DNA from: Stutzerimonas decontaminans
GTDB lineage: Bacteria; Pseudomonadota; Gammaproteobacteria; Pseudomonadales; Pseudomonadaceae
Direction of reading: 5' to 3'
Assembly: GCF_000661915.1 (NCBI RefSeq)
Contig: NZ_CP007509.1
Coordinates: 3,241,501-3,305,500 of the forward strand
Length of the DNA stretch: 64,000 nt
The notes beneath the pieces were generated by a model. That model searched no databases and was not told the origin of the DNA. It saw only the letters and a list, made by a program, of their open reading frames with translations. Below, piece after piece: positions 1 through 64,000 of this stretch. How positions within the stretch are numbered: the stretch's first letter is position 1; each line of letters starts with the position of its first letter. A program made the position numbers and the translations under genes.

Positions 1-98
1 CCGGTAGTAGAAACGTTGGCCAGGTTGTTGGAAATGGTCGTCAGGTTCATATCCTGAGCGGACAGTCCGGTCTTGCTGACCCAAAGTGCTGGAAGCAT
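1..98 (-). CDS. flgG: Flagellar distal rod protein FlgG, N-terminal fragment
   Basis: Only the first 33 codons lie in the window; the rest runs off the left edge. The translation begins MLPALWVSKTGLSAQD and continues into the rod/hook-family signature NNLANVST, where the usual FlgG start is MxxALWVAKTGLxAQ. FlgG forms the distal rod of the flagellar basal body. An AGGAG motif sits 6-7 bases before the ATG. It lies directly downstream of flgF on the same strand, which is the normal order. Identity rests on the N-terminus only. Confidence 0.9.
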   Translation of the reverse strand, partial: MLPALWVSKTGLSAQDMNLTTISNNLANVSTT

Positions 99-133
99 GA
101 GCTTTCTCCTCGTGCGCCGCCGGCGCCACGCTA

Positions 134-874
134 TTAGCTGAGTTGCAGTACGCGCGCCATGGCAGCCGCATCATCTTCGGCGGTGCGCATCATCTTTACG
201 TGCAGTTCGAACTGGCGGGACAGCGCCAGGATGGAAGTCATTTCGGATACCGCGTTGACGTTGCTCGCCTCAAGAAATCCCGAAACGACTCGTACGTTTG
301 CGTCCGGCTCGACGGGCTGGCCATCTTTCAGGCGAATCAAGCCATCCGTACCCTTTTCCAGCTGCTTCGGATCGGGATTGACCAACTTGATCCGATCCAC
401 CGTGACCACAATGTTCGGATTTTCACCCAGGGCCCGGATGCTGATGGTGCCGTCATGACCGACGTCGATCTTCTCCTCGGGCGGGATAGCAATCGGCCCG
501 CCGTTACCCATCACAGGCATGCCGTCGGCGGTGCGCAACATGCCCAGCACGTCAATATTCAGGCTGCCCGTACGGACATACGCCTCACTGCCATCCGGCG
601 CCTGCACCGCGATCCATCCTTCACCCTCGACGGCTACATCCAGGTCACGACCTGTTTCCTGCAGTGTACCGGACGTGAAATCCGTGCCGGGCCGCTCGGA
701 CATCGCATAAACCCGCGCCGGATGGCTATCGCCAAACACCTGCATAGAGCGGGCTTGCTCAAAATCCCGGCGAAACCCGGTAGTCGAAATGTTCGCCAGA
801 TTGTTGGCATGGGCCTGCTGTGCCCGCGCATTTTGGCTGGCCCCGGTCATGGCCACGTAGAGCATCTTGTCCAT
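134..874 (-). CDS. flgF: Flagellar proximal rod protein FlgF
   Basis: 246-residue rod protein of the FlgF/FlgG/FlgE family. The N-terminus MDKMLYVAMTGA and the motif NNLANISTTGFR (about residues 27-38) are the flagellar basal-body rod signature. The C-terminal part ends in the conserved helix around EASNVNAVSEMTSILALSRQFE. An in-frame ATG two codons upstream (880) is less likely because GGAG abuts it, whereas GGAG is six bases from the ATG at 874. A sigma-54 site lies about 55 bases upstream and a terminator-like hairpin separates it from flgE, so flgF-flgG probably forms its own transcription unit. Confidence 0.95.
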   Translation of the reverse strand: MDKMLYVAMTGASQNARAQQAHANNLANISTTGFRRDFEQARSMQVFGDSHPARVYAMSERPGTDFTSGTLQETGRDLDVAVEGEGWIAVQAPDGSEAYVRTGSLNIDVLGMLRTADGMPVMGNGGPIAIPPEEKIDVGHDGTISIRALGENPNIVVTVDRIKLVNPDPKQLEKGTDGLIRLKDGQPVEPDANVRVVSGFLEASNVNAVSEMTSILALSRQFELHVKMMRTAEDDAAAMARVLQLS

Positions 875-927
875 CAACATCTCCGAGACGCGAGTTTGAC
901 ACTTGCGGTTCTGTTAATAAGCAAAAA

Positions 928-943
928 TGCAAGGCGCATGCCA
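928..943 (-). promoter_or_regulatory. Sigma-54 (RpoN) promoter of flgF-flgG
   Basis: On the minus strand this reads TGGCATGCGCCTTGCA, which matches the -24/-12 consensus TGGCACG-N4-TTGCW at all invariant positions (GG and GC 12 bases apart). It lies about 55 bases before the flgF start. RpoN control of rod and hook genes, through FleQ/FleR, is established in pseudomonads. Confidence 0.85.
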
Positions 944-996
944 CTCCCAGCAACGCCCTTCAACCTGTTGATTCATCAGGCTTTTACAGAAAGCAA

Positions 997-1016
997 GAAG
1001 GCCCCGAAGGGCCTTC
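997..1016 (-). terminator. Terminator-like hairpin after flgE
   Basis: GAAGGCCC, loop CGAA, GGGCCTTC: an eight-base-pair perfect stem. On the minus strand it is followed by TTGCTTTCTG, a modest U-rich tail. It sits between the flgE stop and the flgF sigma-54 promoter and would separate the flgBCDE and flgFG transcripts. Confidence 0.65.
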
Positions 1017-1072
1017 TCTGGCGAGAGCGGCGGAATACTGCCGTCAGCGGCAATCATCCGCTGCCACGACTA

Positions 1073-2659
1073 TCACCGCAAATTGATGATCGTCTGGGTA
1101 ATAGCGCTTTCGGTCTCGATGGTCTTGGCATTGGCCTGGTAGTTGCGCTGCGCAACGATCAGGTTGACCAGCTGGTCCGACAACTCGACGTTGGAGTCTT
1201 CCAAAGCCCCAGCCTGCAGAGCACCGAGCGTGCCAGAACCTGGCGTGCCGACAACCGGCTCGCCAGACTCGAAAGACTGAACCCACTGGGTCTTGCCCAC
1301 CGGCGTCAGGCCCTGGACGTTAGCGAAGTTCGCCAGGATGATCTGCCCCTGCACCTTCGACTGGCCGTTGGTGTAACGGGCGAAGATCACACCGGTGTCA
1401 TCGATCTCAAGTCCCGCCAATTCGCCAGTGGTGTAACCATCCTGCGCGACGCTGTTGACGGCAAAGGCGCTGGCGTACTGCGAGGACTTCGAGAAATCGA
1501 GCGCAATGCCGCCTGGATTGGCCAGTGCCCCATTGGCGGACCAAGTGGCAGGGGTTGCCCCGTTGGAAATGGCAGGAATCCAGCCACCAGCGGGAGGATT
1601 GCCGGTCGCGGAGTTCAGCGTAACTTTCAGATCAGGTGAAACGCTGAACAAACCAGAACCACCGTTATCGATACCCGTCAGCGCACCGGAAGCGCTAAAT
1701 GTCAGCCCCATGACGTAAGGCTGAGGCGGCTCCTGTGCAGGATCGGCCGGATTGCGGCCATCGATGAGCACTTTCATATCCCAGGTATTGGCACCGGTCT
1801 TGACGAAATACTGCGTCATGACGTGTGCATTACCCTGCGAGTCGTAAATGTTCAGCGAAGTAGAACTGTTGTAAGTCGTAGGATCGGCGGGGTTAAACGT
1901 CCCATTAGCGGCAGTCAGGGCTGCAGCCTGATTGGCCGGCAGCGCCTTGGCAGCATTTCCCGCGGCCTGCGCATTGGTAATATTTGTTGTGTCGACGAGT
2001 GCGGCAGCGCGTGCATCTTCAGCAAGCGCTGGGTCACCGCTCAGCGCGAACTCCGCGTCATATGCAGCCTGCCCTGCAGTGGTAAGCGAGGTGTTATAGG
2101 CGGCGTCATAGGCTGGCTGCAGCGAAGCGTCATAGGCGGACTGCCAGGTAACCGGAGCCTTCTGCGTCGAGTTCAGATTGAAAGCGGTGTTGATCTGGCT
2201 GGTCGCCTTCGGCGACTGATTGGTAGTCTGAATTTGCAAATCACCAACTACACCATTCTGCAGATTGCCGTTCCCATCCACCGGGAAACCCTGCAGCTTG
2301 TAGCCGAAGTTGTCGACCAGGAAACCTTCGCGATCAGTGCCAAAATAACCGGCGCGGGTATAACTTACTGCGCCATTGTTACTGACCTGAAAGAAACCAT
2401 TGCCGTTAATGGCCAGATCCAGCGCGTTCTGTGTGTAGTTGATATTCCCCTGATTGAACTGCTGGGAAATATTGGACATCAGCACGCCGCTGCCCTGTGG
2501 GTTTTTGCCCGTGCCGAGCACGGAAGCCGCATATACATCGGAAAACTCCGCGCGCGACTGCTTGAAGCCCACAGTGCCGGCGTTGGCGATGTTGTTGCCG
2601 GTGACGTTGAGATCCTTGCTCGCGGCACGCAGGCCGCTAAGACCGATATTGAAGGACAT
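1073..2659 (-). CDS. flgE: Flagellar hook protein FlgE
   Basis: Hook subunit, 528 residues, polymerised below the cap FlgD. The N-terminus [17 protein letters not shown] with [15 protein letters not shown] and the C-terminus with [24 protein letters not shown] are the conserved D0 segments of FlgE. The middle is variable, as in all hook proteins. Residues about 165-255 are an Ala/Tyr/Asp-rich insertion with repeated AYDA units, which makes the protein longer than many pseudomonad hook proteins. The ribosome binding site AAGGAG precedes the start. It follows flgD by 32 bases. Confidence 0.95.
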
Positions 2660-2691
2660 TGAATCGCTCCTTTGCCGAGAGTGTGCGGCGG

Positions 2692-3375
2692 TTATTGTCC
2701 GATGATCTGGACTTGGGAAAGGCCGATGCTGCCGATACCGGCAAGGTTGAGCATCAGCTCCCCGCCGTTCTGCCCAAGCGTGACGCTGTCGACGTTAGCC
2801 GGCAGCAAGGTGTACAGACCCTTGGTTTCCCCTTGATAGGTAGCCTGGGCCTCGAAGCGATAGGTGCCCGGCGGCAAGACATTGCCGCTGGAATCCTTGC
2901 CATCCCACATGAACGAAATATTCCCGGCTTCCTGCTGCCCCATGTTGACGCGGCCAACCGCGGCGCCAGTGCTGTCGTAGATATTCACGAACACATTGCT
3001 GCTCGAGGTTGGCAGCACAAGGCTGGCCTTGAACGTTTCGCTGGTATCCACCACCGCCTTGTCAGTCGGCACGATCACCTTGCGGCCAACCAGCGAGGAC
3101 GCCTGCAACGCCTGGGACGACTGATACCCGGACAGGATGGTCTGCATGCTCGAGTTCAGCTTTTCAACGCCCTCAACCGTACTGAACTGCGCCAGCTGGC
3201 CGATGAACTCGCCATTCTCCTGCGGTTCTAGCGGGTTCTGGTTGTTCAGCTGAGCGACCAGGAGCTCAAGAAATTCATTCTTGCCAAGGTCGTTGCCCTT
3301 CACCTCACGGTTCTCACCGAACTGATACTGGTCGAGTATCGAGCTGGTGCCACCGACGCCGTTTGTAGTGCTCAT
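2692..3375 (-). CDS. flgD: Flagellar hook assembly (cap) protein FlgD
   Basis: 227-residue scaffold that caps the growing hook and is later lost. The N-terminal part holds the family motif [20 protein letters not shown] (about residues 30-50), and the C-terminal half has the Ig-like/Tudor hybrid with [18 protein letters not shown]. It is transcribed between flgC and flgE, with a 19-base gap after flgC, so it is in the flgBCDE operon. Confidence 0.95.
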
Positions 3376-3394
3376 GAATGCGTTCTCGTATGAA

Positions 3395-3838
3395 TCACTG
3401 ACCCAGCGTCAGCACTTTCTGCAACATGGTCTTGGCCGTATTCATCAGCTCGGCATTGGTCTGGAACGCGCGACTGGCTGAAATCATGTCTGCCATCTCT
3501 TCCACCACGTTGACGTTCGGGTAGTAGACGTAACCTGCTTCATCCGCTGCCGGGTGGTTGGGCTCGTAACGCGCCTGAAGCTCGCTCTGATCCTCCACTA
3601 CACCCAACACCTGGACGCCCACCCCGGCCTGATCCTGCCCTGCGAATAGCGATTGATCGGGTTGACCATTGGCTTGTTGAAAGACGGTGGCAAATACCGG
3701 ATGGCGCGCGCGGTACGTCTGATCCACGCTGGACGATACGGTTTCGGCGTTCGCGATGTTGCTGGATATGGTGTTCAGGCGGGTGCTTTGGGCACTCATG
3801 CCGCTGCCGGCAATGTTGAATACGCTGCTAAGAGACAT
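3395..3838 (-). CDS. flgC: Flagellar proximal rod protein FlgC
   Basis: 147-residue rod protein. MSLSSVFNIAGSGMSAQS, then SSNIANAETV, and the C-terminal VEEMADMISASRAFQTNAEL are typical of FlgC. The start is preceded by an AGGAG motif, and the gene begins 10 bases after the flgB stop. Its length fits the family. Confidence 0.95.
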   Translation of the reverse strand: MSLSSVFNIAGSGMSAQSTRLNTISSNIANAETVSSSVDQTYRARHPVFATVFQQANGQPDQSLFAGQDQAGVGVQVLGVVEDQSELQARYEPNHPAADEAGYVYYPNVNVVEEMADMISASRAFQTNAELMNTAKTMLQKVLTLGQ

Positions 3839-3848
3839 GGGCTACTCC

Positions 3849-4253
3849 TTATTCGCCGCGCAGGGCGCTCATCAGCCCCCTGAACTTGCTGTTGAGCAGG
3901 GTGAAGCTCGCCTGGAAGTCCACGGCGTTCTTCGCATAGTTGGATTGTTCGATCTGCAGATCGACGGTGTTCTGATCAAGCGACGGGTGTGCGGGCGTTC
4001 GGAAGCGCAGGGATGCATCGGCGATCTCCAACCCTTCGGCGGCGATATGCCTGTCACTGGTCCGTGTCACGCCGAAACCGCCCTGACTGCGCGCCGACTG
4101 CTCGGCCAGCACACTGCTGAAGTCCAGATCCCGCGCCTTGTAGTTAGGCGTATCGGCATTGGCTATGTTGTTGGCCAGCACCTCGGCACGCTGCGAGCGA
4201 AAGCCAAGCGCCTTCTCATGGATACCCAATGCCTTGTCGAAACTGATGCTCAT
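3849..4253 (-). CDS. flgB: Flagellar proximal rod protein FlgB
   Basis: 134-residue rod protein, first gene of flgBCDE. The start MSISFDKALGIHEKALGFR and the motif NNIANADTPNYKARD (about residues 29-43) are family signatures. A longer reading frame extends upstream to 4322, but that extension overlaps the sigma-54 promoter and has no family resemblance, so the ATG at 4253 is chosen. Confidence 0.95.
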   Translation of the reverse strand: MSISFDKALGIHEKALGFRSQRAEVLANNIANADTPNYKARDLDFSSVLAEQSARSQGGFGVTRTSDRHIAAEGLEIADASLRFRTPAHPSLDQNTVDLQIEQSNYAKNAVDFQASFTLLNSKFRGLMSALRGE

Positions 4254-4296
4254 GATCTGGACCTCTGCCGGATACAAGTCTGCTTGCGCAAACCCC

Positions 4297-4312
4297 AGCA
4301 AAGGCCATGCCA
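4297..4312 (-). promoter_or_regulatory. Sigma-54 (RpoN) promoter of flgBCDE
   Basis: The minus strand reads TGGCATGGCCTTTGCT, matching the -24/-12 consensus with correct 12-base spacing between GG and GC. It lies about 45 bases before the flgB start. It is nearly identical in its first half to the site before flgF. Confidence 0.85.
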
Positions 4313-4404
4313 TCAGGCACAAGGTATTGATTTACAAAGGTTATAGCAGAAACGACTGAGGATGGAGCGTCAAAAGCGGCAAGCCTTTACCGCTTTCCTG
4401 CCAC

Positions 4405-4427
4405 AACCGCCATCTTGCATGACGGTT
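4405..4427 (-). terminator. Hairpin downstream of cheR
   Basis: AACCGTCAT, loop GCAAG, ATGGCGGTT on the minus strand: nine pairs with one G-U. It lies 25 bases after the cheR stop codon. No U tract follows, so termination would be weak or the hairpin may serve only as a 3' end stabiliser. Confidence 0.35.
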
Positions 4428-4451
4428 TTCTGCCGCTAGAGGCAGCGCTGA

Positions 4452-5276
4452 TCATTTCGCCTTGTAGATGATGCCTGGGCTGCACTGGACCATCTGGTAT
4501 AGCTCGGGAAGCCCGTTAAGAGCTTCGGATGCTCCTAAAAAGAGATACCCCCCCGGACGCAGCGTCGCGTGAATACGCTTGAGGATGTCCTTCTTCACAT
4601 CAGCGGAGAAATAGATCAGCACGTTCCGGCAGAACACGATGTCGAACTTGCCCAGCGCCGCGTAGCTGTCCAAAAGGTTCTGAACCTTGAACTCGACCCG
4701 CGAACGAATCGCCGGTTTTACCGCCCAACGCCCCGGAGCCTTCACATCGAAATAGCGCTGCAAACGGTCGCTGGACAAACCACGAGCTATTGCCAAGCTG
4801 TCGTATTCGGCGGCTTTGCAGGCCGCAAGCATCGCGCCCGAAAGCTCTGTGGCAACGATCTGCACACCGGTCTTTGCCTGGCTCGGATTGCTGCGTTCGT
4901 ATTCGTCGATCGCCATCGACAGCGAGTAGGGCTCCTGCCCCGACGAGCAGGCAGCCGACCAGATCCGCAGGCGCTGTCCGGACCCTGCCTTGAGCATCTC
5001 CGGTAAAACGCGACTTTTCAGCACTTCGAACGGGTAAGTATCACGAAACCAGAGAGTTTCGTTGGTCGTCATCGCATCGACGACCAGCTCTCGCAACCCC
5101 CCACGCGGCTGCGCCTGGATTTTTCGCACCAAGTCGCCCAGCGTCTTGATTCCCTGCTGTTCCATCAGCTTGTTCAGGCGGCTGGAAACCAGATACTGCT
5201 TGTTACTACCCAGGAGAATGCCGCACGTCTTTTCAAGAAATACCCGGAACTGCTCGAAATCCAGATCGACTGACAC
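4452..5276 (-). CDS. cheR: Chemotaxis protein methyltransferase CheR
   Basis: S-adenosylmethionine-dependent enzyme that methylates glutamates on chemoreceptors. The N-terminal helical domain starts LDFEQFRVFLEKTCGILLG; the SAM-binding domain carries IWSAACSSGQEPYSLSM and the motif FDIVFCRNVLIYF. The frame is open to 5390, overlapping cheV. The GTG at 5276 is preferred because GGTGAGG sits before it, it lies 35 bases after the cheV stop, and it gives 274 residues, the usual family length. The ATG at 5321 is an alternative. It is probably cotranscribed with cheV. Confidence 0.9.
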   Translation of the reverse strand: MSVDLDFEQFRVFLEKTCGILLGSNKQYLVSSRLNKLMEQQGIKTLGDLVRKIQAQPRGGLRELVVDAMTTNETLWFRDTYPFEVLKSRVLPEMLKAGSGQRLRIWSAACSSGQEPYSLSMAIDEYERSNPSQAKTGVQIVATELSGAMLAACKAAEYDSLAIARGLSSDRLQRYFDVKAPGRWAVKPAIRSRVEFKVQNLLDSYAALGKFDIVFCRNVLIYFSADVKKDILKRIHATLRPGGYLFLGASEALNGLPELYQMVQCSPGIIYKAK

Positions 5277-5310
5277 CAATAAAGCCTCACCATCATGAGA
5301 GGAGCTAGCC

Positions 5311-6243
5311 TCAGTTTGCATCCGCCTGCCTGATCCGCTCGGCCACGCGGGCAGCGAGATCATCAGGCTGGAACTTGGCGAGGAAATCATCCGCGCCTGC
5401 CCGCTTCACCATGTTCTGGTTGAACACGCCGGAAAGGGAAGTATGCAGAAGTATATGCATACCGTGCATTCGCGGATCGTGTCGCACCTCGGTTGTCAGG
5501 GTATAGCCATCCATTTCCGGCATTTCAATATCGGAAATCATCATCAAAAACTCTTCTGCCGGGCTCTTGCCTTCGTCTGCCATCCGCTTCAGATAGTTCA
5601 GCGCTTCGCGCCCGTCGTTCAACTTGACGACCTCGATGCCTATATTTTCCAGACAGCGAGTGATCTGCTTACGCGCCACCGATGAGTCATCGACGATCAG
5701 AACGCGACAGGAGAGCGCCTTGGCTCGAGTGTCGGCATCGACCACCCCCGAAGAAACCTCCTCCGAGGTGGGCGCCACTTCCGCCAGGACCTTCTCCACA
5801 TCGATGATCTCGACGAGCTTGTTGTCGATGTGGGTCACGGCGGTGAGGTAATGATCACGCCCCGCCCCCTTTGGCGGCGGCAGTATCGCCTCCCAGTTCA
5901 AATTGACGATTCTTTCGACCGAACTCACCAGAAAACCCAGCGTCCGGTTGTTGTACTCGGTAATCACCGCAAAGGAGTTCTGCAGATCCATAAGCGCCGA
6001 CTTGCCTGTTGCAAGCGATAGATCGAGGATCGGTAACGTGGTGCCACGAATGCTCGCAACCCCCCGCACCACCCGACCGCACTTCGGCATAACGGTCAGA
6101 CGAGGGCACTGCAGTACTTCGCGAACCTTGAACACATTGATCCCATAAAGCTGGTCGCCTTCGAGACGAAACAGCAGCAACTCCAGGCGGTTCTGCCCCA
6201 CCAATTGGGTACGCTGGTTAACCGAATCCAATACACCGGCCAT
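5311..6243 (-). CDS. cheV: Chemotaxis coupling protein CheV (CheW-receiver fusion)
   Basis: 310 residues. The N-terminal CheW-like domain (about residues 15-160; ELLLFRLEGDQLYGINVFKVREV) couples receptors to the kinase. The C-terminal receiver domain has VLIVDDSSVARKQ, the phosphoacceptor aspartate in MMISDIEMPEMDGY, and the conserved lysine in DDFLAKFQPDDL. The start MAGVLDSVNQRTQL is preferred over an upstream in-frame ATG that lies inside flgA. It is divergent from flgA with 88 bases between starts. Confidence 0.93.
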   Translation of the reverse strand: MAGVLDSVNQRTQLVGQNRLELLLFRLEGDQLYGINVFKVREVLQCPRLTVMPKCGRVVRGVASIRGTTLPILDLSLATGKSALMDLQNSFAVITEYNNRTLGFLVSSVERIVNLNWEAILPPPKGAGRDHYLTAVTHIDNKLVEIIDVEKVLAEVAPTSEEVSSGVVDADTRAKALSCRVLIVDDSSVARKQITRCLENIGIEVVKLNDGREALNYLKRMADEGKSPAEEFLMMISDIEMPEMDGYTLTTEVRHDPRMHGMHILLHTSLSGVFNQNMVKRAGADDFLAKFQPDDLAARVAERIRQADAN

Positions 6244-6292
6244 GCCAGTCTTCCTCTCTGCTTGCAGACGTTCGGGGCCAGACGACACGACG

Positions 6293-6308
6293 CGGCACGC
6301 CCCTTGCT
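6293..6308 (+). promoter_or_regulatory. Sigma-54 (RpoN) promoter of flgA
   Basis: CGGCACGCCCCTTGCT matches the -24/-12 consensus with the GG and GC 12 bases apart. The predicted transcription start is close to 6319, which puts the first ATG of flgA (6320) at or next to the start of the RNA and favours the ATG at 6332. Confidence 0.75.
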
Positions 6309-6331
6309 TTGATTGGGATATGAACGTCCAT

Positions 6332-7072
6332 ATGACCATTTTCCGGCGCGGTCGCCAAAAGCTGTGCAGTTGTTTGCTGCTAGCAGCGCTGTGCGCGATG
6401 AGCTCTTTCACCCATGCGTCAACCATGTCACATCCTGAACAGCTTATCGACGTGACCGAGCAGTTTCTTGAGGAGACAGTGAAAGACTATTTGAGCCGCA
6501 GCAACATTGATGCGCGCCATGAGATCGTTGTCAGCCGACTGGACCCAAGACTCCGCCTGAATCAGTGTGACCAACTGCTCGCGGCCAGCCTTGGCAACTC
6601 CGCTCCACCGATGGGGCGCGTCACGGTACGGGTCAGTTGCGAGGGCAGCAGTCCATGGTCAGTCTTCGTCCCCGCGCAGGTTAGGCTCTACCGCGAGGTG
6701 GTCGTCGCCAACCGGTCGTTGCTACGCGATACGGTGCTGAGCGCCGCGGACGTAAGCCTTGCCGAGCGGGACGTATCCAACCTCAATCAGGGCTACCTAA
6801 CGCGACTGGAGGAGGTGCTGGGCAACAAGCTGACTCGCCCGACACAACCGGACCAGGTCATTACGCCGAACCAGATGGAATTGGCCAAGGTTGTACGCAA
6901 GGGCGATCAGGTCATCATTACCGCCAGAAGCGGATCGATAAGCGTCCGGATGCCTGGCGAGGCCATGTCAGATGGCGTCCCAGGCAAGCAGATTCCCGTG
7001 AAGAACCAGCGTTCGGGCCGCATCGTCAAGGCCCGGGTCACAGGACCAGGCCAGGTTGAAGTCGCGATGTAG
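6332..7072 (+). CDS. flgA: Flagellar P-ring assembly chaperone FlgA
   Basis: About 246 residues. It begins with a Sec signal peptide (MTIFRRGRQK then a hydrophobic stretch to about residue 27), followed by the SAF-domain protein that helps FlgI form the periplasmic P ring. The C-terminal half has VVRKGDQVIITARSGSISV and ends GRIVKARVTGPGQVEVAM, characteristic of FlgA. Start choice: an ATG at 6320 gives four extra residues, but the sigma-54 promoter would make it nearly leaderless. It is divergent from cheV. Confidence 0.9.
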   Translation: MTIFRRGRQKLCSCLLLAALCAMSSFTHASTMSHPEQLIDVTEQFLEETVKDYLSRSNIDARHEIVVSRLDPRLRLNQCDQLLAASLGNSAPPMGRVTVRVSCEGSSPWSVFVPAQVRLYREVVVANRSLLRDTVLSAADVSLAERDVSNLNQGYLTRLEEVLGNKLTRPTQPDQVITPNQMELAKVVRKGDQVIITARSGSISVRMPGEAMSDGVPGKQIPVKNQRSGRIVKARVTGPGQVEVAM

Positions 7073-7090
7073 CTGCTGGACGTGCGCGGC

Positions 7091-7124
7091 GCTTTTTTTC
7101 GGTGTGCCACGCCGAAAAAAAAGC
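7091..7124. terminator. AT-rich hairpin between flgA and flgM
   Basis: GCTTTTTTTCGG and CCGAAAAAAAAGC flank a short spacer, so RNA from either strand forms a stem with an A/U-rich base and a GC centre. It lies 18 bases after the flgA stop and ends immediately before the FliA promoter of flgM. It is probably the flgA terminator. Confidence 0.5.
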
Positions 7125-7151
7125 TAAAGTTTGATCCATTGTTGCCGAACA
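7125..7151 (+). promoter_or_regulatory. FliA (sigma-28) promoter of flgM
   Basis: TAAAGTTT, an 11-base spacer, then GCCGAACA. This agrees with the sigma-28 consensus TAAAGTTT-N11-GCCGATAA at all but two positions. It lies about 37 bases before the flgM start. FlgM is the FliA anti-sigma factor, so this is the expected autoregulatory loop. Confidence 0.9.
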
Positions 7152-7187
7152 CATGGCAAGCGTCCTGATTCCTTCGAGGTTTGCATC

Positions 7188-7517
7188 ATGGTCATCGACT
7201 TCAATCGACCGAACAGCCCACTGAACGCCCCTAACGGGCGCACCAGTGTGCAAAGTAACGAACGCACAGCTGGCACCCAAGCAGAACTCGCCAGCAGCGC
7301 TCCGAAAACCGGCACCGTTAATGCCGGCACCGGCGACACCGTACAGCTAAGTCCTGAAGCCCAGCGCCTGCAACAGGCGACCGACAAGCTCAACGAGCAG
7401 CCCGCGGTCGACCTGGAGCGAGTGGCCAAGCTGAAGCAGGCGATTGCTGACGGCTCTTATCAGGTCGACAGCGAACGAGTTGCAGCCAAGCTATTGGCGT
7501 TCGAAACGCAACGCTGA
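7188..7517 (+). CDS. flgM: Anti-sigma-28 factor FlgM
   Basis: 109 residues. FlgM binds FliA and is exported once the hook is complete. The protein is polar and probably disordered at the N-terminus; the C-terminal third has [19 protein letters not shown] and [29 protein letters not shown], the FliA-binding helices of the family (about residues 48-108). The ATG at 7188 is chosen over an upstream in-frame ATG that lies inside the FliA promoter. It is followed by flgN after 37 bases. Confidence 0.92.
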
Positions 7518-7554
7518 GCCTGAATCCCATTCGCGAGTATGCCCAGAGCCTCAA

Positions 7555-8025
7555 ATGAACGATACCGCCCTGCTTGAGCAGCTGACCGATGATATCGGCA
7601 TGGCCCGCGAGCTCCTTGAGTTAATCGACAAAGAGTTCAAGGCGCTGAGCGATCGCAATCTGGCGGATCTGGAAGTGATACTCACCAAGAAGCAGCCTCT
7701 GCTCGCATTGCTTGGCCAGCACGGAGCGCAGCGAAGCCAATGGCTGCGTGACCAGCAGCTCAGCGCAGACCGCTCAGGGCTGGAACAAGCCGCTAGCAAA
7801 TCGACCGACGGCCCCGCCATTCTGGAAAAGGCTCAGTTACTTGAAGCCGAACTAGAGAGCTGCCGCAGCGCCAATGAGCGAAATGGCCGATTGATCCGAG
7901 CCAACCAGAGCGCGCTCGGAAGTATGCTGGGCATTCTTCAGGGGAAAGAGGAAGCTCCCAGCTTGTACGACAATCGCGGCGGGGCTTCCCGGAACAAGCA
8001 GCAGCGGCCTTTGAGCCAAGCCTGA
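7555..8025 (+). CDS. flgN: Flagellar export chaperone FlgN
   Basis: 156 residues, mostly helical and coiled coil, the type III export chaperone for hook-associated proteins FlgK and FlgL. The start MNDTALLEQLTDDIGMARELLELI, the central ELIDKEFKAL and a C-terminus with SALGSMLGILQGKEEAPSLYD match pseudomonad FlgN. It follows flgM, the standard order, and precedes flgZ. Identity rests on context plus the FlgN-type helical pattern. Confidence 0.88.
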   Translation: MNDTALLEQLTDDIGMARELLELIDKEFKALSDRNLADLEVILTKKQPLLALLGQHGAQRSQWLRDQQLSADRSGLEQAASKSTDGPAILEKAQLLEAELESCRSANERNGRLIRANQSALGSMLGILQGKEEAPSLYDNRGGASRNKQQRPLSQA

Positions 8026-8084
8026 ATCAACGCTACTAGGACGCAACACGATGGTGATGACAATGCGCCAGGGGACACCGGATC

Positions 8085-8831
8085 GTGTCTAGCCTATTTC
8101 TGGACGAGGACGGCCCCCAGCCTCCGAAAGTCCTGACGGCGCCACTGGAGATATACGCCAACCTGCGGCCGCTCATCGAAAACAACACCCCTCTCACCCT
8201 TCGGTTTCATGAGCGAAGTCAGCGCTACCAGAGCTTTCTGGTTGAAATGAATCGCGAAACCGGCTGGATTGCGCTCGATGAGCTGATTCCAAATGACGGG
8301 GAACGCTTTCTGCTACAGAGCGAAGCCTTTCACGTCGAGGGCTTCTATGAAGGCGCCCGAGTCTCCTGGTCGAATGATCAACCTGTGCACGTCGGCGAAA
8401 TAGATGGCGCTCGCTGTTACTGGATACCTACGCCAGCAGAACTGACCTACCATCAACGTCGCAATGCTTATCGCGCACAGCTCAAGGAGCCTGTTGTCGC
8501 AGCCCAGCTTGGCGGCGCAGCGCTGCGCAAAAAGCTAGAAGGCAGACTGCTCGATATTTCAGCCACGGGCTGCAAACTAAGCATCAAGGGCAATCAGCAA
8601 ACCAGCCTCCAGACCGGACAGGTTTACGAGCTTTCAGCGAGACTACCGATGGGGGCGATTGAAACTGCGGTTGAGCTGCGCCACTTGGTTATCGACGAGA
8701 AGCTTGATACTTCCCTATGCGGATTGCGCTTTCATCGGCTCAGCGGGCTTACGCAACGCCAGATCGAACGCCTGGTGTATCAGCTGCAGCGCGATGCCCG
8801 CCGCGAGAGCGCCGAAACCCCCTTCGGCTAG
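8085..8831 (+). CDS. flgZ: PilZ-domain c-di-GMP flagellar brake (FlgZ/YcgR)
   Basis: 248 residues, GTG start with AGGGG upstream; no ATG in this frame is available nearby. The N-terminal PilZN domain (about residues 20-120) is followed by a PilZ domain with the c-di-GMP motifs RRNAYR (about 125) and DISATGCKL (about 162). YcgR-type proteins slow or bias the flagellar motor when c-di-GMP is high. The position after flgM-flgN is that of flgZ in pseudomonads. Confidence 0.88.
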   Translation: MSSLFLDEDGPQPPKVLTAPLEIYANLRPLIENNTPLTLRFHERSQRYQSFLVEMNRETGWIALDELIPNDGERFLLQSEAFHVEGFYEGARVSWSNDQPVHVGEIDGARCYWIPTPAELTYHQRRNAYRAQLKEPVVAAQLGGAALRKKLEGRLLDISATGCKLSIKGNQQTSLQTGQVYELSARLPMGAIETAVELRHLVIDEKLDTSLCGLRFHRLSGLTQRQIERLVYQLQRDARRESAETPFG

Positions 8832-8918
8832 CAACAAGCGCACCCGCAAAAGAGCGCCGCCACTTCCGCCCTCAACGCATAAAGGCGCAGTAGTCGGCCG
8901 ACCGCACCCATTGAGATA

Positions 8919-8995
8919 TGGCGTCCCAGAGAGGGGTCGAACCTCCAACCTTCCCCTTAGGAGGGGGATGCTCTATCCAATTGAGCTACTGGGAC
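8919..8995 (-). tRNA. tRNA-Arg (anticodon CCT)
   Basis: 77-base cloverleaf on the minus strand with encoded CCA. The acceptor stem pairs GTCCCAG with CTGGGAC. The D arm is GCTCAATTGGATAGAGC. The anticodon stem TCCCC/GGGGA holds loop CTCCTAA, giving CCT. The T arm GGAGGTTCGACCCCTC is typical. Confidence 0.95.
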
Positions 8996-9274
8996 AAATT
9001 GCGCGCCGAATCTTAACGAGCCAAGCGCCGTTTGTCATGCCTGACGCCTTCCAACAACGCATTTGTAGCACAGACTGGCTAACCCCAATCTCGCGACCCT
9101 CCATACCCGTGCATATTGCACGAATACTTTTGCCCTGCCTTGCAAAGCGCACGCATCGGCCTACTGATAAATAAGCTAACTCATTGATTTAAAAGCAGTT
9201 TACCTAGAATCTCGATTGGCATACCTACTGCAAAGAAGAACCTAAACTTAACGTGACGCGAAGGATGACGCCTC

Positions 9275-9487
9275 ATGACAAAGCCGGTTTATCTTCTCAG
9301 CTCAGGGTTCGCACTCGTGGCATTTGCCGCATTGCAAATATCAGCAAACCAGACTACGCCGCCACAATTCGAAACGAACCCCCAGGTTTCTCTGCAGCGC
9401 ACCGTTACCCACGACAGTACTCGGATCATCACGCTCAGCGGCAGCGAAACCAACACTGTCTCACAGCCTCAACGCTGGGTTTTCTAA
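9275..9487 (+). CDS. Small hypothetical exported or membrane-anchored protein
   Basis: 70 residues, preceded by AAGGA. The N-terminal MTKPVYLLSSGFALVAFAAL is a short hydrophobic segment that could be a signal peptide or anchor; the rest is polar and rich in Thr, Ser and Gln. I do not recognise a family. The next small ORF begins 44 bases later on the same strand, so the two may be cotranscribed. The stretch between the upstream tRNA and this ORF shows no other gene. Confidence 0.5.
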   Translation: MTKPVYLLSSGFALVAFAALQISANQTTPPQFETNPQVSLQRTVTHDSTRIITLSGSETNTVSQPQRWVF

Positions 9488-9530
9488 GGATTAGCTGACG
9501 CGCGAATTGTTCCGCGAAGGAGATGTAACC

Positions 9531-9716
9531 ATGTCTAAGTACGCACTTACCTGTCTAGCAATGACCGCTGTATGCGTGTACGGCGTCTTTCTAACCCCTC
9601 ACGAAATGAGCGGACTTATCCAAGCGAGCAAAGCCGGAGTAGGTATTTTTGGCACGCTGTTCATCCTTGCCATGCTAATCGGCCGCCGGATCAAATTTGA
9701 CCCAGTGCTTCGCTAG
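9531..9716 (+). CDS. Small hypothetical inner-membrane protein
   Basis: 61 residues with a strong ribosome binding site AAGGAG nine bases before the ATG. Two hydrophobic segments (about residues 5-20 and 36-52) predict a two-helix membrane protein with a short basic tail ending RRIKFDPVLR. No family recognised. It lies between another small ORF and amrZ. Confidence 0.6.
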   Translation: MSKYALTCLAMTAVCVYGVFLTPHEMSGLIQASKAGVGIFGTLFILAMLIGRRIKFDPVLR

Positions 9717-9932
9717 CACGAGCTGATTTACATACGAGGGATGGACTGCGTCACAATAGAGGCATACTGATAGCACCACGCCTTTACTAATCGGCAGATC
9801 GTCGTACAATTGGCGCCACCAAGCCGTCTACATATTTTTCGGTGCAAGACGGAACAGCACGTACTGTTGGTTGTCAGACCGGTGACCACCCCGGCAATAC
9901 GCCAGCACGCCCACCTGACAAACCGGTTAATT

Positions 9933-10259
9933 ATGCGCCCTATGAAACAGGCAGTTTATTCCAGCCGCACGGCTGACAAATTCGTGGTTCGCCTTCCCGA
10001 CGGCATGCGCGAGCGCATCGCTGAGGTGGCTCGCAACCACCATCGCAGCATGAACTCTGAAATCATCGCCAGGCTGGAACAGAGCCTCCTGCAGGAGGGT
10101 GCATTGGATGACGACCTCAGCATGCGCTTGGACAGCCCTGAGCTTTCTCTGCATGAAAGGGAGCTTTTGCAACGCTTCCGGCAACTGGCCCACCGCCAGC
10201 AAAATGCGCTAATCGCCCTGATTGCCCAAGACACAGAGCTGAGCAAAGAAGAGAACTGA
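9933..10259 (+). CDS. amrZ: Ribbon-helix-helix transcription factor AmrZ
   Basis: 108 residues. AmrZ (AlgZ) is the Arc-family regulator of alginate, motility and c-di-GMP genes in Pseudomonas. The sequence closely follows the known protein: start MRP(M)KQA, the DNA-binding strand [18 protein letters not shown], the helix [17 protein letters not shown], and a C-terminal tetramerisation part with [19 protein letters not shown]. Start chosen by this match. It lies near the flagellar cluster it is known to repress through fleQ, and is followed by a strong terminator. Confidence 0.93.
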
Positions 10260-10265
10260 TACGCA

Positions 10266-10305
10266 TGTGCGAGGTACGGCGAGCCGTACCTCGCACACTC
10301 TTCTT
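10266..10305 (+). terminator. Rho-independent terminator of amrZ
   Basis: A perfect 14-base-pair stem (TGTGCGAGGTACGG, loop CGAG, CCGTACCTCGCACA) starting 7 bases after the amrZ stop, followed by CTCTTCTTC. The long stem makes up for the interrupted T tract. The 290 bases from here to the oadB stop contain no gene that I can see. Confidence 0.8.
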
Positions 10306-10594
10306 CTGCGCCCCAATATTGCCGCTTACCACCTCTCCAAACGCCCTAGCGCTCATTTCGCCTGAACTCCTCCCTAGGCGAACAAAGCCGTCGCTCCCTC
10401 TCCCGCCCAACTAAATCACAATTGCTGCATAGCGCATTGCCGGCAAACGCTCGCTGGGGGCGCAACAATCAACCAGCACGCGCTGACAGAACGCTCCACA
10501 GCTTTGCTGAAGAGCGAATAAGAGGATAGTGGAGATTAGGCAGATGCATCTCCAGGCGCACTCGACGAGCCGCCTGGATGATCGGCATGCTAGC

Positions 10595-11731
10595 TCAGCC
10601 AACGAAGTTGAGCAGCACCCCGGCCGCCACGGCTGAGCCAATGACGCCTGCCACGTTTGGCCCCATTGCATGCATAAGCAGGAAGTTCTGAGGGTTCGCC
10701 TCCAACCCCACCTTGTTCGACACGCGCGCAGCCATCGGCACAGCCGAGACACCAGCAGAACCGATCAACGGATTGATCTTGTTCTCACTGAAGCGGTTCA
10801 TAACCTTCGCCATAAAGATACCCGCCGCGGTACCACCGCAGAACGCAACCATTCCCAGAACGAGAATGCCGAGCGTCTTGATCTGCAAAAAAGCCTCGGC
10901 AGAAAGCTTGGACCCCACGGTCAACCCAAGCGCGATGGTAACGATGTTGATCAGAGCGTTGCGAGAGGTATCAGCCAAGCGGTCTACCACTCCGCACTCA
11001 CGCAACAGGTTGCCGAACGCAAACATCCCAACCAACGGAGCCGCATCCGGCAGTAGCAGGCCGACCAGAAGGCAGAGCACCAAGGGGAAGATGATCTTTT
11101 CGACATGACTGACGTGACGCAACTGCGTCATGACAATGGCTCGCTCTTCCTTCGTGGTCAGCGCGCGCATTATCGGCGGCTGGATCAGCGGCACGAGTGC
11201 CATGTAGGAATAGGCGGCCACCGCAATCGGCCCCAGAAGCTCTGGCGCCAGCTTAGATGTCACAAAGATGGAAGTTGGACCATCTGCCCCGCCGATGATG
11301 GCGATCGATGCTGCTTCGCGCAGCGTGAACTCCATACCCGGAATCCCCGCAGCAGTAAGCGCCAACGCGCCAAGCAGGGTCGCAAAGATACCGAACTGTG
11401 CAGCGGCACCGAGCAACAGGGTCTTCGGATTGGCAAGCATCGGACCGAAGTCGGTCATGGCGCCAACGCCCATGAAGATCAGCAACGGGAAAACGCTGGT
11501 CGGCAGCCCCACCTCATAGAACAGATGGAGGATCCCGGCGCCCTCGCCCATGTTGGCCACGGGGATGTTGGCCAAGATTCCGCCGAACCCAATCGGTATC
11601 AAAAGCAACGGCTCGAATCCTTTGCGGATTGCCAGGTAAATCAATCCTAGGCAGACCAGAATCATCAGTGCCTGCCCTGGCTCTAGATGATAAAGACCCG
11701 TCCCCTGCCACAGCTTGAGCAACTTATCCAT
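10595..11731 (-). CDS. oadB: Oxaloacetate decarboxylase beta subunit (sodium pump) OadB
   Basis: 378 residues, an integral membrane subunit that decarboxylates carboxybiotin and exports sodium ions. It has about nine hydrophobic segments. The conserved motif [12 protein letters not shown] (about residues 140-151) carries the aspartate needed for Na+ transport. The start [24 protein letters not shown] and the C-terminal [18 protein letters not shown] are typical. Last gene of oadGAB, 10 bases after oadA. Confidence 0.93.
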
Positions 11732-11741
11732 GCGACTCCCC

Positions 11742-13520
11742 TTAGGCGATGCTCAACAAGCTGTCGCCGACCGAAACCGCATCGCCAACCTTTACGTTCA
11801 CCGAAGCAACCGTGCCGGCTCTGAAAGCCCGAATCTCAGTCTCCATCTTCATGGCTTCGAGGATGATCACCAGGTCGCCCTCCTGAACCAGCTGCCCCGG
11901 CTGCACAAGCACCTTGAAGATATTTCCAGCTAAAGGCGCCCCCTGCGGCTCGCCACCGGAGGGAGGAACCGCAGCGGCATTAGCGACACCTGTCGGGGCG
12001 GAACCGAGAGGCTTGATCCCCTCGATATCGCCGCCATCGGAAACCTGCACGACAAAGGACTTGCCGTTGACATCTACCGTGTAGACCTCGGGCTTGCCCG
12101 GGGCGCGCGGAGGCAGATCGTTGCCATTGGGCGCAGGCTCGAACGCAGCGGGGTTTCCACGATTCTCAAGGAACTTCAGACCGATCTGGGGAAACAGTGC
12201 GTAGGTGAGGACATCATCAATCGAGTCCGCAGCAAGGGTAATGCCCTTTTCCTGGGCGAGCCCTTTCAGCTCAGCAGTCAGCCTATCCATCTCCGGCTGC
12301 AGCAGGTCGGCGGGGCGACACGTGATCACCTCGGCGCCGTCCAATACGCGCGCTTGCAGCGCCGAATTGAAAGGTGCAGGTGCAGCGCCATACTCCCCCT
12401 TGAGCACGCCAGCCGTTTCCTTGGTGATTGACTTGTAGCGCTCACCGGTCAGCACGTTGATGACTGCCTGGGTACCGACGATCTGCGAAGTCGGGGTCAC
12501 CAGCGGAATGAAGCCCAGGTCCTCACGAACCCGTGGAATCTCCGCAAGAACATCGTCGAACTTGTCGAGGGCGCCCTGCTCTTTTAGCTGTCCCTCCATG
12601 TTGGTCAGCATGCCACCTGGAACCTGGGCGACCAGGATTCGAGAGTCCACGCCCCGCAGGGTCCCCTCGAACTTCGCATATTTCTTGCGCACCTCTCGGA
12701 AGTACGCAGCAATTTCCTCAAGCAGCTCCAGGTTCAGACCGGTATCACGTTCAGTGCCTTGGAAAATTGCGACCACCGATTCGGTCGGCGAATGGCCATA
12801 AGTCATCGAAAGTGACGAGATGGCCGTATCGACATTGTCGATACCAGCTTCCACGGCCTTTAGAATCGCAGCCGTGGACAGGCCCGCCGTCGCGTGACAC
12901 TGCATGTGGATCGGAATAGCGAGACTGCTCTTCAAACGCGACACGAGCTCGAAAGCCATGTACGGCGTGAGAATTCCCGCCATATCCTTGATCGCGACAG
13001 AATCGGCGCCCATGTCTTCGATCTGTTTGGCCAGATCAACCCACATTTCCAACGTGTGCACCGGACTGGTGGTATAGGAAATAGTGCCTTGCGCATGCTT
13101 GCCTTGCTGCTTGACAGCGCGTAGGGCGGTTTCCAGATTGCGTGGATCGTTCATTGCATCGAAGACGCGGAACACATCGACGCCATTGACAGCCGCTCGC
13201 TCGACGAACTTCTCCACAACATCGTCAGCGTAGTGGCGATACCCCAGCAAATTCTGCCCGCGCAGCAGCATCTGTTGGCGAGTATTGGGCATGGCTTTCT
13301 TGAGCTCGCGGATACGCTCCCAGGGGTCCTCCCCCAGATAGCGGATACAGGCATCGAAGGTCGCACCACCCCAGCTCTCTACCGACCAGAAGCCAACCTG
13401 ATCGAGCTTCGCCGCAATCGGCAGCATGTCTTCCAGGCGAACACGAGTGGCAAGGATGGACTGGTGCGCGTCACGTAGCACCACATCGGTTATGCCGAGC
13501 GGCTGTTTAGCAACTGTCAT
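11742..13520 (-). CDS. oadA: Oxaloacetate decarboxylase alpha subunit (biotin protein) OadA
   Basis: 592 residues. The N-terminal carboxyltransferase TIM barrel (about residues 1-300) starts with [25 protein letters not shown] conserved domain follows, then an Ala/Pro-rich linker (about 490-515) and a biotinyl domain with AMKMET, where the lysine near 558 is biotinylated. The ATG at 13520 is preferred over an upstream extension that overlaps oadG. It could be read as a pyruvate carboxylase subunit B, but neighbouring oadG and oadB support the decarboxylase complex. Confidence 0.92.
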
Positions 13521-13542
13521 CGAAGGAACTCCCTTTCCAGGG

Positions 13543-13785
13543 TCAACCGCGGCGTGCGCGGTGTTGATGAATCGCGGCCTGGATGGCTGCAAGAATATCC
13601 GCATCTGCCTCAGGGCTCACCGCCGGGGCAGTGGCCGCCCGAGGCGCCGATTCACTCACGAAGCGACCGGTCAGGTAGGACATCAGGCGAATACAAAGGA
13701 TCAACAGAACGAGGAAGGCGAAGACGAAACCAATGCCGAACAGCATGAGTTCGACGCCTTCGAGCAGGAGTTGGCTGGGGGTCAT
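13543..13785 (-). CDS. oadG: Oxaloacetate decarboxylase gamma subunit OadG
   Basis: 80 residues, one transmembrane helix (about 12-35, [19 protein letters not shown]) followed by a polar Ala-rich tail ending [13 protein letters not shown]. This is the size and layout of OadG, the small subunit that anchors the alpha subunit and helps assembly. It is first in oadG-oadA-oadB with a 22-base gap. Family sequence conservation is low, so context carries much of the call. Confidence 0.88.
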
Positions 13786-13926
13786 TTGGGAGTTCCCTTG
13801 TCAGCAGCTCGAGCTGCTTGTTATTCGCTGCGTTAGTTCGGACACGTTTCGCGACACACGAAACGGCCGAACCTTAGCCCGAAACAGCGAAACAAGGCAA
13901 ACCCCAATAAGGCGCGAAAAGGGCAG

Positions 13927-15369
13927 CTACAGCAGAAAAATGGTCGCCAACCCGAGGAAAATGAAGAAACCACCACTATCGGTCATGGCGGTGATCATCA
14001 CACTGGCGCCCATCGCCGGATCACGTCCAAGCCGCGCCAGAGTCATCGGAATGAGCACGCCCATAAGAGCAGCAAGTAACAGATTCAGCGTCATCGCTGC
14101 AGTCATCACCACACCTAGAGACCAGCTGTCATACAGCCAGTAGGCCACTGCGCCGATGACTCCACCCCAGACCAGGCCATTAACCAGGCCGACCCCAACT
14201 TCCTTGCGCAGCAATCGTGCAGTATTGCCGGTGCCGACCTGATCAAGCGCCATCGCCCTCACGATCATGGTAATAGTCTGGTTGCCCGAGTTGCCGCCAA
14301 TGCCTGCGACAATTGGCATCAGGGCTGCCAGAGCTACCAGCTTCTCGATGGAGCCATCGAACAACCCGATCACTCGCGAGGCGATGAACGCAGTAACTAG
14401 GTTGACTGCCAACCAGGCCCAACGGTTGCGAACGGACTTCCAGACCGAGGCGAAGATGTCTTCTTCCTCGCGCAGACCGGCCATGTTGAGCACTTCGGTT
14501 TCGCTTTCTTCGCGGATCAGGTCGACCATCTCATCGATAGTCAGACGGCCGATGAGCTTGCCGCTCTTGTCAACTACTGGCGTGGATACCAGATCGTAAC
14601 GCTCGAACGCCTGCGCGGCGTCGTAGGCGTCTTCGTCCGGGTGAAAGGTCACCGGATCGCTGGCCATGACCTCCGCAACCTGTTTCTCCGGATCATTTAC
14701 CAGTAGCCGCTTGATCGGCAGCACACCCTTGAGCACGCCGTCGTAATCGACTACGAACAGCTTGTCGGTATGACCGGGCAGCTCCTTTAGTCGGCGAAGA
14801 TAACGAAGCACTACTTCCAGGCTGACGTCTTCGCGAATGGTTACCATCTCGAAGTCCATCAGTGCACCAACCTGATCCTCCTCGTAAGACAGAGCCGAAC
14901 GGACCCGCTCGCGCTGCTGAGCATCGAGGGTTTCCATCAGCTCATGGACGACGTCGCGTGGTAGTTCCGGCGCCAGGTCAGCCAGTTCATCCGCATCCAT
15001 TTCCTTGGCGGCGGCGAGCAGCTCGTGATCGTCCATGTCGGCGATCAGCGTTTCCCGAACCGCGTCCGACACCTCGAGCAGGATGTCGCCGTCACGCTCG
15101 GCCTTGACCAACTGCCAGACAGTCAGTCGCTCATCAAGCGGCAATGCCTCAAGGATATGGGCGACGTCTGCGGGGTGTAACTCATCCAGCTTGCGCTGCA
15201 GCTCTACGAGGATTTGCCCTGGATCGCGGACTTCACCCGGCTCGGCCCGCTGGTCTTCTTGGCGATGCTCGCCGTCCTCACCAAGGCGGTGGCGTTGCAA
15301 TAACTCGACCACCTGCGCCAGGCGGTCCTGCAGAGTCTCTTGTGGCTTTTTTGCTTCTACTTCTGTCAT
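13927..15369 (-). CDS. mgtE: Magnesium transporter MgtE
   Basis: 480 residues. The cytosolic N domain (about 60-200; ELHPADVAHILEALPLDERL) is followed by two CBS domains (about 200-325; VMASDPVTFHPDEDAYDAAQ) and five transmembrane helices with GIGGNSGNQTITMIVRA and the late motif DSGGFFIFLGLATIFL. The CBS and N domains gate the channel in response to cytosolic Mg2+. The ATG at 15369 is used; an upstream in-frame ATG lacks a ribosome site. Confidence 0.92.
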   Translation of the reverse strand: MTEVEAKKPQETLQDRLAQVVELLQRHRLGEDGEHRQEDQRAEPGEVRDPGQILVELQRKLDELHPADVAHILEALPLDERLTVWQLVKAERDGDILLEVSDAVRETLIADMDDHELLAAAKEMDADELADLAPELPRDVVHELMETLDAQQRERVRSALSYEEDQVGALMDFEMVTIREDVSLEVVLRYLRRLKELPGHTDKLFVVDYDGVLKGVLPIKRLLVNDPEKQVAEVMASDPVTFHPDEDAYDAAQAFERYDLVSTPVVDKSGKLIGRLTIDEMVDLIREESETEVLNMAGLREEEDIFASVWKSVRNRWAWLAVNLVTAFIASRVIGLFDGSIEKLVALAALMPIVAGIGGNSGNQTITMIVRAMALDQVGTGNTARLLRKEVGVGLVNGLVWGGVIGAVAYWLYDSWSLGVVMTAAMTLNLLLAALMGVLIPMTLARLGRDPAMGASVMITAMTDSGGFFIFLGLATIFLL

Positions 15370-15702
15370 GGCGCACTCCACCCCCAGCCGGGGACCGCGC
15401 CAGGGGAAATCAATCAATCAGGATGTGACTGGCAAACTGAGAATTTGAACGACTACTGGGTAAGTCCATAGGAAAGCTGTTCCACAGACCCTAGGGGCAG
15501 ATGCCGCAATAATAACATCGCACTCCCGACGCTACGCACTCAGGCAACGCAATCAGAGAAGACTCCTGCTCAACGCAAACAACGACAGTCATCGCAAGCC
15601 GGAATTCTGTCGACGCTTTCACGCTGCGACGAGACACGAAATGTGGCGGCAGCTCTTATTGGGTAGCCTGAGCGACGTACTGTTCAATCATGGAGGACGA
15701 AC
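15370..15702. other. Intergenic region between mgtE and DUF4124 gene
   Basis: 333 bases between divergent genes. GGAGGACGAAC directly precedes the plus-strand start at 15703. I see no small ORF with a ribosome site, no tRNA and no strong hairpin. In particular I could not recognise an M-box or similar Mg2+ leader before mgtE. Confidence 0.5.
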
Positions 15703-16185
15703 ATGAGAGCACTATTTCTTGGCGCAAGCCTTCTGCTGGCTGCAACACCGGCACTTCCTGCAAGCGTATTTCGCTGCACTGATCAATCCGGCCACGTCAC
15801 GTTCAGCCAGCAAGGATGCCCTGAAGAACAAAGCCAACACCGCCAATCCGCCACCAGCCCGACACCCGGATCGGGAAAGGCGGTACCGATGGCACGCCCT
15901 CGCATCGGCAGTGACGCCAACCGTAAGGCACATGACACACTGGCCATCGTCGCGGAGAAGGAGGATGGCTGCGGCAATAGGGTCACCGGCAGCGATCGGC
16001 GCAGCGCAATCATCCGCAAACAGATCCGCGCCGGCATGACGCGTAGCGATGTGGAAAGCGCGCTAGGCCGGCCAGAGAGCGTAACCAGCAACAATGGCCG
16101 AGACCGCCTGCGCTTTCGTGATAGTAGCGGCCAGGTGCGCACCGTGACCTTCGATGAGCACGGCTGCGTGCTGGGCAGACGCTAA
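15703..16185 (+). CDS. DUF4124 protein with SmpA/OmlA-like C-terminal repeat
   Basis: 160 residues with a clear signal peptide (MRALFLGASLLLAATPALPA). Residues about 20-45 (SVFRCTDQSGHVTFSQQGCP) are a DUF4124 domain, a short beta element with paired cysteines. Residues about 103-150 (IRKQIRAGMTRSDVESALGRPESV) resemble the BamE/SmpA fold, in which the alpha-helical GMT..DV..LG motif is common. Two further cysteines lie at about 88 and 155. Periplasmic, function unknown. A terminator follows directly. Confidence 0.7.
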   Translation: MRALFLGASLLLAATPALPASVFRCTDQSGHVTFSQQGCPEEQSQHRQSATSPTPGSGKAVPMARPRIGSDANRKAHDTLAIVAEKEDGCGNRVTGSDRRSAIIRKQIRAGMTRSDVESALGRPESVTSNNGRDRLRFRDSSGQVRTVTFDEHGCVLGRR

Positions 16186-16203
16186 CAGCGCTAAAACGAA
16201 AAA

Positions 16204-16232
16204 GGGCCTGCATTGCTGCAGGCCCTCTTCTT
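16204..16232 (+). terminator. Rho-independent terminator
   Basis: GGGCCTGCA, loop TTGC, TGCAGGCCC (nine perfect pairs), then TCTTCTTTG. It lies 18 bases after the stop of the DUF4124 gene and ends just before the tRNA-Arg on the other strand. Confidence 0.85.
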
Positions 16233-16235
16233 TGT

Positions 16236-16312
16236 TGGCGCACTCAGGAGGATTCGAACCTCCGACCGCTCGGTTCGTAGCCGAGTACTCTATCCAGCTG
16301 AGCTATGAGTGC
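16236..16312 (-). tRNA. tRNA-Arg (anticodon ACG), copy 1
   Basis: 77 bases on the minus strand with encoded CCA. Acceptor GCACTCA pairs with TGAGTGC. The anticodon loop CTACGAA gives ACG, read as ICG for CGU/CGC/CGA. Identical to the copy at 16384-16460. Confidence 0.95.
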
Positions 16313-16383
16313 GTAAGCGCTTGGTAGACCAGATCACTGCTGGTTACTTGAACGATCCTCATCACTGCGAATCATTCAAAATA

Positions 16384-16460
16384 TGGCGCACTCAGGAGGA
16401 TTCGAACCTCCGACCGCTCGGTTCGTAGCCGAGTACTCTATCCAGCTGAGCTATGAGTGC
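16384..16460 (-). tRNA. tRNA-Arg (anticodon ACG), copy 2
   Basis: 77 bases, identical in sequence to the copy at 16236-16312, with 71 bases between them. Same orientation as tRNA-Ser and rsmA, so all may be processed from one transcript. Confidence 0.95.
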
Positions 16461-16569
16461 GCTGAGCGTGCGCATTATAGGGAGTTGAGATCGACGGTCA
16501 AGCACTTTGCCGATGCGCCTTCTATATGAAGGCAGGCTGTCGCGAGAACCAAAACCCTAGAACACAAAA

Positions 16570-16660
16570 TGGCGGAGAAGGGGGGATTCGAACCCCCGAC
16601 ACCCTTTTGAGGTGTACTCCCTTAGCAGGGGAGCGCCTTCGGCCACTCGGCCACCTCTCC
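16570..16660 (-). tRNA. tRNA-Ser (anticodon GCT)
   Basis: 91 bases with the long variable arm of a class II tRNA and encoded CCA. The acceptor GGAGAGG pairs with CTTCTCC, including one G-U. The anticodon loop CTGCTAA gives GCT. It lies between rsmA and the tRNA-Arg pair, the arrangement known in Pseudomonas. Confidence 0.95.
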
Positions 16661-16721
16661 GCAACACGGGGCGCATCATACCCATCTTTACCCCGTTTGC
16701 AAACCAAAAATCACAGAAAAA

Positions 16722-16907
16722 TTAGTGGCTTGGTTCCTGATCCTTCTCTTTCTGGATCCGTTGGTAAATCTCCTCGCGATGCACCGCCACCTCCTTGGGC
16801 GCGTTGACGCCGATACGTACTTGGTTTCCTTTCACACCCAACACGGTGACAGTCACATCGTCACCCACCATCAGGGTTTCTCCAACCCGGCGAGTCAGAA
16901 TCAGCAT
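16722..16907 (-). CDS. rsmA: Carbon storage regulator RsmA/CsrA
   Basis: 61 residues. Translational regulator that binds GGA motifs in mRNA leaders and is titrated by RsmY/RsmZ RNAs. [45 protein letters not shown] are essentially the family consensus, with the RNA-binding Leu4 and Arg44 region intact. Strong AAGGAG before the start. It lies downstream of lysC and upstream of tRNA-Ser, matching the P. aeruginosa rsmA locus. Confidence 0.97.
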
Positions 16908-17055
16908 TCCTTTCTCCTTAAACGGATTCAGTTCAGTAAACAGTCTGCAAAGATAAATACGGAAAATGTCCGTAAAACATTGAAGCTAGAGCCTTTCACC
17001 AGCTATTGACCCGTGCGCATGAACCTAAAGTTCCTTTTGTCACGACCCAATACGA

Positions 17056-17083
17056 CAGAAGGCGCGGACTAGCGCGCCTTCTG
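17056..17083 (-). terminator. Hairpin after lysC
   Basis: CAGAAGGCGCG, loop of six, CGCGCCTTCTG: an eleven-pair perfect stem beginning five bases after the lysC stop. The downstream tail on the minus strand is TCGTATTG, only weakly U-rich. It may attenuate readthrough into rsmA. Confidence 0.55.
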
Positions 17084-17087
17084 CGAT

Positions 17088-18326
17088 TCATTCCGCAGTA
17101 TTGCCGGCGGGCGCATCGAGTTCGAATGCAGTATGCAAAGCGCGGACGGCAAGTTCGAGATACTTCTCCTCGATGACGACGGACACTTTGATTTCCGACG
17201 TGGAAATCATCTGGATGTTGATATTTTCCTTGGCCAAAGCCTCGAACATTCGGCTGGCTACGCCGGCGTGCGAGCGCATGCCTACACCCACAATGGAGAC
17301 TTTGGCGATATCCGTGTCGCCGATGACCTCACGCGCGCCCATCTCCGATGCAATGCCCTGCAATACCTGCAACGCATTGTTGTAGTCATTGCGATGCACA
17401 GTGAAGGTGAAGTCTGTGGTGTTATCGTGCGCGACGTTCTGCACGATCATGTCCACTTCAACGTTCGCGGCGCTGATCGGCCCGAGTATCTTGAACGCCA
17501 CACCGGGCGTGTCCGGCACCCCACGGATGGTCAGCTTGGCCTCGTCGCGGTTGAAAGCGATGCCGGAAATGATGGGCTGTTCCATGGATTCCTCTTCATC
17601 AAGGGTAATGAGGGTACCCGGACCCTCCTGAAAGCTGTGCAACACCCGCAGCGGGACGCTGTATTTTCCGGCGAATTCAACCGCGCGAATCTGCAGCACC
17701 TTGGAGCCGAGGCTGGCCATTTCCAGCATCTCCTCAAAGGTGATCTTGTCCAGTCGCTGAGCCTTCGCCACTACTCTGGGGTCGGTGGTGTAAACGCCGT
17801 CCACATCGGTATAGATTTGGCACTCATCGGCCTTCAACGCCGCGGCCAGCGCAACGCCGGTCGTGTCGGAGCCGCCACGACCCAAGGTAGTGATATTGCC
17901 CTTCTCGTCCACGCCCTGGAAGCCGGCGACCACGACAACGCGCCCAGCTTTTATATCTTGCTGGATGCGTTGGGCATCGATCTGCAGGATTCGCGCCTTG
18001 GTATGCGCGCTGTCGGTAACAATACGAACCTGGTTGCCAGTGTAGGACACTGCCGGAACGCCGCGCTTGATCAGCGCCATGGCCAGCAGGGCGATGGTCA
18101 CCTGCTCGCCCGTGGACACCATGACGTCCAGCTCGCGCGGCACCGGCTGCTCACTGATCTGCTTGGCCAGATCGATCAGGCGGTTGGTTTCGCCGCTCAT
18201 CGCCGAGACGACCACGACGATATCGTCGCCACCCTCGCGGAACCTTTTGACCTTCTCGGCCACCTGCTCGATCCGCTCGACGGTGCCGACCGAGGTGCCC
18301 CCAAACTTCTGTACGATCAAAGCCAT
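17088..18326 (-). CDS. lysC: Aspartate kinase LysC
   Basis: 412 residues. It phosphorylates L-aspartate, the first step to lysine, threonine and methionine. The kinase domain starts ALIVQKFGGTSVG (residues 2-14) and contains GRGGSDTTGVALAAAL. Two ACT domains (about 265-412) provide feedback inhibition by lysine and threonine. The start at 18326 is chosen over an upstream ATG because the family motif begins immediately after it. Upstream is alaS, downstream rsmA, the standard pseudomonad order. Confidence 0.95.
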   Translation of the reverse strand: MALIVQKFGGTSVGTVERIEQVAEKVKRFREGGDDIVVVVSAMSGETNRLIDLAKQISEQPVPRELDVMVSTGEQVTIALLAMALIKRGVPAVSYTGNQVRIVTDSAHTKARILQIDAQRIQQDIKAGRVVVVAGFQGVDEKGNITTLGRGGSDTTGVALAAALKADECQIYTDVDGVYTTDPRVVAKAQRLDKITFEEMLEMASLGSKVLQIRAVEFAGKYSVPLRVLHSFQEGPGTLITLDEEESMEQPIISGIAFNRDEAKLTIRGVPDTPGVAFKILGPISAANVEVDMIVQNVAHDNTTDFTFTVHRNDYNNALQVLQGIASEMGAREVIGDTDIAKVSIVGVGMRSHAGVASRMFEALAKENINIQMISTSEIKVSVVIEEKYLELAVRALHTAFELDAPAGNTAE

Positions 18327-18441
18327 TGTTAGCCGCCTAAAGCCCGAACGGGCGATCATTAAACATACAACGCCAAAAACTACCAAACGCCTATCACCAG
18401 CCAATGCTGGCGCGCTTGACCACTATCTGATGCAGTTCAGT

Positions 18442-21066
<2,625 letters not shown>

Positions 21067-21237
21067 AGATTTCTTCCAGAGGACTGCGGCCGAACGGCTG
21101 CAAAACGACACGGCGAGGCGGGACCACCGAAAGCCGGTTCGCAACTACCCAAACGGATAGCCGGCAAAGGGCCGCATTATATCGGGCCTGCGCGCCGGGT
21201 ATAGGGGATAAAGGCGATTGAATCAAGCAATTCGACG

Positions 21238-22254
21238 TCAGTTACGACGCATGTTTTCGGCAAATTCGGCGAACGCGCCGACCACCCGAGGCACATGCTC
21301 ATCGTGCACATCCAAATGGGTGACCAGCCGCAGCCGCGCCGCAGGCGCCAGGCGGATGCCCCGCTGCGCGCAGAAGGTTGCCAGCGCCGTGGCTTGAGCC
21401 CCGAGATCAAGGTAGACCATGTTGGTCTGGACCGGCTCTACGGCAAAGCCGAGCGCTGCCAGCTCTTTGCCCAGCCAACTGGCACGCCGATGGTCTTCGG
21501 CCAATCGTTCGATGTTGTGCTCAAGCGCGTACAAGCCAGCAGCGGCGAGAACTCCGGCCTGACGCATGCCGCCGCCGACCATCTTGCGCAGGCGCCGAGC
21601 CCTGGCGATGAACGCCTCACTGCCGCACAGCACCGAGCCGACTGGCGCGCCGAGGCCCTTGGACAGGCAGACGGACACCGAATCGAAATGCCGGGTGATT
21701 TCACGCGCATCGCAACCTAGCTTCACTGCAGCGTTGAACAACCGCGCCCCATCCAGATGCAACGCCAGGTCGCGCTGGCGGGTGAACTCGCGCGCAGCGG
21801 CCAAATAGTCGAGCGGCAGCACCTTGCCCTGCATGGTGTTTTCCAGCGTCAGCAAACGGCTGCGGGCGAAGTGGAAATTGTCCGGCTTGATCGCTGCCTC
21901 GACGCGCGCCAGATCCAGCGTTCCGTCGGTTTCCATTTCGATCGGCTGGGGCTGGATCGAGCCGAGCACCGCGGCGCCGCCGCCCTCGTACTTATAAGTA
22001 TGCGCTTGCTGCCCAACGATATATTCGTCGCCACGCTCGCAGTGCGCCATCAGCGCCAGCAGGTTGCTCATGGTGCCGGACGGCACGAACATTGCAGCGC
22101 TGAAGCCGAGATCCCCCGCCAGCTGCCGCTCAAGACGACTCACCGTCGGATCTTCACCGTAGACATCATCGCCGGTCTCGGCGCTGAGCATCGCCTCGCG
22201 CATCGCAGCGGTGGGCTGGGTCACGGTATCGCTGCGTAGATCGATGTCGTTCAT
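21238..22254 (-). CDS. ltaE: Low-specificity L-threonine aldolase
   Basis: 338 residues. PLP-dependent enzyme that splits threonine or allo-threonine to glycine and acetaldehyde. It begins [19 protein letters not shown], has [11 protein letters not shown], and carries the PLP lysine in [16 protein letters not shown] (about residue 197). [21 protein letters not shown] is also a family motif. It lies upstream of alaS, as in P. aeruginosa. Confidence 0.92.
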
Positions 22255-22307
22255 GAAGCTACCTCTTCTACAAGCGGATCAGACCAGCAGCGAAGCGGGC
22301 ACCGCGA

Positions 22308-23528
22308 CTAGCGCAGCAGGCGCGTGTTGAGCACTTTCGAACCACCGCCCAGCAGCGTTTCGGTCATGGCGATGAAGTCATCGGTGCTGACCGCATCCAT
22401 GCGCATCAGTCCACGACTCACATCATCGAGCGAATAACGGCTCTTGCTACGCTGGCGGATCTCTTTATCCAGCTCCTGCAACAGCAGTACGGCGCGCGCA
22501 GTCACCGGTCCAGTGGAGTTCTCGGTACGCAGACTGTCGACCTTGCGACTCCATTTGGTCAGATGCTCGCGCACCGCCTGGTAGCGGTCCTCACTCATGC
22601 CACCGGCGCGTCGCACCAACTCAATGGCGTAATACTCCGCCAGGCCCTCGCTGATCCAGTCGCTGCGATCGGTGTCCTTGATGCGGCTGAACACATGCAC
22701 CAGCTCATGCACCAGCGAGCTGGTGCCGTTCTCGCTGACCAATGGGCGATCGGCATGCATGTAGAGGGAATTTGGTCCGGACAGCCCGCCGCGCCACATG
22801 GGATCGCCGGCGCCGACGATGAGCAGCTTGGCCGGGTCGCGGGGAAAGACACTCTGCACCTGAGGCCAGACGAAGGTGAGCATGGTCAGGATATCCATCC
22901 GGCGTACGCCCTCACCGACCGGCGCAGCGACGGTGACATCGGTTTCGCCCAGCTTGGCGCGGCGGGTGCCCAGTTTGCCCGCCAGCATCCAGCCAGTCGG
23001 GCGATCGAACAGGCGCTCAGGGTTGTCCACGCGAAAGCGGTTCTTGCCGATGCGCGGCCAGCCGGTTTCGATGCTCTTCCAGCCCTCGGGCAGCTCGAAG
23101 GTGATTCGCGATACCAGCTTCGTGCCGTCCACTTGATCGAGCCGCGCCGGCGGCACCAGATCATCGCCACGGAACAACGCCCAGTCACTGGTCATCCGCG
23201 CATCGAAGCGCCCGTTGTCACGCGGGTGGCTGATGCGCACGCGATAGCTGAGGCGCGCCTTCCCCGGAGCGGGTTGCCAGGTGCCCTGCTCCGGTGTTTC
23301 CTGCTGCCATTGGCCGTCGGCCTCGAAATCGCTGTAGTAACCCTCGTCACCCAGGCTGAACTGCAGACGACGAACCACCTCGCCCTTCTCCAGGATCAGC
23401 TGTACTACGGCCTGGTCTTCCTCTGGGAGAAAGCGCACGTGGTAGTCCAGGTCCACCGACTTGGCAGCCTGAGCCTGTGCGCCGGCAAGAAGAACTAGGG
23501 CAAACAGCGACAGCAGTCGAGCAAGCAT
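22308..23528 (-). CDS. Predicted periplasmic M61-like zinc metalloprotease
   Basis: 406 residues with a signal peptide (MLARLLSLFALVLLAGAQAQA). The N-terminal half is beta-rich and resembles the N-domain of glycyl aminopeptidases (M61). The active site is HELVHVF followed by WISEGLAEYYAIE, giving the gluzincin HExxH plus third Glu. Substrate unknown. It is followed by ltaE and preceded by ycgN on the same strand. An upstream in-frame ATG exists but the signal peptide supports 23528. Confidence 0.72.
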   Translation of the reverse strand: MLARLLSLFALVLLAGAQAQAAKSVDLDYHVRFLPEEDQAVVQLILEKGEVVRRLQFSLGDEGYYSDFEADGQWQQETPEQGTWQPAPGKARLSYRVRISHPRDNGRFDARMTSDWALFRGDDLVPPARLDQVDGTKLVSRITFELPEGWKSIETGWPRIGKNRFRVDNPERLFDRPTGWMLAGKLGTRRAKLGETDVTVAAPVGEGVRRMDILTMLTFVWPQVQSVFPRDPAKLLIVGAGDPMWRGGLSGPNSLYMHADRPLVSENGTSSLVHELVHVFSRIKDTDRSDWISEGLAEYYAIELVRRAGGMSEDRYQAVREHLTKWSRKVDSLRTENSTGPVTARAVLLLQELDKEIRQRSKSRYSLDDVSRGLMRMDAVSTDDFIAMTETLLGGGSKVLNTRLLR

Positions 23529-23599
23529 CGAAGAGAACTCCACGGATCGATAAACGCGAGGGGGTGCCCGTCTTGAGACGATGCAAACGAGGCTTAGAT

Positions 23600-24049
23600 T
23601 CAACCGGCACGAAAAATCAGGTGATCTTCCCAGTCTTCTTCGGCAACGCTGCCCTCGGCGAGCATCCTGCCTGATTGGGAAATCCGCTCGACATGAACGG
23701 CTTCGCGGTCACCGCAGACCAGATGATGCCAGAGCGGCAGATCCTTGCCCTCGGCCACCAGGCGATAAGCACAGGTTGGCGGCAGCCACTTGAACTGAGC
23801 GGCATCGGAGGCGCTCAGCTGGACGCAGTCCGGCACGCTCGCACGCCGGTTCGGATAGTCGCTGCACTGGCAAGTCTTCAGGTCGAGCAGCTTGCAGGCG
23901 ATACGCGTGTAATACACGGCGCCGTCATCCTCGTCCTCGAGCTTCTGCAGACAACAGAGACCGCAGCCGTCGCACAGCGATTCCCATTCGACAGCGTCGA
24001 GTTCGGCGAGAGTTTTGCGCATCCAGAAGGGTTCGACTTTGGCCGCCAT
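23600..24049 (-). CDS. ycgN: YcgN family cysteine-cluster protein (UPF0260)
   Basis: 149 residues. The N-terminal CDGCGLCC and later Cys in [17 protein letters not shown] form the CxxCxxCC metal-chelating pattern of the YkgJ/YcgN family. VPDCVQL and [22 protein letters not shown] are typical of YcgN. It probably binds Fe or Zn; the role is unknown. The ATG at 24049 is chosen because upstream residues do not match the family. Confidence 0.88.
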
Positions 24050-24162
24050 TTGACTGTCACTACCGATAAAACCGGCAAGTCTAGCCACTGGCAGAGGTCC
24101 GGCCAATAGCCGGCAGGCGGATGCGGCGGCCGCCCGCATGGCGGCGGACGGCCATACCCAGA

Positions 24163-24570
24163 TTATTGCTTGTCGAGCATCTGCCGATGGCTACGCATTT
24201 GCTCGAGCATCTGTTCCATGTGCTGAATTCGCATGTCCAGCATCTCCTTGGACGGCGCGCCCATCATCCGGCCGCCCCCCATCGCGCCTGGCATCGCTTT
24301 GCCGCCTTGCTTGCCCATACCGGAGCCCGGCCCACCCATCGGGCAACCACCCATCGCCGCCATGCTGGACTGCATGCTTTGCCAGTGCTCGTCGCGCAGC
24401 TTCTGCCGCTCCTGCGGCGTCTTCGCCGACTGCCAGGCCTGCCGATGCTCCTGCATCTGCTGCCAGTGCTGCTGCCAGGCTGCGTTGTCGTCCGCAGGCG
24501 TTTGCTGGGCGCTGGCCGACATCGCCAGACCTAGCAGCAGGGAACCGACAATTAAAGAACGCGTTTTCAT
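24163..24570 (-). CDS. Periplasmic Met/Gln-rich protein, Spy-like layout
   Basis: 135 residues with a signal peptide ([21 protein letters not shown]). The mature part is rich in Gln, Met, Gly and His, with [15 protein letters not shown] and a low-complexity Gly/Met segment (about residues 72-103), then a helix with [20 protein letters not shown]. Such composition is seen in Spy/CpxP-type chaperones and in Cu-binding periplasmic proteins; no LTxxQ motif was seen, so I leave the function open. Confidence 0.6.
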
Positions 24571-24660
24571 GAACCTTCTCCTTATGCATGTGCAGTCAGA
24601 AGAGAGTAGTTCCGATCCGCTTGCTGAACCTTGTCTTTAGTCAGTCCGGCAGTGGCGGAT

Positions 24661-24954
24661 TTACATCGGATCGTTCATGCGCAGCAGCTCTTCGGGCAGG
24701 TGCTCGATGTAATCGTCTTCGGCCGGCGGCATCTGCAGGTGATACCCCTGCTCCTTGATATTAGCGAGCACCTTGGTGATGTCCTCGCGCGCCAGCTGGC
24801 GCTCGGGCGTGAGCACCATTTCGAAGGCCAGCTGTGGCGCACCGAAAGCGGCAATCAGCCCCTCGGGAACGCGCTTGAGCGCATCGCGCTTTTCCACATA
24901 GAGGTACATGCCGTCCTTGCGTGGGCTTTTGTAGATGGAGCAGATCAGCTTCAT
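24661..24954 (-). CDS. ycgL: YcgL domain-containing protein
   Basis: 97 residues. The sequence begins [32 protein letters not shown] and ends [17 protein letters not shown], the YcgL (UPF0745) signature. Structure of the family is known, function not. It overlaps rnd by four bases (ATGA junction), so it is translationally coupled to RNase D, the usual neighbour in pseudomonads. Confidence 0.92.
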
Positions 24955-26075
24955 GGTCGTTTTTCCAGAACGTCAAGCAGGGCCTGCCCCATCCGTTCGC
25001 GGCGCCAGCCACGGAGCGAATCGGGCAGTTGATAGGGACCATCGGGGTATCCGCTTTTCAGCAACGCTTCGAGGGTTTTCTTGCGCAGCATCAGCTCCGG
25101 AGCGATATCAAGCGCATTCGCCTCGCGCTGACCGACCGCCCGCAGCTTTTTCAGTACGGCTGATACTTCCAGCGGCAAAGGCTCCGGCAGTGGCGCTGGC
25201 CAGTCCTGCTCGGGGGTTTCTGCCGCCCGGCTGATCATCTGCAGCAGCGCCTCGCCATCCTGACGTACCGTGCGCGGATGCATGTCTTCTATGCGCGCGA
25301 GGGTCACCAGGTCCCGTGGCTGGGTGCGCGCCAGCGGCCATAGACTGGCCTCGCGCAGGACACGATTGCGCGGCTGGTTGCGCGCTCGGGCCTGGCGCTC
25401 GCGCCAAGCGGTGAGCACCTTCAATACGGCCAACTGCTGAGGCTTCAGTCGCCAGGCCTGTTTCACCTCACGATAGGCCTCTTCCGGATCGGATTCGCGC
25501 TGCAGGTTAGCCACCAGCTCCGCCCCGTCCTCCAAGACCCAGGCCCGCTTGTCGTCGGAGAGCTTCGGCAACAGTGCCTCGTACAGCTCGGCCAGATGCT
25601 GCGCATCCTCGGCGGCGTATCGCACCTGCATGTCGTTCAAGGGTCGCTGCAGCCAATCCGAGCGCGTCTCACCCTTGGGCAGCTCGATGCCAAGCACGGC
25701 CTGCACCAGCCGCGAGTAGCCCATGGAGAAGCCGATGTTCAGGTAGCCGGCAGCCAGCTGAGTGTCGAACAGCGGCAGCGGCAGGCTACCGGTCAGACGC
25801 AGCAACACCTCGAGGTCTTCGCTGCACGCGTGAAGCACTTTCACCACCGCCGGGTCTTGCAGCAACGCGGCGAACGCGGACCAATCGCGCACCGCCAGCG
25901 GGTCGATCAGGTAGGCGCGCCGCCCGTCACCAACCTGCACCAGCCCGGCAATGGGATAGAAGGTATCGACCCTCATGAATTCAGTGTCCACTGCCACATA
26001 AGGCAGCTGGCGCCATTCGGCGCATAGGCGGGTCAGATGCTCATCATCCAGAACCCATTGAGTTTCGATGGCCAC
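24951..26075 (-). CDS. rnd: Ribonuclease D
   Basis: 374 residues. 3'-5' exoribonuclease active in tRNA 3' maturation. The DEDDy exonuclease domain (about residues 20-190) shows [16 protein letters not shown] and [12 protein letters not shown]; an HRDC domain follows. The start is GTG at 26075, five bases after AAGGAGG; no suitably placed ATG exists. Length matches P. aeruginosa RNase D. Confidence 0.93.
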
Positions 26076-26215
26076 ACGGCCCTCCTTATTCGGCTGACGA
26101 CCGGCGCGCGGCCGAACGAGTCGCGCAGTATATATCGAGCACCCGACCGGCCGGAGCATTCATGGCCGGCGCGCACACTGGTAGTGTTGACCGACAACCG
26201 TTCCGGAGCCGTTTG

Positions 26216-27061
26216 ATGCCTCTCGCCCAACTCATTACCGCCACCGAGCTTACCCAGCGTCTGGATGAGCCCGACCTGCTGATCCTCGATTGCCGCTTCG
26301 CGCTGGAGGATCCGGCCTATGGAGAACGCAGTTATCAGCAAGGACACATCCCCGGTGCCCACTACGCCGATCTGGAAAAGGACTTGTCCGACGAGGTGGT
26401 CCCCGGCGTGACTGGCAGACATCCCCTGCCCGACCCACAGCGGTTGCTGACACGCCTGCAGCAGTGCGGCCTCGATGAGCACAGCGACGTGGTGCTCTAT
26501 GACGACGGGCCCGGCGCATTTGCTGCGCGGGCGTGGTGGCTGTTGGTTTGGCTGGGTAAACGCGACGGCATCTACCTGCTCGACGGCGGATTGAAAGCCT
26601 GGCGGGAAGCCGGACAGCCGCTGGACGACGCGATCCCGACCAACGAGCCCGGCAGTTTTTCCGGAATGCCCGATAGCGGCATGACTGTAGACGCAACCTG
26701 GCTGCAGGATCACCTGGAAAGCACAACGCTGACGATGCTCGACGCCCGCGCCCTACCGCGATTCCTCGGCGAGGTAGAGCCCATCGACCCGGTAGCCGGG
26801 CATATTCCCGGCGCGCTCTGTGCACCGTTTACCGAGAACCTGGACAACACTGGCTGTTTCCTTTCGCCAGAACAGCTACAGCAGAGGTTCGCTCTGCTAT
26901 TCGGCAGCAGGTCGCCTGAAGCCGCTGTGGCCTATTGCGGCTCAGGCGTCACGGCCTGCCACAACCTCTTCGCGCTGTGCCTGGCCAGATACCCGCTGGC
27001 GAAGCTGTATCCAGGGTCCTGGAGCGAATGGATTACTGATCCGACCCGACCGCGCGGCTGA
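26216..27061 (+). CDS. sseA: 3-mercaptopyruvate sulfurtransferase (two-domain rhodanese)
   Basis: 281 residues with two rhodanese domains. The first has LDCRFALEDP and HIPGAHYADLEKDLS; the second has the catalytic cysteine in YCGSGVTACHN. The CGSGVTA loop favours mercaptopyruvate over thiosulfate as substrate; thiosulfate enzymes have CRKGVT. The ATG at 26216 is preferred over 26162. A hairpin follows 8 bases after the stop. Confidence 0.88.
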   Translation: MPLAQLITATELTQRLDEPDLLILDCRFALEDPAYGERSYQQGHIPGAHYADLEKDLSDEVVPGVTGRHPLPDPQRLLTRLQQCGLDEHSDVVLYDDGPGAFAARAWWLLVWLGKRDGIYLLDGGLKAWREAGQPLDDAIPTNEPGSFSGMPDSGMTVDATWLQDHLESTTLTMLDARALPRFLGEVEPIDPVAGHIPGALCAPFTENLDNTGCFLSPEQLQQRFALLFGSRSPEAAVAYCGSGVTACHNLFALCLARYPLAKLYPGSWSEWITDPTRPRG

Positions 27062-27069
27062 TATGCGGA

Positions 27070-27096
27070 CCACGCTGCGCGTGATGCGCAGCGTGG
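27070..27096 (+). terminator. Hairpin after sseA
   Basis: CCACGCTGCGC, loop GTGAT, GCGCAGCGTGG: eleven perfect pairs, 8 bases after the sseA stop. No U tract follows, so it may be a weak terminator or stability element. Confidence 0.45.
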
Positions 27097-27256
27097 CTAA
27101 TGAGTCAGAAAGCGCCCAAGTAGTTTTCTCCGAAGTTACATTTGTTTTCACAACCGTTAGTCGCCATCTTTACGAAAAATTGCAATTCATTGTCTTGCTA
27201 CCTGTCCGAGAAAGTTGCTAGGTTCCGACCCGCTTTTATCCCGGAGTAGTAGAACA

Positions 27257-28579
27257 ATGAAAACAACATGGTTGAAGACCGCTCTCGCGGTAGCCGTAGG
27301 CGCCCTGTCCAGCCAGGCCATGGCCGCCGGTTTCGCCCTTAACGAGCAAAGCATCAGCGGCATGGGCACCTCTTTTGCGGGCCGCTCATCTTCCGCCGAC
27401 GACGCCACCACCCTGTTCGGCAACCCGGCCGGCATGTCCCGCCTGAAGCGCGAAGAAGTCAGCTTCGGCATGGCAGCGATTCATGCGAAGACGGATATAA
27501 AGAACAACTCGGGTTCGTTCTCTGGGCCGGCCCTGGGCGGCAATACGGTGCCCTACAGCGGTAGCAATGACGGAGACATGGTTCCGTTCACCGCAGTGCC
27601 GATGGGCTATTACGTCAAGCCGATCGACGACAAGTGGGCTGTTGGTGTGGGCGTGTATGTCCCGTTCGGCCTGGTCACCGATTATGAAAGCGGCTACCAG
27701 GGACGCTATTTCGGCGACTACAGCGAAGTCAGCGTGATCACCGTACAACCAACTATCAGCTACCGTTTCAACGACAAGCTGTCGGTAGGTTTCGGGCCGA
27801 CCATCAACCGTATCGAAGGTGAACTGCAAAGCACTTCGCCAAACCCTGTCGGCCCGCTGGGCTCCAACGACGGGCGTGTGAAAGTTACCGGTAATGACAC
27901 GGCGCTGGGCTTCAACGCCGGTGTCCTTTACGAGTTCACCCCGCAAACCCGTGCGGGTGTCACCTACCACTCCAAGGTCGCCTACAAACTGGAGGGTGAC
28001 ACCAAGCTTTCCGGGGGCAGCTTCGATCTGACCGGAGCGGCCGGCAAATACGACGCCTCCCTCGATCTCGACACCCCGGAGTCGGTGGATGTCTCGCTGA
28101 CTCATGAGCTCAACGACCAATGGACGTTGTATGGCGGTGCCATGTGGACACGCTGGAGCCGCTTCGAAGCCATCATCATCGAAAACGACGGCATTCCTGG
28201 CCCGCTGCAAGGCAACCTTGCGCCCATCGTCGAAGAGCAGGATTGGCATGACACCTGGTCTTACGCCATCGGCGCAGCCTACAAGCTGAACCGTGAGTGG
28301 ACCCTGCGTACCGGCCTAGCTTTCGACCAGAGCCCGACCAACAACCTGCATCGTTCGCCGCGCATTCCGACTGGCGACCGCACCGCGATCAGCTTCGGCC
28401 TGGCCTGGAGTCCAAGTGACGACGTCACCGTGGATCTGGCCTACTCCTATCTGCGGGAGGAAGAAGTGGACATCAACCGTAGCCGCACCTATCAGGGCGG
28501 CGCCCTTGAAGCGAACTACGATTCGACCTTCAAGAACCGCGCCCACGGCTTCGGCGCAGCTCTGAGCTACCGCTTCTAA
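27257..28579 (+). CDS. fadL: FadL/OmpP1 family outer-membrane transporter
   Basis: 440 residues. Signal peptide to about residue 24, then GFALNEQSISGMGTSFAGRS and the hatch motif LFGNPAGM (about 54-61), which plug the 14-strand barrel. The C-terminus ends with an aromatic residue (ALSYRF), the outer-membrane insertion signal. It moves long-chain fatty acids or other hydrophobic compounds. The start is chosen at the signal peptide, next to GGAGTAGTAGAACA. Exact substrate not shown by sequence. Confidence 0.92.
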   Translation: MKTTWLKTALAVAVGALSSQAMAAGFALNEQSISGMGTSFAGRSSSADDATTLFGNPAGMSRLKREEVSFGMAAIHAKTDIKNNSGSFSGPALGGNTVPYSGSNDGDMVPFTAVPMGYYVKPIDDKWAVGVGVYVPFGLVTDYESGYQGRYFGDYSEVSVITVQPTISYRFNDKLSVGFGPTINRIEGELQSTSPNPVGPLGSNDGRVKVTGNDTALGFNAGVLYEFTPQTRAGVTYHSKVAYKLEGDTKLSGGSFDLTGAAGKYDASLDLDTPESVDVSLTHELNDQWTLYGGAMWTRWSRFEAIIIENDGIPGPLQGNLAPIVEEQDWHDTWSYAIGAAYKLNREWTLRTGLAFDQSPTNNLHRSPRIPTGDRTAISFGLAWSPSDDVTVDLAYSYLREEEVDINRSRTYQGGALEANYDSTFKNRAHGFGAALSYRF

Positions 28580-28591
28580 CGTAGCAATGAC

Positions 28592-28620
28592 AAAAAAGCC
28601 CCGGTTCGCCGGGGCTTTTT
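28592..28620. terminator. Bidirectional rho-independent terminator
   Basis: GCCCCGG, loop TTCG, CCGGGGC flanked by AAAAAA on the left and TTTTT on the right. It works for both fadL and the convergent glutathione peroxidase gene, whose stop is at 28625. Confidence 0.93.
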
Positions 28621-28624
28621 CGTT

Positions 28625-29173
28625 CTAGCGCGCCAACGCCTTTTCCACCGCCGCGATCACCCGCGGATCATCCGGCTTCACCTTGCTGGAAAAATGCGCG
28701 ACGACGCGGCCCTGCCGGTCGACCACGTATTTGTAGAAGTTCCAGCGCGGCGCTGCTCCGGCCTGTTCGGCCAGGTCACGAAACAGTGGCGTAGCGTCTC
28801 GCCCGCGTACCGGCTGGGTCTGGGTCATGGTGAAAGTCACGCCATAGTTCACGTAACAGACCTCGGCCGTCTCGGCCTCATCATCGGCCTCTTGGAAAAA
28901 ATCGTCCGACGGCACGCCCAGTACCTCCAGCCCATCATCCTTGTAACGCTGATACAGCGCTTCGAGACCTTTGAACTGCCCGGTAAACCCACAATGGCTG
29001 GCAGTGTTGACCACCACCAATGCCTTGCCTTGAAAAGCACTGCACAGATCGACCGTTTCCTTGGAACGCAGCTTGGGCATCTCGTGCTGCAACAGCGCCG
29101 GGCATTCGGCAGCGACTACCGAGGCGCTGGCAAAGACCAGCATCAGTGCCGCCAGTGGACGAGTGATATTCAT
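28625..29173 (-). CDS. Periplasmic glutathione peroxidase-like protein
   Basis: 182 residues. A signal peptide ([22 protein letters not shown]) makes it exported, unlike the cytosolic BtuE enzymes. The thioredoxin fold has [19 protein letters not shown] with the peroxidatic cysteine at about residue 61, and the conserved [12 protein letters not shown]. The active site uses Cys, not Sec. It probably reduces peroxides using thioredoxin-like or glutathione-like partners. Confidence 0.85.
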
Positions 29174-29287
29174 GGCCGTTTCTCCGCTCGTGGGCCCACC
29201 ACGCTACCCCGCGGCCTTGGTCACGACAATGCCTGTGCGTGTCGAAGCGCGTCCGGTCAATCACAGTCTGGTAAAACTGCAATATGA

Positions 29288-30079
<792 letters not shown>

Positions 30080-30083
30080 CCGC

Positions 30084-30764
30084 ATGCCGCTGGACAGCGT
30101 CGACCTGGCAGCAATCTGGCTGACCTTCAAACTGGCCAGCGTGACCACGCTGATCCTGCTGCTGATCGGCACACCCATCGCCTGGTGGCTGGCGCGCACC
30201 CCTTCGCGCATGAAGGGCCCAATCGGGGCCGTGGTCGCGCTGCCGCTGGTGCTGCCGCCGACGGTGCTCGGCTTCTACCTGCTGGTGGCCATGGGGCCCA
30301 ACGGTTTCATCGGCCAGTTCACCCAGAGCCTTGGTCTGGGCACCCTGCCCTTCACCTTTGCCGGATTGGTGGTCGGCTCGGTGTTCTACTCGCTGCCGTT
30401 CGTGGTGCAGCCCTTGCAAAATGCCTTCGAAGCCATTGGCGAGCGGCCCCTGGAAGCCGCCGCCACGCTACGCGCCAGTCCCTGGGACACCTTCTTTAGC
30501 GTGGTGCTGCCACTCGCCCGCCCCGGCTTCATCACGGCCAGCATCCTTGGTTTTGCGCATACCGTCGGAGAGTTCGGCGTGGTGCTGATGATCGGCGGCA
30601 ACATTCCGGGCCAGACGCGCGTGGTGTCGGTACAGATCTACGACCATGTCGAAGCCATGGAGTATGCCCAGGCGCACTGGCTGGCCGGCGGCATGCTGCT
30701 GTTCTCCTTCCTGGTGCTCTTGGTGCTGTATGGCAGCCGACTGAAGCAAGGGTGGCGCGGATGA
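30084..30764 (+). CDS. modB: Molybdate ABC transporter permease ModB
   Basis: 226 residues with about five transmembrane helices. The EAA loop [25 protein letters not shown] (about residues 125-149, cited by its ends only) contacts Mod[21 protein letters not shown] is a ModB signature. It overlaps modC by four bases (ATGA). Confidence 0.95.
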
Positions 30765-31858
30765 GCGACGCTGCAACCCACAGCGGAATCCAGGCACGCT
30801 TTCGCCTCGACTACGCCGACTTCAGCCTGGATGTCGATCTGCAGCTTCCCGGCCGCGGAGTGACCGCGCTGTTCGGTCACTCCGGATCGGGCAAAACCAC
30901 CCTGCTGCGCTGCGTAGCGGGCCTGGAACGTTCAGGCCAGGGCGAGCTGACCGTCAATGGCGAACGTTGGCAGAACAGCGCGCGGAACCTGTTCGTGCCA
31001 CCGCATCGCCGCTCCATCGGTTATGTGTTTCAAGAGGCGAATCTGTTCACGCACCTTTCCGTGCGACGCAATCTGGAATTCGGCATGCGCCGCGTGGCGG
31101 CAGCGCAGCGCCGTGTAGCGCTGGAACAAGCGGTGGAACTGCTGGGTATCGATCATCTGCTCGAACGCATGCCCGACCGGCTGTCCGGCGGCGAACGCCA
31201 GCGCGTCGGCATCGCCCGTGCACTGCTGACCAGCCCGCGCCTGCTGCTGATGGACGAGCCGCTGGCAGCGCTCGATCTCAAGCGCAAGAGCGAGATTCTG
31301 CCTTATCTGGAACGCCTGCATGACGAGCTGGATATCCCAGTGCTCTACGTCAGCCACTCGCCGGACGAAGTGGCGCGGCTGGCCGACCACGTGGTGCTGC
31401 TGGAGCAGGGCCGCACCATCGCCCAGGGCGAACTGCGCGAGACGCTGGCCCGGCTGGACCTGCCGACCGCCTTCAGCGACGACGCCGGTGTGGTGATCGA
31501 AGGCGAGATTGCCGGACATGATGCCGAGTACCACCTGACCCGGCTGAGCTTTTCCGGCGGCGAAGTGCTGGTCTCGCAGCGTCCGGAAGCCCTGGGCCAG
31601 CGCCTGCGCTTTCGTGTGCACGCCCGCGACGTGAGCTTGGCGCTGCAGCGCGCCGAAGGCAGCAGCATCACCAATCTGCTCCCCGCTCGGGTCGAGGCGA
31701 TGGTCGCGGCCGATACCCCCGCGCACGTGCTGGTGCGCCTCGATGCCGGTGGCACGCCGCTGCTGGCACGCATCACCCGACGCTCGGCCGATCAGTTGGC
31801 CATTACGCCCGGTCAGGCGCTTTGGGCGCAGATCAAGACGGTGGCGCTGCTGGGCTGA
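30761..31858 (+). CDS. modC: Molybdate ABC transporter ATP-binding protein ModC
   Basis: 365 residues. Walker [13 protein letters not shown] (about 34-45), signature [15 protein letters not shown], Walker [13 protein letters not shown] and the switch histidine in YVSHS. The C-terminal TOBE/mop domain (about 290-360) binds oxyanion. The start overlaps the modB stop. Molybdate supply fits the molybdoenzyme NapA encoded at the right end of the window. Confidence 0.95.
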
Positions 31859-31864
31859 GGCGGG

Positions 31865-32269
31865 TCAACTCTCGGCCGGTTCCGGCAGCTTGGCGATCAC
31901 CTTGATCTCGAACTGGAAGCCGTAAAGCCAGGTGACCCCAACGGCCGTCAGCGTCGGATGCGGCGCAGCGCCCCAGTATTCGGGCACGACGCTCCAGACC
32001 CGCTCGAAGATCGCTTGCGGATCGACCATGAACACGGTGACGTCGATGACATCGTCGAACGTACAACCCGCCGCCTGCAGGATCGCGTTCAGGTTATCGA
32101 ACGCGCGCCGCACCTGTGCCTCCAGCTCCGGTTCGGGTGAGCCGTCCTCGCGGCTGCCGACCTGGCCGGAGACGAACAGCAAGCCATTGGCACGGATGGC
32201 CGGAGAATAACGATTGCGCTCGTAGAGCGCCTGGCGGCCAGGCGGAAAAACAACGTCACGCGGTGTCAT
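31865..32269 (-). CDS. RidA family protein (YjgF/Rid)
   Basis: 134 residues of the Rid fold, with AIRANGLLFVSGQVG near the N-terminus and a C-terminal HPTLTAVGVTWLYGFQFEIKVIAKL. RidA proper hydrolyses reactive enamines and imines using a conserved Arg (IPS/R); here the residues are less typical, so it belongs to a Rid subgroup of unknown substrate. GGAGGT precedes the ATG. It is divergent from the LysR gene. Confidence 0.8.
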   Translation of the reverse strand: MTPRDVVFPPGRQALYERNRYSPAIRANGLLFVSGQVGSREDGSPEPELEAQVRRAFDNLNAILQAAGCTFDDVIDVTVFMVDPQAIFERVWSVVPEYWGAAPHPTLTAVGVTWLYGFQFEIKVIAKLPEPAES

Positions 32270-32400
32270 GTGCAACCTCCAGCAAGGGTCGGAGCGACCC
32301 GTTGAATGAAGGCCTCACTGTAGAAGTCGCAAAGCGCTGGATAAACGCGCCAGGCCGCTCAACACTATTTGTGTAATCCAAACAATCCGCGGGAGTTCAG

Positions 32401-33336
32401 ATGGACCGTTTCGATGCGATGCAGGCCTTCGTTCGCGTGGTGGAGACCGGCAGCTTCACCAAGGCCGCCGAGACCCTGCGCATCAGCAAGACCAGCGTCA
32501 CCCAGCAGGTCCAGCAACTCGAGGCGCGGCTTCGCGTCAGGCTGCTCAACCGCACCACGCGCAAGGTCAACGTCACCGCCGACGGTGCGGCCTATTACGA
32601 GCGCGCCCTGCGCCTGCTGGCGGATCTGGACGACGCCGAAACCAGTCTGTCCGCCGCTGCGGCAGTACCGCGAGGACGCTTGCGCGTGGACGTCCCCAGC
32701 CCACTGGCGCTGATGATCCTGATTCCGGCATTGCCGGACTTTTATGCGAAGTATCCGGACATCCAGCTGGACATGGGCGTCAGCGACCGGCGGGTGGACC
32801 TGATCGGGGAGAATGTGGACTGCGTGGTGCGCGGTGGCGAAATCACCGACCAGTCACTGATCGCCCGCCACGTTGGCGACCTACGCCTTGGCGTCTACGC
32901 GGCCCCTGGCTACCTCGAACGCGCCGGCATACCGACACACCCGAGCGAGCTGGAAAACAGCCACCACCGTGTCGTCGGCTTTCTCTGGGCGCGCACCGGC
33001 AAACCCACACCGTACGTCATGCAGCGGCAGGACGAGCAGGTTCAGGTACACGGCCGCTATGCGCTTGCCGTGGACGACGGCAATGCCTGTCTGGCCGCGG
33101 GGCTGGCTGGGCTGGGCATCATCTGGCTGCCGGAGTACATGGTCAGAACTCACCTGGCCAACGGCGAGCTGTTGCCACTTCTGCAAGACTGGCGACTCGA
33201 TGAAATGCCGCTTTACCTGGCGTTCCCGCCGAATCGACATGTCAGCGCCAAGCTGCGGGTGTTCATCGATTGGGTCATCGAGCTGATGGCGCAGCATGCA
33301 CCCGTGCTCGACCGTCGACCGGTAGCCGACCACTAG
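32401..33336 (+). CDS. LysR family transcriptional regulator
   Basis: 311 residues. The N-terminal winged helix (MDRFDAMQAFVRVVETGSFT, then KAAETLRISKTSVTQQVQQLE) is followed by a LysR substrate domain (about 90-300). It is divergent from a RidA gene, with 131 bases between starts, so that gene is a candidate target. The stop codon TAG shares the CTAG palindrome with the stop of convergent cobS. Confidence 0.9.
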   Translation: MDRFDAMQAFVRVVETGSFTKAAETLRISKTSVTQQVQQLEARLRVRLLNRTTRKVNVTADGAAYYERALRLLADLDDAETSLSAAAAVPRGRLRVDVPSPLALMILIPALPDFYAKYPDIQLDMGVSDRRVDLIGENVDCVVRGGEITDQSLIARHVGDLRLGVYAAPGYLERAGIPTHPSELENSHHRVVGFLWARTGKPTPYVMQRQDEQVQVHGRYALAVDDGNACLAAGLAGLGIIWLPEYMVRTHLANGELLPLLQDWRLDEMPLYLAFPPNRHVSAKLRVFIDWVIELMAQHAPVLDRRPVADH

Positions 33337-34064
33337 AGCTGCAGGGCCAGCCCTACCAATACCGTGCACTCCACCAGCTCCAGCAGCGCGCCGGCGGTAT
33401 CGCCGGTGGTGCCGCCGAGTCGGCGCAACATGGCGCGACGCGCCAGCATAAACGTCACCGCAGCCAACGACAGGGCGATCAGCCCGCTGCTGCCGAACAG
33501 CAGGCATCCGATTGCTACCAGGAGCAGAACGCCCTTCGCCCAAGTGCGCGGCAGATTCGTTGCCAAAGCATGGCCAAGGCCATTAGGCCGCACGTACGGC
33601 GTGCCAAGAAACAGCGCCAGCAGCGCCGCGCGACCCAACAGAGGCGCCAACAGAAGCGCCACATAGTGCTGGGCCTGCAACAAAGCCAGCAGCGCCGCGA
33701 ACTTGAGTAGCAACAGCAGCACCAGGACCACCACGGCCACCGGACCGCTGCGCGGGTCCTTCATGATTTGCAGCGTGCGCTCGCGGTCGCCGAACCCGCC
33801 CAGCCACGCGTCGGCGCTGTCGGCTAGGCCATCGAGGTGCAAGGCGCCGGTCAGCGCAACCCAGAGGGTGAGGAGCAAGGCCGCCTGTAACAACGGTGCA
33901 GTCCCATCCAGCACAAACGCTGCCAGACAGAGCAACGCGCCGAGCAACAGACCAACCACCGGGTAATACAGCAACGATCGCCCCTGCTGCTCGGGCTCCG
34001 GCATTGCCGGCAAGCGGATCGACAGGCTGGTGAGAAATTGCAGGGCGATCAATAGCGGCAGCAT
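33333..34064 (-). CDS. cobS: Adenosylcobinamide-GDP ribazoletransferase CobS (CobV)
   Basis: 243 residues, membrane enzyme of the last step of cobalamin nucleotide loop assembly. LPLLIALQFLTSLSI and HLDGLADSADAWLGG (catalytic Asp-rich motif, about 78-92) with KDPRSGPVAVVVLV are CobS signatures. About six hydrophobic helices follow. Last gene of the cob block. Start chosen over an upstream ATG because family similarity begins here. Confidence 0.93.
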   Translation of the reverse strand: MLPLLIALQFLTSLSIRLPAMPEPEQQGRSLLYYPVVGLLLGALLCLAAFVLDGTAPLLQAALLLTLWVALTGALHLDGLADSADAWLGGFGDRERTLQIMKDPRSGPVAVVVLVLLLLLKFAALLALLQAQHYVALLLAPLLGRAALLALFLGTPYVRPNGLGHALATNLPRTWAKGVLLLVAIGCLLFGSSGLIALSLAAVTFMLARRAMLRRLGGTTGDTAGALLELVECTVLVGLALQL

Positions 34065-34074
34065 CGGCACGTCC

Positions 34075-34653
34075 CTATTCGCCAACGGCGGTGAGTTCGC
34101 CCGCCGGAAAAGGGCTGAGCGGAAGCAGCTCACCGTGGGCGACTACCACCTCCAGCAGGCGCTCCCGTGGCAAGCCGCGCGCGCGCGCCAGCAGCAGGCG
34201 CATCACGCCGGCATGCCCGACGATCAGCATGCGCTGCCCGGCGAAGCGTTGCTGCAGCCGGGTCATGGCAGACAGAACCCTCGCCTCGAACTGCACCAGC
34301 GGCTCACCACCAGGCGGCGTAAATCCATAGGGATCGACCCAGAACAGGCCGAGCGCCTCGGCGCTGTCCTGCATCAGCTCTGCGGCGCTACGGCCTTCCC
34401 AGTCGCCAAAATGCAGCTCGCGCAAGTCAGGCTCCAGCTGCAGCGGCAGGCCGTGCTGTGCGGCCAGCTCCCGCGCGAAGGCGGCACAGCGTTGCAGTGG
34501 CGAGCTGACCAGCATGTCCCAGGGGCCGGCGGCGCAAACCGCATCGCGCATCTGCTGCCAGCCCCGCTCAGTCAGCGCATCATTGAGGCTGCCGCGAAAG
34601 CCACCGCCCTGCTCGGTCTCGCCATGGCGCAGCAGATCGATGCGCGTGATCAT
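34075..34653 (-). CDS. cobC: Alpha-ribazole phosphatase CobC
   Basis: 192 residues of the histidine phosphatase superfamily. [25 protein letters not shown] shows the catalytic RHG at about residues 9-11, and GHAGVMR holds the second histidine. In the pseudomonad cob operon this removes the phosphate of alpha-ribazole-5-phosphate. It overlaps cobT by four bases. Confidence 0.87.
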
Positions 34654-35699
34654 GCACTTCGGTCCGACACTGCGGCTTCGGCGAACGTCGCCATGTCGTT
34701 GTGCAGCGCGCAGGCCTGCTGCAACAACGGCACCGCCAGCGCCGCCCCGCTGCCCTCGCCCAGCCGCAGGCCGAGGTCGAGCAACGGCACGGCACCGAGC
34801 GCTTCCAACACTGCCAGATGGCCAGGTTCAGCGGAGCGATGGGCGAAGATCAGCCATGGCCGACATGCCGGGTTTAACCGCACCGCGCAAAGCGCTGCAG
34901 CGCTACAGATAAAGCCATCGACCAATACCGGAACCCCCAGTTGTGCGCAGCACAGGTATGCACCTACGAGAGCCGCAATCTCGAACCCGCCCAGGCGACG
35001 CAGGGCTTCGAGCGGTTCGACGCAGTGCTCGGCGTGCAGCCGAACCGCGTCCTGGATCACCTGAACCTTGTGTCGAACACCGGCCAGATCGAGCCCGGTG
35101 CCCGGCCCGACCAGCGTCAACGGCGAGCGCGGCAGCAGCACAGCGGCCAAGGCACTGGCGCTGGTGGTGTTGCCGATGCCCATTTCGCCACCGATGAACA
35201 GCTGGGCAGAGCCTTGCGCGGCACGCTGCGCGCTGTCGCGTCCGGCTGCCAGGGCCAGACGCATTTGCTCGTCACTCATCGCCGCTTCGCGAGCCAGGTT
35301 GGCCGTGCCGGGGCCAAGTCGCAAATGGCTCACGCCATCCAGTTGTAGCGGTTCCACCGTGCCCAGGTCGATCACCTCCAGCGGCGCGCCCAGGCGCTTC
35401 GACAACACGCTCAGTGCAGCCCCGCCGCCGACGAAATTGCGCAGCATCTGCCCTGTCACTGACTGCGGATAAGCCGAAACACCCTCTTCCACCACGCCGT
35501 GATCGCCGGCGAACACGCTGACATGCAGGCGCTCGACCTGCGGCCGCTCGCTGCCCTGCATGGCTGCCAGCGACACCGCCAGGGCTTCGAGCTGGCCGAG
35601 CGCGCCGCGTGGCTTGGTCAGCTGGTCCTGTCGCGCCAGAGCCTGGGCGCGCACGGACTCATCCAGCATGTGGCAAGGCTCGTTCCACCAATCGTGCAT
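34650..35699 (-). CDS. cobT: Nicotinate-nucleotide-DMB phosphoribosyltransferase CobT (CobU)
   Basis: 349 residues. It makes alpha-ribazole-5-phosphate from 5,6-dimethylbenzimidazole. [35 protein letters not shown] and the C-terminal glutamate region match CobT. The start ATG overlaps the cobP stop by one base (TGATG). P. aeruginosa nomenclature calls it CobU. Confidence 0.95.
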
Positions 35700-36217
35700 C
35701 AACTCACTTCCTTCAATCTCATGGGCAGCCCGGCGACCATGAAGCTCACCCGCTGCGCCCGTTCCGCCACGGCCTGGTGCAGCCAGCCGGCCTCGTCCAC
35801 ATAGCGCCGGGTCAGTTCGCCCAGCGGCACCACGCCGAGGCCTGTCTCGTTGCTGACCAGCAGGATCCGCCCCGGCAACCCGTCCAGGCATTCGAGCAGG
35901 GCATCGCGTTCCTCGGCGAGGCGCGCCGCGTCGTCCAGCATCAGCAGGTTGGTTAGCCAGAGGGTCAGACAGTCGACCAGCAGGCAGCGATTCGCGGCAG
36001 CCTGCTCGTGCAGCACCCGCGCCAGTTGTAGGGGCTCTTCGACCAGTGCCCAGTGCGCCGGGCGCCGCTCACGGTGATGGGCGATACGCCCGGTCATCTC
36101 GCCGTCCAGCGCCTGGCTGGTGGCGATATAGCTAACCGCCAGGCCGCTTTCGGCAGCCAGGCGCTCGGCAAAGCGGCTCTTGCCCGAGCGGGCGCCGCCA
36201 AGAATCAGTTCCAGCAT
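35699..36217 (-). CDS. cobP: Adenosylcobinamide kinase/guanylyltransferase CobP (CobU)
   Basis: 172 residues. The P-loop [12 protein letters not shown] at residues 7-18 and the histidine in [10 protein letters not shown] (guanylylated) are family features, with [14 protein letters not shown]. It phosphorylates and then guanylylates adenosylcobinamide. It overlaps cobT and lies two bases after cobQ. Confidence 0.95.
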
Positions 36218-36219
36218 GC

Positions 36220-37677
36220 TCAGTCTTCCAGCCCGCAGAGCGCGCGTAACCGCGCGATATCCAGATGTGTCTCGACCAAGTCGGCGAGGCGCTCGATGTC
36301 GCGCTCACGCAGCGCGTAGTAGTCGGCAGTTTCCACCACCTCGAGGCCTGCCCAGCGCAGCAGGGCGGCACAGGCCTCGGGGCCTTCGAACAGGCCGTGC
36401 AGATAGGTGCCGAGCACCTGCTCGTCGGCGCTGATGGCGCCATCGCAGCGGCCGTCGTCGAGCTGCACCGCTGGCTGCTCCAGGGCCGGGCCGCGGCTGA
36501 CGCCGGCATGGATCTCGTAGCCGGTAACGCGGGCGCCGCCCGGCAGCAACCGGCCGGTGACGTTACGCAGCTGCTTGTCGGCTTCGAGCACGGTGGCGAA
36601 ATCCAGCAAGCCGAGTCCTTCGCTGTTTCCGGCCGGGCCTTCCAACCCGAGCGGGTCGTCAATGCGCGTGCCGAGCATCTGCAAGCCACCGCAGATGCCC
36701 AGCAGCTTGCCGCCGTAGCGCAGGTGCTTGCGGATCGCCGCTTCCCAACCATTGGCACGCAGCCAGGTGAGGTCGGCGCGCACGCTTTTCGAGCCGGGCA
36801 GGATGATCAGATCGGCGGCGGAAATCGGCTGGCCGGGACCGACGAATTGCAGGTCTACCTGCGGGTGCAGGCGCAACGGGTCGAAATCGGTGTGATTACT
36901 GATCCGCGGCAGCACCGGCACCACCACCTTCAGCGCCTCGCCGGTCTTGCCGGACTGGCGCACGTCGATGGCATCCTCCGCCTCCAGATGAAAATCCATC
37001 AGATACGGCAGCACGCCCAGCACCGGCTTGCCGGTGCGCTGCTCCAGCCAATCGAGGCCGGGCTGCAACAGGGCGATGTCGCCACGAAAACGGTTGATGA
37101 CGAAGCCATGCACCCGCGCCTGCTCGCTTTCCGAGAGCAATGCCAGGGTGCCGACCAGATGGGCGAACACCCCCCCCTTGTCGATATCGGCAATCAGGAT
37201 CACCGGGCAGTCCACCGCCTCGGCGAAGCCCATGTTGGCAATATCGCCGGCGCGCAGATTGATCTCCGCGGGCGAGCCGGCGCCCTCGACCATCACCACG
37301 CGATAAGCCGCGGACAGCCGCTGGTGCGAGTCGAGCACCGCCTGCATCGCCACACGCTTGTAGTCATGGTAGGCGGCGGCATCCATGCTGGTCACCGCGC
37401 GACCGTGGATGATCACCTGGGCACCGATGTCGCTGTTGGGCTTCAACAGCACCGGGTTCATGTCGGTGTGCGGCGCAAGATTCGCCGCCTGCGCCTGCAC
37501 CGCCTGAGCCCTGCCGATTTCGCCGCCATCGGCGGTCACCGCGCTGTTGAGCGCCATGTTCTGCGGCTTGAACGGCACCACCGCAACTCCCTGGCGTGCC
37601 AGCCAGCGGCACAGCGCGGTCACCAGCGTGCTCTTGCCGGCATCGGAGGTGGTGCCCTGCACCATCAGCGTGGTCAT
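36220..37677 (-). CDS. cobQ: Cobyric acid synthase CobQ
   Basis: 485 residues, glutamine amidotransferase that amidates four side chains of adenosylcobyrinate a,c-diamide. The N-terminal BioD-like domain has [15 protein letters not shown]; the C-terminal triad domain has [14 protein letters not shown] with the nucleophile Cys and a late HGLFE. The start overlaps cobC/D-type decarboxylase by four bases (ATGA). Confidence 0.96.
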
Positions 37678-38663
37678 GGATGTTGCTCCCTGAAGGATTG
37701 CAGCGCCTGATCCAGTCGCGCCCAGCCGGCACCGGTCGGCAGGCCGAAGCGCAGGCTGGAAGGCTGAGCGAAAAGCCGCGTGAGAATGCCTCGACGGGCG
37801 AGAAATTCATGCAGCAGCGCAGCGTCGGCGCTTACCCACCACTGGAACAGTGCACAGCCACCCAACGGCGCCAGTTCGTGTCGGCGCAGCAGATCAACCA
37901 GACGCTGGCCGTCGCAGTGCAGGCATTCGCGCTGGCGCTGTTGAGCGGACTGATCAGCCAGCAGCTCGGCAGCAAGCTGCCGTGTCGGGCCGTTCACCGT
38001 CCAGGGCCCGAGCAGCTCGGCAAGCGCCCGCAGCAGGCCGGCATGAGCCAGTACGAAACCCAGTCGCGCACCAGCCAGGCCGAAGAACTTGCCAAACGAG
38101 CGCAGCACGATCAGCCCCGGCAGGTGGCTATGCTCGGCCAGGCTGTGCTGCGGCGTGCAGTCCATAAAGGCCTCGTCCACCACCAACCAGCCGCCATAGG
38201 CCGCCAGCTCGCTGCGCCATTCCAGCAGACGCTGCGGCGCGATCAGCTGGCCGGTGGGATTGTTCGGGTTGACCACCACTAGCACGTCGAGTTGATCCAG
38301 CGCACGCGGCACGCTGGCCTCGCACAGCTCGACGACCCGGTGGCCGGCGCGACGCCAGGCCTCGGCGTGTTCGGCGTAACAGGGCGATACGATGCCGACC
38401 CGCGCCAGCCCACGCAGGCGTGGCAATGCCTGGATGGCACTCTGCGAACCGGCCACCGGCAGCACCGCGCGCGCGCCGTAGTACTGTCGCGCCGAGGCTT
38501 CAAGACCATCGTCAGACTCCGGCAGACGTGTCCAGGCACAGCTGGAAACGCTCGGTAACGGCGGGTGATACGGGGCAATGCCAGTGGACAGATCCAGCCA
38601 ATCCGAAAGCGGAATGCCGTAGCGCTGTGCGGCTGCGCGCAGTCGTCCACCGTGCTCAAGCAT
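37674..38663 (-). CDS. cobC: L-threonine-O-3-phosphate decarboxylase (CobC/CobD)
   Basis: 329 residues, class I aminotransferase fold. It makes (R)-1-aminopropan-2-yl phosphate for the nucleotide loop. [18 protein letters not shown] opens as in this family; PNNPTGQLI and the PLP-lysine region [15 protein letters not shown] (about residues 191-205) are present. It overlaps cbiB by eight bases. CobC in Pseudomonas naming, CobD in Salmonella naming; it is distinct from the phosphatase at 34075. Confidence 0.93.
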
Positions 38664-39567
38664 AGAGCCAGCCACCGAACAGCAGCACCAGCAGCCAGAC
38701 GCCGACGCCACCCCAGACCAGGTCCAGCGCATGTTCGATATGCCGCGCCTGCGGAACCTCGCCGCGGCCCAACTCGGGCCGCGCATGCACTTCACCGTGA
38801 TAGATCGCAGCACCGCCCAACACCACACCCAACGCTCCAGCCCCGGACGCCATCACCGGACCGGCGTTGGGGCTGTCCCAGAGCGGCGCCTGGGTGCGCC
38901 AGCAACGCAGCGCGCGGCGGGTGCGTCCAAGCAATGCATAGGTCAGCGCGACCAGCCGTGCCGGCAGGTAGTTGAGCACGTCGTCGATGCGCGCCGCGGC
39001 CCAACCGAAGCGCTCGAAGCGCGCGTTGCGATAGCCCCACATGGCGTCCAGCGTGTTGCTCAGGCGATACAGCACCACACCCGGCACGCCCGCGACGATG
39101 AACCAGAACAGCGCGGCGAACACCGCATCGCTGCCGTTCTCCAGCACCGACTCGGTGGCCGCACGGGCCACGCCCTCCTCGTCCAGCTGCGTGGTGTCCC
39201 GGCTGACGATCCAACCGACGCGGCGGCGTGCCTCTGGCAGATCATGCCGCCACAGCGCCTGCGCCACCGGCAGCGCATGCTCGCCCAGGCTGCGCAGACC
39301 CAGGGCCAGATAGAGCAGCACGATCTCCACCAGCCAGCCGATGCCCGGCAACAGGCTGAGCAGCCAGGCCAGCAGCGTCAGCGGTAGCACCGCCAGACAC
39401 CAGGCGGTCACCCCGTGGCTGCGCCAGCCGCGCGCAGCAGCGCCGTTGAAATGCTGCTCCAGGCGATCGGCCAGGCGACCGAAGGCCACCAGTGGATGCG
39501 CCCGCTTCGGCTCTCCGAGCAGCGCATCCAGCAGCAGCGCCGCGCTAACGGTGAGGAAAAGACTCAC
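38656..39567 (-). CDS. cbiB: Adenosylcobinamide-phosphate synthase CbiB (CobD)
   Basis: 303 residues, a membrane protein with several hydrophobic segments. [21 protein letters not shown] at the N-terminus and [25 protein letters not shown] are CbiB motifs. It attaches aminopropanol phosphate to cobyric acid. The start is GTG at 39567, overlapping the stop of the upstream BtuF-like gene by four bases; no suitable ATG is present. The longer reading frame upstream is antisense to nothing meaningful and lies in the previous gene. Confidence 0.92.
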
Positions 39568-40364
39568 TCGGCCCTCTGCGCGCAGGCACTGATCAGCGCA
39601 TGCAGCTGGCGTACGCCGTCTGTCAGCACCGCCGGGCCGGGGTTGAGGATGTCCGGCGACTTGATCTCGTGCAGCTGGCCCGTGCGCACCGCCGGAATCG
39701 CCTGCCAGCCTGGCCGAGCGGCAACCTGCTCCGGCCGGAAGCGGCGCCCGCACCAGGAACCGACGATCAGCTCCGGCGCGCGGCGTACCACTTCCTTCGG
39801 GTCGTCGATGATCCTGTCCTTGGCACGCTTGCATGGCGCCAGCTCGGCGAAGCAGTCCTTGCCACCGGCCAGTTCGATCAGCTCGCTGACCCAGGCGATG
39901 CCGGAAATCAGCGGTTCGTTCCATTCCTCGAAGTACACCCGCGGCCGGCGCGGCAAGGCAGCGGCGCTGGCGCGGATGACGTCCAGCCCCGCCTGCAGCT
40001 CACCGATCAGCGCTCGCGCGCGCTCGCCAGCGTGCACCAGCGCACCGAGGGTCTCGATCATGCGCAGGATGCCCGCGACATCGCGCTGGTTGAACAAATG
40101 CACCTCCAGCCCCTCGCGGGCCAGCTCAGCGAGCATGTCGCCCTGCAGGTCGCTGTAGCCGAGCACCAGGTCCGGCTCGAGGGCGAGAATCTGCTCATGC
40201 TTGACGCTGGTGAAACCGCTGACCTTGGGCTTCTCCTTGCGGGCCTGCGGCGGACGCACGGTGAAGCCGGAAATGCCGACGATGCACGCCTGCTCGCCCA
40301 GCAGGTAAAGCGTTTCGCAGGTCTCGGTGGACAGGCAGACGATGCGCTGCGGCCCCTTGCTCAT
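39564..40364 (-). CDS. BtuF-like cobalamin/cobinamide-binding protein without signal peptide
   Basis: 266 residues of the helical-backbone metal/B12 binding family (BtuF/FecB). [17 protein letters not shown] and [21 protein letters not shown] are typical, as is [20 protein letters not shown]. No Sec signal peptide or lipobox is seen: the first residues are [15 protein letters not shown]. No btuC or btuD lies nearby. It sits between bluB and cbiB with four-base overlaps on both sides, so it belongs to the cob operon. It may carry corrinoids in the cytoplasm rather than serve an ABC importer. Confidence 0.78.
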
Positions 40365-41008
40365 TTCGCCTCCCAGGCATTCTCGAAAACCAGTTCGTGC
40401 AGCGGGAGCGGCGTGGTCCAGCCTTCCAGTGCCAGCATCGGCGCCGGGTAGAACTCATGCACCGGCCCGAGACAGAGGATCGCCACCGGTTTGGCGCCAT
40501 CCGGCATGCCGAGCAAGGCGGCCAGCGCGGCGGGATCGAACAGTGACACCCAGCCCATGCCCAGGCCTTCCGCCCGCGCCGCGAGCCAGAGGTTCTGGAT
40601 CGCGCAGGCCAGCGAGGCGAGGTCCATCTCCGGCAGCGTGCGGCGACCGAAGATGTGCTGCTCACGGCCATCCATCAGCGCAGCGACCAGCAGCTCGGCA
40701 CAATCCTCGATGCCCTCGACCTTGAGCCGCATGAACTCGGCGGAACGCTCGCCGAGCGCCTGAGCCGTGCGCTGGCGCTCCTCACCGACCAGAGCGGCGA
40801 TGGCCGTGCGCAACTCGGCGCGGGTAATGCGGATAAAGCGCCACGGCTGCATCAGGCCGACGCTGGGTGCCTGATGCGCGGCGTTGAGCAGTCTCGACAG
40901 CAGCTCCGACGCCACCTCGCCGCCGGCGAAATGGCGCATGTCGCGGCGCTCACCGATGGCGCGATAGACCGCCGCGCGCTCCTGCTGGCTGAAGGCATGC
41001 ACGCTCAC
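40361..41008 (-). CDS. bluB: 5,6-dimethylbenzimidazole synthase BluB
   Basis: 215 residues, flavin enzyme of the nitroreductase fold that cannibalises FMN to make DMB. AVYRAIGERRDMRHFAGG and HQAPSVGLMQPWRFIRI are BluB signatures, followed by GMGWVSLFDPAALAALLGMP. The start is GTG at 41008, overlapping the cobB stop (GTGA). A second GTG at 41002 is possible. Confidence 0.9.
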   Translation of the reverse strand: MSVHAFSQQERAAVYRAIGERRDMRHFAGGEVASELLSRLLNAAHQAPSVGLMQPWRFIRITRAELRTAIAALVGEERQRTAQALGERSAEFMRLKVEGIEDCAELLVAALMDGREQHIFGRRTLPEMDLASLACAIQNLWLAARAEGLGMGWVSLFDPAALAALLGMPDGAKPVAILCLGPVHEFYPAPMLALEGWTTPLPLHELVFENAWEAK

Positions 41009-42297
41009 GGCCGGAACAGCGCCGCGGCCGCCACCGGATCGGACGGCAGATAGAAGTGGATATAAGACGCCGTCAGCCGGCCATCTCGATAAACCGCTTC
41101 GGCTGTGCGCTTGTAGTTCGGGCACTCGCCGCGAGCCAGCGGCTCGAGTGGCGACTCCAGCGCGGAATGATGGAAAGTGTGGCCGCGCAGCCGCCCTTCC
41201 GGCAGTTCCACCTCCTGCAACGCCAGCGCGGTCAGACGCTTCTGCATGCGCGCCTCGCCGGGCAGCAGACCAAGCATCTGCGCGCGCTCATCGGCACGGT
41301 CAGTCAGCCCGTCGAGCAGATAGAGCATGCCGCCGCACTCGGCGAGGATCGGCTTGCCCGCCTCATGATGCGCGCGGATGGCGTCGGCCATGGCACGGTT
41401 GCGCGACAGGCCACGCAGATGCAATTCGGGATAACCGCCCGGCAGGTACAGGCTGTCGACGGCCGGCAGGCGGGCGAAGCGCAGCGGCGAGAAAAACAGC
41501 AACTCGGCGCCCAACGCTTGTAGCAGGTCGAGATTGGCCTGGTAGAGAAAGGCAAAGGCCGCATCGCGTGCGACACCGATGCGTACACCCGCCAGCAGCG
41601 GTTCGAGCGGCGCGCTGGCCGGCGCGGCGAAGCTGACCGGTGCAGGCAACTCGGTGTCCGCACTGAGCGCCAGGGCATCGGCCGCGGCATCCAGACGGGC
41701 GTCCAGATCAGCCAGTTCCTCGGCCTGCACCAGGCCCAGGTGCCGGCTTGGCAGCTCTACCTCGACGCTGCGCGGCAGGGCGCCGTACCAGCGGATCGCC
41801 TGCGGAAGGCTGTCGCGCAGAATCTCGCCGTGCCGGGCGCTGCCGACCCGATTGGCCAGCACGCCATCGAACGGCAGGTCCGGCTGGAAGCTGCTCAACC
41901 CATGCGCCATTGCGCCGAAGGTTTGCGCCATGGCCGAGCCGTCGATCACCGCCAGCACAGGAACGCCGAAGCGCCGCGCCAGATCCGCCGCCGAGGGCGA
42001 ACCATCGAACAGGCCCATCACGCCTTCGATCAGGATCAGGTCGGCCTCGCCCGCCGCTTCCCAGAGCAGGCGCCGCGACTCCTCTTCGCCAACCATCCAC
42101 AGATCGAGCTGATAGACCGGCTTGCCGCTGGCACGCGCGAGGATCATCGGGTCGAGAAAGTCCGGTCCGCACTTGAACACCCGTACGCGCTTGCCCTGCC
42201 GCGCATGCAAACGCGCCAGAGCCGCAGTGACGGTGGTCTTGCCCTGGCCGGAAGCAGGTGCGGCGATCAACAGCGCCGGGCAGTTTCTACTGGTCAT
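41005..42297 (-). CDS. cobB: Cobyrinate a,c-diamide synthase CobB
   Basis: 430 residues. It amidates the a and c side chains of hydrogenobyrinate/cobyrinate. N-terminal ATP-binding domain with LLIAAPASGQGKTTVTAAL; C-terminal class I amidotransferase domain with ILAECGGMLYLLDGL (nucleophile Cys in ECGGM) and YLPGGYPELHL. It is separated from cobO by 124 bases that hold an inverted repeat. The lack of corrin-ring genes here means these are placed elsewhere or absent. Confidence 0.95.
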   Translation of the reverse strand: MTSRNCPALLIAAPASGQGKTTVTAALARLHARQGKRVRVFKCGPDFLDPMILARASGKPVYQLDLWMVGEEESRRLLWEAAGEADLILIEGVMGLFDGSPSAADLARRFGVPVLAVIDGSAMAQTFGAMAHGLSSFQPDLPFDGVLANRVGSARHGEILRDSLPQAIRWYGALPRSVEVELPSRHLGLVQAEELADLDARLDAAADALALSADTELPAPVSFAAPASAPLEPLLAGVRIGVARDAAFAFLYQANLDLLQALGAELLFFSPLRFARLPAVDSLYLPGGYPELHLRGLSRNRAMADAIRAHHEAGKPILAECGGMLYLLDGLTDRADERAQMLGLLPGEARMQKRLTALALQEVELPEGRLRGHTFHHSALESPLEPLARGECPNYKRTAEAVYRDGRLTASYIHFYLPSDPVAAAALFRP

Positions 42298-42318
42298 CGC
42301 GGTCTCTCATCAGCATCG

Positions 42319-42388
42319 TAGGGTGGATGACGCTTCACCCATCCACCGACCACGCCGATGGTGGATGAAACAGACGTCATCCACCCTA
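42319..42388. repeat. Intergenic nested inverted repeat, copy 1
   Basis: TAGGGTGGATGACG (left arm) and CGTCATCCACCCTA (right arm) are perfect 14-base arms. Inside, CATCCACC and GGTGGATG form a second stem. The layout is that of short dispersed intergenic repeats of pseudomonads, whose core is GTAGGGTGGA/TCCACCCTAC. It lies between cobO and cobB. A diverged relative lies at 56412-56456. Confidence 0.7.
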
Positions 42389-42421
42389 TGCAACGGTCCG
42401 TGAATGTCTTGAGCGCTGGCA

Positions 42422-43033
42422 TCAAAATTCGACGCCTTTCTGCGCCTTCACGCCGGCCTTGAACGCATGCTTGACCAACGCCATCTCGGTGACGGTGTCC
42501 GCCGCCTCGACCAGACCCGGCGGGGCGCCGCGGCCGGTGACCACCACGTGCTGCAACAGCGGCCGCGACTCGATGTCGGCGAGCACCGGCGCCAGCTCCA
42601 GGTAGCCGTACTTCAGGGCGATGTTCAGTTCGTCGAGCACCACCAGGCCGATCTCGGGATCGGCCAGCAGCTCGGCTGCGACCGCCCAGGCTTCGCGGGC
42701 CTTGGCGATGTCACGCTGGCGATCCTGGGTTTCCCAGGTGAAGCCCTCGCCCATCACGTGGTAGCGCACCTCGTCCGGGAAGCGCCGGAAGAATGCCTCC
42801 TCGCCGGTGCTGGCCGCGCCCTTGATGAATTGCACCACGCCGACCTTGATGCCATGGCCGAGCGCACGCGCGACCATGCCGAAGGCGGAACTGCTCTTGC
42901 CCTTGCCGTTACCGGTGTGCACCAGCAGCAGGCCGTACTCGTCCTGCGCCTCGGCAATCTTCTCGTCGATCAGCGCCTTCTTGCGCTGCATGCGCGCCTT
43001 GTGGCGATCATCGCGCTCGCTCGATTCGCTCAT
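42422..43033 (-). CDS. cobO: Cob(I)alamin adenosyltransferase CobO (BtuR)
   Basis: 203 residues. Converts cob(I)yrinate a,c-diamide or cobalamin to its adenosylated form. P-loop LLVHTGNGKGKSSSAFGMV (about residues 37-55), then VGVVQFIKG, LVVLDELNIALKYGYL and VVTGRGAPPGLVEAADTVTEM are the BtuR/CobO signature. It overlaps btuM by four bases. Confidence 0.95.
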   Translation of the reverse strand: MSESSERDDRHKARMQRKKALIDEKIAEAQDEYGLLLVHTGNGKGKSSSAFGMVARALGHGIKVGVVQFIKGAASTGEEAFFRRFPDEVRYHVMGEGFTWETQDRQRDIAKAREAWAVAAELLADPEIGLVVLDELNIALKYGYLELAPVLADIESRPLLQHVVVTGRGAPPGLVEAADTVTEMALVKHAFKAGVKAQKGVEF

Positions 43034-43599
43034 GCCCGGGCCTCGTCACGCTGCCCGACCCAGGCGCGCAGACCGGCGAACAGCAGCGCGGCGACGCCGA
43101 CATACAGCGCCAGGGTCGACAGGTAGCGCGGGTAGTAGGTGGCGATTCGGTCGGCCAGCAACATCAGGCTCGGCTCGGGGTAGCGCCCGGAGAAATAGAG
43201 GAAGCCGCCGCCGGAGAACAGGTAGCAGACGAAGGCACTCGCCATCACGCACAGCGCCAGGGTCGCCAGGCTGCTCAGCTGGTCACGATGCCAACGAGCG
43301 TAGAGCCGGCCGCCCAGCCACAGCGAACCGTACGCCGGCACCAGCATCCAGTAGGCCGGCGACATGCACCAGTCGCTGACACCGGCCCACTGGATGGCGG
43401 CGAAATCCAGTAGCGAAGCCTCGAGAAACAGTGCCGGAAACACCCACTTCGGCCGCACCAGCACACCGGCGAGGAAGAACACGGCCCAGGATGCGCTCGG
43501 CAGGTTCACGCTGGCGAAGTGCTGTCCGCGGGTCATGGCCAACAGCGCAGCGAGCGCGAGGCCCACCAGCAGCTGGTATCTCGGGGCAAGCTTGATCAT
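43030..43599 (-). CDS. btuM: BtuM-type solitary ECF vitamin B12 transporter
   Basis: 189 residues, about six hydrophobic segments. It is located between btuB and cobO, right behind a B12 riboswitch. A single cysteine stands at residue 78 (GVSDWCMSPAYWM) in a periplasm-side loop, close to the position of the cobalt-coordinating Cys80 reported for Thiobacillus denitrificans BtuM. The segment LPSASWAVFFLAGVLVRP also recalls that family. BtuM proteins move B12 across the inner membrane without an ECF module. The family call is recalled from knowledge plus position, not proven by alignment. Confidence 0.7.
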   Translation of the reverse strand: MIKLAPRYQLLVGLALAALLAMTRGQHFASVNLPSASWAVFFLAGVLVRPKWVFPALFLEASLLDFAAIQWAGVSDWCMSPAYWMLVPAYGSLWLGGRLYARWHRDQLSSLATLALCVMASAFVCYLFSGGGFLYFSGRYPEPSLMLLADRIATYYPRYLSTLALYVGVAALLFAGLRAWVGQRDEARA

Positions 43600-43646
43600 T
43601 GCAATCTCCTTGATGCGGCGCGCGGGACGTCCGCGCGCCTTCGGGT

Positions 43647-45500
43647 TCACAGCGCCTGGTAGCGCACGGTCAGGTAAGCGGCCTGTCCGGGCTGGTTGTA
43701 GCCCTCGGCGGTCTCAAAGTCGGCGTCGAGCAGATTGGCGACGCGTGCCTGCAGGCGCCATTCAGGGGTGATGCGGTACTCGCCGCGCAAATCGAGGGTG
43801 GCGTAACCGGACAGCTCCTTGGTATTGGCGAGGTCGTCGTAGCGCTGCCCCTCGGCGTGCAGGCTGGCGCCGACGCTGAAGGCACCGAGCCGGCGGTCGA
43901 GGTCGAGGTTGAACAGCTGCTTGGCCCGGCGCGCCAGTTCGTTGCCACGGTTGGCGCCCGCAGAGCGGTTCTCCGGCTCCAGCAGGCTGTAGTTGGCATT
44001 CCAGTCCCAGCCCAGCAATTGGCTGCCGAGCACCAGCTCGACGCCACGGATACGCGCTTCCTGCACGTTGGCCGGTGCGGAAATGCTGGCGTCATAGGCG
44101 ATGAGGTCATCCACCACGGTGCGATAGGCATTCACCGCCCAGTGGCCCCAGCCATGCTGGCCGGCGAGGCCGACCTCGAGGCTCTCGGAGGTTTCCGCAT
44201 CCAGCTCAGGATTGCCGTAGTTGGGGTAATACAGCTCGTTGAAGGTCGGCGCCTTGAATGCCGTGCCATAGCTGACGGTGCCGCGCAACCAGTCGGTCAG
44301 CGCGTAGCCGTAGCCGATGTTGCCGGTGTGGTGCTGGCCGAACTGCTCGTTGTCGTCACGACGCAGCGACAGCTGCCAGTCATGGCGGCCGACCTCGCCC
44401 AGGTACTGAGCGAAATAGCCGTCGTTGTCTCGCGAGTCCTCGGCGTACTCCGTGGTGCCGTTGACCTCGTCGCGCTGGTGGTCGGCACCCAGGATCAGCG
44501 TATGCCCCGCGGCCAGCTCGATATCGTTCTGCCAGCTGAACGTGTCGCGACGGCTGTCGAAGCGTGAATAGAACTGTCCGTCCTGATAGGCATCGGATTT
44601 GTCCTCGCTACGCCCGGCCTGCAGCGTCACCAGCCAGGGCTCCAGCGGACTGAAGCGCGCACGGGTGCCGAAGACCCTCGACTCGCCATCGGCATTGGCG
44701 CCGAAGCCGGACGTGCGAGCCCGGTTCACGCTGTCGTAATCGTTGTGCGACTTGGCCTGCAGCAGGTTCGCGTCCAGCTCCAGGCCGTTGTCGAAGCGGT
44801 AGCCGGCGCTCAGCGTCGCTGACAGGTTGCGATAGCCGTCGGCGTCGTTTTCGTAGCCACTGGTGCCTGCCGACTTGACGTTGATGCCGTCGGTATCCGA
44901 ACCGCTGACGCCCAGGCTGTACCAGCCACGACCGTCACCACCGGAAACGCCGGCGCTGCCGCTGTAGGTGTCGTGGGTGCCGTAACCGGCCGAGAAGAAC
45001 GGCTTGACGCCCTGCCCCTCGCCCTTGCGGGTGAAGATCTGGATCACCCCGCCGATGGCTTCCGAGCCATACAGGCTGGAACGTGGGCCGAGTACGACTT
45101 CGATGCGCTCGATCAGCTCCAGCGGCAGGTCCTGCAGTGCGGCACCGCCGGCAGTCACCGAACCGATCTTGATGCCGTCGATCATCACCAGCACATGATC
45201 GGATTCGGTGCCGCGCATAAAGAGCGAGGTGGACTTGCCAGGCCCACCGTTGTTGCTCAGCGAAACGCCGGGAACCTGCTTGAGCAGCTCGGGCAACGAA
45301 CTCGCCTGGCTGCGCTCGATGCGCTCACGGTCGATCACGGTCACCGCAGCGAGGCTTTGCTGAGCCGTCTGTGCGGTGCGGGTGGCGGTCACCACCTGTT
45401 GCTGGAGATCCAGCGGGGCCGCGGCCAGTTGGCCAATGGAAAAGGGGGAAATGCCGAGCAACACATAGGCCGCTGGCTTGAAACGGGGCTTGCCAATCAA
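43647..45500 (-). CDS. btuB: TonB-dependent vitamin B12 outer-membrane receptor BtuB
   Basis: 617 residues. Signal peptide, TonB box region and a plug domain (about residues 40-170) with IERSQASSLPELLKQVPGVSL and GTESDHVLVMIDGIKIG, then a beta barrel ending YLTVRYQAL with terminal hydrophobic residue. It carries B12 across the outer membrane with TonB. It is the first gene after the cobalamin riboswitch, so its translation or transcription is repressed by B12. Confidence 0.92.
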   Translation of the reverse strand: MIGKPRFKPAAYVLLGISPFSIGQLAAAPLDLQQQVVTATRTAQTAQQSLAAVTVIDRERIERSQASSLPELLKQVPGVSLSNNGGPGKSTSLFMRGTESDHVLVMIDGIKIGSVTAGGAALQDLPLELIERIEVVLGPRSSLYGSEAIGGVIQIFTRKGEGQGVKPFFSAGYGTHDTYSGSAGVSGGDGRGWYSLGVSGSDTDGINVKSAGTSGYENDADGYRNLSATLSAGYRFDNGLELDANLLQAKSHNDYDSVNRARTSGFGANADGESRVFGTRARFSPLEPWLVTLQAGRSEDKSDAYQDGQFYSRFDSRRDTFSWQNDIELAAGHTLILGADHQRDEVNGTTEYAEDSRDNDGYFAQYLGEVGRHDWQLSLRRDDNEQFGQHHTGNIGYGYALTDWLRGTVSYGTAFKAPTFNELYYPNYGNPELDAETSESLEVGLAGQHGWGHWAVNAYRTVVDDLIAYDASISAPANVQEARIRGVELVLGSQLLGWDWNANYSLLEPENRSAGANRGNELARRAKQLFNLDLDRRLGAFSVGASLHAEGQRYDDLANTKELSGYATLDLRGEYRITPEWRLQARVANLLDADFETAEGYNQPGQAAYLTVRYQAL

Positions 45501-45609
45501 GGTTCAGGTCTCCGTCGTGCCCACCCGCACGACTGAAAGTCGACGAAGACAGACGGAGGAACAGCAAAGAGAAGTGAATATCGAACGATATGCACCCGCC
45601 CAGCGCCCG

Positions 45610-45830
45610 CCGCACTGTCAGTGAATGCGACAGGCCGGTCTCCGGGCTTGCGAGCGTACGCCTTGCAGCGTTCCGAAACCGCGCCTTCCCATGCGTGAGC
45701 ACAGTGGCTGTTACGGTTTCTCAACTCGCCTACCGTTGCGGGGGCAGCGCCGGAATCTTCGTGAGAATGGACCGGCTTCCCTGTTTCACCCCCTCTTCGA
45801 CGAGGGGGCACCTGAGGCGACGCGGAGGTT
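45610..45830 (-). promoter_or_regulatory. Cobalamin riboswitch
   Basis: On the minus strand the B12 box AAGCCCGGAGACCGGCCTG is at about 45630-45649. Upstream lies the conserved core GCTGCCCCCGCAACGGTA. The 5' part (about 45773-45815) contains a long stem, CCCCCTCGTCGAAGAGGGGG. These are the defining elements of the AdoCbl aptamer. It ends about 110 bases before btuB. Boundaries are approximate. Confidence 0.92.
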
Positions 45831-45975
45831 AGTCCAAGGCCGGGCGTGACGCAACCGCAGGGTTGTCGCAGCGCTCTGCAATTTCCGCTTGCATCTCGCC
45901 ACTCGGAACGGCGGACGCCGAAAGGCTTCGAATGCAACAATGCCAGCAATCAGCCAGGACCCATATCCGACGCCC

Positions 45976-46779
45976 ATGACCAGCATCGTGCAGATTTCCG
46001 ACACCCATTTCGGCACCGAACAAGCCAGCGTGGTTCAGGCGCTGGAAGATCATATACGCGAACACAGCGCCGACCTGCTGGTGTTCTCCGGCGACATTAC
46101 CCAACGCGCCCGCCGCGGCCAGTTCGCCAGTGCCGCCGCCTTCGTGCAACGGGTGGAAGCCAATGGCGTCGGCGATACGCTGGTAATTCCAGGCAATCAC
46201 GACATCCCGCTGTACAACCTCTTCGCCCGCCTGTTCACGCCCTACGGCAACTACCGGCGGCACTTCGGCGATGAGCTGGAGCCGGTGTTCGAGAACGACG
46301 ACGTGCTGGTGGTCGGCCTCAACACCACCCATCCGCGCCGGCACAAGGACGGCGTGGTGACGGCGCGGCAGGTGGAGCGGGTGGCGCAACGGCTGGCCGA
46401 TGGCGATCCACGCAAGATTCGCATCGTCGTAGCCCACCAACCGTTCGGCGCGATGGTGCCGAGCGATCTGCGCAACCTGCAGCACGGCGCCGAACCCGCG
46501 CTGCAGCGCTGGGCCGAGCACGGGCTGGATCTGGTCATGGGCGGGCACATCCACCTGCCCTACGTGCTGCCGCTGTCCAAACAGTACGCCGGCCTCGCGC
46601 GGGAGATCTGGATGGTGCAGGCGGGCACCACACTCTCGACCCGCCTGCGCGGCACCTCACCGAACTCTTTCAACCGGCTGAAATTGCATCCGGGCGAAGA
46701 GAAGAAGGTCTGCGTCGAGCGCTGGGATCTGCTCGACGACCGCTTCGTACTGGGTTCGCACTTCAACCTGAGCTGGTAG
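45976..46779 (+). CDS. Metallophosphoesterase (CpdA/Icc-like)
   Basis: 267 residues. QISDTHFG at the N-terminus, VFSGDITQR, IPGNHDIP and VMGGHIHLPY form the metallophosphoesterase motifs (D, D, N/H, H residues). The fold is that of 3',5'-cAMP phosphodiesterase CpdA, but the substrate is not shown. ATG at 45976 chosen because the motif follows within ten residues; the upstream extension lies in the riboswitch region. It is divergent from btuB. Confidence 0.82.
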   Translation: MTSIVQISDTHFGTEQASVVQALEDHIREHSADLLVFSGDITQRARRGQFASAAAFVQRVEANGVGDTLVIPGNHDIPLYNLFARLFTPYGNYRRHFGDELEPVFENDDVLVVGLNTTHPRRHKDGVVTARQVERVAQRLADGDPRKIRIVVAHQPFGAMVPSDLRNLQHGAEPALQRWAEHGLDLVMGGHIHLPYVLPLSKQYAGLAREIWMVQAGTTLSTRLRGTSPNSFNRLKLHPGEEKKVCVERWDLLDDRFVLGSHFNLSW

Positions 46780-46792
46780 CGCGGCAGCGCCA

Positions 46793-48046
46793 TCAGCCCA
46801 TCGACAGGCCGATCAGGTATACCCCGGCGAAGCCGATGTTGAAGGCAATGAACAGGTAGAGCATGTGCCGCAGGTAGCTGCCAAAGGTCAGCCCCGGCAC
46901 CTTGCTCATGGCGACGATGCCAGCCGCCGAGCCGATCACCAGCAGCGAACCGCCGACGCCGACCGCATAGGTCAGCACCATCCACTCGGCGACGCCCATT
47001 TCCAGTCCGGACTTGAGCAGCGCGGCGGTCAGCGGCACGTTATCGATCGCCGCGGACATCACCCCCATCAGGTAGTTGGCCATCACGGCGGGCACCTGGT
47101 CATAGATATGTACCAGCCCGTCGAGCACGCGGATTTCCTTGAGCATGCCCACCAGCAGGAGGATGCCGAGGAAGAAGAACAGGGTCTCGAACTCCACCTG
47201 CCGCACGTACTCGAGAATCGGATCGGAGTCGTTGTCGTCGCTGAAGAAGCGCGCCACCAGAAACATCACCGAGAGGCCGGCGAGGAAGGTCAGTACAGGC
47301 GGAATCTGGAACAGGAAGTTGCCAACGATGGTGCTGAGAATGGTGCAGAGGAAGATCAGCGCAATCGCCACGTCCACGCCACGTACATCGTTGCGCTGGC
47401 CCTGTACGGCCACCTCCCCCTTCATACCGATCGACAGCATGGCAGCTAGCACCATGACCGCGACGAAGGCCGGTACCGCCAGCACCAACAGCTGGAGGAT
47501 CGCTACCTTGCCAGCGAGGAAGATCATCAGCGTGGTGACGTCGCCGGTAATCAGCGCCACGCCACCGGAGTTGACGGAGAAGACCACCAACGTGGCGAAC
47601 TTGATGGTCTTCGCCCGATCCAGCTGCAGCGAAAGGATCAGCGTGATGGAGACCAGCGTCGCGGTGATGTTGTCGGCGAGCGACGAGAACACGAAGCAGA
47701 AGGTCGCAGTGAGGAACAGTAACGCTCGTTCGCTGATCCGCCGCGGCAGCACAAGGTAGATCAGGTTCTCGATCATGCCTTTCTTGTTCAGGTAGGCAAC
47801 GAAGGTCATCGCCGCCACTAGGAATATCCACAATCCGGCAATTTCGGCGATGTTCTCGTTCAGGCTTTCCAGCACGGCTTCCCGCGCTTCGCCCATCGGC
47901 GTGAAGATGAACAGCAGCAGCCAGGCCAGGGTGCCGAAGAACAGCGTCACCTTGGCCTTGTTTACATGGGTAATTTCTTCAAGCACGACACCAAGCAGTG
48001 CCGCCACCGCCAGCGCGATGAGCACGTACGTCAGCAACTCAGGCAT
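46793..48046 (-). CDS. nhaD: Sodium:proton antiporter NhaD
   Basis: 417 residues, about 12 transmembrane helices, ion transporter superfamily. EEITHVNKAKVTLFFGTLAWLL, SLADNITATLVSITLILSLQL and AAIDNVPLTAALLKSG (conserved Asp/Asn pairs) are NhaD features. It exchanges Na+ or Li+ for H+, working on the same gradient as OadGAB. The motif positions are approximate. Confidence 0.9.
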   Translation of the reverse strand: MPELLTYVLIALAVAALLGVVLEEITHVNKAKVTLFFGTLAWLLLFIFTPMGEAREAVLESLNENIAEIAGLWIFLVAAMTFVAYLNKKGMIENLIYLVLPRRISERALLFLTATFCFVFSSLADNITATLVSITLILSLQLDRAKTIKFATLVVFSVNSGGVALITGDVTTLMIFLAGKVAILQLLVLAVPAFVAVMVLAAMLSIGMKGEVAVQGQRNDVRGVDVAIALIFLCTILSTIVGNFLFQIPPVLTFLAGLSVMFLVARFFSDDNDSDPILEYVRQVEFETLFFFLGILLLVGMLKEIRVLDGLVHIYDQVPAVMANYLMGVMSAAIDNVPLTAALLKSGLEMGVAEWMVLTYAVGVGGSLLVIGSAAGIVAMSKVPGLTFGSYLRHMLYLFIAFNIGFAGVYLIGLSMG

Positions 48047-48234
48047 AACTCACCTAATGGAGAAGTAAGGAAAGGGGTTTGTGCACAGCGGGCTGCGCAC
48101 GGAAGGAAATTGGGCAGCGCATGGTAGCCAAACGCAGAGATGAGCGGAATCACCGCATGTCAAACGCAGAGTATTTCAGAATGTGAATAACGCTAACGAA
48201 GCGCTGTCGGTCACGAGGCTAGAAGAGCCTCCAC

Positions 48235-48759
48235 TCAGGGATTGCGTGCAAGCTGCTCGTGATCGAGCACCCGCTTCGCGCCCAGATAGTTTTTCTGCCA
48301 GTAACTGGCGGCGAGGCTGTCCAGGCGAACCGTGCCGCCCGAGGACGGCGCGTGGACGAAGCGATCCTGTCCAACGTAGATACCGGCATGGCTGACACGA
48401 CGGCCACCGCTGGTGGCAAAGAACACCAGATCACCCGGCTGCAGCGCATGACGGCGCACGGCCGGGCCGCGCAGATTGCTCATTTCCTGAGTGGTGCGAG
48501 GAAGGTTGATGCCGGCAGCGCCGCGATAGACATAGCCGATCAGGCCGCTGCAATCGAAACCACTGTCGGGCGTGTTGCCGCCCCAGCGGTACGGCGTGCC
48601 GACCAAGCCGAGCGCACTGAAAAGTACATCCTCGGCAACACCTGGCATGGGGTGAGAGGTAGCGGGTTCCTGAATAACTGGCGGCGCCGGTGGCTGACCG
48701 GCACAGGCGGCCAGCAGCGCAAAGAGGACAACAAGCGTGAGACGGGCCAGGTAGTGCAT
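48235..48759 (-). CDS. NlpC/P60 family lipoprotein, peptidoglycan endopeptidase (copy A)
   Basis: 174 residues. Signal peptide with lipobox LLAACAG (Cys about residue 20) marks a lipoprotein. The NlpC/P60 domain (about 45-165) has the catalytic Cys in FDCSGLIGYVY, His in RVSHAGIYVG and a further His in FVHAPS. It is expected to cut D-gamma-Glu-mDAP links in peptidoglycan. A paralogue lies directly upstream on the same strand. Confidence 0.87.
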   Translation of the reverse strand: MHYLARLTLVVLFALLAACAGQPPAPPVIQEPATSHPMPGVAEDVLFSALGLVGTPYRWGGNTPDSGFDCSGLIGYVYRGAAGINLPRTTQEMSNLRGPAVRRHALQPGDLVFFATSGGRRVSHAGIYVGQDRFVHAPSSGGTVRLDSLAASYWQKNYLGAKRVLDHEQLARNP

Positions 48760-48800
48760 CGCAGAGCGGTCCAGGCAAATGAGCCATCACTCTGCCGGCA

Positions 48801-48825
48801 TGCGGGGGAAGACGCAACCCCCGCA
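48801..48825 (-). other. Short hairpin between the two NlpC/P60 genes
   Basis: TGCGGGGG and CCCCCGCA enclose nine bases. It lies just before the upstream gene's 3' end and copy A; no U tract follows. Role uncertain. Confidence 0.3.
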
Positions 48826-48835
48826 GATCGCCGGA

Positions 48836-49474
48836 TCAACGCTGGGCGGTGTGTGGTGTCAGGTCCGAAGCCAATGCCAGAACACGCTTGGCTTCCATGT
48901 AACTGGCGCGCCAGTACTTGTCGTCCAGGCTGTCTACACGAACGCCACCGCTGCGACTGCTGGAAGCGTGGATGAACTGGTCATCGCCGATATAGATTCC
49001 GGCGTGGCTGACCCGGCCACGGCCACGGTTGTTGAAGAACACCACGTCACCCGGCTCCAGCTCGTTACGCTTGACCACCGGCGCGTCGAGGTTGATCAGC
49101 TCGCGGGTCGAGCGTGGCAGCTTGAGGCCGGCTTCCTTGCGGAACAGGAAGCCGACGAAGCCGCTGCAGTCGAAACCGCTCTTCACCGAGCTGCCGCCGT
49201 AGCGATACGGGGTGCCGACAAGGGTGAAGCCGCGCTCGAGGATGCTATCGGCCAGCTGCGGCAGCTGGTAATCGTGCTCATCAGTAAGCTCGGCCAGCGA
49301 CTCTTCCTCGCTCTTGTCGAGCGCATCGAAGTCGAATCCAGCCAGGGGGTGATGTTGCGACAGACGAGGCGCATTGGCTTGCTGCTCGGTCTGTACCGGC
49401 TGACCGGCACAGGCGGTCAGCAGGGCGATAAGTGCGAGAGGCACGAGGGGTGCGAAGCGTTGGCGCATGGGCAC
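48836..49474 (-). CDS. NlpC/P60 family lipoprotein, peptidoglycan endopeptidase (copy B)
   Basis: 212 residues. Lipobox LLTACAG after a short signal. The domain carries FDCSGFVGFLF (catalytic Cys), RVSHAGIYIG and FIHASSS, in the same order as copy A. The N-terminal spacer of about 60 residues is acidic and longer than in copy A. The two proteins share many residues in the domain and are a tandem duplication. ATG at 49468 is an alternative start. Confidence 0.87.
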   Translation of the reverse strand: MPMRQRFAPLVPLALIALLTACAGQPVQTEQQANAPRLSQHHPLAGFDFDALDKSEEESLAELTDEHDYQLPQLADSILERGFTLVGTPYRYGGSSVKSGFDCSGFVGFLFRKEAGLKLPRSTRELINLDAPVVKRNELEPGDVVFFNNRGRGRVSHAGIYIGDDQFIHASSSRSGGVRVDSLDDKYWRASYMEAKRVLALASDLTPHTAQR

Positions 49475-49590
49475 GACCGTGTCGTTGATTTCAAAGTGCC
49501 GGCGACTATGCCCGCTATCGCTTCGATGATCAAATTCAATCGGACGAAATGTGACCGGCTGCCTGCGACAAAACGTCTGCGGTCCGTTCT

Positions 49591-50192
49591 TCAGCCGGAG
49601 TTCGATTCAGCCTGATCGCTGGACGCTGCGCTCTGGACGCGGCGCAGCCCGAAGATGGCGCCGAGCACATTATTCCCCTTGAGCTGGTGAACCACCGCAA
49701 CTGCCACGTGGCCGTACCAGTAGAGCCACAGCAATTGGCCGAAGAATTTGTGCTGCAGTGTATAGCGCGTGAAGGCCATCCCGTCCGCCGGCGGCCCGAC
49801 ATGCCCTGGCGGAATCATGGCGAACATGATCATGCCAGTGACTGCGCAGCCGCTCAGCGCCAGCAGCCCGAGGCCATGCACAAAGCTCGAAAGCCCCGCC
49901 GCGGGCCGCTGGCCTGCAGACGACCGCGCAACAGGCCAAACCCTTCGCGCAGCACCAGCAGCCGGCCGGCACGCCCCCAGGGGAACAGGCGCTGAAGATC
50001 ATAAACGGCGTAGCTATAGAGCCAGAACAGCAACACGATGAGCGCCGTCAGTGCACCAAGCAGGCGATGCCAGGGAAACAGGTACTGACTGCCAGGGTCG
50101 GACATCCACAGACTACTGAACTGCTGAAAACAAGCGGTCAGCGCAATGGCCCAGTGCAGCAGGCGCGTTTTGATATCCCAACCAGCAGTCAT
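49591..50192 (-). pseudogene. Cytochrome b561-type protein, frameshifted
   Basis: The first half (minus strand from 50192) starts WDIKTRLLHWAIALTACFQQFSSLW, a cytochrome b561 N-terminus with an axial His. Its frame then drifts into nonsense (SGPRRGFRALC) near 49895-49910. The continuation, VHGLGLLALSGCAVTGMIMF, followed by HKFFGQLLWLYWYGHVAVAVVHQL with the second His pair, lies one frame over and runs to 49591. The shift falls in a GC-rich stretch. Either the gene is broken, or the assembly has a one-base error. It is a membrane haem protein next to the cytochrome bd genes. Confidence 0.8.
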
Positions 50193-50207
50193 GCCTGCGC
50201 GGCCCGC

Positions 50208-50693
50208 TCAGCAACCGCACCGCTCGGCGGGCTTCTGCTCGACTGCACAGCTGGCCGCGCCACAGCCAGGCGAGCTTTGCGAATCGTTTCGCAGATAATC
50301 GGCCATCTGCGCAAGCGCCTGCTCGAGGCGATCTCGCAGACTGGCGTCCATCGGCGTGTCCGCCAAGGCCCTGCGCATGCAGAACATCCACTGGTCCCGC
50401 TCGGATTCTCCGATTCGGAAGAAGCGATGCCTGACGCGCAAGCGCGGGTGTCCGTGCTTTTCGATAAAGCGGGAAGGCCCGCCCAGCCAACCGGATAGGA
50501 AGTCGAAGAGCCGCTCACGGATCTCCGTGGTGTCGTCGCCATGCATGTCGCGCACCACCCGGACATCTGGCTCGCTGAGCATTACGTCATACAGACGGTC
50601 GACCAGCTGTCGCAGCGGCCCATCCCCGCCCAGCTGTTGGTAGGGAGTGAGATCAAGGGAAGTATTCAAAACATTACCTCTTGCGTGAGTCAT
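50208..50693 (-). CDS. Group II truncated haemoglobin with Cys-rich tail
   Basis: 161 residues. PYQQLGGDGPLRQLVDRLYD starts the 2-on-2 globin fold; HGHPRLRVRH carries the proximal histidine; RDQWMFCMRRALAD is the group II signature with its Trp. The globin ends near residue 138; a tail follows with several Cys (GCGAASCAVEQ, then RCGC at the end), which is not part of the usual globin. It could bind metal or form disulfides. Start: ATG at 50693, or TTG at 50669 with AAGAGG before it. It lies next to cytochrome bd genes. Confidence 0.85.
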   Translation of the reverse strand: MTHARGNVLNTSLDLTPYQQLGGDGPLRQLVDRLYDVMLSEPDVRVVRDMHGDDTTEIRERLFDFLSGWLGGPSRFIEKHGHPRLRVRHRFFRIGESERDQWMFCMRRALADTPMDASLRDRLEQALAQMADYLRNDSQSSPGCGAASCAVEQKPAERCGC

Positions 50694-50711
50694 GGCACCC
50701 GGCTGCCACCT

Positions 50712-51005
50712 CTAAAACTGCGCCTGCCACAGGATCAGGTAACCCAGCCCCATCAGCGGCCAGCCAATCAGCGGATGAAACAGCAGGCGCCATAGCCAAT
50801 GGTGGGGCAGGAAACCAACGCCATGCACAAAGCCCACAGAAATGCCCAACATCACCAGCATCAGTTGCGGATGGCTGTAACCGCCCTGCCCGTCCAACAT
50901 TGCTGCCGGATGGATCAGCAACACCAGCGCCAGCGGCGCTGCCAGCAGCAATGACAGCACGCGACTGGCCGACCCGTAGAACCGCCTGTGCGCGATGCTG
51001 CTCAC
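50712..51005 (-). CDS. ybgE: Cyd operon protein YbgE
   Basis: 97 residues, three hydrophobic segments (VLSLLLAAPLALVLLIHPA, LVMLGISVGFVHGVGF, LMGLGYLILW), the layout of YbgE. GFxPHxxxWR-type residues occur (GFLPHHWLWRLLFHP). The start is GTG at 51005, overlapping the cydX stop (GTGA). YbgE is a cyd operon accessory of unknown function. Confidence 0.82.
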   Translation of the reverse strand: MSSIAHRRFYGSASRVLSLLLAAPLALVLLIHPAAMLDGQGGYSHPQLMLVMLGISVGFVHGVGFLPHHWLWRLLFHPLIGWPLMGLGYLILWQAQF

Positions 51006-51106
51006 GGCTCGGCGTCCAGATCCTGTGTGGCCTCCAGCCACAGCGCATTGATGATGCCGAAGCTGCAGGCCAGCAGCACACCGAGAATCCAGGTGAAGTA
51101 CCACAT
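51002..51106 (-). CDS. cydX: Cytochrome bd-I small subunit CydX
   Basis: 34 residues. The translation starts MWYFTWILGVLLACSFGIIN and ends EATQDLDAEP: one transmembrane helix and the conserved W, the CydX/CbdX family. It stabilises the haem centre of the CydAB oxidase. It lies 49 bases after cydB with a clear ribosome site (AAGGAG). The short length keeps it below common gene-call cut-offs. Confidence 0.95.
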   Translation of the reverse strand: MWYFTWILGVLLACSFGIINALWLEATQDLDAEP

Positions 51107-51155
51107 AGTCGTTTCTCCTTGGGGCGAAGCGGGCGCAGACGGCCCGCTTGCTCAT

Positions 51156-52298
51156 TCAGTACAGGCCGTGAGGGTTGGCTTCGATGGTCTTCTGATTGAT
51201 CCGGCCCCACATGCGGATGTAGCTCCACAGCGTGTAGCAGAGAATCAGCGGCACGAAGATGCAGGCCACGACGAACATGATGCCCAGGGTCTTTTTGCTC
51301 GAAACCGCATCCCAGATGGTCAGGCTCGACGCGGGATCAAGGCTCGACGGAAAGACGAAGGGAAACAGCGCGAAGCCGGCCGTGCAGATGCTGCCGACGA
51401 TCATCAGACTGGTTCCGACGAAGCTGACCCCACCACTGTTGCGGCTGGAGCCGAGCAGGGCCAGCAGTGCACCGACGATCCCGGCGACTGGCGCGATCAG
51501 CATGATTGGATAGCGGCTGTAGTTGCCCAGCCAGCCAGCGTTATCCTGTGCGACCTGCTTATCCAGCAATGGATTGAGTGCCGCGCCCGGATCGGTGACC
51601 GACAATTGTGTGAAGCCCTGAATCCCCAGCGCCAGCCACAGGCCAGCGGCGACGAAACCAAGCAGGAACACCAGTGCACACAGGCGAGTGGCCTGCCGCG
51701 AGCGCTCGGCCAGGGCGCCGTCGGTGCGCAACATCAGCCAGGCGCCACCGTGGGCGCTAAGCATGCTCAGACTGACGATGCCGCACAGCAGCGCGAACGG
51801 GTTGAGCAACGCGAAGAAGGAGCCCTGGTAGGTAGAGCGCATCAGCTCATCCAGCTGGAACGGCAGGCCGAGGAACAGATTGCCGAAGGCCACACCGAAA
51901 ACCAGCGCCGGCACCGCCCCACCGACGAATAGCGCCCAGTCCCATGCGCTGCGCCAGCGGGGGTCTTCCACCTTGCTGCGATAGTCGAAGCCCACCGGCC
52001 GGCAGAACAGCGCGAACAGCACCAGCAGCATCGCCCAGTACAACCCGGAAAAGGCCACCGCGTAGACCATTGGCCAGGCGGCGAACAACGCCCCGCCGGC
52101 CGTGATGAACCACACCTGATTGCCATCCCAGTGCGGAGCGATGGTATTGATCGCCGCGCGCCGCTCGTGGTCGGTCTTGCCGACGAAGGGCATCAGCGCC
52201 ATGGCGCCCATATCGAAGCCATCGGTCAGGGCGAAGCCGATCAGCAGCACGCCGATCAGCACCCACCAGATGAGCTTGAGAACCTCGTAATCGAACAT
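51156..52298 (-). CDS. cydB: Cytochrome bd ubiquinol oxidase subunit II CydB
   Basis: 380 residues, about eight transmembrane helices. MFDYEVLKLIWWVLIGVLLIG, then LTDGFDMGAMALMPF and GNQVWFITAGGALFAAWP, are strong CydB signatures. It forms the oxidase with CydA. The start is chosen at 52298; an upstream in-frame ATG is not family-like. Ten bases after the cydA stop. Confidence 0.96.
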   Translation of the reverse strand: MFDYEVLKLIWWVLIGVLLIGFALTDGFDMGAMALMPFVGKTDHERRAAINTIAPHWDGNQVWFITAGGALFAAWPMVYAVAFSGLYWAMLLVLFALFCRPVGFDYRSKVEDPRWRSAWDWALFVGGAVPALVFGVAFGNLFLGLPFQLDELMRSTYQGSFFALLNPFALLCGIVSLSMLSAHGGAWLMLRTDGALAERSRQATRLCALVFLLGFVAAGLWLALGIQGFTQLSVTDPGAALNPLLDKQVAQDNAGWLGNYSRYPIMLIAPVAGIVGALLALLGSSRNSGGVSFVGTSLMIVGSICTAGFALFPFVFPSSLDPASSLTIWDAVSSKKTLGIMFVVACIFVPLILCYTLWSYIRMWGRINQKTIEANPHGLY

Positions 52299-52308
52299 CT
52301 CGTTTACC

Positions 52309-53949
52309 TCACACGGCGGTAGGTTCAGTAGGGGCGTCTTTGCTAACTGCCGGCCTGGTGACTGCATCACGGAGCCGCTGTACCTGATTGGCGGCAGCCG
52401 TCTCGAGCTCGAAGTGATAGCGCCCGGTATGCAGGCTGCTTGGGCCGAGCCGTGCGAAGCGGATCATCAGGAACATCTCGATCACCAGCAGCAGGCTGTA
52501 GAAGGCCACCAGGGCGATCAGCGAGCCCCAAATATCCCCTGCGGCCAGCGTAGATGTGGACAAGTGGGTCGGCAGCACCTCGGCGATCGACCAGGGCTGA
52601 CGACCATGCTCGGCGACGTACCAGCCGGTTTGCGCGGCAATCCACGGCAGCGGCAGGCTGAACAAGGCGAACTTCAGCAACCAGGGCTTGGTCTCGGCAT
52701 TGCGCTTGATCGAGGCCCAGCTCGCCAGGGCGAACAGCACCAGCATGAGGAAGCCGGCAGCGACCATCACGCGGAAGGTCCAGAACAGGCTAAACACATT
52801 GGGAATGGTATCCAGCGCAGCCAGCTTGATCTGCTCCTCGCTGGCATCGACCACATCCGCGGTGTACTTCTTCAGCAGCAGGCCGTAACCCAGGTCCTGC
52901 TTGACCTCGTTGAACGCGGCGATGGCTTCGGCCGACTTGTCGCCGCTACGCAGCACCTGCAGCCGCTCGTAGGCGAGCATGCCGTTGCGGATGCGCAGCT
53001 CGTGCTCGGCGATCAGCTGCTTGATGCCCTTGACCTCCTCGTCCACCGAGCGCGTGGCGATCAGCCCCAACGCGTAGGGAATCTTCACCTCGTAGTCGGT
53101 GCGCATCTCCTGCTGATTGGGCAGGCCGAACAGGGTGAAGCCTGCAGGCGCCGGGTGGGTTTCCCACTCGGCCTCGATGGCGGCCAGCTTGACCTTCTGC
53201 ACGTCACCGATCTCGTAGCCGGACTCGTCGCCGAGGATGATCACTGAGATGGTCGAGGCCAGGCCGAACACCGCGGCGATGGCGAACGACCGGCGAGCGA
53301 AGCCCAGGTCGCGCTTCTTCAACAGATAGAAGGAAGAAATCGCCAGCACGAAGATCGCACCGGTGACGTAGCCGGCCGAAACGGTGTGGACGAACTTGAC
53401 CTGCGCCACCGGGTTGAACAGCAGCGCGCCGAAATCCACCAGCTCCATGCGCATGGTTTCGAAGTTGAACTCCGAGCCGACCGGGTTCTGCATCCAGCCA
53501 TTGGCGATGAGGATCCACAGCGCCGAGAGATTCGAACCCAGCGCCACCAGCCAGGTCACCGCGAGGTGCTGCACCCTGGAGAGCCGATCCCAGCCGAAGA
53601 AGAACAGGCCGATGAAGGTGGATTCGAGGAAGAACGCCATCAGCCCTTCGATGGCCAGCGGCGCACCGAAGATGTCACCGACATAGTGGCTGTAGTAGGC
53701 CCAGTTGGTGCCGAACTGGAACTCCATGGTCAACCCGGTGGTGACGCCCAGAGCGAAGTTGATGCCGAACAGCTTGCCCCAGAACTTGGTCATGTCCTGA
53801 TAGACCTGCTTGCCGGTCATGACATAGACCGATTCCATGATGGCCAGCAGAAAGGCCAGCCCCAGGGTCAACGGCACGAAGAGAAAGTGATACATCGCCG
53901 TCATGGCGAATTGCAGGCGTGATAGATCGACAACGCTTTCCGAGATCAT
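52309..53949 (-). CDS. cydA: Cytochrome bd ubiquinol oxidase subunit I CydA
   Basis: 546 residues. [24 protein letters not shown] holds the first haem ligand region (His near residue 21). [22 protein letters not shown] and [11 protein letters not shown] are family motifs. The long Q-loop between helices 6 and 7 (about residues 250-380) makes it the bd-I type, consistent with cydX and ybgE. The start overlaps cydP by four bases. Confidence 0.97.
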
Positions 53950-54125
53950 CTCGGCCCTCCCTCGGGGTTCGAACCCCGCGAATCAAGCAAATGGTCGGCA
54001 ACGCGCACCGAACCGTTCTCGGGAATGCTGGGAGCATCGAACCAGACGTTTTTTATAATCATGAGGATCGCGACCTTGACCAGCACTACCAGCACGACGT
54101 CTCGCCTGAGCGATGACTTGAACAT
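53946..54125 (-). CDS. cydP: Cytochrome oxidase putative small subunit CydP
   Basis: 59 residues. The start [20 protein letters not shown] is a basic segment, then one helix with KNVWFDAPS. CydP proteins of this type (S-L-R-R-D then a hydrophobic helix) precede cydA in pseudomonads. The stop TGA overlaps the cydA ATG by four bases. A strong ribosome site AAGGAGG precedes it. Confidence 0.88.
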
Positions 54126-54450
54126 GCCTACCTCCTTGCGTGACTACCCGAGCACCTGGCACTCGGGCAGCATGAGCGATTGAAGGCCCCCTTTGGGGTG
54201 GGGCCGAAATCCCGGCGTGACTGCCTGGACTCAATCGCTCTGCCTCGAACCCACCCGTGGAAGCGCTGCTCGGATTCGAGGCAATCAAAGTGTCCCGCCA
54301 GGTCTGCAGCCCGACAACTGCGACAACCCGCCTCACCCGCCAAAAGCAGCGATCGAAGATTTGCCGCCTCACTTGCAGAGCGTAGCTGCAGGCGCGGCAA
54401 ACGCTGGCCGCAACGCCACGCACAGAGGTAATTGCGGCGTCCTGTCGCAC
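54126..54450. other. Intergenic region upstream of cydP
   Basis: 325 bases before the cyd operon. I looked for an ANR/FNR box (TTGAT-N4-ATCAA) and saw none, only isolated half sites. No small ORF with a ribosome site and no tRNA were found. The long open frames here are out of register with any known family. Confidence 0.45.
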
Positions 54451-55005
54451 TCATGGCACACGCAACCAACGACGAAACCCGTTGCCCGCGGTGCTCGACA
54501 TCGGGCTCCAGGCGAAGTCCCATGGCGCCGGCGGCAACTCCTCTGCCTCGGCGGCGAGCGGTCGTCCGCCCTGCCGCACCCGCGGCTTCCAGTCGAACAC
54601 ATGCTCGCTGCTGCCGCGCCAGCCAAGCACGATGCCGATTGCCGGACTGTCATCGCTGGCGACCCAGCGCGCCGCGGCGGCGAGCATCATGGCCTCGATA
54701 TGCTCCGGCTCGATCAGGTCGCGGTATCCGGAAGCCAGCAACCAGCGGCAGACGCTGAGGTGGAAGGTCCAGTCCAGCGCTAGCTGACAGCCATAGGCCC
54801 AGGTCATGAACTGGCGGAAGATCGCCAGCCCATCGGGAGGGTCGAGCTTGAGCAGCTGCGGGCAGACGTCGAACAGAGCGTGCCAGTACGGCAAGAGCTT
54901 GGCGTCCAGATGGACGAAGTTTCGGGCGTTGCTGGGATAGTCCGGGAAGGGCAGCCGGTAGCTGACGCGGCTATCGGCGCGGGTGAATCGTTCCATCATA
55001 GTCAT
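54451..55005 (-). CDS. Conserved hypothetical protein
   Basis: 184 residues. No family recognised. It is Trp- and Phe-rich, with YPSNARNFVHLDAKLLPYW, FHLSVCRWLLASGYRDL and the acidic VASDDSPAIGIVLGW. No signal peptide or membrane segment is clear. ATG at 55005 is preferred; two further ATGs at 54999 and 54996 also fit, and the first has a GGGG motif upstream. It lies between cydP and a DUF2946 gene. Confidence 0.6.
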   Translation of the reverse strand: MTMMERFTRADSRVSYRLPFPDYPSNARNFVHLDAKLLPYWHALFDVCPQLLKLDPPDGLAIFRQFMTWAYGCQLALDWTFHLSVCRWLLASGYRDLIEPEHIEAMMLAAAARWVASDDSPAIGIVLGWRGSSEHVFDWKPRVRQGGRPLAAEAEELPPAPWDFAWSPMSSTAGNGFRRWLRVP

Positions 55006-55110
55006 GGTGAAAAGCCCCTGGATTGACGGTGTCGTCGGAAAGCTCCGACCGTTGGCCATCCTGTTCGCCGCTACGCGGCAGCAGGACGAGCGAGATACGT
55101 CAACGGGGGC

Positions 55111-55479
55111 TCAGGGGGCGCGCGGGTTTAGGGCCGGCCAATGGTGGCGCGGGCCATGGCGCTCAAGCGGTGGTGGCGGCGTCGCGTTTGCCGTTCGACG
55201 GCCCAGCCAGGCCAGAGCGAACAGCACTACGATCGCGAGAAAGACCGAACTGCACAGCGGGCAGTCGAGGGCATGTTGCGACAAGTCGTGGGCGTCGGAG
55301 GGCAGCGCAGCGATGCTTGTGCCGCCATCATCACCAGTCACGCAGAAAGCGTCCTGCCCCATGGCCAGCCCGAAGCCCACGTGAGTGGCATGGTTCAGAC
55401 TGCAGACAAAAGCATTGAGCAGGATGCAGGTGAGAAGCACCCATACGATCTGCGCACGCTTGTCTTTGATGATGGTCAT
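55111..55479 (-). CDS. DUF2946 family protein
   Basis: 122 residues. An N-terminal hydrophobic segment (IVWVLLTCILLNAFVCSLNHATHVG) carries the DUF2946-type histidine/Cys pattern, then CPLCSSVFLAIVVLFALAWLG, a second helix with a CPLC motif. DUF2946 genes often sit near copper or iron receptors. Metal binding is plausible, not shown. Confidence 0.72.
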   Translation of the reverse strand: MTIIKDKRAQIVWVLLTCILLNAFVCSLNHATHVGFGLAMGQDAFCVTGDDGGTSIAALPSDAHDLSQHALDCPLCSSVFLAIVVLFALAWLGRRTANATPPPPLERHGPRHHWPALNPRAP

Positions 55480-55537
55480 GTTTCGACTTTACACCGCGCG
55501 CGTCACAACGGCGCTGCGCTAAACCGTCGCAGCCCCC

Positions 55538-56206
55538 TCAATGGTTGACGGTAAACGCCAGCATTGCCGACAACTGACAAAGCGGGCGGCCGCTTTCGGC
55601 GTGCCACCGGTTGAACGCCGCCTGTACCGCCGCCTGATCACGTTGACTGCTGGGCACCTTGTCGACGATGTGCTGCGCCTTGAGGGCGGCGACCACGTCA
55701 TTGCTGGGGACGAAGGTGTCCTTGCCCGCCATGCGCAACAGCCGCGGCGCCGATAGGCCGCCGAGCTGACTGCCATGTTTGGCCAGGTAGCGCCACAGGC
55801 CGACGATATCGCTGCTCGGCCAGTCGGCCAGCAGGTTGCCGAAGCTCCCCTTTTCCTTGGCCACATCGAGCACGAATTGCGCGTTGCGCGGCACGCTCTT
55901 CAGCTTGCCGAGATGGCGGATCAGCCGGGTGTCCTGCATCAGTCGTTCGATGTGCTCGCCCATCAGCACCACCTTTTCCGGATCGAAGCCGAAGAAGGCC
56001 TGCTCGAACGCCGGCCACTTGGCATCCACCAGGCTGTGCTTGAGGCCGGCACGGAAGATGCGCAGGCTGATCAGCGAGAGGTAGCGATCATCCGAAACGC
56101 TACGCAACTCATCGGCACTGTTCGGTTGCGGCAGCCGTGCCTCCAGTGCCGCGGACGAGCCGAAGCGGTTGAGGCAGTATTCGTGCAGCCATTTGTAGTC
56201 ATGCAT
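55538..56206 (-). CDS. DNA-3-methyladenine glycosylase I-like protein
   Basis: 222 residues. HhH-superfamily base-excision glycosylase of the Tag type: SLISLRIFRAGLKHSLVDAKWPAFEQAFFGFD aligns with the family's catalytic region, followed by LGKLKSVPRNAQFVLDVAKE. The Zn ligands of E. coli Tag (His and Cys) are not obvious. It lies downstream of the DAHP synthase gene after a repeat. Confidence 0.8.
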   Translation of the reverse strand: MHDYKWLHEYCLNRFGSSAALEARLPQPNSADELRSVSDDRYLSLISLRIFRAGLKHSLVDAKWPAFEQAFFGFDPEKVVLMGEHIERLMQDTRLIRHLGKLKSVPRNAQFVLDVAKEKGSFGNLLADWPSSDIVGLWRYLAKHGSQLGGLSAPRLLRMAGKDTFVPSNDVVAALKAQHIVDKVPSSQRDQAAVQAAFNRWHAESGRPLCQLSAMLAFTVNH

Positions 56207-56512
56207 GGTTCAGATCCGATGGTGACGGCAGCGGCACAGGGTGCCGGTGACGAGCCAGCCCCGCAAGCCCATCGCCGAGGCCGCTCCATCTGAGCCACGA
56301 GCGTTTGGGGCCGGGCTGGTCAGCCTCCGCGAATGCGCATGCCTGCGTTTACTGGAGGCTGGCGTGGGATCGATGGACACTCCGTGGATAAAGCCCGTAG
56401 CGTCTCCACACGTAGGGGGAGCCGATGGTGGACAAGCTTCGCGTTGTCCACCCTACAAGCAGAACGTCATTCGCGTGCGAGCCCGCTCTAACGTTGCAGC
56501 GGGCTCCACGTA
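56207..56512. other. Intergenic region with repeat
   Basis: 306 bases between the glycosylase and DAHP synthase genes. It contains the inverted repeat listed at 56412-56456. No gene or tRNA is seen elsewhere in it. Confidence 0.45.
56412..56456. repeat. Intergenic inverted repeat, copy 2
   Basis: GGTGGACAA, eight-base loop, TTGTCCACC is a perfect nine-pair stem, extended outward by GTAGGG/CCCTAC. The core CCACCCTA and GGTGGA are shared with copy 1 at 42319-42388, so both belong to one diverged intergenic repeat family. Confidence 0.65.
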
Positions 56513-57589
56513 TCAGCCGCGCAGGCTTTGTGCCGCCTGCCGCAGCATTTGCTCAGTGGCCGTCCAGCCCAGGCAGCCGTCGGTGATCGACACGCCGTAG
56601 CGCAACTCACCGGACAGCGGCTGGCAGCCATCGAACAGGTGGCTTTCGAGCATTACACCGCGCAGGCTAGCGTCGCCGGCCAGGCGCTGTGCGATGACCG
56701 ACTCCAGCACTTCTGGCTGGCGCAGCGGATTCTTGCCGCTGTTGGCATGACTGCAATCGACCATGATGCGCGGCGCGATGCCCTGCTTCTCCAGCGCGCG
56801 ACGAGCAGCAGCGACACTGTCCGCGTCGTAGTTGGGTGCGCCATGGCCGCCGCGCAGGACCAGGTGGGTATCCGGATTGCCACGGGTCTGCAACAGCGCT
56901 GGGTGGCCGAGGTCGTCGATGCCGAAGTGCTGGTGCGGATGTTCCGCTGAACGCATGGCGTCGCAGGCGATGCCCAGGCCGCCATCGGTGCCATTCTTGA
57001 AGCCCACCGGCAGGTCCAGCCCGCTGACCAGCTCACGATGAATCTGCGATTCACTGGTACGCGCACCAATCGCGGCCCAGCCGAGCAGATCGTCGAAGTA
57101 CCCGGCAGCCATCGGCTGCAACAGCTCGGTGGCGATGGGCAGGCCGGTCTCAAGAACATCCAGCATCAGGCGGCGCGACAGGTGCAACCCCTCGGCCATG
57201 TTGCCGCTGCCGTCCAGGTGCGGGTCGTAGACCAGGCCTTTCCAGCCGACCGTAGTGCGCGGCTTTTCCACATAGGCACGCATCACCAGCAGTAGCTGGT
57301 CGCTGACTTCGGGCGCGAGCGCGGCGAGACGCTCGGCGTACTCGAGCGCGGCGACAGGATCGTGCAGGGAACAGGGCCCGACGACGACCAGCAGGCGCGG
57401 GTCGCGGCCATCGAGCACCGCGCGGATGGCGTTGCGGTCGTTATGGATGCGTGCGGCAAGGGCGTCGCTCAAGGGCAGACGCTGGCGCAGAACGGCGGGG
57501 CTGGGCAGCGGCTGCGCGCTGCGGCGGGCGACGCTGGCTTCGGCGGTGGCGGCGGGTTGTTTGGCAAGTACGGTGGCGGATGCATTCAT
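56513..57589 (-). CDS. 3-deoxy-7-phosphoheptulonate (DAHP) synthase, class I
   Basis: 358 residues. First enzyme of the shikimate pathway (E4P plus PEP). PLSDALAARIHNDRNAIRAVL, VVGPCSLHDPVAALEYAERL, AYVEKPRTTVGWKGLVYDP and IMVDCSHANSGKNP are class I AroG/AroF signatures. The N-terminal ~30 residues are Ala-rich. Which amino acid inhibits it is not shown by sequence. It is preceded by an aromatic-rich leader region at 57634-58034 that suggests attenuation. Confidence 0.93.
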   Translation of the reverse strand: MNASATVLAKQPAATAEASVARRSAQPLPSPAVLRQRLPLSDALAARIHNDRNAIRAVLDGRDPRLLVVVGPCSLHDPVAALEYAERLAALAPEVSDQLLLVMRAYVEKPRTTVGWKGLVYDPHLDGSGNMAEGLHLSRRLMLDVLETGLPIATELLQPMAAGYFDDLLGWAAIGARTSESQIHRELVSGLDLPVGFKNGTDGGLGIACDAMRSAEHPHQHFGIDDLGHPALLQTRGNPDTHLVLRGGHGAPNYDADSVAAARRALEKQGIAPRIMVDCSHANSGKNPLRQPEVLESVIAQRLAGDASLRGVMLESHLFDGCQPLSGELRYGVSITDGCLGWTATEQMLRQAAQSLRG

Positions 57590-57633
57590 GATCTGGCGGT
57601 TCCTTCAGCCGGCGCGGGTAGTCCGCAGCGGCG

Positions 57634-57729
57634 CTAGTCGGGTGTTCGTTCGCGTGATGTCTGTTCGGCGTCGAAGCGGCTAAATCGCCAGTCGTAGCGG
57701 TAATAACGATCAGTGCGGTAAGTGGTCAT
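57634..57729 (-). CDS. Aromatic-rich small ORF directly before DAHP synthase
   Basis: 31 codons on the minus strand. The start is preceded by GAGGAA. The peptide holds YRTDRYYRYDWRFSRF, so five of its first 19 residues are Tyr/Trp and two Phe. It lies between the terminator hairpin at 57772-57804 and the DAHP synthase start, 44 bases upstream of it. It could be a second leader peptide or a small conserved protein. Confidence 0.6.
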   Translation of the reverse strand: MTTYRTDRYYRYDWRFSRFDAEQTSRERTPD

Positions 57730-57771
57730 GCTGTATTCCTCGTTGCGTTGGGCCATTCGTGGCCGAAAAAC

Positions 57772-57804
57772 AAAACCCCCGGTCGGGTGGCCGACCGGGG
57801 GTTC
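57772..57804 (-). terminator. Rho-independent terminator in the DAHP synthase leader
   Basis: CCCCCGGTCGG, loop of four, CCGACCGGGGG on the minus strand, followed by TTTTGTTTTT. It is a strong intrinsic terminator placed upstream of the DAHP synthase gene and downstream of a leader peptide, the position of an attenuator. Confidence 0.9.
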
Positions 57805-57852
57805 GAAAACTGCTCTGGTGGCGACCCTGCTTGCTAGGGCGCCTGTGGGGTA

Positions 57853-57981
57853 TCAGGCGCGCCTGTGGCTAAACCAATACCCAAAGTAATAACCAGCGGC
57901 TGCAACCCGCTGCCCACGACCGGCCGCGACGCGAATGGCGCCGGCATCGGATACGTTCAGGGCTACAGGGTTGAGGGACAT
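57853..57981 (-). CDS. Putative aromatic leader peptide (attenuator) of DAHP synthase
   Basis: 42 codons. GGAGATC precedes the ATG. The C-terminal third is AGYYFGYWFSHRRA, a run of Tyr, Phe and Trp codons (residues 31-37) six codons before the stop. This composition and the terminator 48 bases after the stop fit a ribosome-stalling leader that senses charged tRNA for aromatic amino acids. The promoter at 58005-58034 lies just upstream. Confidence 0.72.
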   Translation of the reverse strand: MSLNPVALNVSDAGAIRVAAGRGQRVAAAGYYFGYWFSHRRA

Positions 57982-58004
57982 GCTGATCTCCAGAAGATGG
58001 TCGA

Positions 58005-58034
58005 ACCATACTCCGCCGAGACGGCCGCTTTCAA
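58005..58034 (-). promoter_or_regulatory. Sigma-70 promoter of the DAHP synthase leader
   Basis: On the minus strand, -35 TTGAAA, 18-base spacer, -10 TATGGT. The predicted start is about 15 bases before the leader ATG at 57981. Confidence 0.6.
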
Positions 58035-58079
58035 CCGGCACGGCAAAAGAAAGTGGCTGGCTCGGCTGAGTGCGCCCAA

Positions 58080-58904
58080 TTACAGGCTCATCACATCGAC
58101 GAAGCGCGGCGTGGCGCTGTCGTCGATACGCAGGCTCTTGAAATCGAACAGGTTGCGGTCGGCCAGTTGCGAAGGCACTACGTTCTGCAGCGCGCGGAAC
58201 ATGATTTCGGTGCGCCCTGGCGACTTGCGCTCCCACTCCTGCAGCATTTCCTTGACCACCTGGCGCTGCAGATTTTCCTGCGAACCACAGAGGTTGCACG
58301 GGATGATCGGAAACTCCTTCATCTTCGAATACGCCTCGATGTCCGCCTCGTTGCAATAGGCCAGCGGGCGGATCACCACGTTGCGTCCATCGTCGGAGAG
58401 TAGCTTGGGCGGCATGGCCTTCAGCGTGCCGCCGTAGAACATGTTGAGGAAGAACGTTTCCAGGATGTCGTCGCGATGATGCCCGAGCGCCATCTTGGTC
58501 GCGCCGATCTCGTCGGCGAAGGTGTACAGCGTGCCGCGGCGCAGGCGCGAGCACAGCGAGCAGGTGGTCTTGCCTTCCGGGATCTTCTCCTTCACCACCG
58601 AGTAGGTGTCCTTCTCGATGATGTGATACTCGACGCCGATGGACTTCAGGTACTCGGGCAGAACGTGCTCGGGGAAGCCGGGCTGCTTCTGGTCCATGTT
58701 CACGGCAACGATCTCGAACTTGATCGGCGCGACCTTCTGCAGATAGAGCAGCACGTCGAGCATGGTGTAGCTGTCCTTGCCGCCAGACAGGCAGACCATG
58801 ACCTTGTCGCCGTCCTCGATCATGTTGAAATCGGTGACGGCCTCGCCGGCCAGGCGGCGCAGGCGCTTCTGCAGTTTGTTCTGGTTGACCGAGAGGTTGC
58901 CCAT
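58080..58904 (-). CDS. ttcA: tRNA 2-thiocytidine(32) synthetase TtcA
   Basis: 274 residues. PP-loop [19 protein letters not shown] (about 33-51), then the paired [10 protein letters not shown] (CxxC) and CNLCGSQ ligands for a [4Fe-4S] cluster, match TtcA. It thiolates C32 of some tRNAs. Length fits the family. Its stop lies 45 bases before the predicted promoter of the DAHP synthase leader. Confidence 0.95.
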
Positions 58905-59038
58905 GTCAGGTGTCCGGGTGAGATGCGAAAGGCGCGCATTTTACGCGCAAAGCACGCCTGGCCGCAGCCCGTTCGCCGCCTGCGCCGATGTGAACCAGCA
59001 CCGAATGAGCACCCGCGGTGCTGTGCTAGTCTCGCCTG

Positions 59039-59632
59039 ATGGACGACCTCTCCCCCGCACTGGATCTGCCGGATCACCTGCTCATACTGCTGCAGGAAAA
59101 CCCCGCAGGCTGCAGCGAATACGAGCTGATTCAACAGCTCAAGCGCCGGCACAGCACGCACGTGCCCAATCTGCCGCTGACCGACAAGTTGGTGCTCTTT
59201 CGCACGCACTTTCTGGTCTTCAACGCGCTTTATCTGCTGCGCGACCGACTCTGGGCCAATACTACTGGCCATCTGCAGATCAGCCCGCTGCATGTTCAAT
59301 TGCTTCCTTATACGAGCGCCAGCGCCGGCATAGCCGAGCAGGACGCCCTGCGCGCGTACTATCTTGATCTCTCCAACCTGAGAAATACCGACGAAGACGA
59401 CGTCGAGCGCCTGCTCGCAAGCTTCTGGACGCGCATGCAGGGTAGCGACGAGAAGCGTGCTGCGCTGGAGTTGTTCGAACTGGATCGCTCGGTTCACCCG
59501 CTTACGCTTGAAGTTATCAAGCGGCGCTATCGTCAGCTGGTCGGCCTCCACCATCCGGATCGCGGCGGCAGCACGCAGCGCCTGCAGTCAATTAATCTGG
59601 CGATGGAAATACTCGAGCGCTATTACCGCTGA
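59039..59632 (+). CDS. DnaJ-related protein (DNAJ_related domain plus J-domain motif)
   Basis: 197 residues. The N-terminal DNA-J-related domain (about 10-120, with LTDKLVLFRTHFLVFNALYLL) is followed by a C-terminal J-domain fragment with KRRYRQLVGLHHPDRGGSTQRLQSINLA, where HPD is the Hsp70-stimulating motif. It is likely a specialised co-chaperone. Divergent from ttcA. Confidence 0.82.
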   Translation: MDDLSPALDLPDHLLILLQENPAGCSEYELIQQLKRRHSTHVPNLPLTDKLVLFRTHFLVFNALYLLRDRLWANTTGHLQISPLHVQLLPYTSASAGIAEQDALRAYYLDLSNLRNTDEDDVERLLASFWTRMQGSDEKRAALELFELDRSVHPLTLEVIKRRYRQLVGLHHPDRGGSTQRLQSINLAMEILERYYR

Positions 59633-59771
59633 CGCTATAGCTTCGAAACGCTCTAACCTCGCTGATGCATTGCCGATTGTCATTCCTATACTGCGACATA
59701 AGGTCGCACGCGCCGTCCTCGATGACGACCGCCAGGCGAAGCGACCCTCCATAAACAGAGGAGACGCTGGC

Positions 59772-60371
59772 ATGATCAATCACGTTTGGGGTTTGTTCAC
59801 TCACCCTGGCCAGGAGTGGACCGAAATCCGCGGCGAAGAGGAAACCGTCAGCCACATGTACCTGACGCATGTGTTGCTGCTCGCTGCGATTCCGGCGATA
59901 TCGGCGTACATCGGAGCCACGCAGGTGGGCTGGAGCATCGGTGGTGGAGAGCCAGTCAAGCTGACGCAGGCCAGTTGCATGCAGCTGGCGATACTTTCCT
60001 ACTTCGCCATGCTGGCTGGCGTTGCCGTGATGGGAGGCTTCATCCACTGGATGGCGCGCACCTACGACGCCAATCCGACACTTACCCAGTGCATCGTCTT
60101 CGCCGCTTACACCGCGACCCCACTATTCATAGGCGGGCTTGCCGGACTCTACCCGCACCTGTGGCTCGGCATGCTGGTCGGTACGGCAGCGGTCTGCTAC
60201 ACGGCCTACCTGCTCTATGTGGGCCTGCCTAAGTTCATGAACATCCCCGAAGACGAGGGCTTCATGTTCTCCAGCTCGGTGCTTGCCGTGGGGCTGGTAG
60301 TGCTGGTGGCGATCATTGCGCTGTCGGTGATCACCTGGGGCATGGGCATCGGCCCGGTATACGTGCGCTGA
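59772..60371 (+). CDS. Yip1 family membrane protein (copy A)
   Basis: 199 residues, about five hydrophobic helices. MINHVWGLFTHPGQEW and VLLLAAIPAISAYIGATQVGW are typical of bacterial Yip1-domain proteins (inner-membrane, unknown role), with CIVFAAYTATPLFIGGLAGLYP. ATG at 59772 follows GAGGAGAC. A terminator lies after the stop. A paralogue starts at 60549. Confidence 0.75.
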   Translation: MINHVWGLFTHPGQEWTEIRGEEETVSHMYLTHVLLLAAIPAISAYIGATQVGWSIGGGEPVKLTQASCMQLAILSYFAMLAGVAVMGGFIHWMARTYDANPTLTQCIVFAAYTATPLFIGGLAGLYPHLWLGMLVGTAAVCYTAYLLYVGLPKFMNIPEDEGFMFSSSVLAVGLVVLVAIIALSVITWGMGIGPVYVR

Positions 60372-60389
60372 CCGGCGCAATCCTCTGCC

Positions 60390-60417
60390 AGGCCGCCTCC
60401 GGGCGGCCTTTTCGTTT
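60390..60417 (+). terminator. Rho-independent terminator between the two Yip1 genes
   Basis: AGGCCGCC, loop TCCG, GGCGGCCT followed by TTTTCGTTT. It lies 19 bases after the stop of copy A. Confidence 0.85.
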
Positions 60418-60548
60418 GCCAAACACCGAAGCCCATGACGCAGCGCGAGACCTGTCAAGGGAAACCCTCACCGCATCTGCCGTTCTAAAGCCATAACACC
60501 GCTGCTGACTCCTGTCTCAGCGACCCTCAAGGCAGACGGAGACTCGGT

Positions 60549-61250
60549 ATGATCCCGCACTTTGTAACATTGCTCACCCGCCCCGATCAGGCGTGGGCCG
60601 ACATTCGCCGCGACGAAGAAAAGAACAGCTCCAACTACCTTGTCCACTTGCTGCTCTGGGCCCTGCTGCCCGCGATCTGCATGTTCATCGGTACGCGCTA
60701 CGTGGGCTGGAGCCTGGTGGAAGACGAGCGTATCTGGCTCGACACCCGCAGCGCCTTTCAGCTGAGCGCGCTGATCTACATCACCATCATCGCCGGCACC
60801 TTCATCATGGGCTTCTTCCTGCGCTGGATGTCGCGAACCTTCGATGCCCGCCCGACGTTCAACCAGTGCGTCGGCTTCATCGCTTACGTCATCACACCGT
60901 TCTTCCTGGCCGGGCTTGGCGCGCTTTACCCGACCCGCTGGATCGCCATCCTGGTGCTGGTGGCCGCGGGGGCGTACTCGACCTACCTGCTCTTCGTAGG
61001 CCTGCCGACCTTCATGCGCCTCGACAACCGCAACACCTTCCTCTACGGCGCCTGCACCTGGGGCGTAGGCTTGCTGGTACTGGTCAACCTGAAAGTGCCG
61101 ATGATCCTGTTCTGGATGCTCGCACTCGACCCAACCTACGAGCGCGATATTCCGCAGAATCAGAGCTATGGCTTCGAGGAGAATCGACCGCAAGAGGAAC
61201 CGGGTGGCGTGGATAATGAACGCCGCTTCAACGAGCGCCCCAACGAGTGA
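60549..61250 (+). CDS. Yip1 family membrane protein (copy B)
   Basis: 233 residues. MIPHFVTLLTRPDQAWADIRRDEEKNSSN parallels copy A (MINHVWGLFTHPGQEWTEIRGEEE). Five helices, the same RWMSRTFDARPTFNQCV motif, then GVGLLVLVNLKVPMILFW. The C-terminal tail is longer and charged (RDIPQNQSYGFEENRPQEE). A tandem duplication of copy A that has diverged. Confidence 0.75.
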   Translation: MIPHFVTLLTRPDQAWADIRRDEEKNSSNYLVHLLLWALLPAICMFIGTRYVGWSLVEDERIWLDTRSAFQLSALIYITIIAGTFIMGFFLRWMSRTFDARPTFNQCVGFIAYVITPFFLAGLGALYPTRWIAILVLVAAGAYSTYLLFVGLPTFMRLDNRNTFLYGACTWGVGLLVLVNLKVPMILFWMLALDPTYERDIPQNQSYGFEENRPQEEPGGVDNERRFNERPNE

Positions 61251-61312
61251 CGAAGCGATACTGCTTGGCCGGGCATCGTTTGGCATAATGCAGCGCTCTC
61301 AGGAGTTGCCCA

Positions 61313-61807
61313 ATGCCCGAGCGTCTCAATGCCCGTGTCGAAGCCTGCTATGCGCTGGCCGAGCAGTTTTTCAACCGACGCTTTCGGCGTCCCGAGGTGA
61401 GCTTCAAGCTGCGCGGCCAGAAAGCCGGCGTGGCCCACCTTCAGCAGAACCTGCTTCGCTTTAACGAACAGTTGTATCGGGAGAACACCGAGCACTTCCT
61501 GCGCCAGACCGTCGCCCATGAGGTGGCGCATCTGGTCGCCCATCAGATGTTCGGCTCACGGATTCAGCCGCACGGCGAGGAATGGCAGCTGATCATGCGT
61601 GGCGTGTACGAGCTGCCACCTGATCGCTGCCATACCTATGCCGTTCAACGTCGAGCTGGCACCCGCTATGTCTATCGGTGCAGCTGCGTGGATCAGGATT
61701 TCGACTTTACGCCCCAGCGCCATGCGCTCGTGGCAAAAGGCCGCCGCTACTACTGCCGCCGCTGCAAGACGACATTGTCGTTCACCGGCGAACAGCGCCG
61801 CGAATGA
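61313..61807 (+). CDS. sprT: SprT family zinc metalloprotease
   Basis: 164 residues. VAHEVAHLVAHQMFG is the HEVAH zinc site (about residue 68-75) of the SprT/Spartan fold, with a C-terminal zinc ribbon (YRCSCVDQDF, then YYCRRCKTTLSF). Bacterial role is not well defined. Start 61313, with GGAG upstream. Confidence 0.9.
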   Translation: MPERLNARVEACYALAEQFFNRRFRRPEVSFKLRGQKAGVAHLQQNLLRFNEQLYRENTEHFLRQTVAHEVAHLVAHQMFGSRIQPHGEEWQLIMRGVYELPPDRCHTYAVQRRAGTRYVYRCSCVDQDFDFTPQRHALVAKGRRYYCRRCKTTLSFTGEQRRE

Positions 61808-61823
61808 TGCCGTTCCGGCGTCG

Positions 61824-63002
61824 TTAGAGCGCCCTCGCCCTCCAGCCAGCAACGACGAACAGCGCCGCCAGCAGCGCCATCAACGGCAACCAGCCGGCAT
61901 GATCCCAGACGTAGCCTGCGCCATAGCCGACCACACTCGAACCCAGGTAATAGGCGCACAGATACAGTGCAGATGCTTGCGCACGCGCCTCCCTCGCGTG
62001 GCTGCCGACCTGGCCGCTGGCTACTGCATGCGCGGCGAAAAAGCCGAGGGTGAACAGCGCGAGTCCTAGCACGATAGCCGCCAGCCAGGGCGTCGCGCAC
62101 AAGCCTACGCCGAGCAGCATCAACGCCACCCCGCCCCGCAACACTCTTCGCGCGCTGAAGCGTGGCACCAGGCGCCCCGCCCATCCAGCGCTGAAGATGC
62201 CAGCCAGGTAGACCACGAAAAGCAGACCGATAAGCGTCGAGGACAGGCCAAACGGCGCGCCAGCCAGACGAAAGCCGATGTAGTTGAACAACGCGACGAA
62301 GCCGCCCATCAGCAGGAACCCCTGCAGGAACAGGTTGCGCAGCGTGGGGTTGCGCAGATGCAGGCGGAAATTTGCCAACAGATTACGTAGCGAGAGTGGC
62401 TGCGCCCTGAAATGCCGGGATGCCGGCAACAACCAGACAAATAACGCCAGCGCCAGCAGGCCCAGCGACGCGATGCCACCAAGGGCCAGCTGCCAGCCAC
62501 CCAGATCGCTAAGCAAGCCCGACAAAAGGCGCCCGAGCATTCCCCCTAGCGCGGTGCCACCGATGTAAAGCCCCATTGCAGCAGGCAGCGACTCCGGCTC
62601 GAACTCTTCACCGACATACGCCATCGCGAGCGCCGGCAAACCGCTGAGCGCCAACCCCAGCAACGCACGCAACACCAGCAGCAGTTGCCAGGACTCCACC
62701 AGCACGCAGGCCAACCCAAGCAGGCTGGCCAAGCCGAGCGCGGCCGCCATCACCGGTTTGCGCCCCCAGCTCTCTGCAAGCGCACCCGAGATCAGCAGGC
62801 AAAGCGCGAGCGACAACGTCGTCAGCGACAGCGCCAGGCTGCTGCTGGCAGCGGACACGGAAAAGTGTGCGGCCAGCATGGGCAGCAACGGCTGGATGCA
62901 ATACAGCAGGGCGAAAGTAGCGAAGCCGGCACAGAAAAGCGCCAACGTCGCGCGCCGATAGGCAGGCGTACCGCGTTTGAGGTGGGTGCTGTCGACAATC
63001 AT
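61824..63002 (-). CDS. MFS transporter (YnfM-like, 12-TM)
   Basis: 392 residues, about 12 hydrophobic segments. LFCAGFATFALLYCIQPLLPMLA opens like the YnfM/YtbD group; GALAESWGRKPVMAAALGL is the intracellular loop motif; GWAGRLVPRFSARRVLRGG is in the second half. Substrate unknown. It is convergent with sprT and divergent from napE. Confidence 0.85.
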   Translation of the reverse strand: MIVDSTHLKRGTPAYRRATLALFCAGFATFALLYCIQPLLPMLAAHFSVSAASSSLALSLTTLSLALCLLISGALAESWGRKPVMAAALGLASLLGLACVLVESWQLLLVLRALLGLALSGLPALAMAYVGEEFEPESLPAAMGLYIGGTALGGMLGRLLSGLLSDLGGWQLALGGIASLGLLALALFVWLLPASRHFRAQPLSLRNLLANFRLHLRNPTLRNLFLQGFLLMGGFVALFNYIGFRLAGAPFGLSSTLIGLLFVVYLAGIFSAGWAGRLVPRFSARRVLRGGVALMLLGVGLCATPWLAAIVLGLALFTLGFFAAHAVASGQVGSHAREARAQASALYLCAYYLGSSVVGYGAGYVWDHAGWLPLMALLAALFVVAGWRARAL

Positions 63003-63202
63003 CAGAATCTTTTCCCGCGCTGCATGGCCCGCAAAAAAAAAACCGCGCAGGCTAGCACAACCTCGCGCAAAAGCGCATGCCAGAGCTTCCGAAGCGCACC
63101 GCTGATCGCCAATAAAGAGCTAATCCGTGCCAACGGTCGAAACGAACGTTGCCCTCCACGGGTCTCTGACTAGACTCCCTATATGCCAGTCGGAGTAAAA
63201 CA

Positions 63203-63382
63203 ATGACAGTAACGCCGAATGACACCCGCCCCACCCCCACCTCGATCAAGCGGGATGAAACCCGCCTCTTCGTCTTTCTGATCGTATTCCTGTTTCCCAT
63301 CCTTAGCGTCGTGCTGGTGAGCGGCTACGGCTTCATCGTCTGGATCGTGCAGATGATCTTCGGACCGCCAGGCCCGGCGTAA
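63203..63382 (+). CDS. napE: Periplasmic nitrate reductase small protein NapE
   Basis: 59 residues, one transmembrane helix. TSIKRDETRLFVFLIVFLFP then GFIVWIVQMIFGPPGPA match NapE of Paracoccus and Pseudomonas nap operons. Role in nitrate reduction is unsettled. It starts the nap block, 60 bases before napD. The upstream 200 bases show no clear FNR/ANR box. Confidence 0.9.
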   Translation: MTVTPNDTRPTPTSIKRDETRLFVFLIVFLFPILSVVLVSGYGFIVWIVQMIFGPPGPA

Positions 63383-63442
63383 GCCGACCGTTGCCGATAG
63401 AACCGCACGTCGCCCTATCACCAATAAAAAACGGAATAACTG

Positions 63443-63697
63443 ATGGGTACCCCCCTGCATATCGCCAGCCTGCTGGTGCACTGCCGTCCTGAGTGGCTGG
63501 CGGCAGTAAAGGCCAACCTGCAACTGTTGCCCGGCCTTGAGCTGCACCAGGAAAACGCCAGCGGCAAGCTGGTGGTAGTCCTGGAAGCCGAACACGAATC
63601 ACGCATCCTTGCCGCGATCGACCACATCCAGCAATTACCTGGCGTGCTTAATGCCGCATTGATCTATCACGAAGAACTCCTCGAAGGAGACGCCTGA
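63443..63697 (+). CDS. napD: NapA maturation chaperone NapD
   Basis: 84 residues. [21 protein letters not shown] and [19 protein letters not shown] with a C-terminal [15 protein letters not shown] match the NapD ferredoxin-like fold that binds the NapA Tat signal. Its stop overlaps the napA start by one base (TGATG). Confidence 0.93.
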
Positions 63698-64000
63698 TGA
63701 GCCTTACCCGACGCCAATTCGCCAAAGCCAACGCAGCAGCGATTGCTGCAACCGTGGCCGGTATGCCCATCGCCTCTACGGCGAGCAATCTGGTGACCGA
63801 AGCCGATGCCACCAACCTGAAGTGGGACAAGGCCCCCTGTCGCTTTTGCGGCACCGGCTGCGGCGTCATGGTGGCGACTCGCGAGGGTCGCGTCGTCGCC
63901 ACTCATGGTGACGTGAAGGCAGAGGTCAATCGCGGCATCAACTGCGTTAAAGGCTACTTCCTGTCGAAGATCATGTACGGCTCGGATCGCCTGACCCAGC
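63697..64000 (+). CDS. napA: Periplasmic nitrate reductase catalytic subunit NapA, N-terminal fragment
   Basis: About 101 codons are in the window and the gene runs off the right edge. A Tat signal [19 protein letters not shown] (twin Arg) is followed by [19 protein letters not shown] and later [10 protein letters not shown], the four Cys of the N-terminal [4Fe-4S] cluster. It reduces nitrate in the periplasm with Mo-bisMGD. modABC at 29-32 kb could supply molybdate. Confidence 0.95.

What the first reader, a model, noticed from the sequence alone, without database searches (positions are those of the whole stretch)
57634..58034. DAHP synthase gene sits behind an apparent aromatic amino acid attenuator with two aromatic-rich mini-ORFs
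Seen: promoter-like -35/-10 at 58005-58034, leader ORF 57853-57981 with seven-residue Tyr/Phe/Gly/Trp run near its end, strong intrinsic terminator at 57772-57804, then a second aromatic-rich ORF 57634-57729 right before the DAHP synthase start. Known: leader-peptide attenuation of aromatic pathway genes (trp, pheA) in enterics. Inference: charged tRNA-Tyr/Phe/Trp levels set readthrough. Two leaders, one on each side of the terminator, are unusual.
Basis: partly seen in the sequence, partly recalled or inferred. Interest (0 to 1): 0.75.

Follow-up and report, generated by a model that had tools for sequence, protein, structure and literature searches.

The report
Two leader peptides controlling DAHP synthase
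In front of the first gene for making aromatic amino acids lie two tiny aromatic-rich genes, one on each side of an RNA stop signal, and this pair is conserved from Pseudomonas to Acinetobacter, so it looks like a two-step switch that first decides whether the gene is transcribed and then whether it is translated.

Summary
The ORF1 end plus terminator is Rfam P15, filed as a Pseudomonas sRNA; the evidence reads it as a ribosome-mediated transcription attenuator.

ORF2 is not chance. Among leaders picked by their P15 hit it is in 181 of 184, in Pseudomonadaceae, Halomonadaceae and an unnamed family. Acinetobacter-type loci have an aromatic ORF in the same place (36 of 39 parsed). Its Tyr/Phe/Trp content is held (20% against 5% in the other frames). 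Its Trp-codon region pairs with its own gene's start better than with other loci's starts (0 of 20,000 permutations; p 0.03-0.06 after thinning without Acinetobacter), but fewer than half of the non-Acinetobacter loci have 6 unbroken pairs.

Best reading: two leader-peptide stages in series, transcription then translation; stage 1 strongly, stage 2 moderately supported. Unexplained: twelve ORF2 bases (TGG CGA TTT AGC) nearly invariant even at silent sites. My searches found no paper on the two-leader arrangement. New variant of a known kind.

The parts
58005..58034 (-). sigma-70-like promoter, -35 TTGAAA (58034-58029), -10 TATGGT (58010-58005)
   Evidence: consensus scan, 1 found against 0.4 expected; -10 region at least 90% and -35 70-90% conserved in 50 genus loci, but the regex matched only 69 of 175 leaders
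57853..57981 (-). ORF1, leader peptide 1, 42 aa, ends GYYFGYWFSHRRA; aromatic run 57891-57871
   Evidence: core TAT TGG TTT AGC near-invariant in 175 loci
57776..57895 (-). Rfam RF00627 P15 match: 3' part of ORF1 plus hairpins plus terminator
   Evidence: 115.2 bits, cut-off 70; alignment
57854..57860 (-). region 1b (GCGCCTG, last codons and stop of ORF1), can pair with region 2
   Evidence: 85.8% of cells paired in 20 leaders; hairpin in the stalled-ribosome fold of the window sequence
57837..57845 (-). region 2 (CAGGCGCCC), pairs with 1b or with region 3
57820..57827 (-). region 3 (GGGTCGCC), pairs with region 2; possible pairing with the terminator
   Evidence: 2:3 helix 95% of cells paired; 3:4 pairing 89.3%, its middle pair mostly broken
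57773..57804 (-). intrinsic terminator, 14-pair stem, T-rich tail
   Evidence: 98.2% of cells paired in 20 leaders
57634..57729 (-). ORF2, leader peptide 2, 31 aa, MTTYRTDRYYRYDWRFSRFDAEQTSRERTPD, Shine-Dalgarno GAGGA
   Evidence: present in 181 of 184 leaders
57679..57690 (-). near-invariant ORF2 core TGG CGA TTT AGC (codons WRFS)
   Evidence: CGA TTT in 173 of 175 script-annotated copies; silent sites fixed in 61 diverse representatives
57686..57691 (-). proposed anti-start strand CTGGCG inside ORF2
   Evidence: duplex with the aroF start window -13.0 kcal/mol in the window; permutation tests
57593..57598 (-). CGCCAG between Shine-Dalgarno and start codon of DAHP synthase, partner of the anti-start strand
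57642..57648 (-). second conserved stretch CGAACAC near the ORF2 3' end
   Evidence: CGA ACA in 153 of 175 copies
56513..57589 (-). DAHP synthase (aroF-type, type I), 358 aa, the regulated gene
   Evidence: PF00793, TIGR00034 and NF009395

Best explanation
A two-stage aromatic amino acid attenuator in one leader. Stage 1 (transcription): with charged tRNAs for Tyr, Phe and Trp plentiful, the ribosome runs to the ORF1 stop and covers region 1b; region 2 then pairs with region 3, the terminator forms and the short P15 RNA is released. When they are scarce the ribosome stalls in YYFGYWF, 1b pairs with 2, region 3 is free to interfere with the terminator, and RNA polymerase reads through. Stage 2 (translation, on read-through mRNA): the Trp-codon region of ORF2 pairs with the start region of DAHP synthase and hides it; a ribosome stalled in the Tyr/Trp/Phe codons of ORF2 covers that strand and exposes the start, while a ribosome that finishes ORF2 lets the helix close. 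Shown by comparison: both ORFs, the terminator, the competing pairings of stage 1, and complementarity of the ORF2 Trp region to its own gene's start beyond that to other loci's starts. Inferred: the stalling, the direction of the response, which amino acids count, and the antiterminator. Separate estimates: stage 1 0.9; stage 2 0.5 (lowered from 0.55 on checking, because in the window's own sequence the fold model shows no opening relative to free RNA).
For: ORF1 core fixed in 175 loci. Terminator, 2:3 hairpin and P1 94.4% paired, slid controls at most 57.6%; competing 1b:2 and 3:4 86.7%, slid at most 59.0%. ORF2 in 181 of 184 leaders, in 17 of the 20 closest named loci and a counterpart in 36 of 39 Acinetobacter-type loci. 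ORF2 aromatic fraction 0.203 against 0.053 in the other frames. Matched ORF2-to-start duplex -10.6 against -8.88 kcal/mol permuted, 0 of 20,000 as low; same test with ORF2's own start p 0.97. Model: a stall near the Trp codon eases opening of the start by about 1.8 kcal/mol in 20 strong non-Acinetobacter cases and 1.5-2 in 15 Acinetobacter, and a ribosome at the ORF2 stop hardens it. In Halomonadaceae ORF2 ends -4 to +5 nt from the gene start in 8 of 13 loci.
Against: The stage 1 structures are conserved but vary little: the RNAalifold covariation term is -0.03, and pairs with changes on both sides are no more than in shuffles (92 of 500 reach 2; 466 of 500). The antiterminator is only weakly predicted in six folded leaders. 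The stage 2 helix is not universal: at least 6 unbroken pairs in 29 of 61 non-Acinetobacter and 12 of 15 Acinetobacter representatives; Acinetobacter alone p 0.12; thinned sets without Acinetobacter p 0.03-0.06. The 15 weakest cases show no effect of a stall, and in the window itself a stall does not open the start relative to free RNA (3.1-3.3 against 3.32 kcal/mol), only relative to a ribosome at the ORF2 stop (5.31). The fixed ORF2 bases AUUUAGC take no part in this helix in most loci. ORF2 is lost in 3 of 9 f43 leaders and not seen in Halomonadaceae loci L250 and L270. No expression data.
Confidence: 0.55

Rival explanations
1. Only ORF1 regulates. ORF2 is a translated coupling ORF that shields the long leader from Rho and delivers ribosomes to the DAHP synthase start, without sensing anything.
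For: In 8 of 13 Halomonadaceae loci ORF2 ends within -4 to +5 nt of the gene start; ORF2 has a strong Shine-Dalgarno in most loci; three f43 leaders do without ORF2; the anti-start helix is not universal.
Against: A mere shield would not need 20% Tyr/Phe/Trp, kept in Acinetobacter with a different sequence, nor complementarity to the start.
Confidence: 0.25
2. ORF2 contains a sequence-specific stalling or RNA signal (UGG CGA UUU AGC) rather than plain control codons; for instance slow CGA and UUU codons, a nascent-chain arrest, or a binding site.
For: CGA in 60 of 61, TTT 60 of 60, AGC 43 of 43 diverse representatives, against 4.5%, 6.7% and 41% in the gene; CGA TTT kept even where Trp is lost (L113, L118, L084, L116); a second fixed CGA ACA.
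Against: The core is absent in Acinetobacter ORF2 and lost in L115, L140 and L142 while an ORF2 remains.
Confidence: 0.3
3. ORF2 is a functional small protein, for example a regulator of the enzyme encoded next to it.
For: Co-transcribed and conserved; annotated as hypothetical protein in some records.
Against: Outside the core the sequence drifts: pN/pS 0.49 and 0.60 in two groups and 0.77-0.98 in four others, there no lower than in the other frames; length 84-153 nt.
Confidence: 0.05
4. P15 is a riboswitch or a trans-acting sRNA.
For: Filed as an RNA gene in Rfam; PMC2527527 proposes a riboswitch from synteny (passage).
Against: The aromatic codons of ORF1 overlap P15 and are near-fixed; P15 sits before DAHP synthase in 184 of the 185 hits read, the exception being a weak second hit, L199. 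A side role of the released RNA in trans is not excluded.
Confidence: 0.05

Closest known systems
E. coli trp and pheA leader-peptide attenuators (recalled, no call)
   Same: Short leader ORF with cognate codons, competing hairpins, intrinsic terminator before a biosynthetic gene
   Different: One leader ORF; here a second ORF follows the terminator and seems to address the start of the gene
aroF leader elements: uORFC-13-1 in Acholeplasma (PMC8632094, passages), Shewanella and E. coli aroF (PMC2659441, passages)
   Same: Leader element before a DAHP synthase gene, proposed to sense Phe or Tyr
   Different: No second ORF after the terminator in the passages seen; other lineages and other sequences
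Anti-TRAP (rtpA) leader of Bacillus subtilis (PMC4027176, passages; details of the leader peptide recalled)
   Same: Both transcription and translation of one gene are induced by uncharged tRNA; a leader peptide coding region regulates translation initiation (title in its reference list)
   Different: There the transcription stage is a T box (recalled; also stated in the abstract listed); here both stages would be leader peptides, and the gene is biosynthetic
Rfam RF00627 P15
   Same: The window element scores 115.2 bits, cut-off 70
   Different: Rfam files it as an RNA gene (sRNA); the evidence here makes it the terminated leader of DAHP synthase

Membership tests
Rfam RF00627 P15 | Score above the family's gathering cut-off | tested here: met
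   115.2 bits against 70
Ribosome-mediated transcription attenuator | Short translated leader ORF with cognate codons near its end | tested here: met
   YYFGYWF run; ORF1 core near-fixed in 175 loci; translation itself not tested
Ribosome-mediated transcription attenuator | Intrinsic terminator between leader ORF and gene | tested here: met
Ribosome-mediated transcription attenuator | Mutually exclusive antiterminator pairing | tested here: inconclusive
   1b:2 against 2:3 conserved; little covariation; pairing that disables the terminator only weakly predicted
Ribosome-mediated transcription attenuator | Read-through responds to charging of the cognate tRNAs | not testable with these tools
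   needs expression data
Translational attenuator with leader peptide | Leader ORF just upstream of the gene's ribosome binding site | tested here: met
   ORF2 stop mostly 35-48 nt before the start; overlapping or adjacent in 8 of 13 Halomonadaceae loci
Translational attenuator with leader peptide | Leader region pairs with and hides the gene's start | tested here: inconclusive
   matched better than permuted, 0 of 20,000; thinned p 0.03-0.06 without Acinetobacter; 6 unbroken pairs in 29 of 61 and 12 of 15
Translational attenuator with leader peptide | Stalled ribosome in the leader opens the start | tested here: inconclusive
   fold model only: yes in 20 strong cases and 15 Acinetobacter, no in 15 weak ones, and in the window only relative to a ribosome at the stop
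Riboswitch or trans-acting sRNA | Ligand-binding aptamer or conserved trans target | not tested
   no ligand or target search was done

The most novel reading that the evidence does not exclude
DAHP synthase is gated by two leader-peptide sensors in series, and the second sensor contains a sequence-specific ribosome-stalling cassette (TGG CGA TTT AGC), kept base by base for a codon-level or RNA-level reason that I know from no other attenuator. The same mRNA is thus read twice by ribosomes before the enzyme is made, an AND gate that sharpens control of entry into the shikimate pathway.
Probability: 0.3. Interest if true: 0.8.

Novelty: new variant of a known kind. Interest (0 to 1): 0.62.

Why it matters
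It gives a function to P15, an RNA filed in Rfam as a Pseudomonas sRNA. It proposes that entry into aromatic amino acid synthesis in relatives of Pseudomonas, Halomonas and Acinetobacter is set by two successive translation-based checks. Two peptide sensors in series predict a steeper dose response than either alone, which reporters can test, and the fixed 12-base core of ORF2 may reveal a codon-level or RNA-level stalling signal.

Tried and rejected
Pairing of the ORF2 core (TGGCGATTT) with P15 region 3 (GGGTCGCCA): 9 bp in one group, but the variants GGGACGCC and GGGGCCGCC break it without compensation; rejected as a conserved structure. A first accessibility model with one stall position gave small effects; the finer scan is. 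A hairpin with loop GAUUUA at the core, an RNase E-like site, frameshifting and a transcription pause site were considered while reading the sequence; none was tested. Repeats of the core in the own genome: one exact match of TGGCGATTTAGC, ORF2 itself. Leaders before the DAHP synthases of P15-less genomes: 20 of the 54 family genomes without a hit were searched; 18 matched, best at 51-55% identity, and none of the 18 regions read had an aromatic-rich small ORF by my criteria; one of them, G090, also has a 185-aa fragment at 63% identity (L109), not read further. Of twelve loci read, the nine from f41, f23, f47 and f26 showed no ORF1/ORF2-like leader. Class-level model hits: 17 of 369 genomes, most near E 1e-4 and, of those read, not at a DAHP synthase. 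Literature: searches listed no paper on the two-leader arrangement (titles and abstracts of the listings; passages of seven papers read). Livny 2006 is not held; a recalled survey of attenuators (Vitreschak 2004) was not looked up, and supplements could not be read, so an earlier prediction of ORF1 cannot be excluded.

Full report
Observation. The window's minus strand reads ttcA, promoter, ORF1, terminator, ORF2, DAHP synthase. ORF1 (57981-57853) ends in GYYFGYWFSHRRA. The terminator is 57804-57773. ORF2 (57729-57634) is MTTYRTDRYYRYDWRFSRFDAEQTSRERTPD. The gene starts at 57589. Rfam places P15 (RF00627, filed as an RNA gene) at 57895-57776 with 115.2 bits, that is, on the ORF1 end plus the terminator.

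Conservation of ORF1 and P15. P15 is found in 53 of 56 genomes of the genus, 244 of 298 sampled in the family and 27 of 293 in the order. Of the 54 family genomes without a hit I examined 20: 18 had a DAHP synthase match, best at 51-55% identity to the window's enzyme, and none of the 18 regions had an aromatic-rich small ORF upstream. So in these the leader seems absent together with this gene copy; one of them also holds a 185-aa fragment at 63% identity that I did not follow. The own genome has two DAHP synthases, this one and one elsewhere.

Conservation of ORF2. Loci were picked by P15 hits. A script annotated 175 of 185. Reading the ten failures gave six more with ORF2 (L075, L115, L116, L124, L140, L142), three without (L110, L114, L117, all family f43, where the gene follows the terminator closely) and one weak P15 hit not at DAHP synthase (L199). 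So ORF2 is in 181 of 184 leaders: 169 of 169 in Pseudomonadaceae, 6 of 6 in f36 and 6 of 9 in f43. f36 is Halomonadaceae by inference from the record titles of close relatives (Halomonas, Chromohalobacter, Salinicola, Modicisalibacter); f43 is unnamed. Of the 20 closest named loci 17 show ORF2 by script, among them Stutzerimonas stutzeri, S. chloritidismutans, Pseudomonas putida, P. mosselii, P. umsongensis, Halomonas elongata and Chromohalobacter moromii; L266 and L270 do not and L280 was not parsed. L250, another f36 leader, has ORF1 only. Lineages such as f20 have an ORF1-like leader (..FFWWFGYGFYFSQ..) before DAHP synthase, in 7 of 8 loci read, without a WRF-type ORF2.

Acinetobacter. Two named Acinetobacter records (L293, L297) and unnamed relatives (family f35, genus g131, enzymes 54-88% identical to that of L293) show the same order: ORF1 (..AYFYFWQFR), terminator, ORF2 (..SYFSNFYWFYF..), gene. 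I took 40 loci, the best 38 of the 149-genome search plus the two named ones; 39 were parsed. Of these 36 gave an ORF2-like ORF (L411 doubtful; L407, L408 and L412 none) and 33 an ORF1 with the aromatic run.

What is selected in ORF2. In 76 representatives the aromatic fraction is 0.203 (lowest 0.100), against 0.053 for the same stretch in the other two frames and 0.038 for the enzyme. pN/pS is 0.60 and 0.49 in two groups, below the other frames (0.77-1.33), and 0.77-0.98 in four others, where it is not lower than in the other frames. Content is kept while sequence drifts, as expected of control codons. The exception is the core TGG CGA TTT AGC. Among 61 representatives with under 70% peptide identity CGA is used in 60 of 61, TTT in 60 of 60 and AGC in 43 of 43 Ser cases, against 4.5%, 6.7% and 41% in the downstream gene. 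Of 175 annotated copies 173 keep CGA TTT. A second CGA ACA lies in the tail (153 of 175). The core occurs once in the own genome and is absent from Acinetobacter ORF2.

Stage 1 structure. In 20 leaders (Pseudomonadaceae and f43) the terminator, the 2:3 hairpin and P1 are 94.4% paired, slid controls at most 57.6%. The competing 1b:2 and 3:4 pairs are 86.7% paired, slid controls at most 59.0%. Covariation is slight: the RNAalifold term is -0.03, and pairs changed on both sides are not more than in shuffles. Region 1b is the last codons of ORF1 with its stop, where a finishing ribosome sits. Equilibrium folds of six leaders with blocked stretches gave the 1b:2 hairpin for a stalled ribosome in the window sequence, but the terminator 5' arm was only modestly more paired upstream (0.64 against 0.41 free and 0.48 at the stop), and in other leaders hardly or not at all.

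Stage 2 structure. For each locus I scored the duplex between the ORF2 Trp window and the gene's start window. Examples: CTGGCG/CGCCAG in the window, GACUGGC/GCCAGUC (L064), GCAUGGCG/CGCCAUGC (L158), and an 11-bp helix in Acinetobacter L297. Over 76 representatives the matched mean is -10.6 kcal/mol against -8.88 (sd 0.25) for permuted starts, 0 of 20,000 as low; within the 61 non-Acinetobacter -11.05 against -10.1, 0 of 20,000; within 15 Acinetobacter p 0.12. The same test with ORF2's own start gives p 0.97. Thinned by start-window identity, p is 0.006, 0.0003 and 0.05 (47, 41, 19 loci), and 0.06, 0.03 and 0.05 without Acinetobacter. At least 6 unbroken pairs occur in 29 of 61 and 12 of 15. 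This is suggestive, not conclusive. In a fold model blocking ORF2 codons around Trp lowers the cost of opening the start by about 1.8 kcal/mol in 20 strong cases and 1.5-2 in 15 Acinetobacter, and a ribosome at the stop raises it; 15 weak cases show nothing. In the window itself the cost is 3.32 free, 3.1-3.3 with a stall at or just before Trp and 5.31 with a ribosome at the stop, so a stall helps only by comparison with completed translation. In Halomonadaceae ORF2 ends -4 to +5 nt from the start in 8 of 13 loci, a layout that suggests translational coupling.

Mechanism. I commit to two leader-peptide stages in series, 0.9 for the first and 0.5 for the second. Shown: anatomy, conservation, composition, complementarity. 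Inferred: ribosome stalling, direction of response, amino acid identity, antiterminator.

Known and new. The first stage is an ordinary leader-peptide attenuator in kind. Leader elements before aroF were proposed elsewhere (uORFC-13-1 in Acholeplasma; Shewanella and E. coli aroF; passages of PMC8632094 and PMC2659441). The closest two-stage case I know is anti-TRAP in B. [quoted passage not shown] For P15, PMC2527527 suggests a riboswitch (passage). PMC8297930, a 3'-end map of P. aeruginosa, does not name PA1750 or P15 in its main text (term search; supplements not seen). PMC2965389, a survey of premature terminators, has no hit for aroF, DAHP or aromatic in its main text. PMC4263517 names PA1750 only as a co-purified shikimate protein. 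Searches listed no paper on two leaders around the terminator of this gene; the library holds open-licence papers only.

Score. Reading P15 as an attenuator leader, with a conserved second aromatic leader beyond the terminator in several families, would surprise specialists, and the tests are simple. It remains a variant of known kinds, and the second stage is only moderately supported. Interest 0.62.

Noticed in passing
window 45616-45830 (-): Cobalamin riboswitch, 106.6 bits.
   Followed up: no
window 8922-8995, 16239-16312, 16387-16460, 16573-16660 (-): Four tRNA genes, two of them of equal score close together.
   Followed up: no
window 57679-57690 (-): The ORF2 core TGGCGATTTAGC and the ORF1 core TGGTTTAGC share TTTAGC, near-fixed in both although TTT is rare in the gene. 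No explanation found.
   Followed up: partly
L253-L259 (family f20), L261, L262, L265: DAHP synthases of other lineages of the order carry another aromatic leader (such as AVFFWWFGYGFYFSQ..) without a WRF-type second ORF.
   Followed up: partly
L286, L287 (Geomonas) and L325 (Chloroflexi MAG): Possible leader-like ORFs with FFF or YWYFF runs upstream of DAHP synthase.
   Followed up: no
L208 (family f207, another order of the class): Strong model hit (8.4e-21) with ORF1 before DAHP synthase and what may be a degenerate ORF2 stretch.
   Followed up: partly
G005 contigs C5 and C15: Two P15 copies of equal score in a genome with 5% listed contamination.
   Followed up: no
L199 (G015:C1:2613500-2615100): A weak second P15 hit (29.8 bits) not linked to DAHP synthase.
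   Followed up: no
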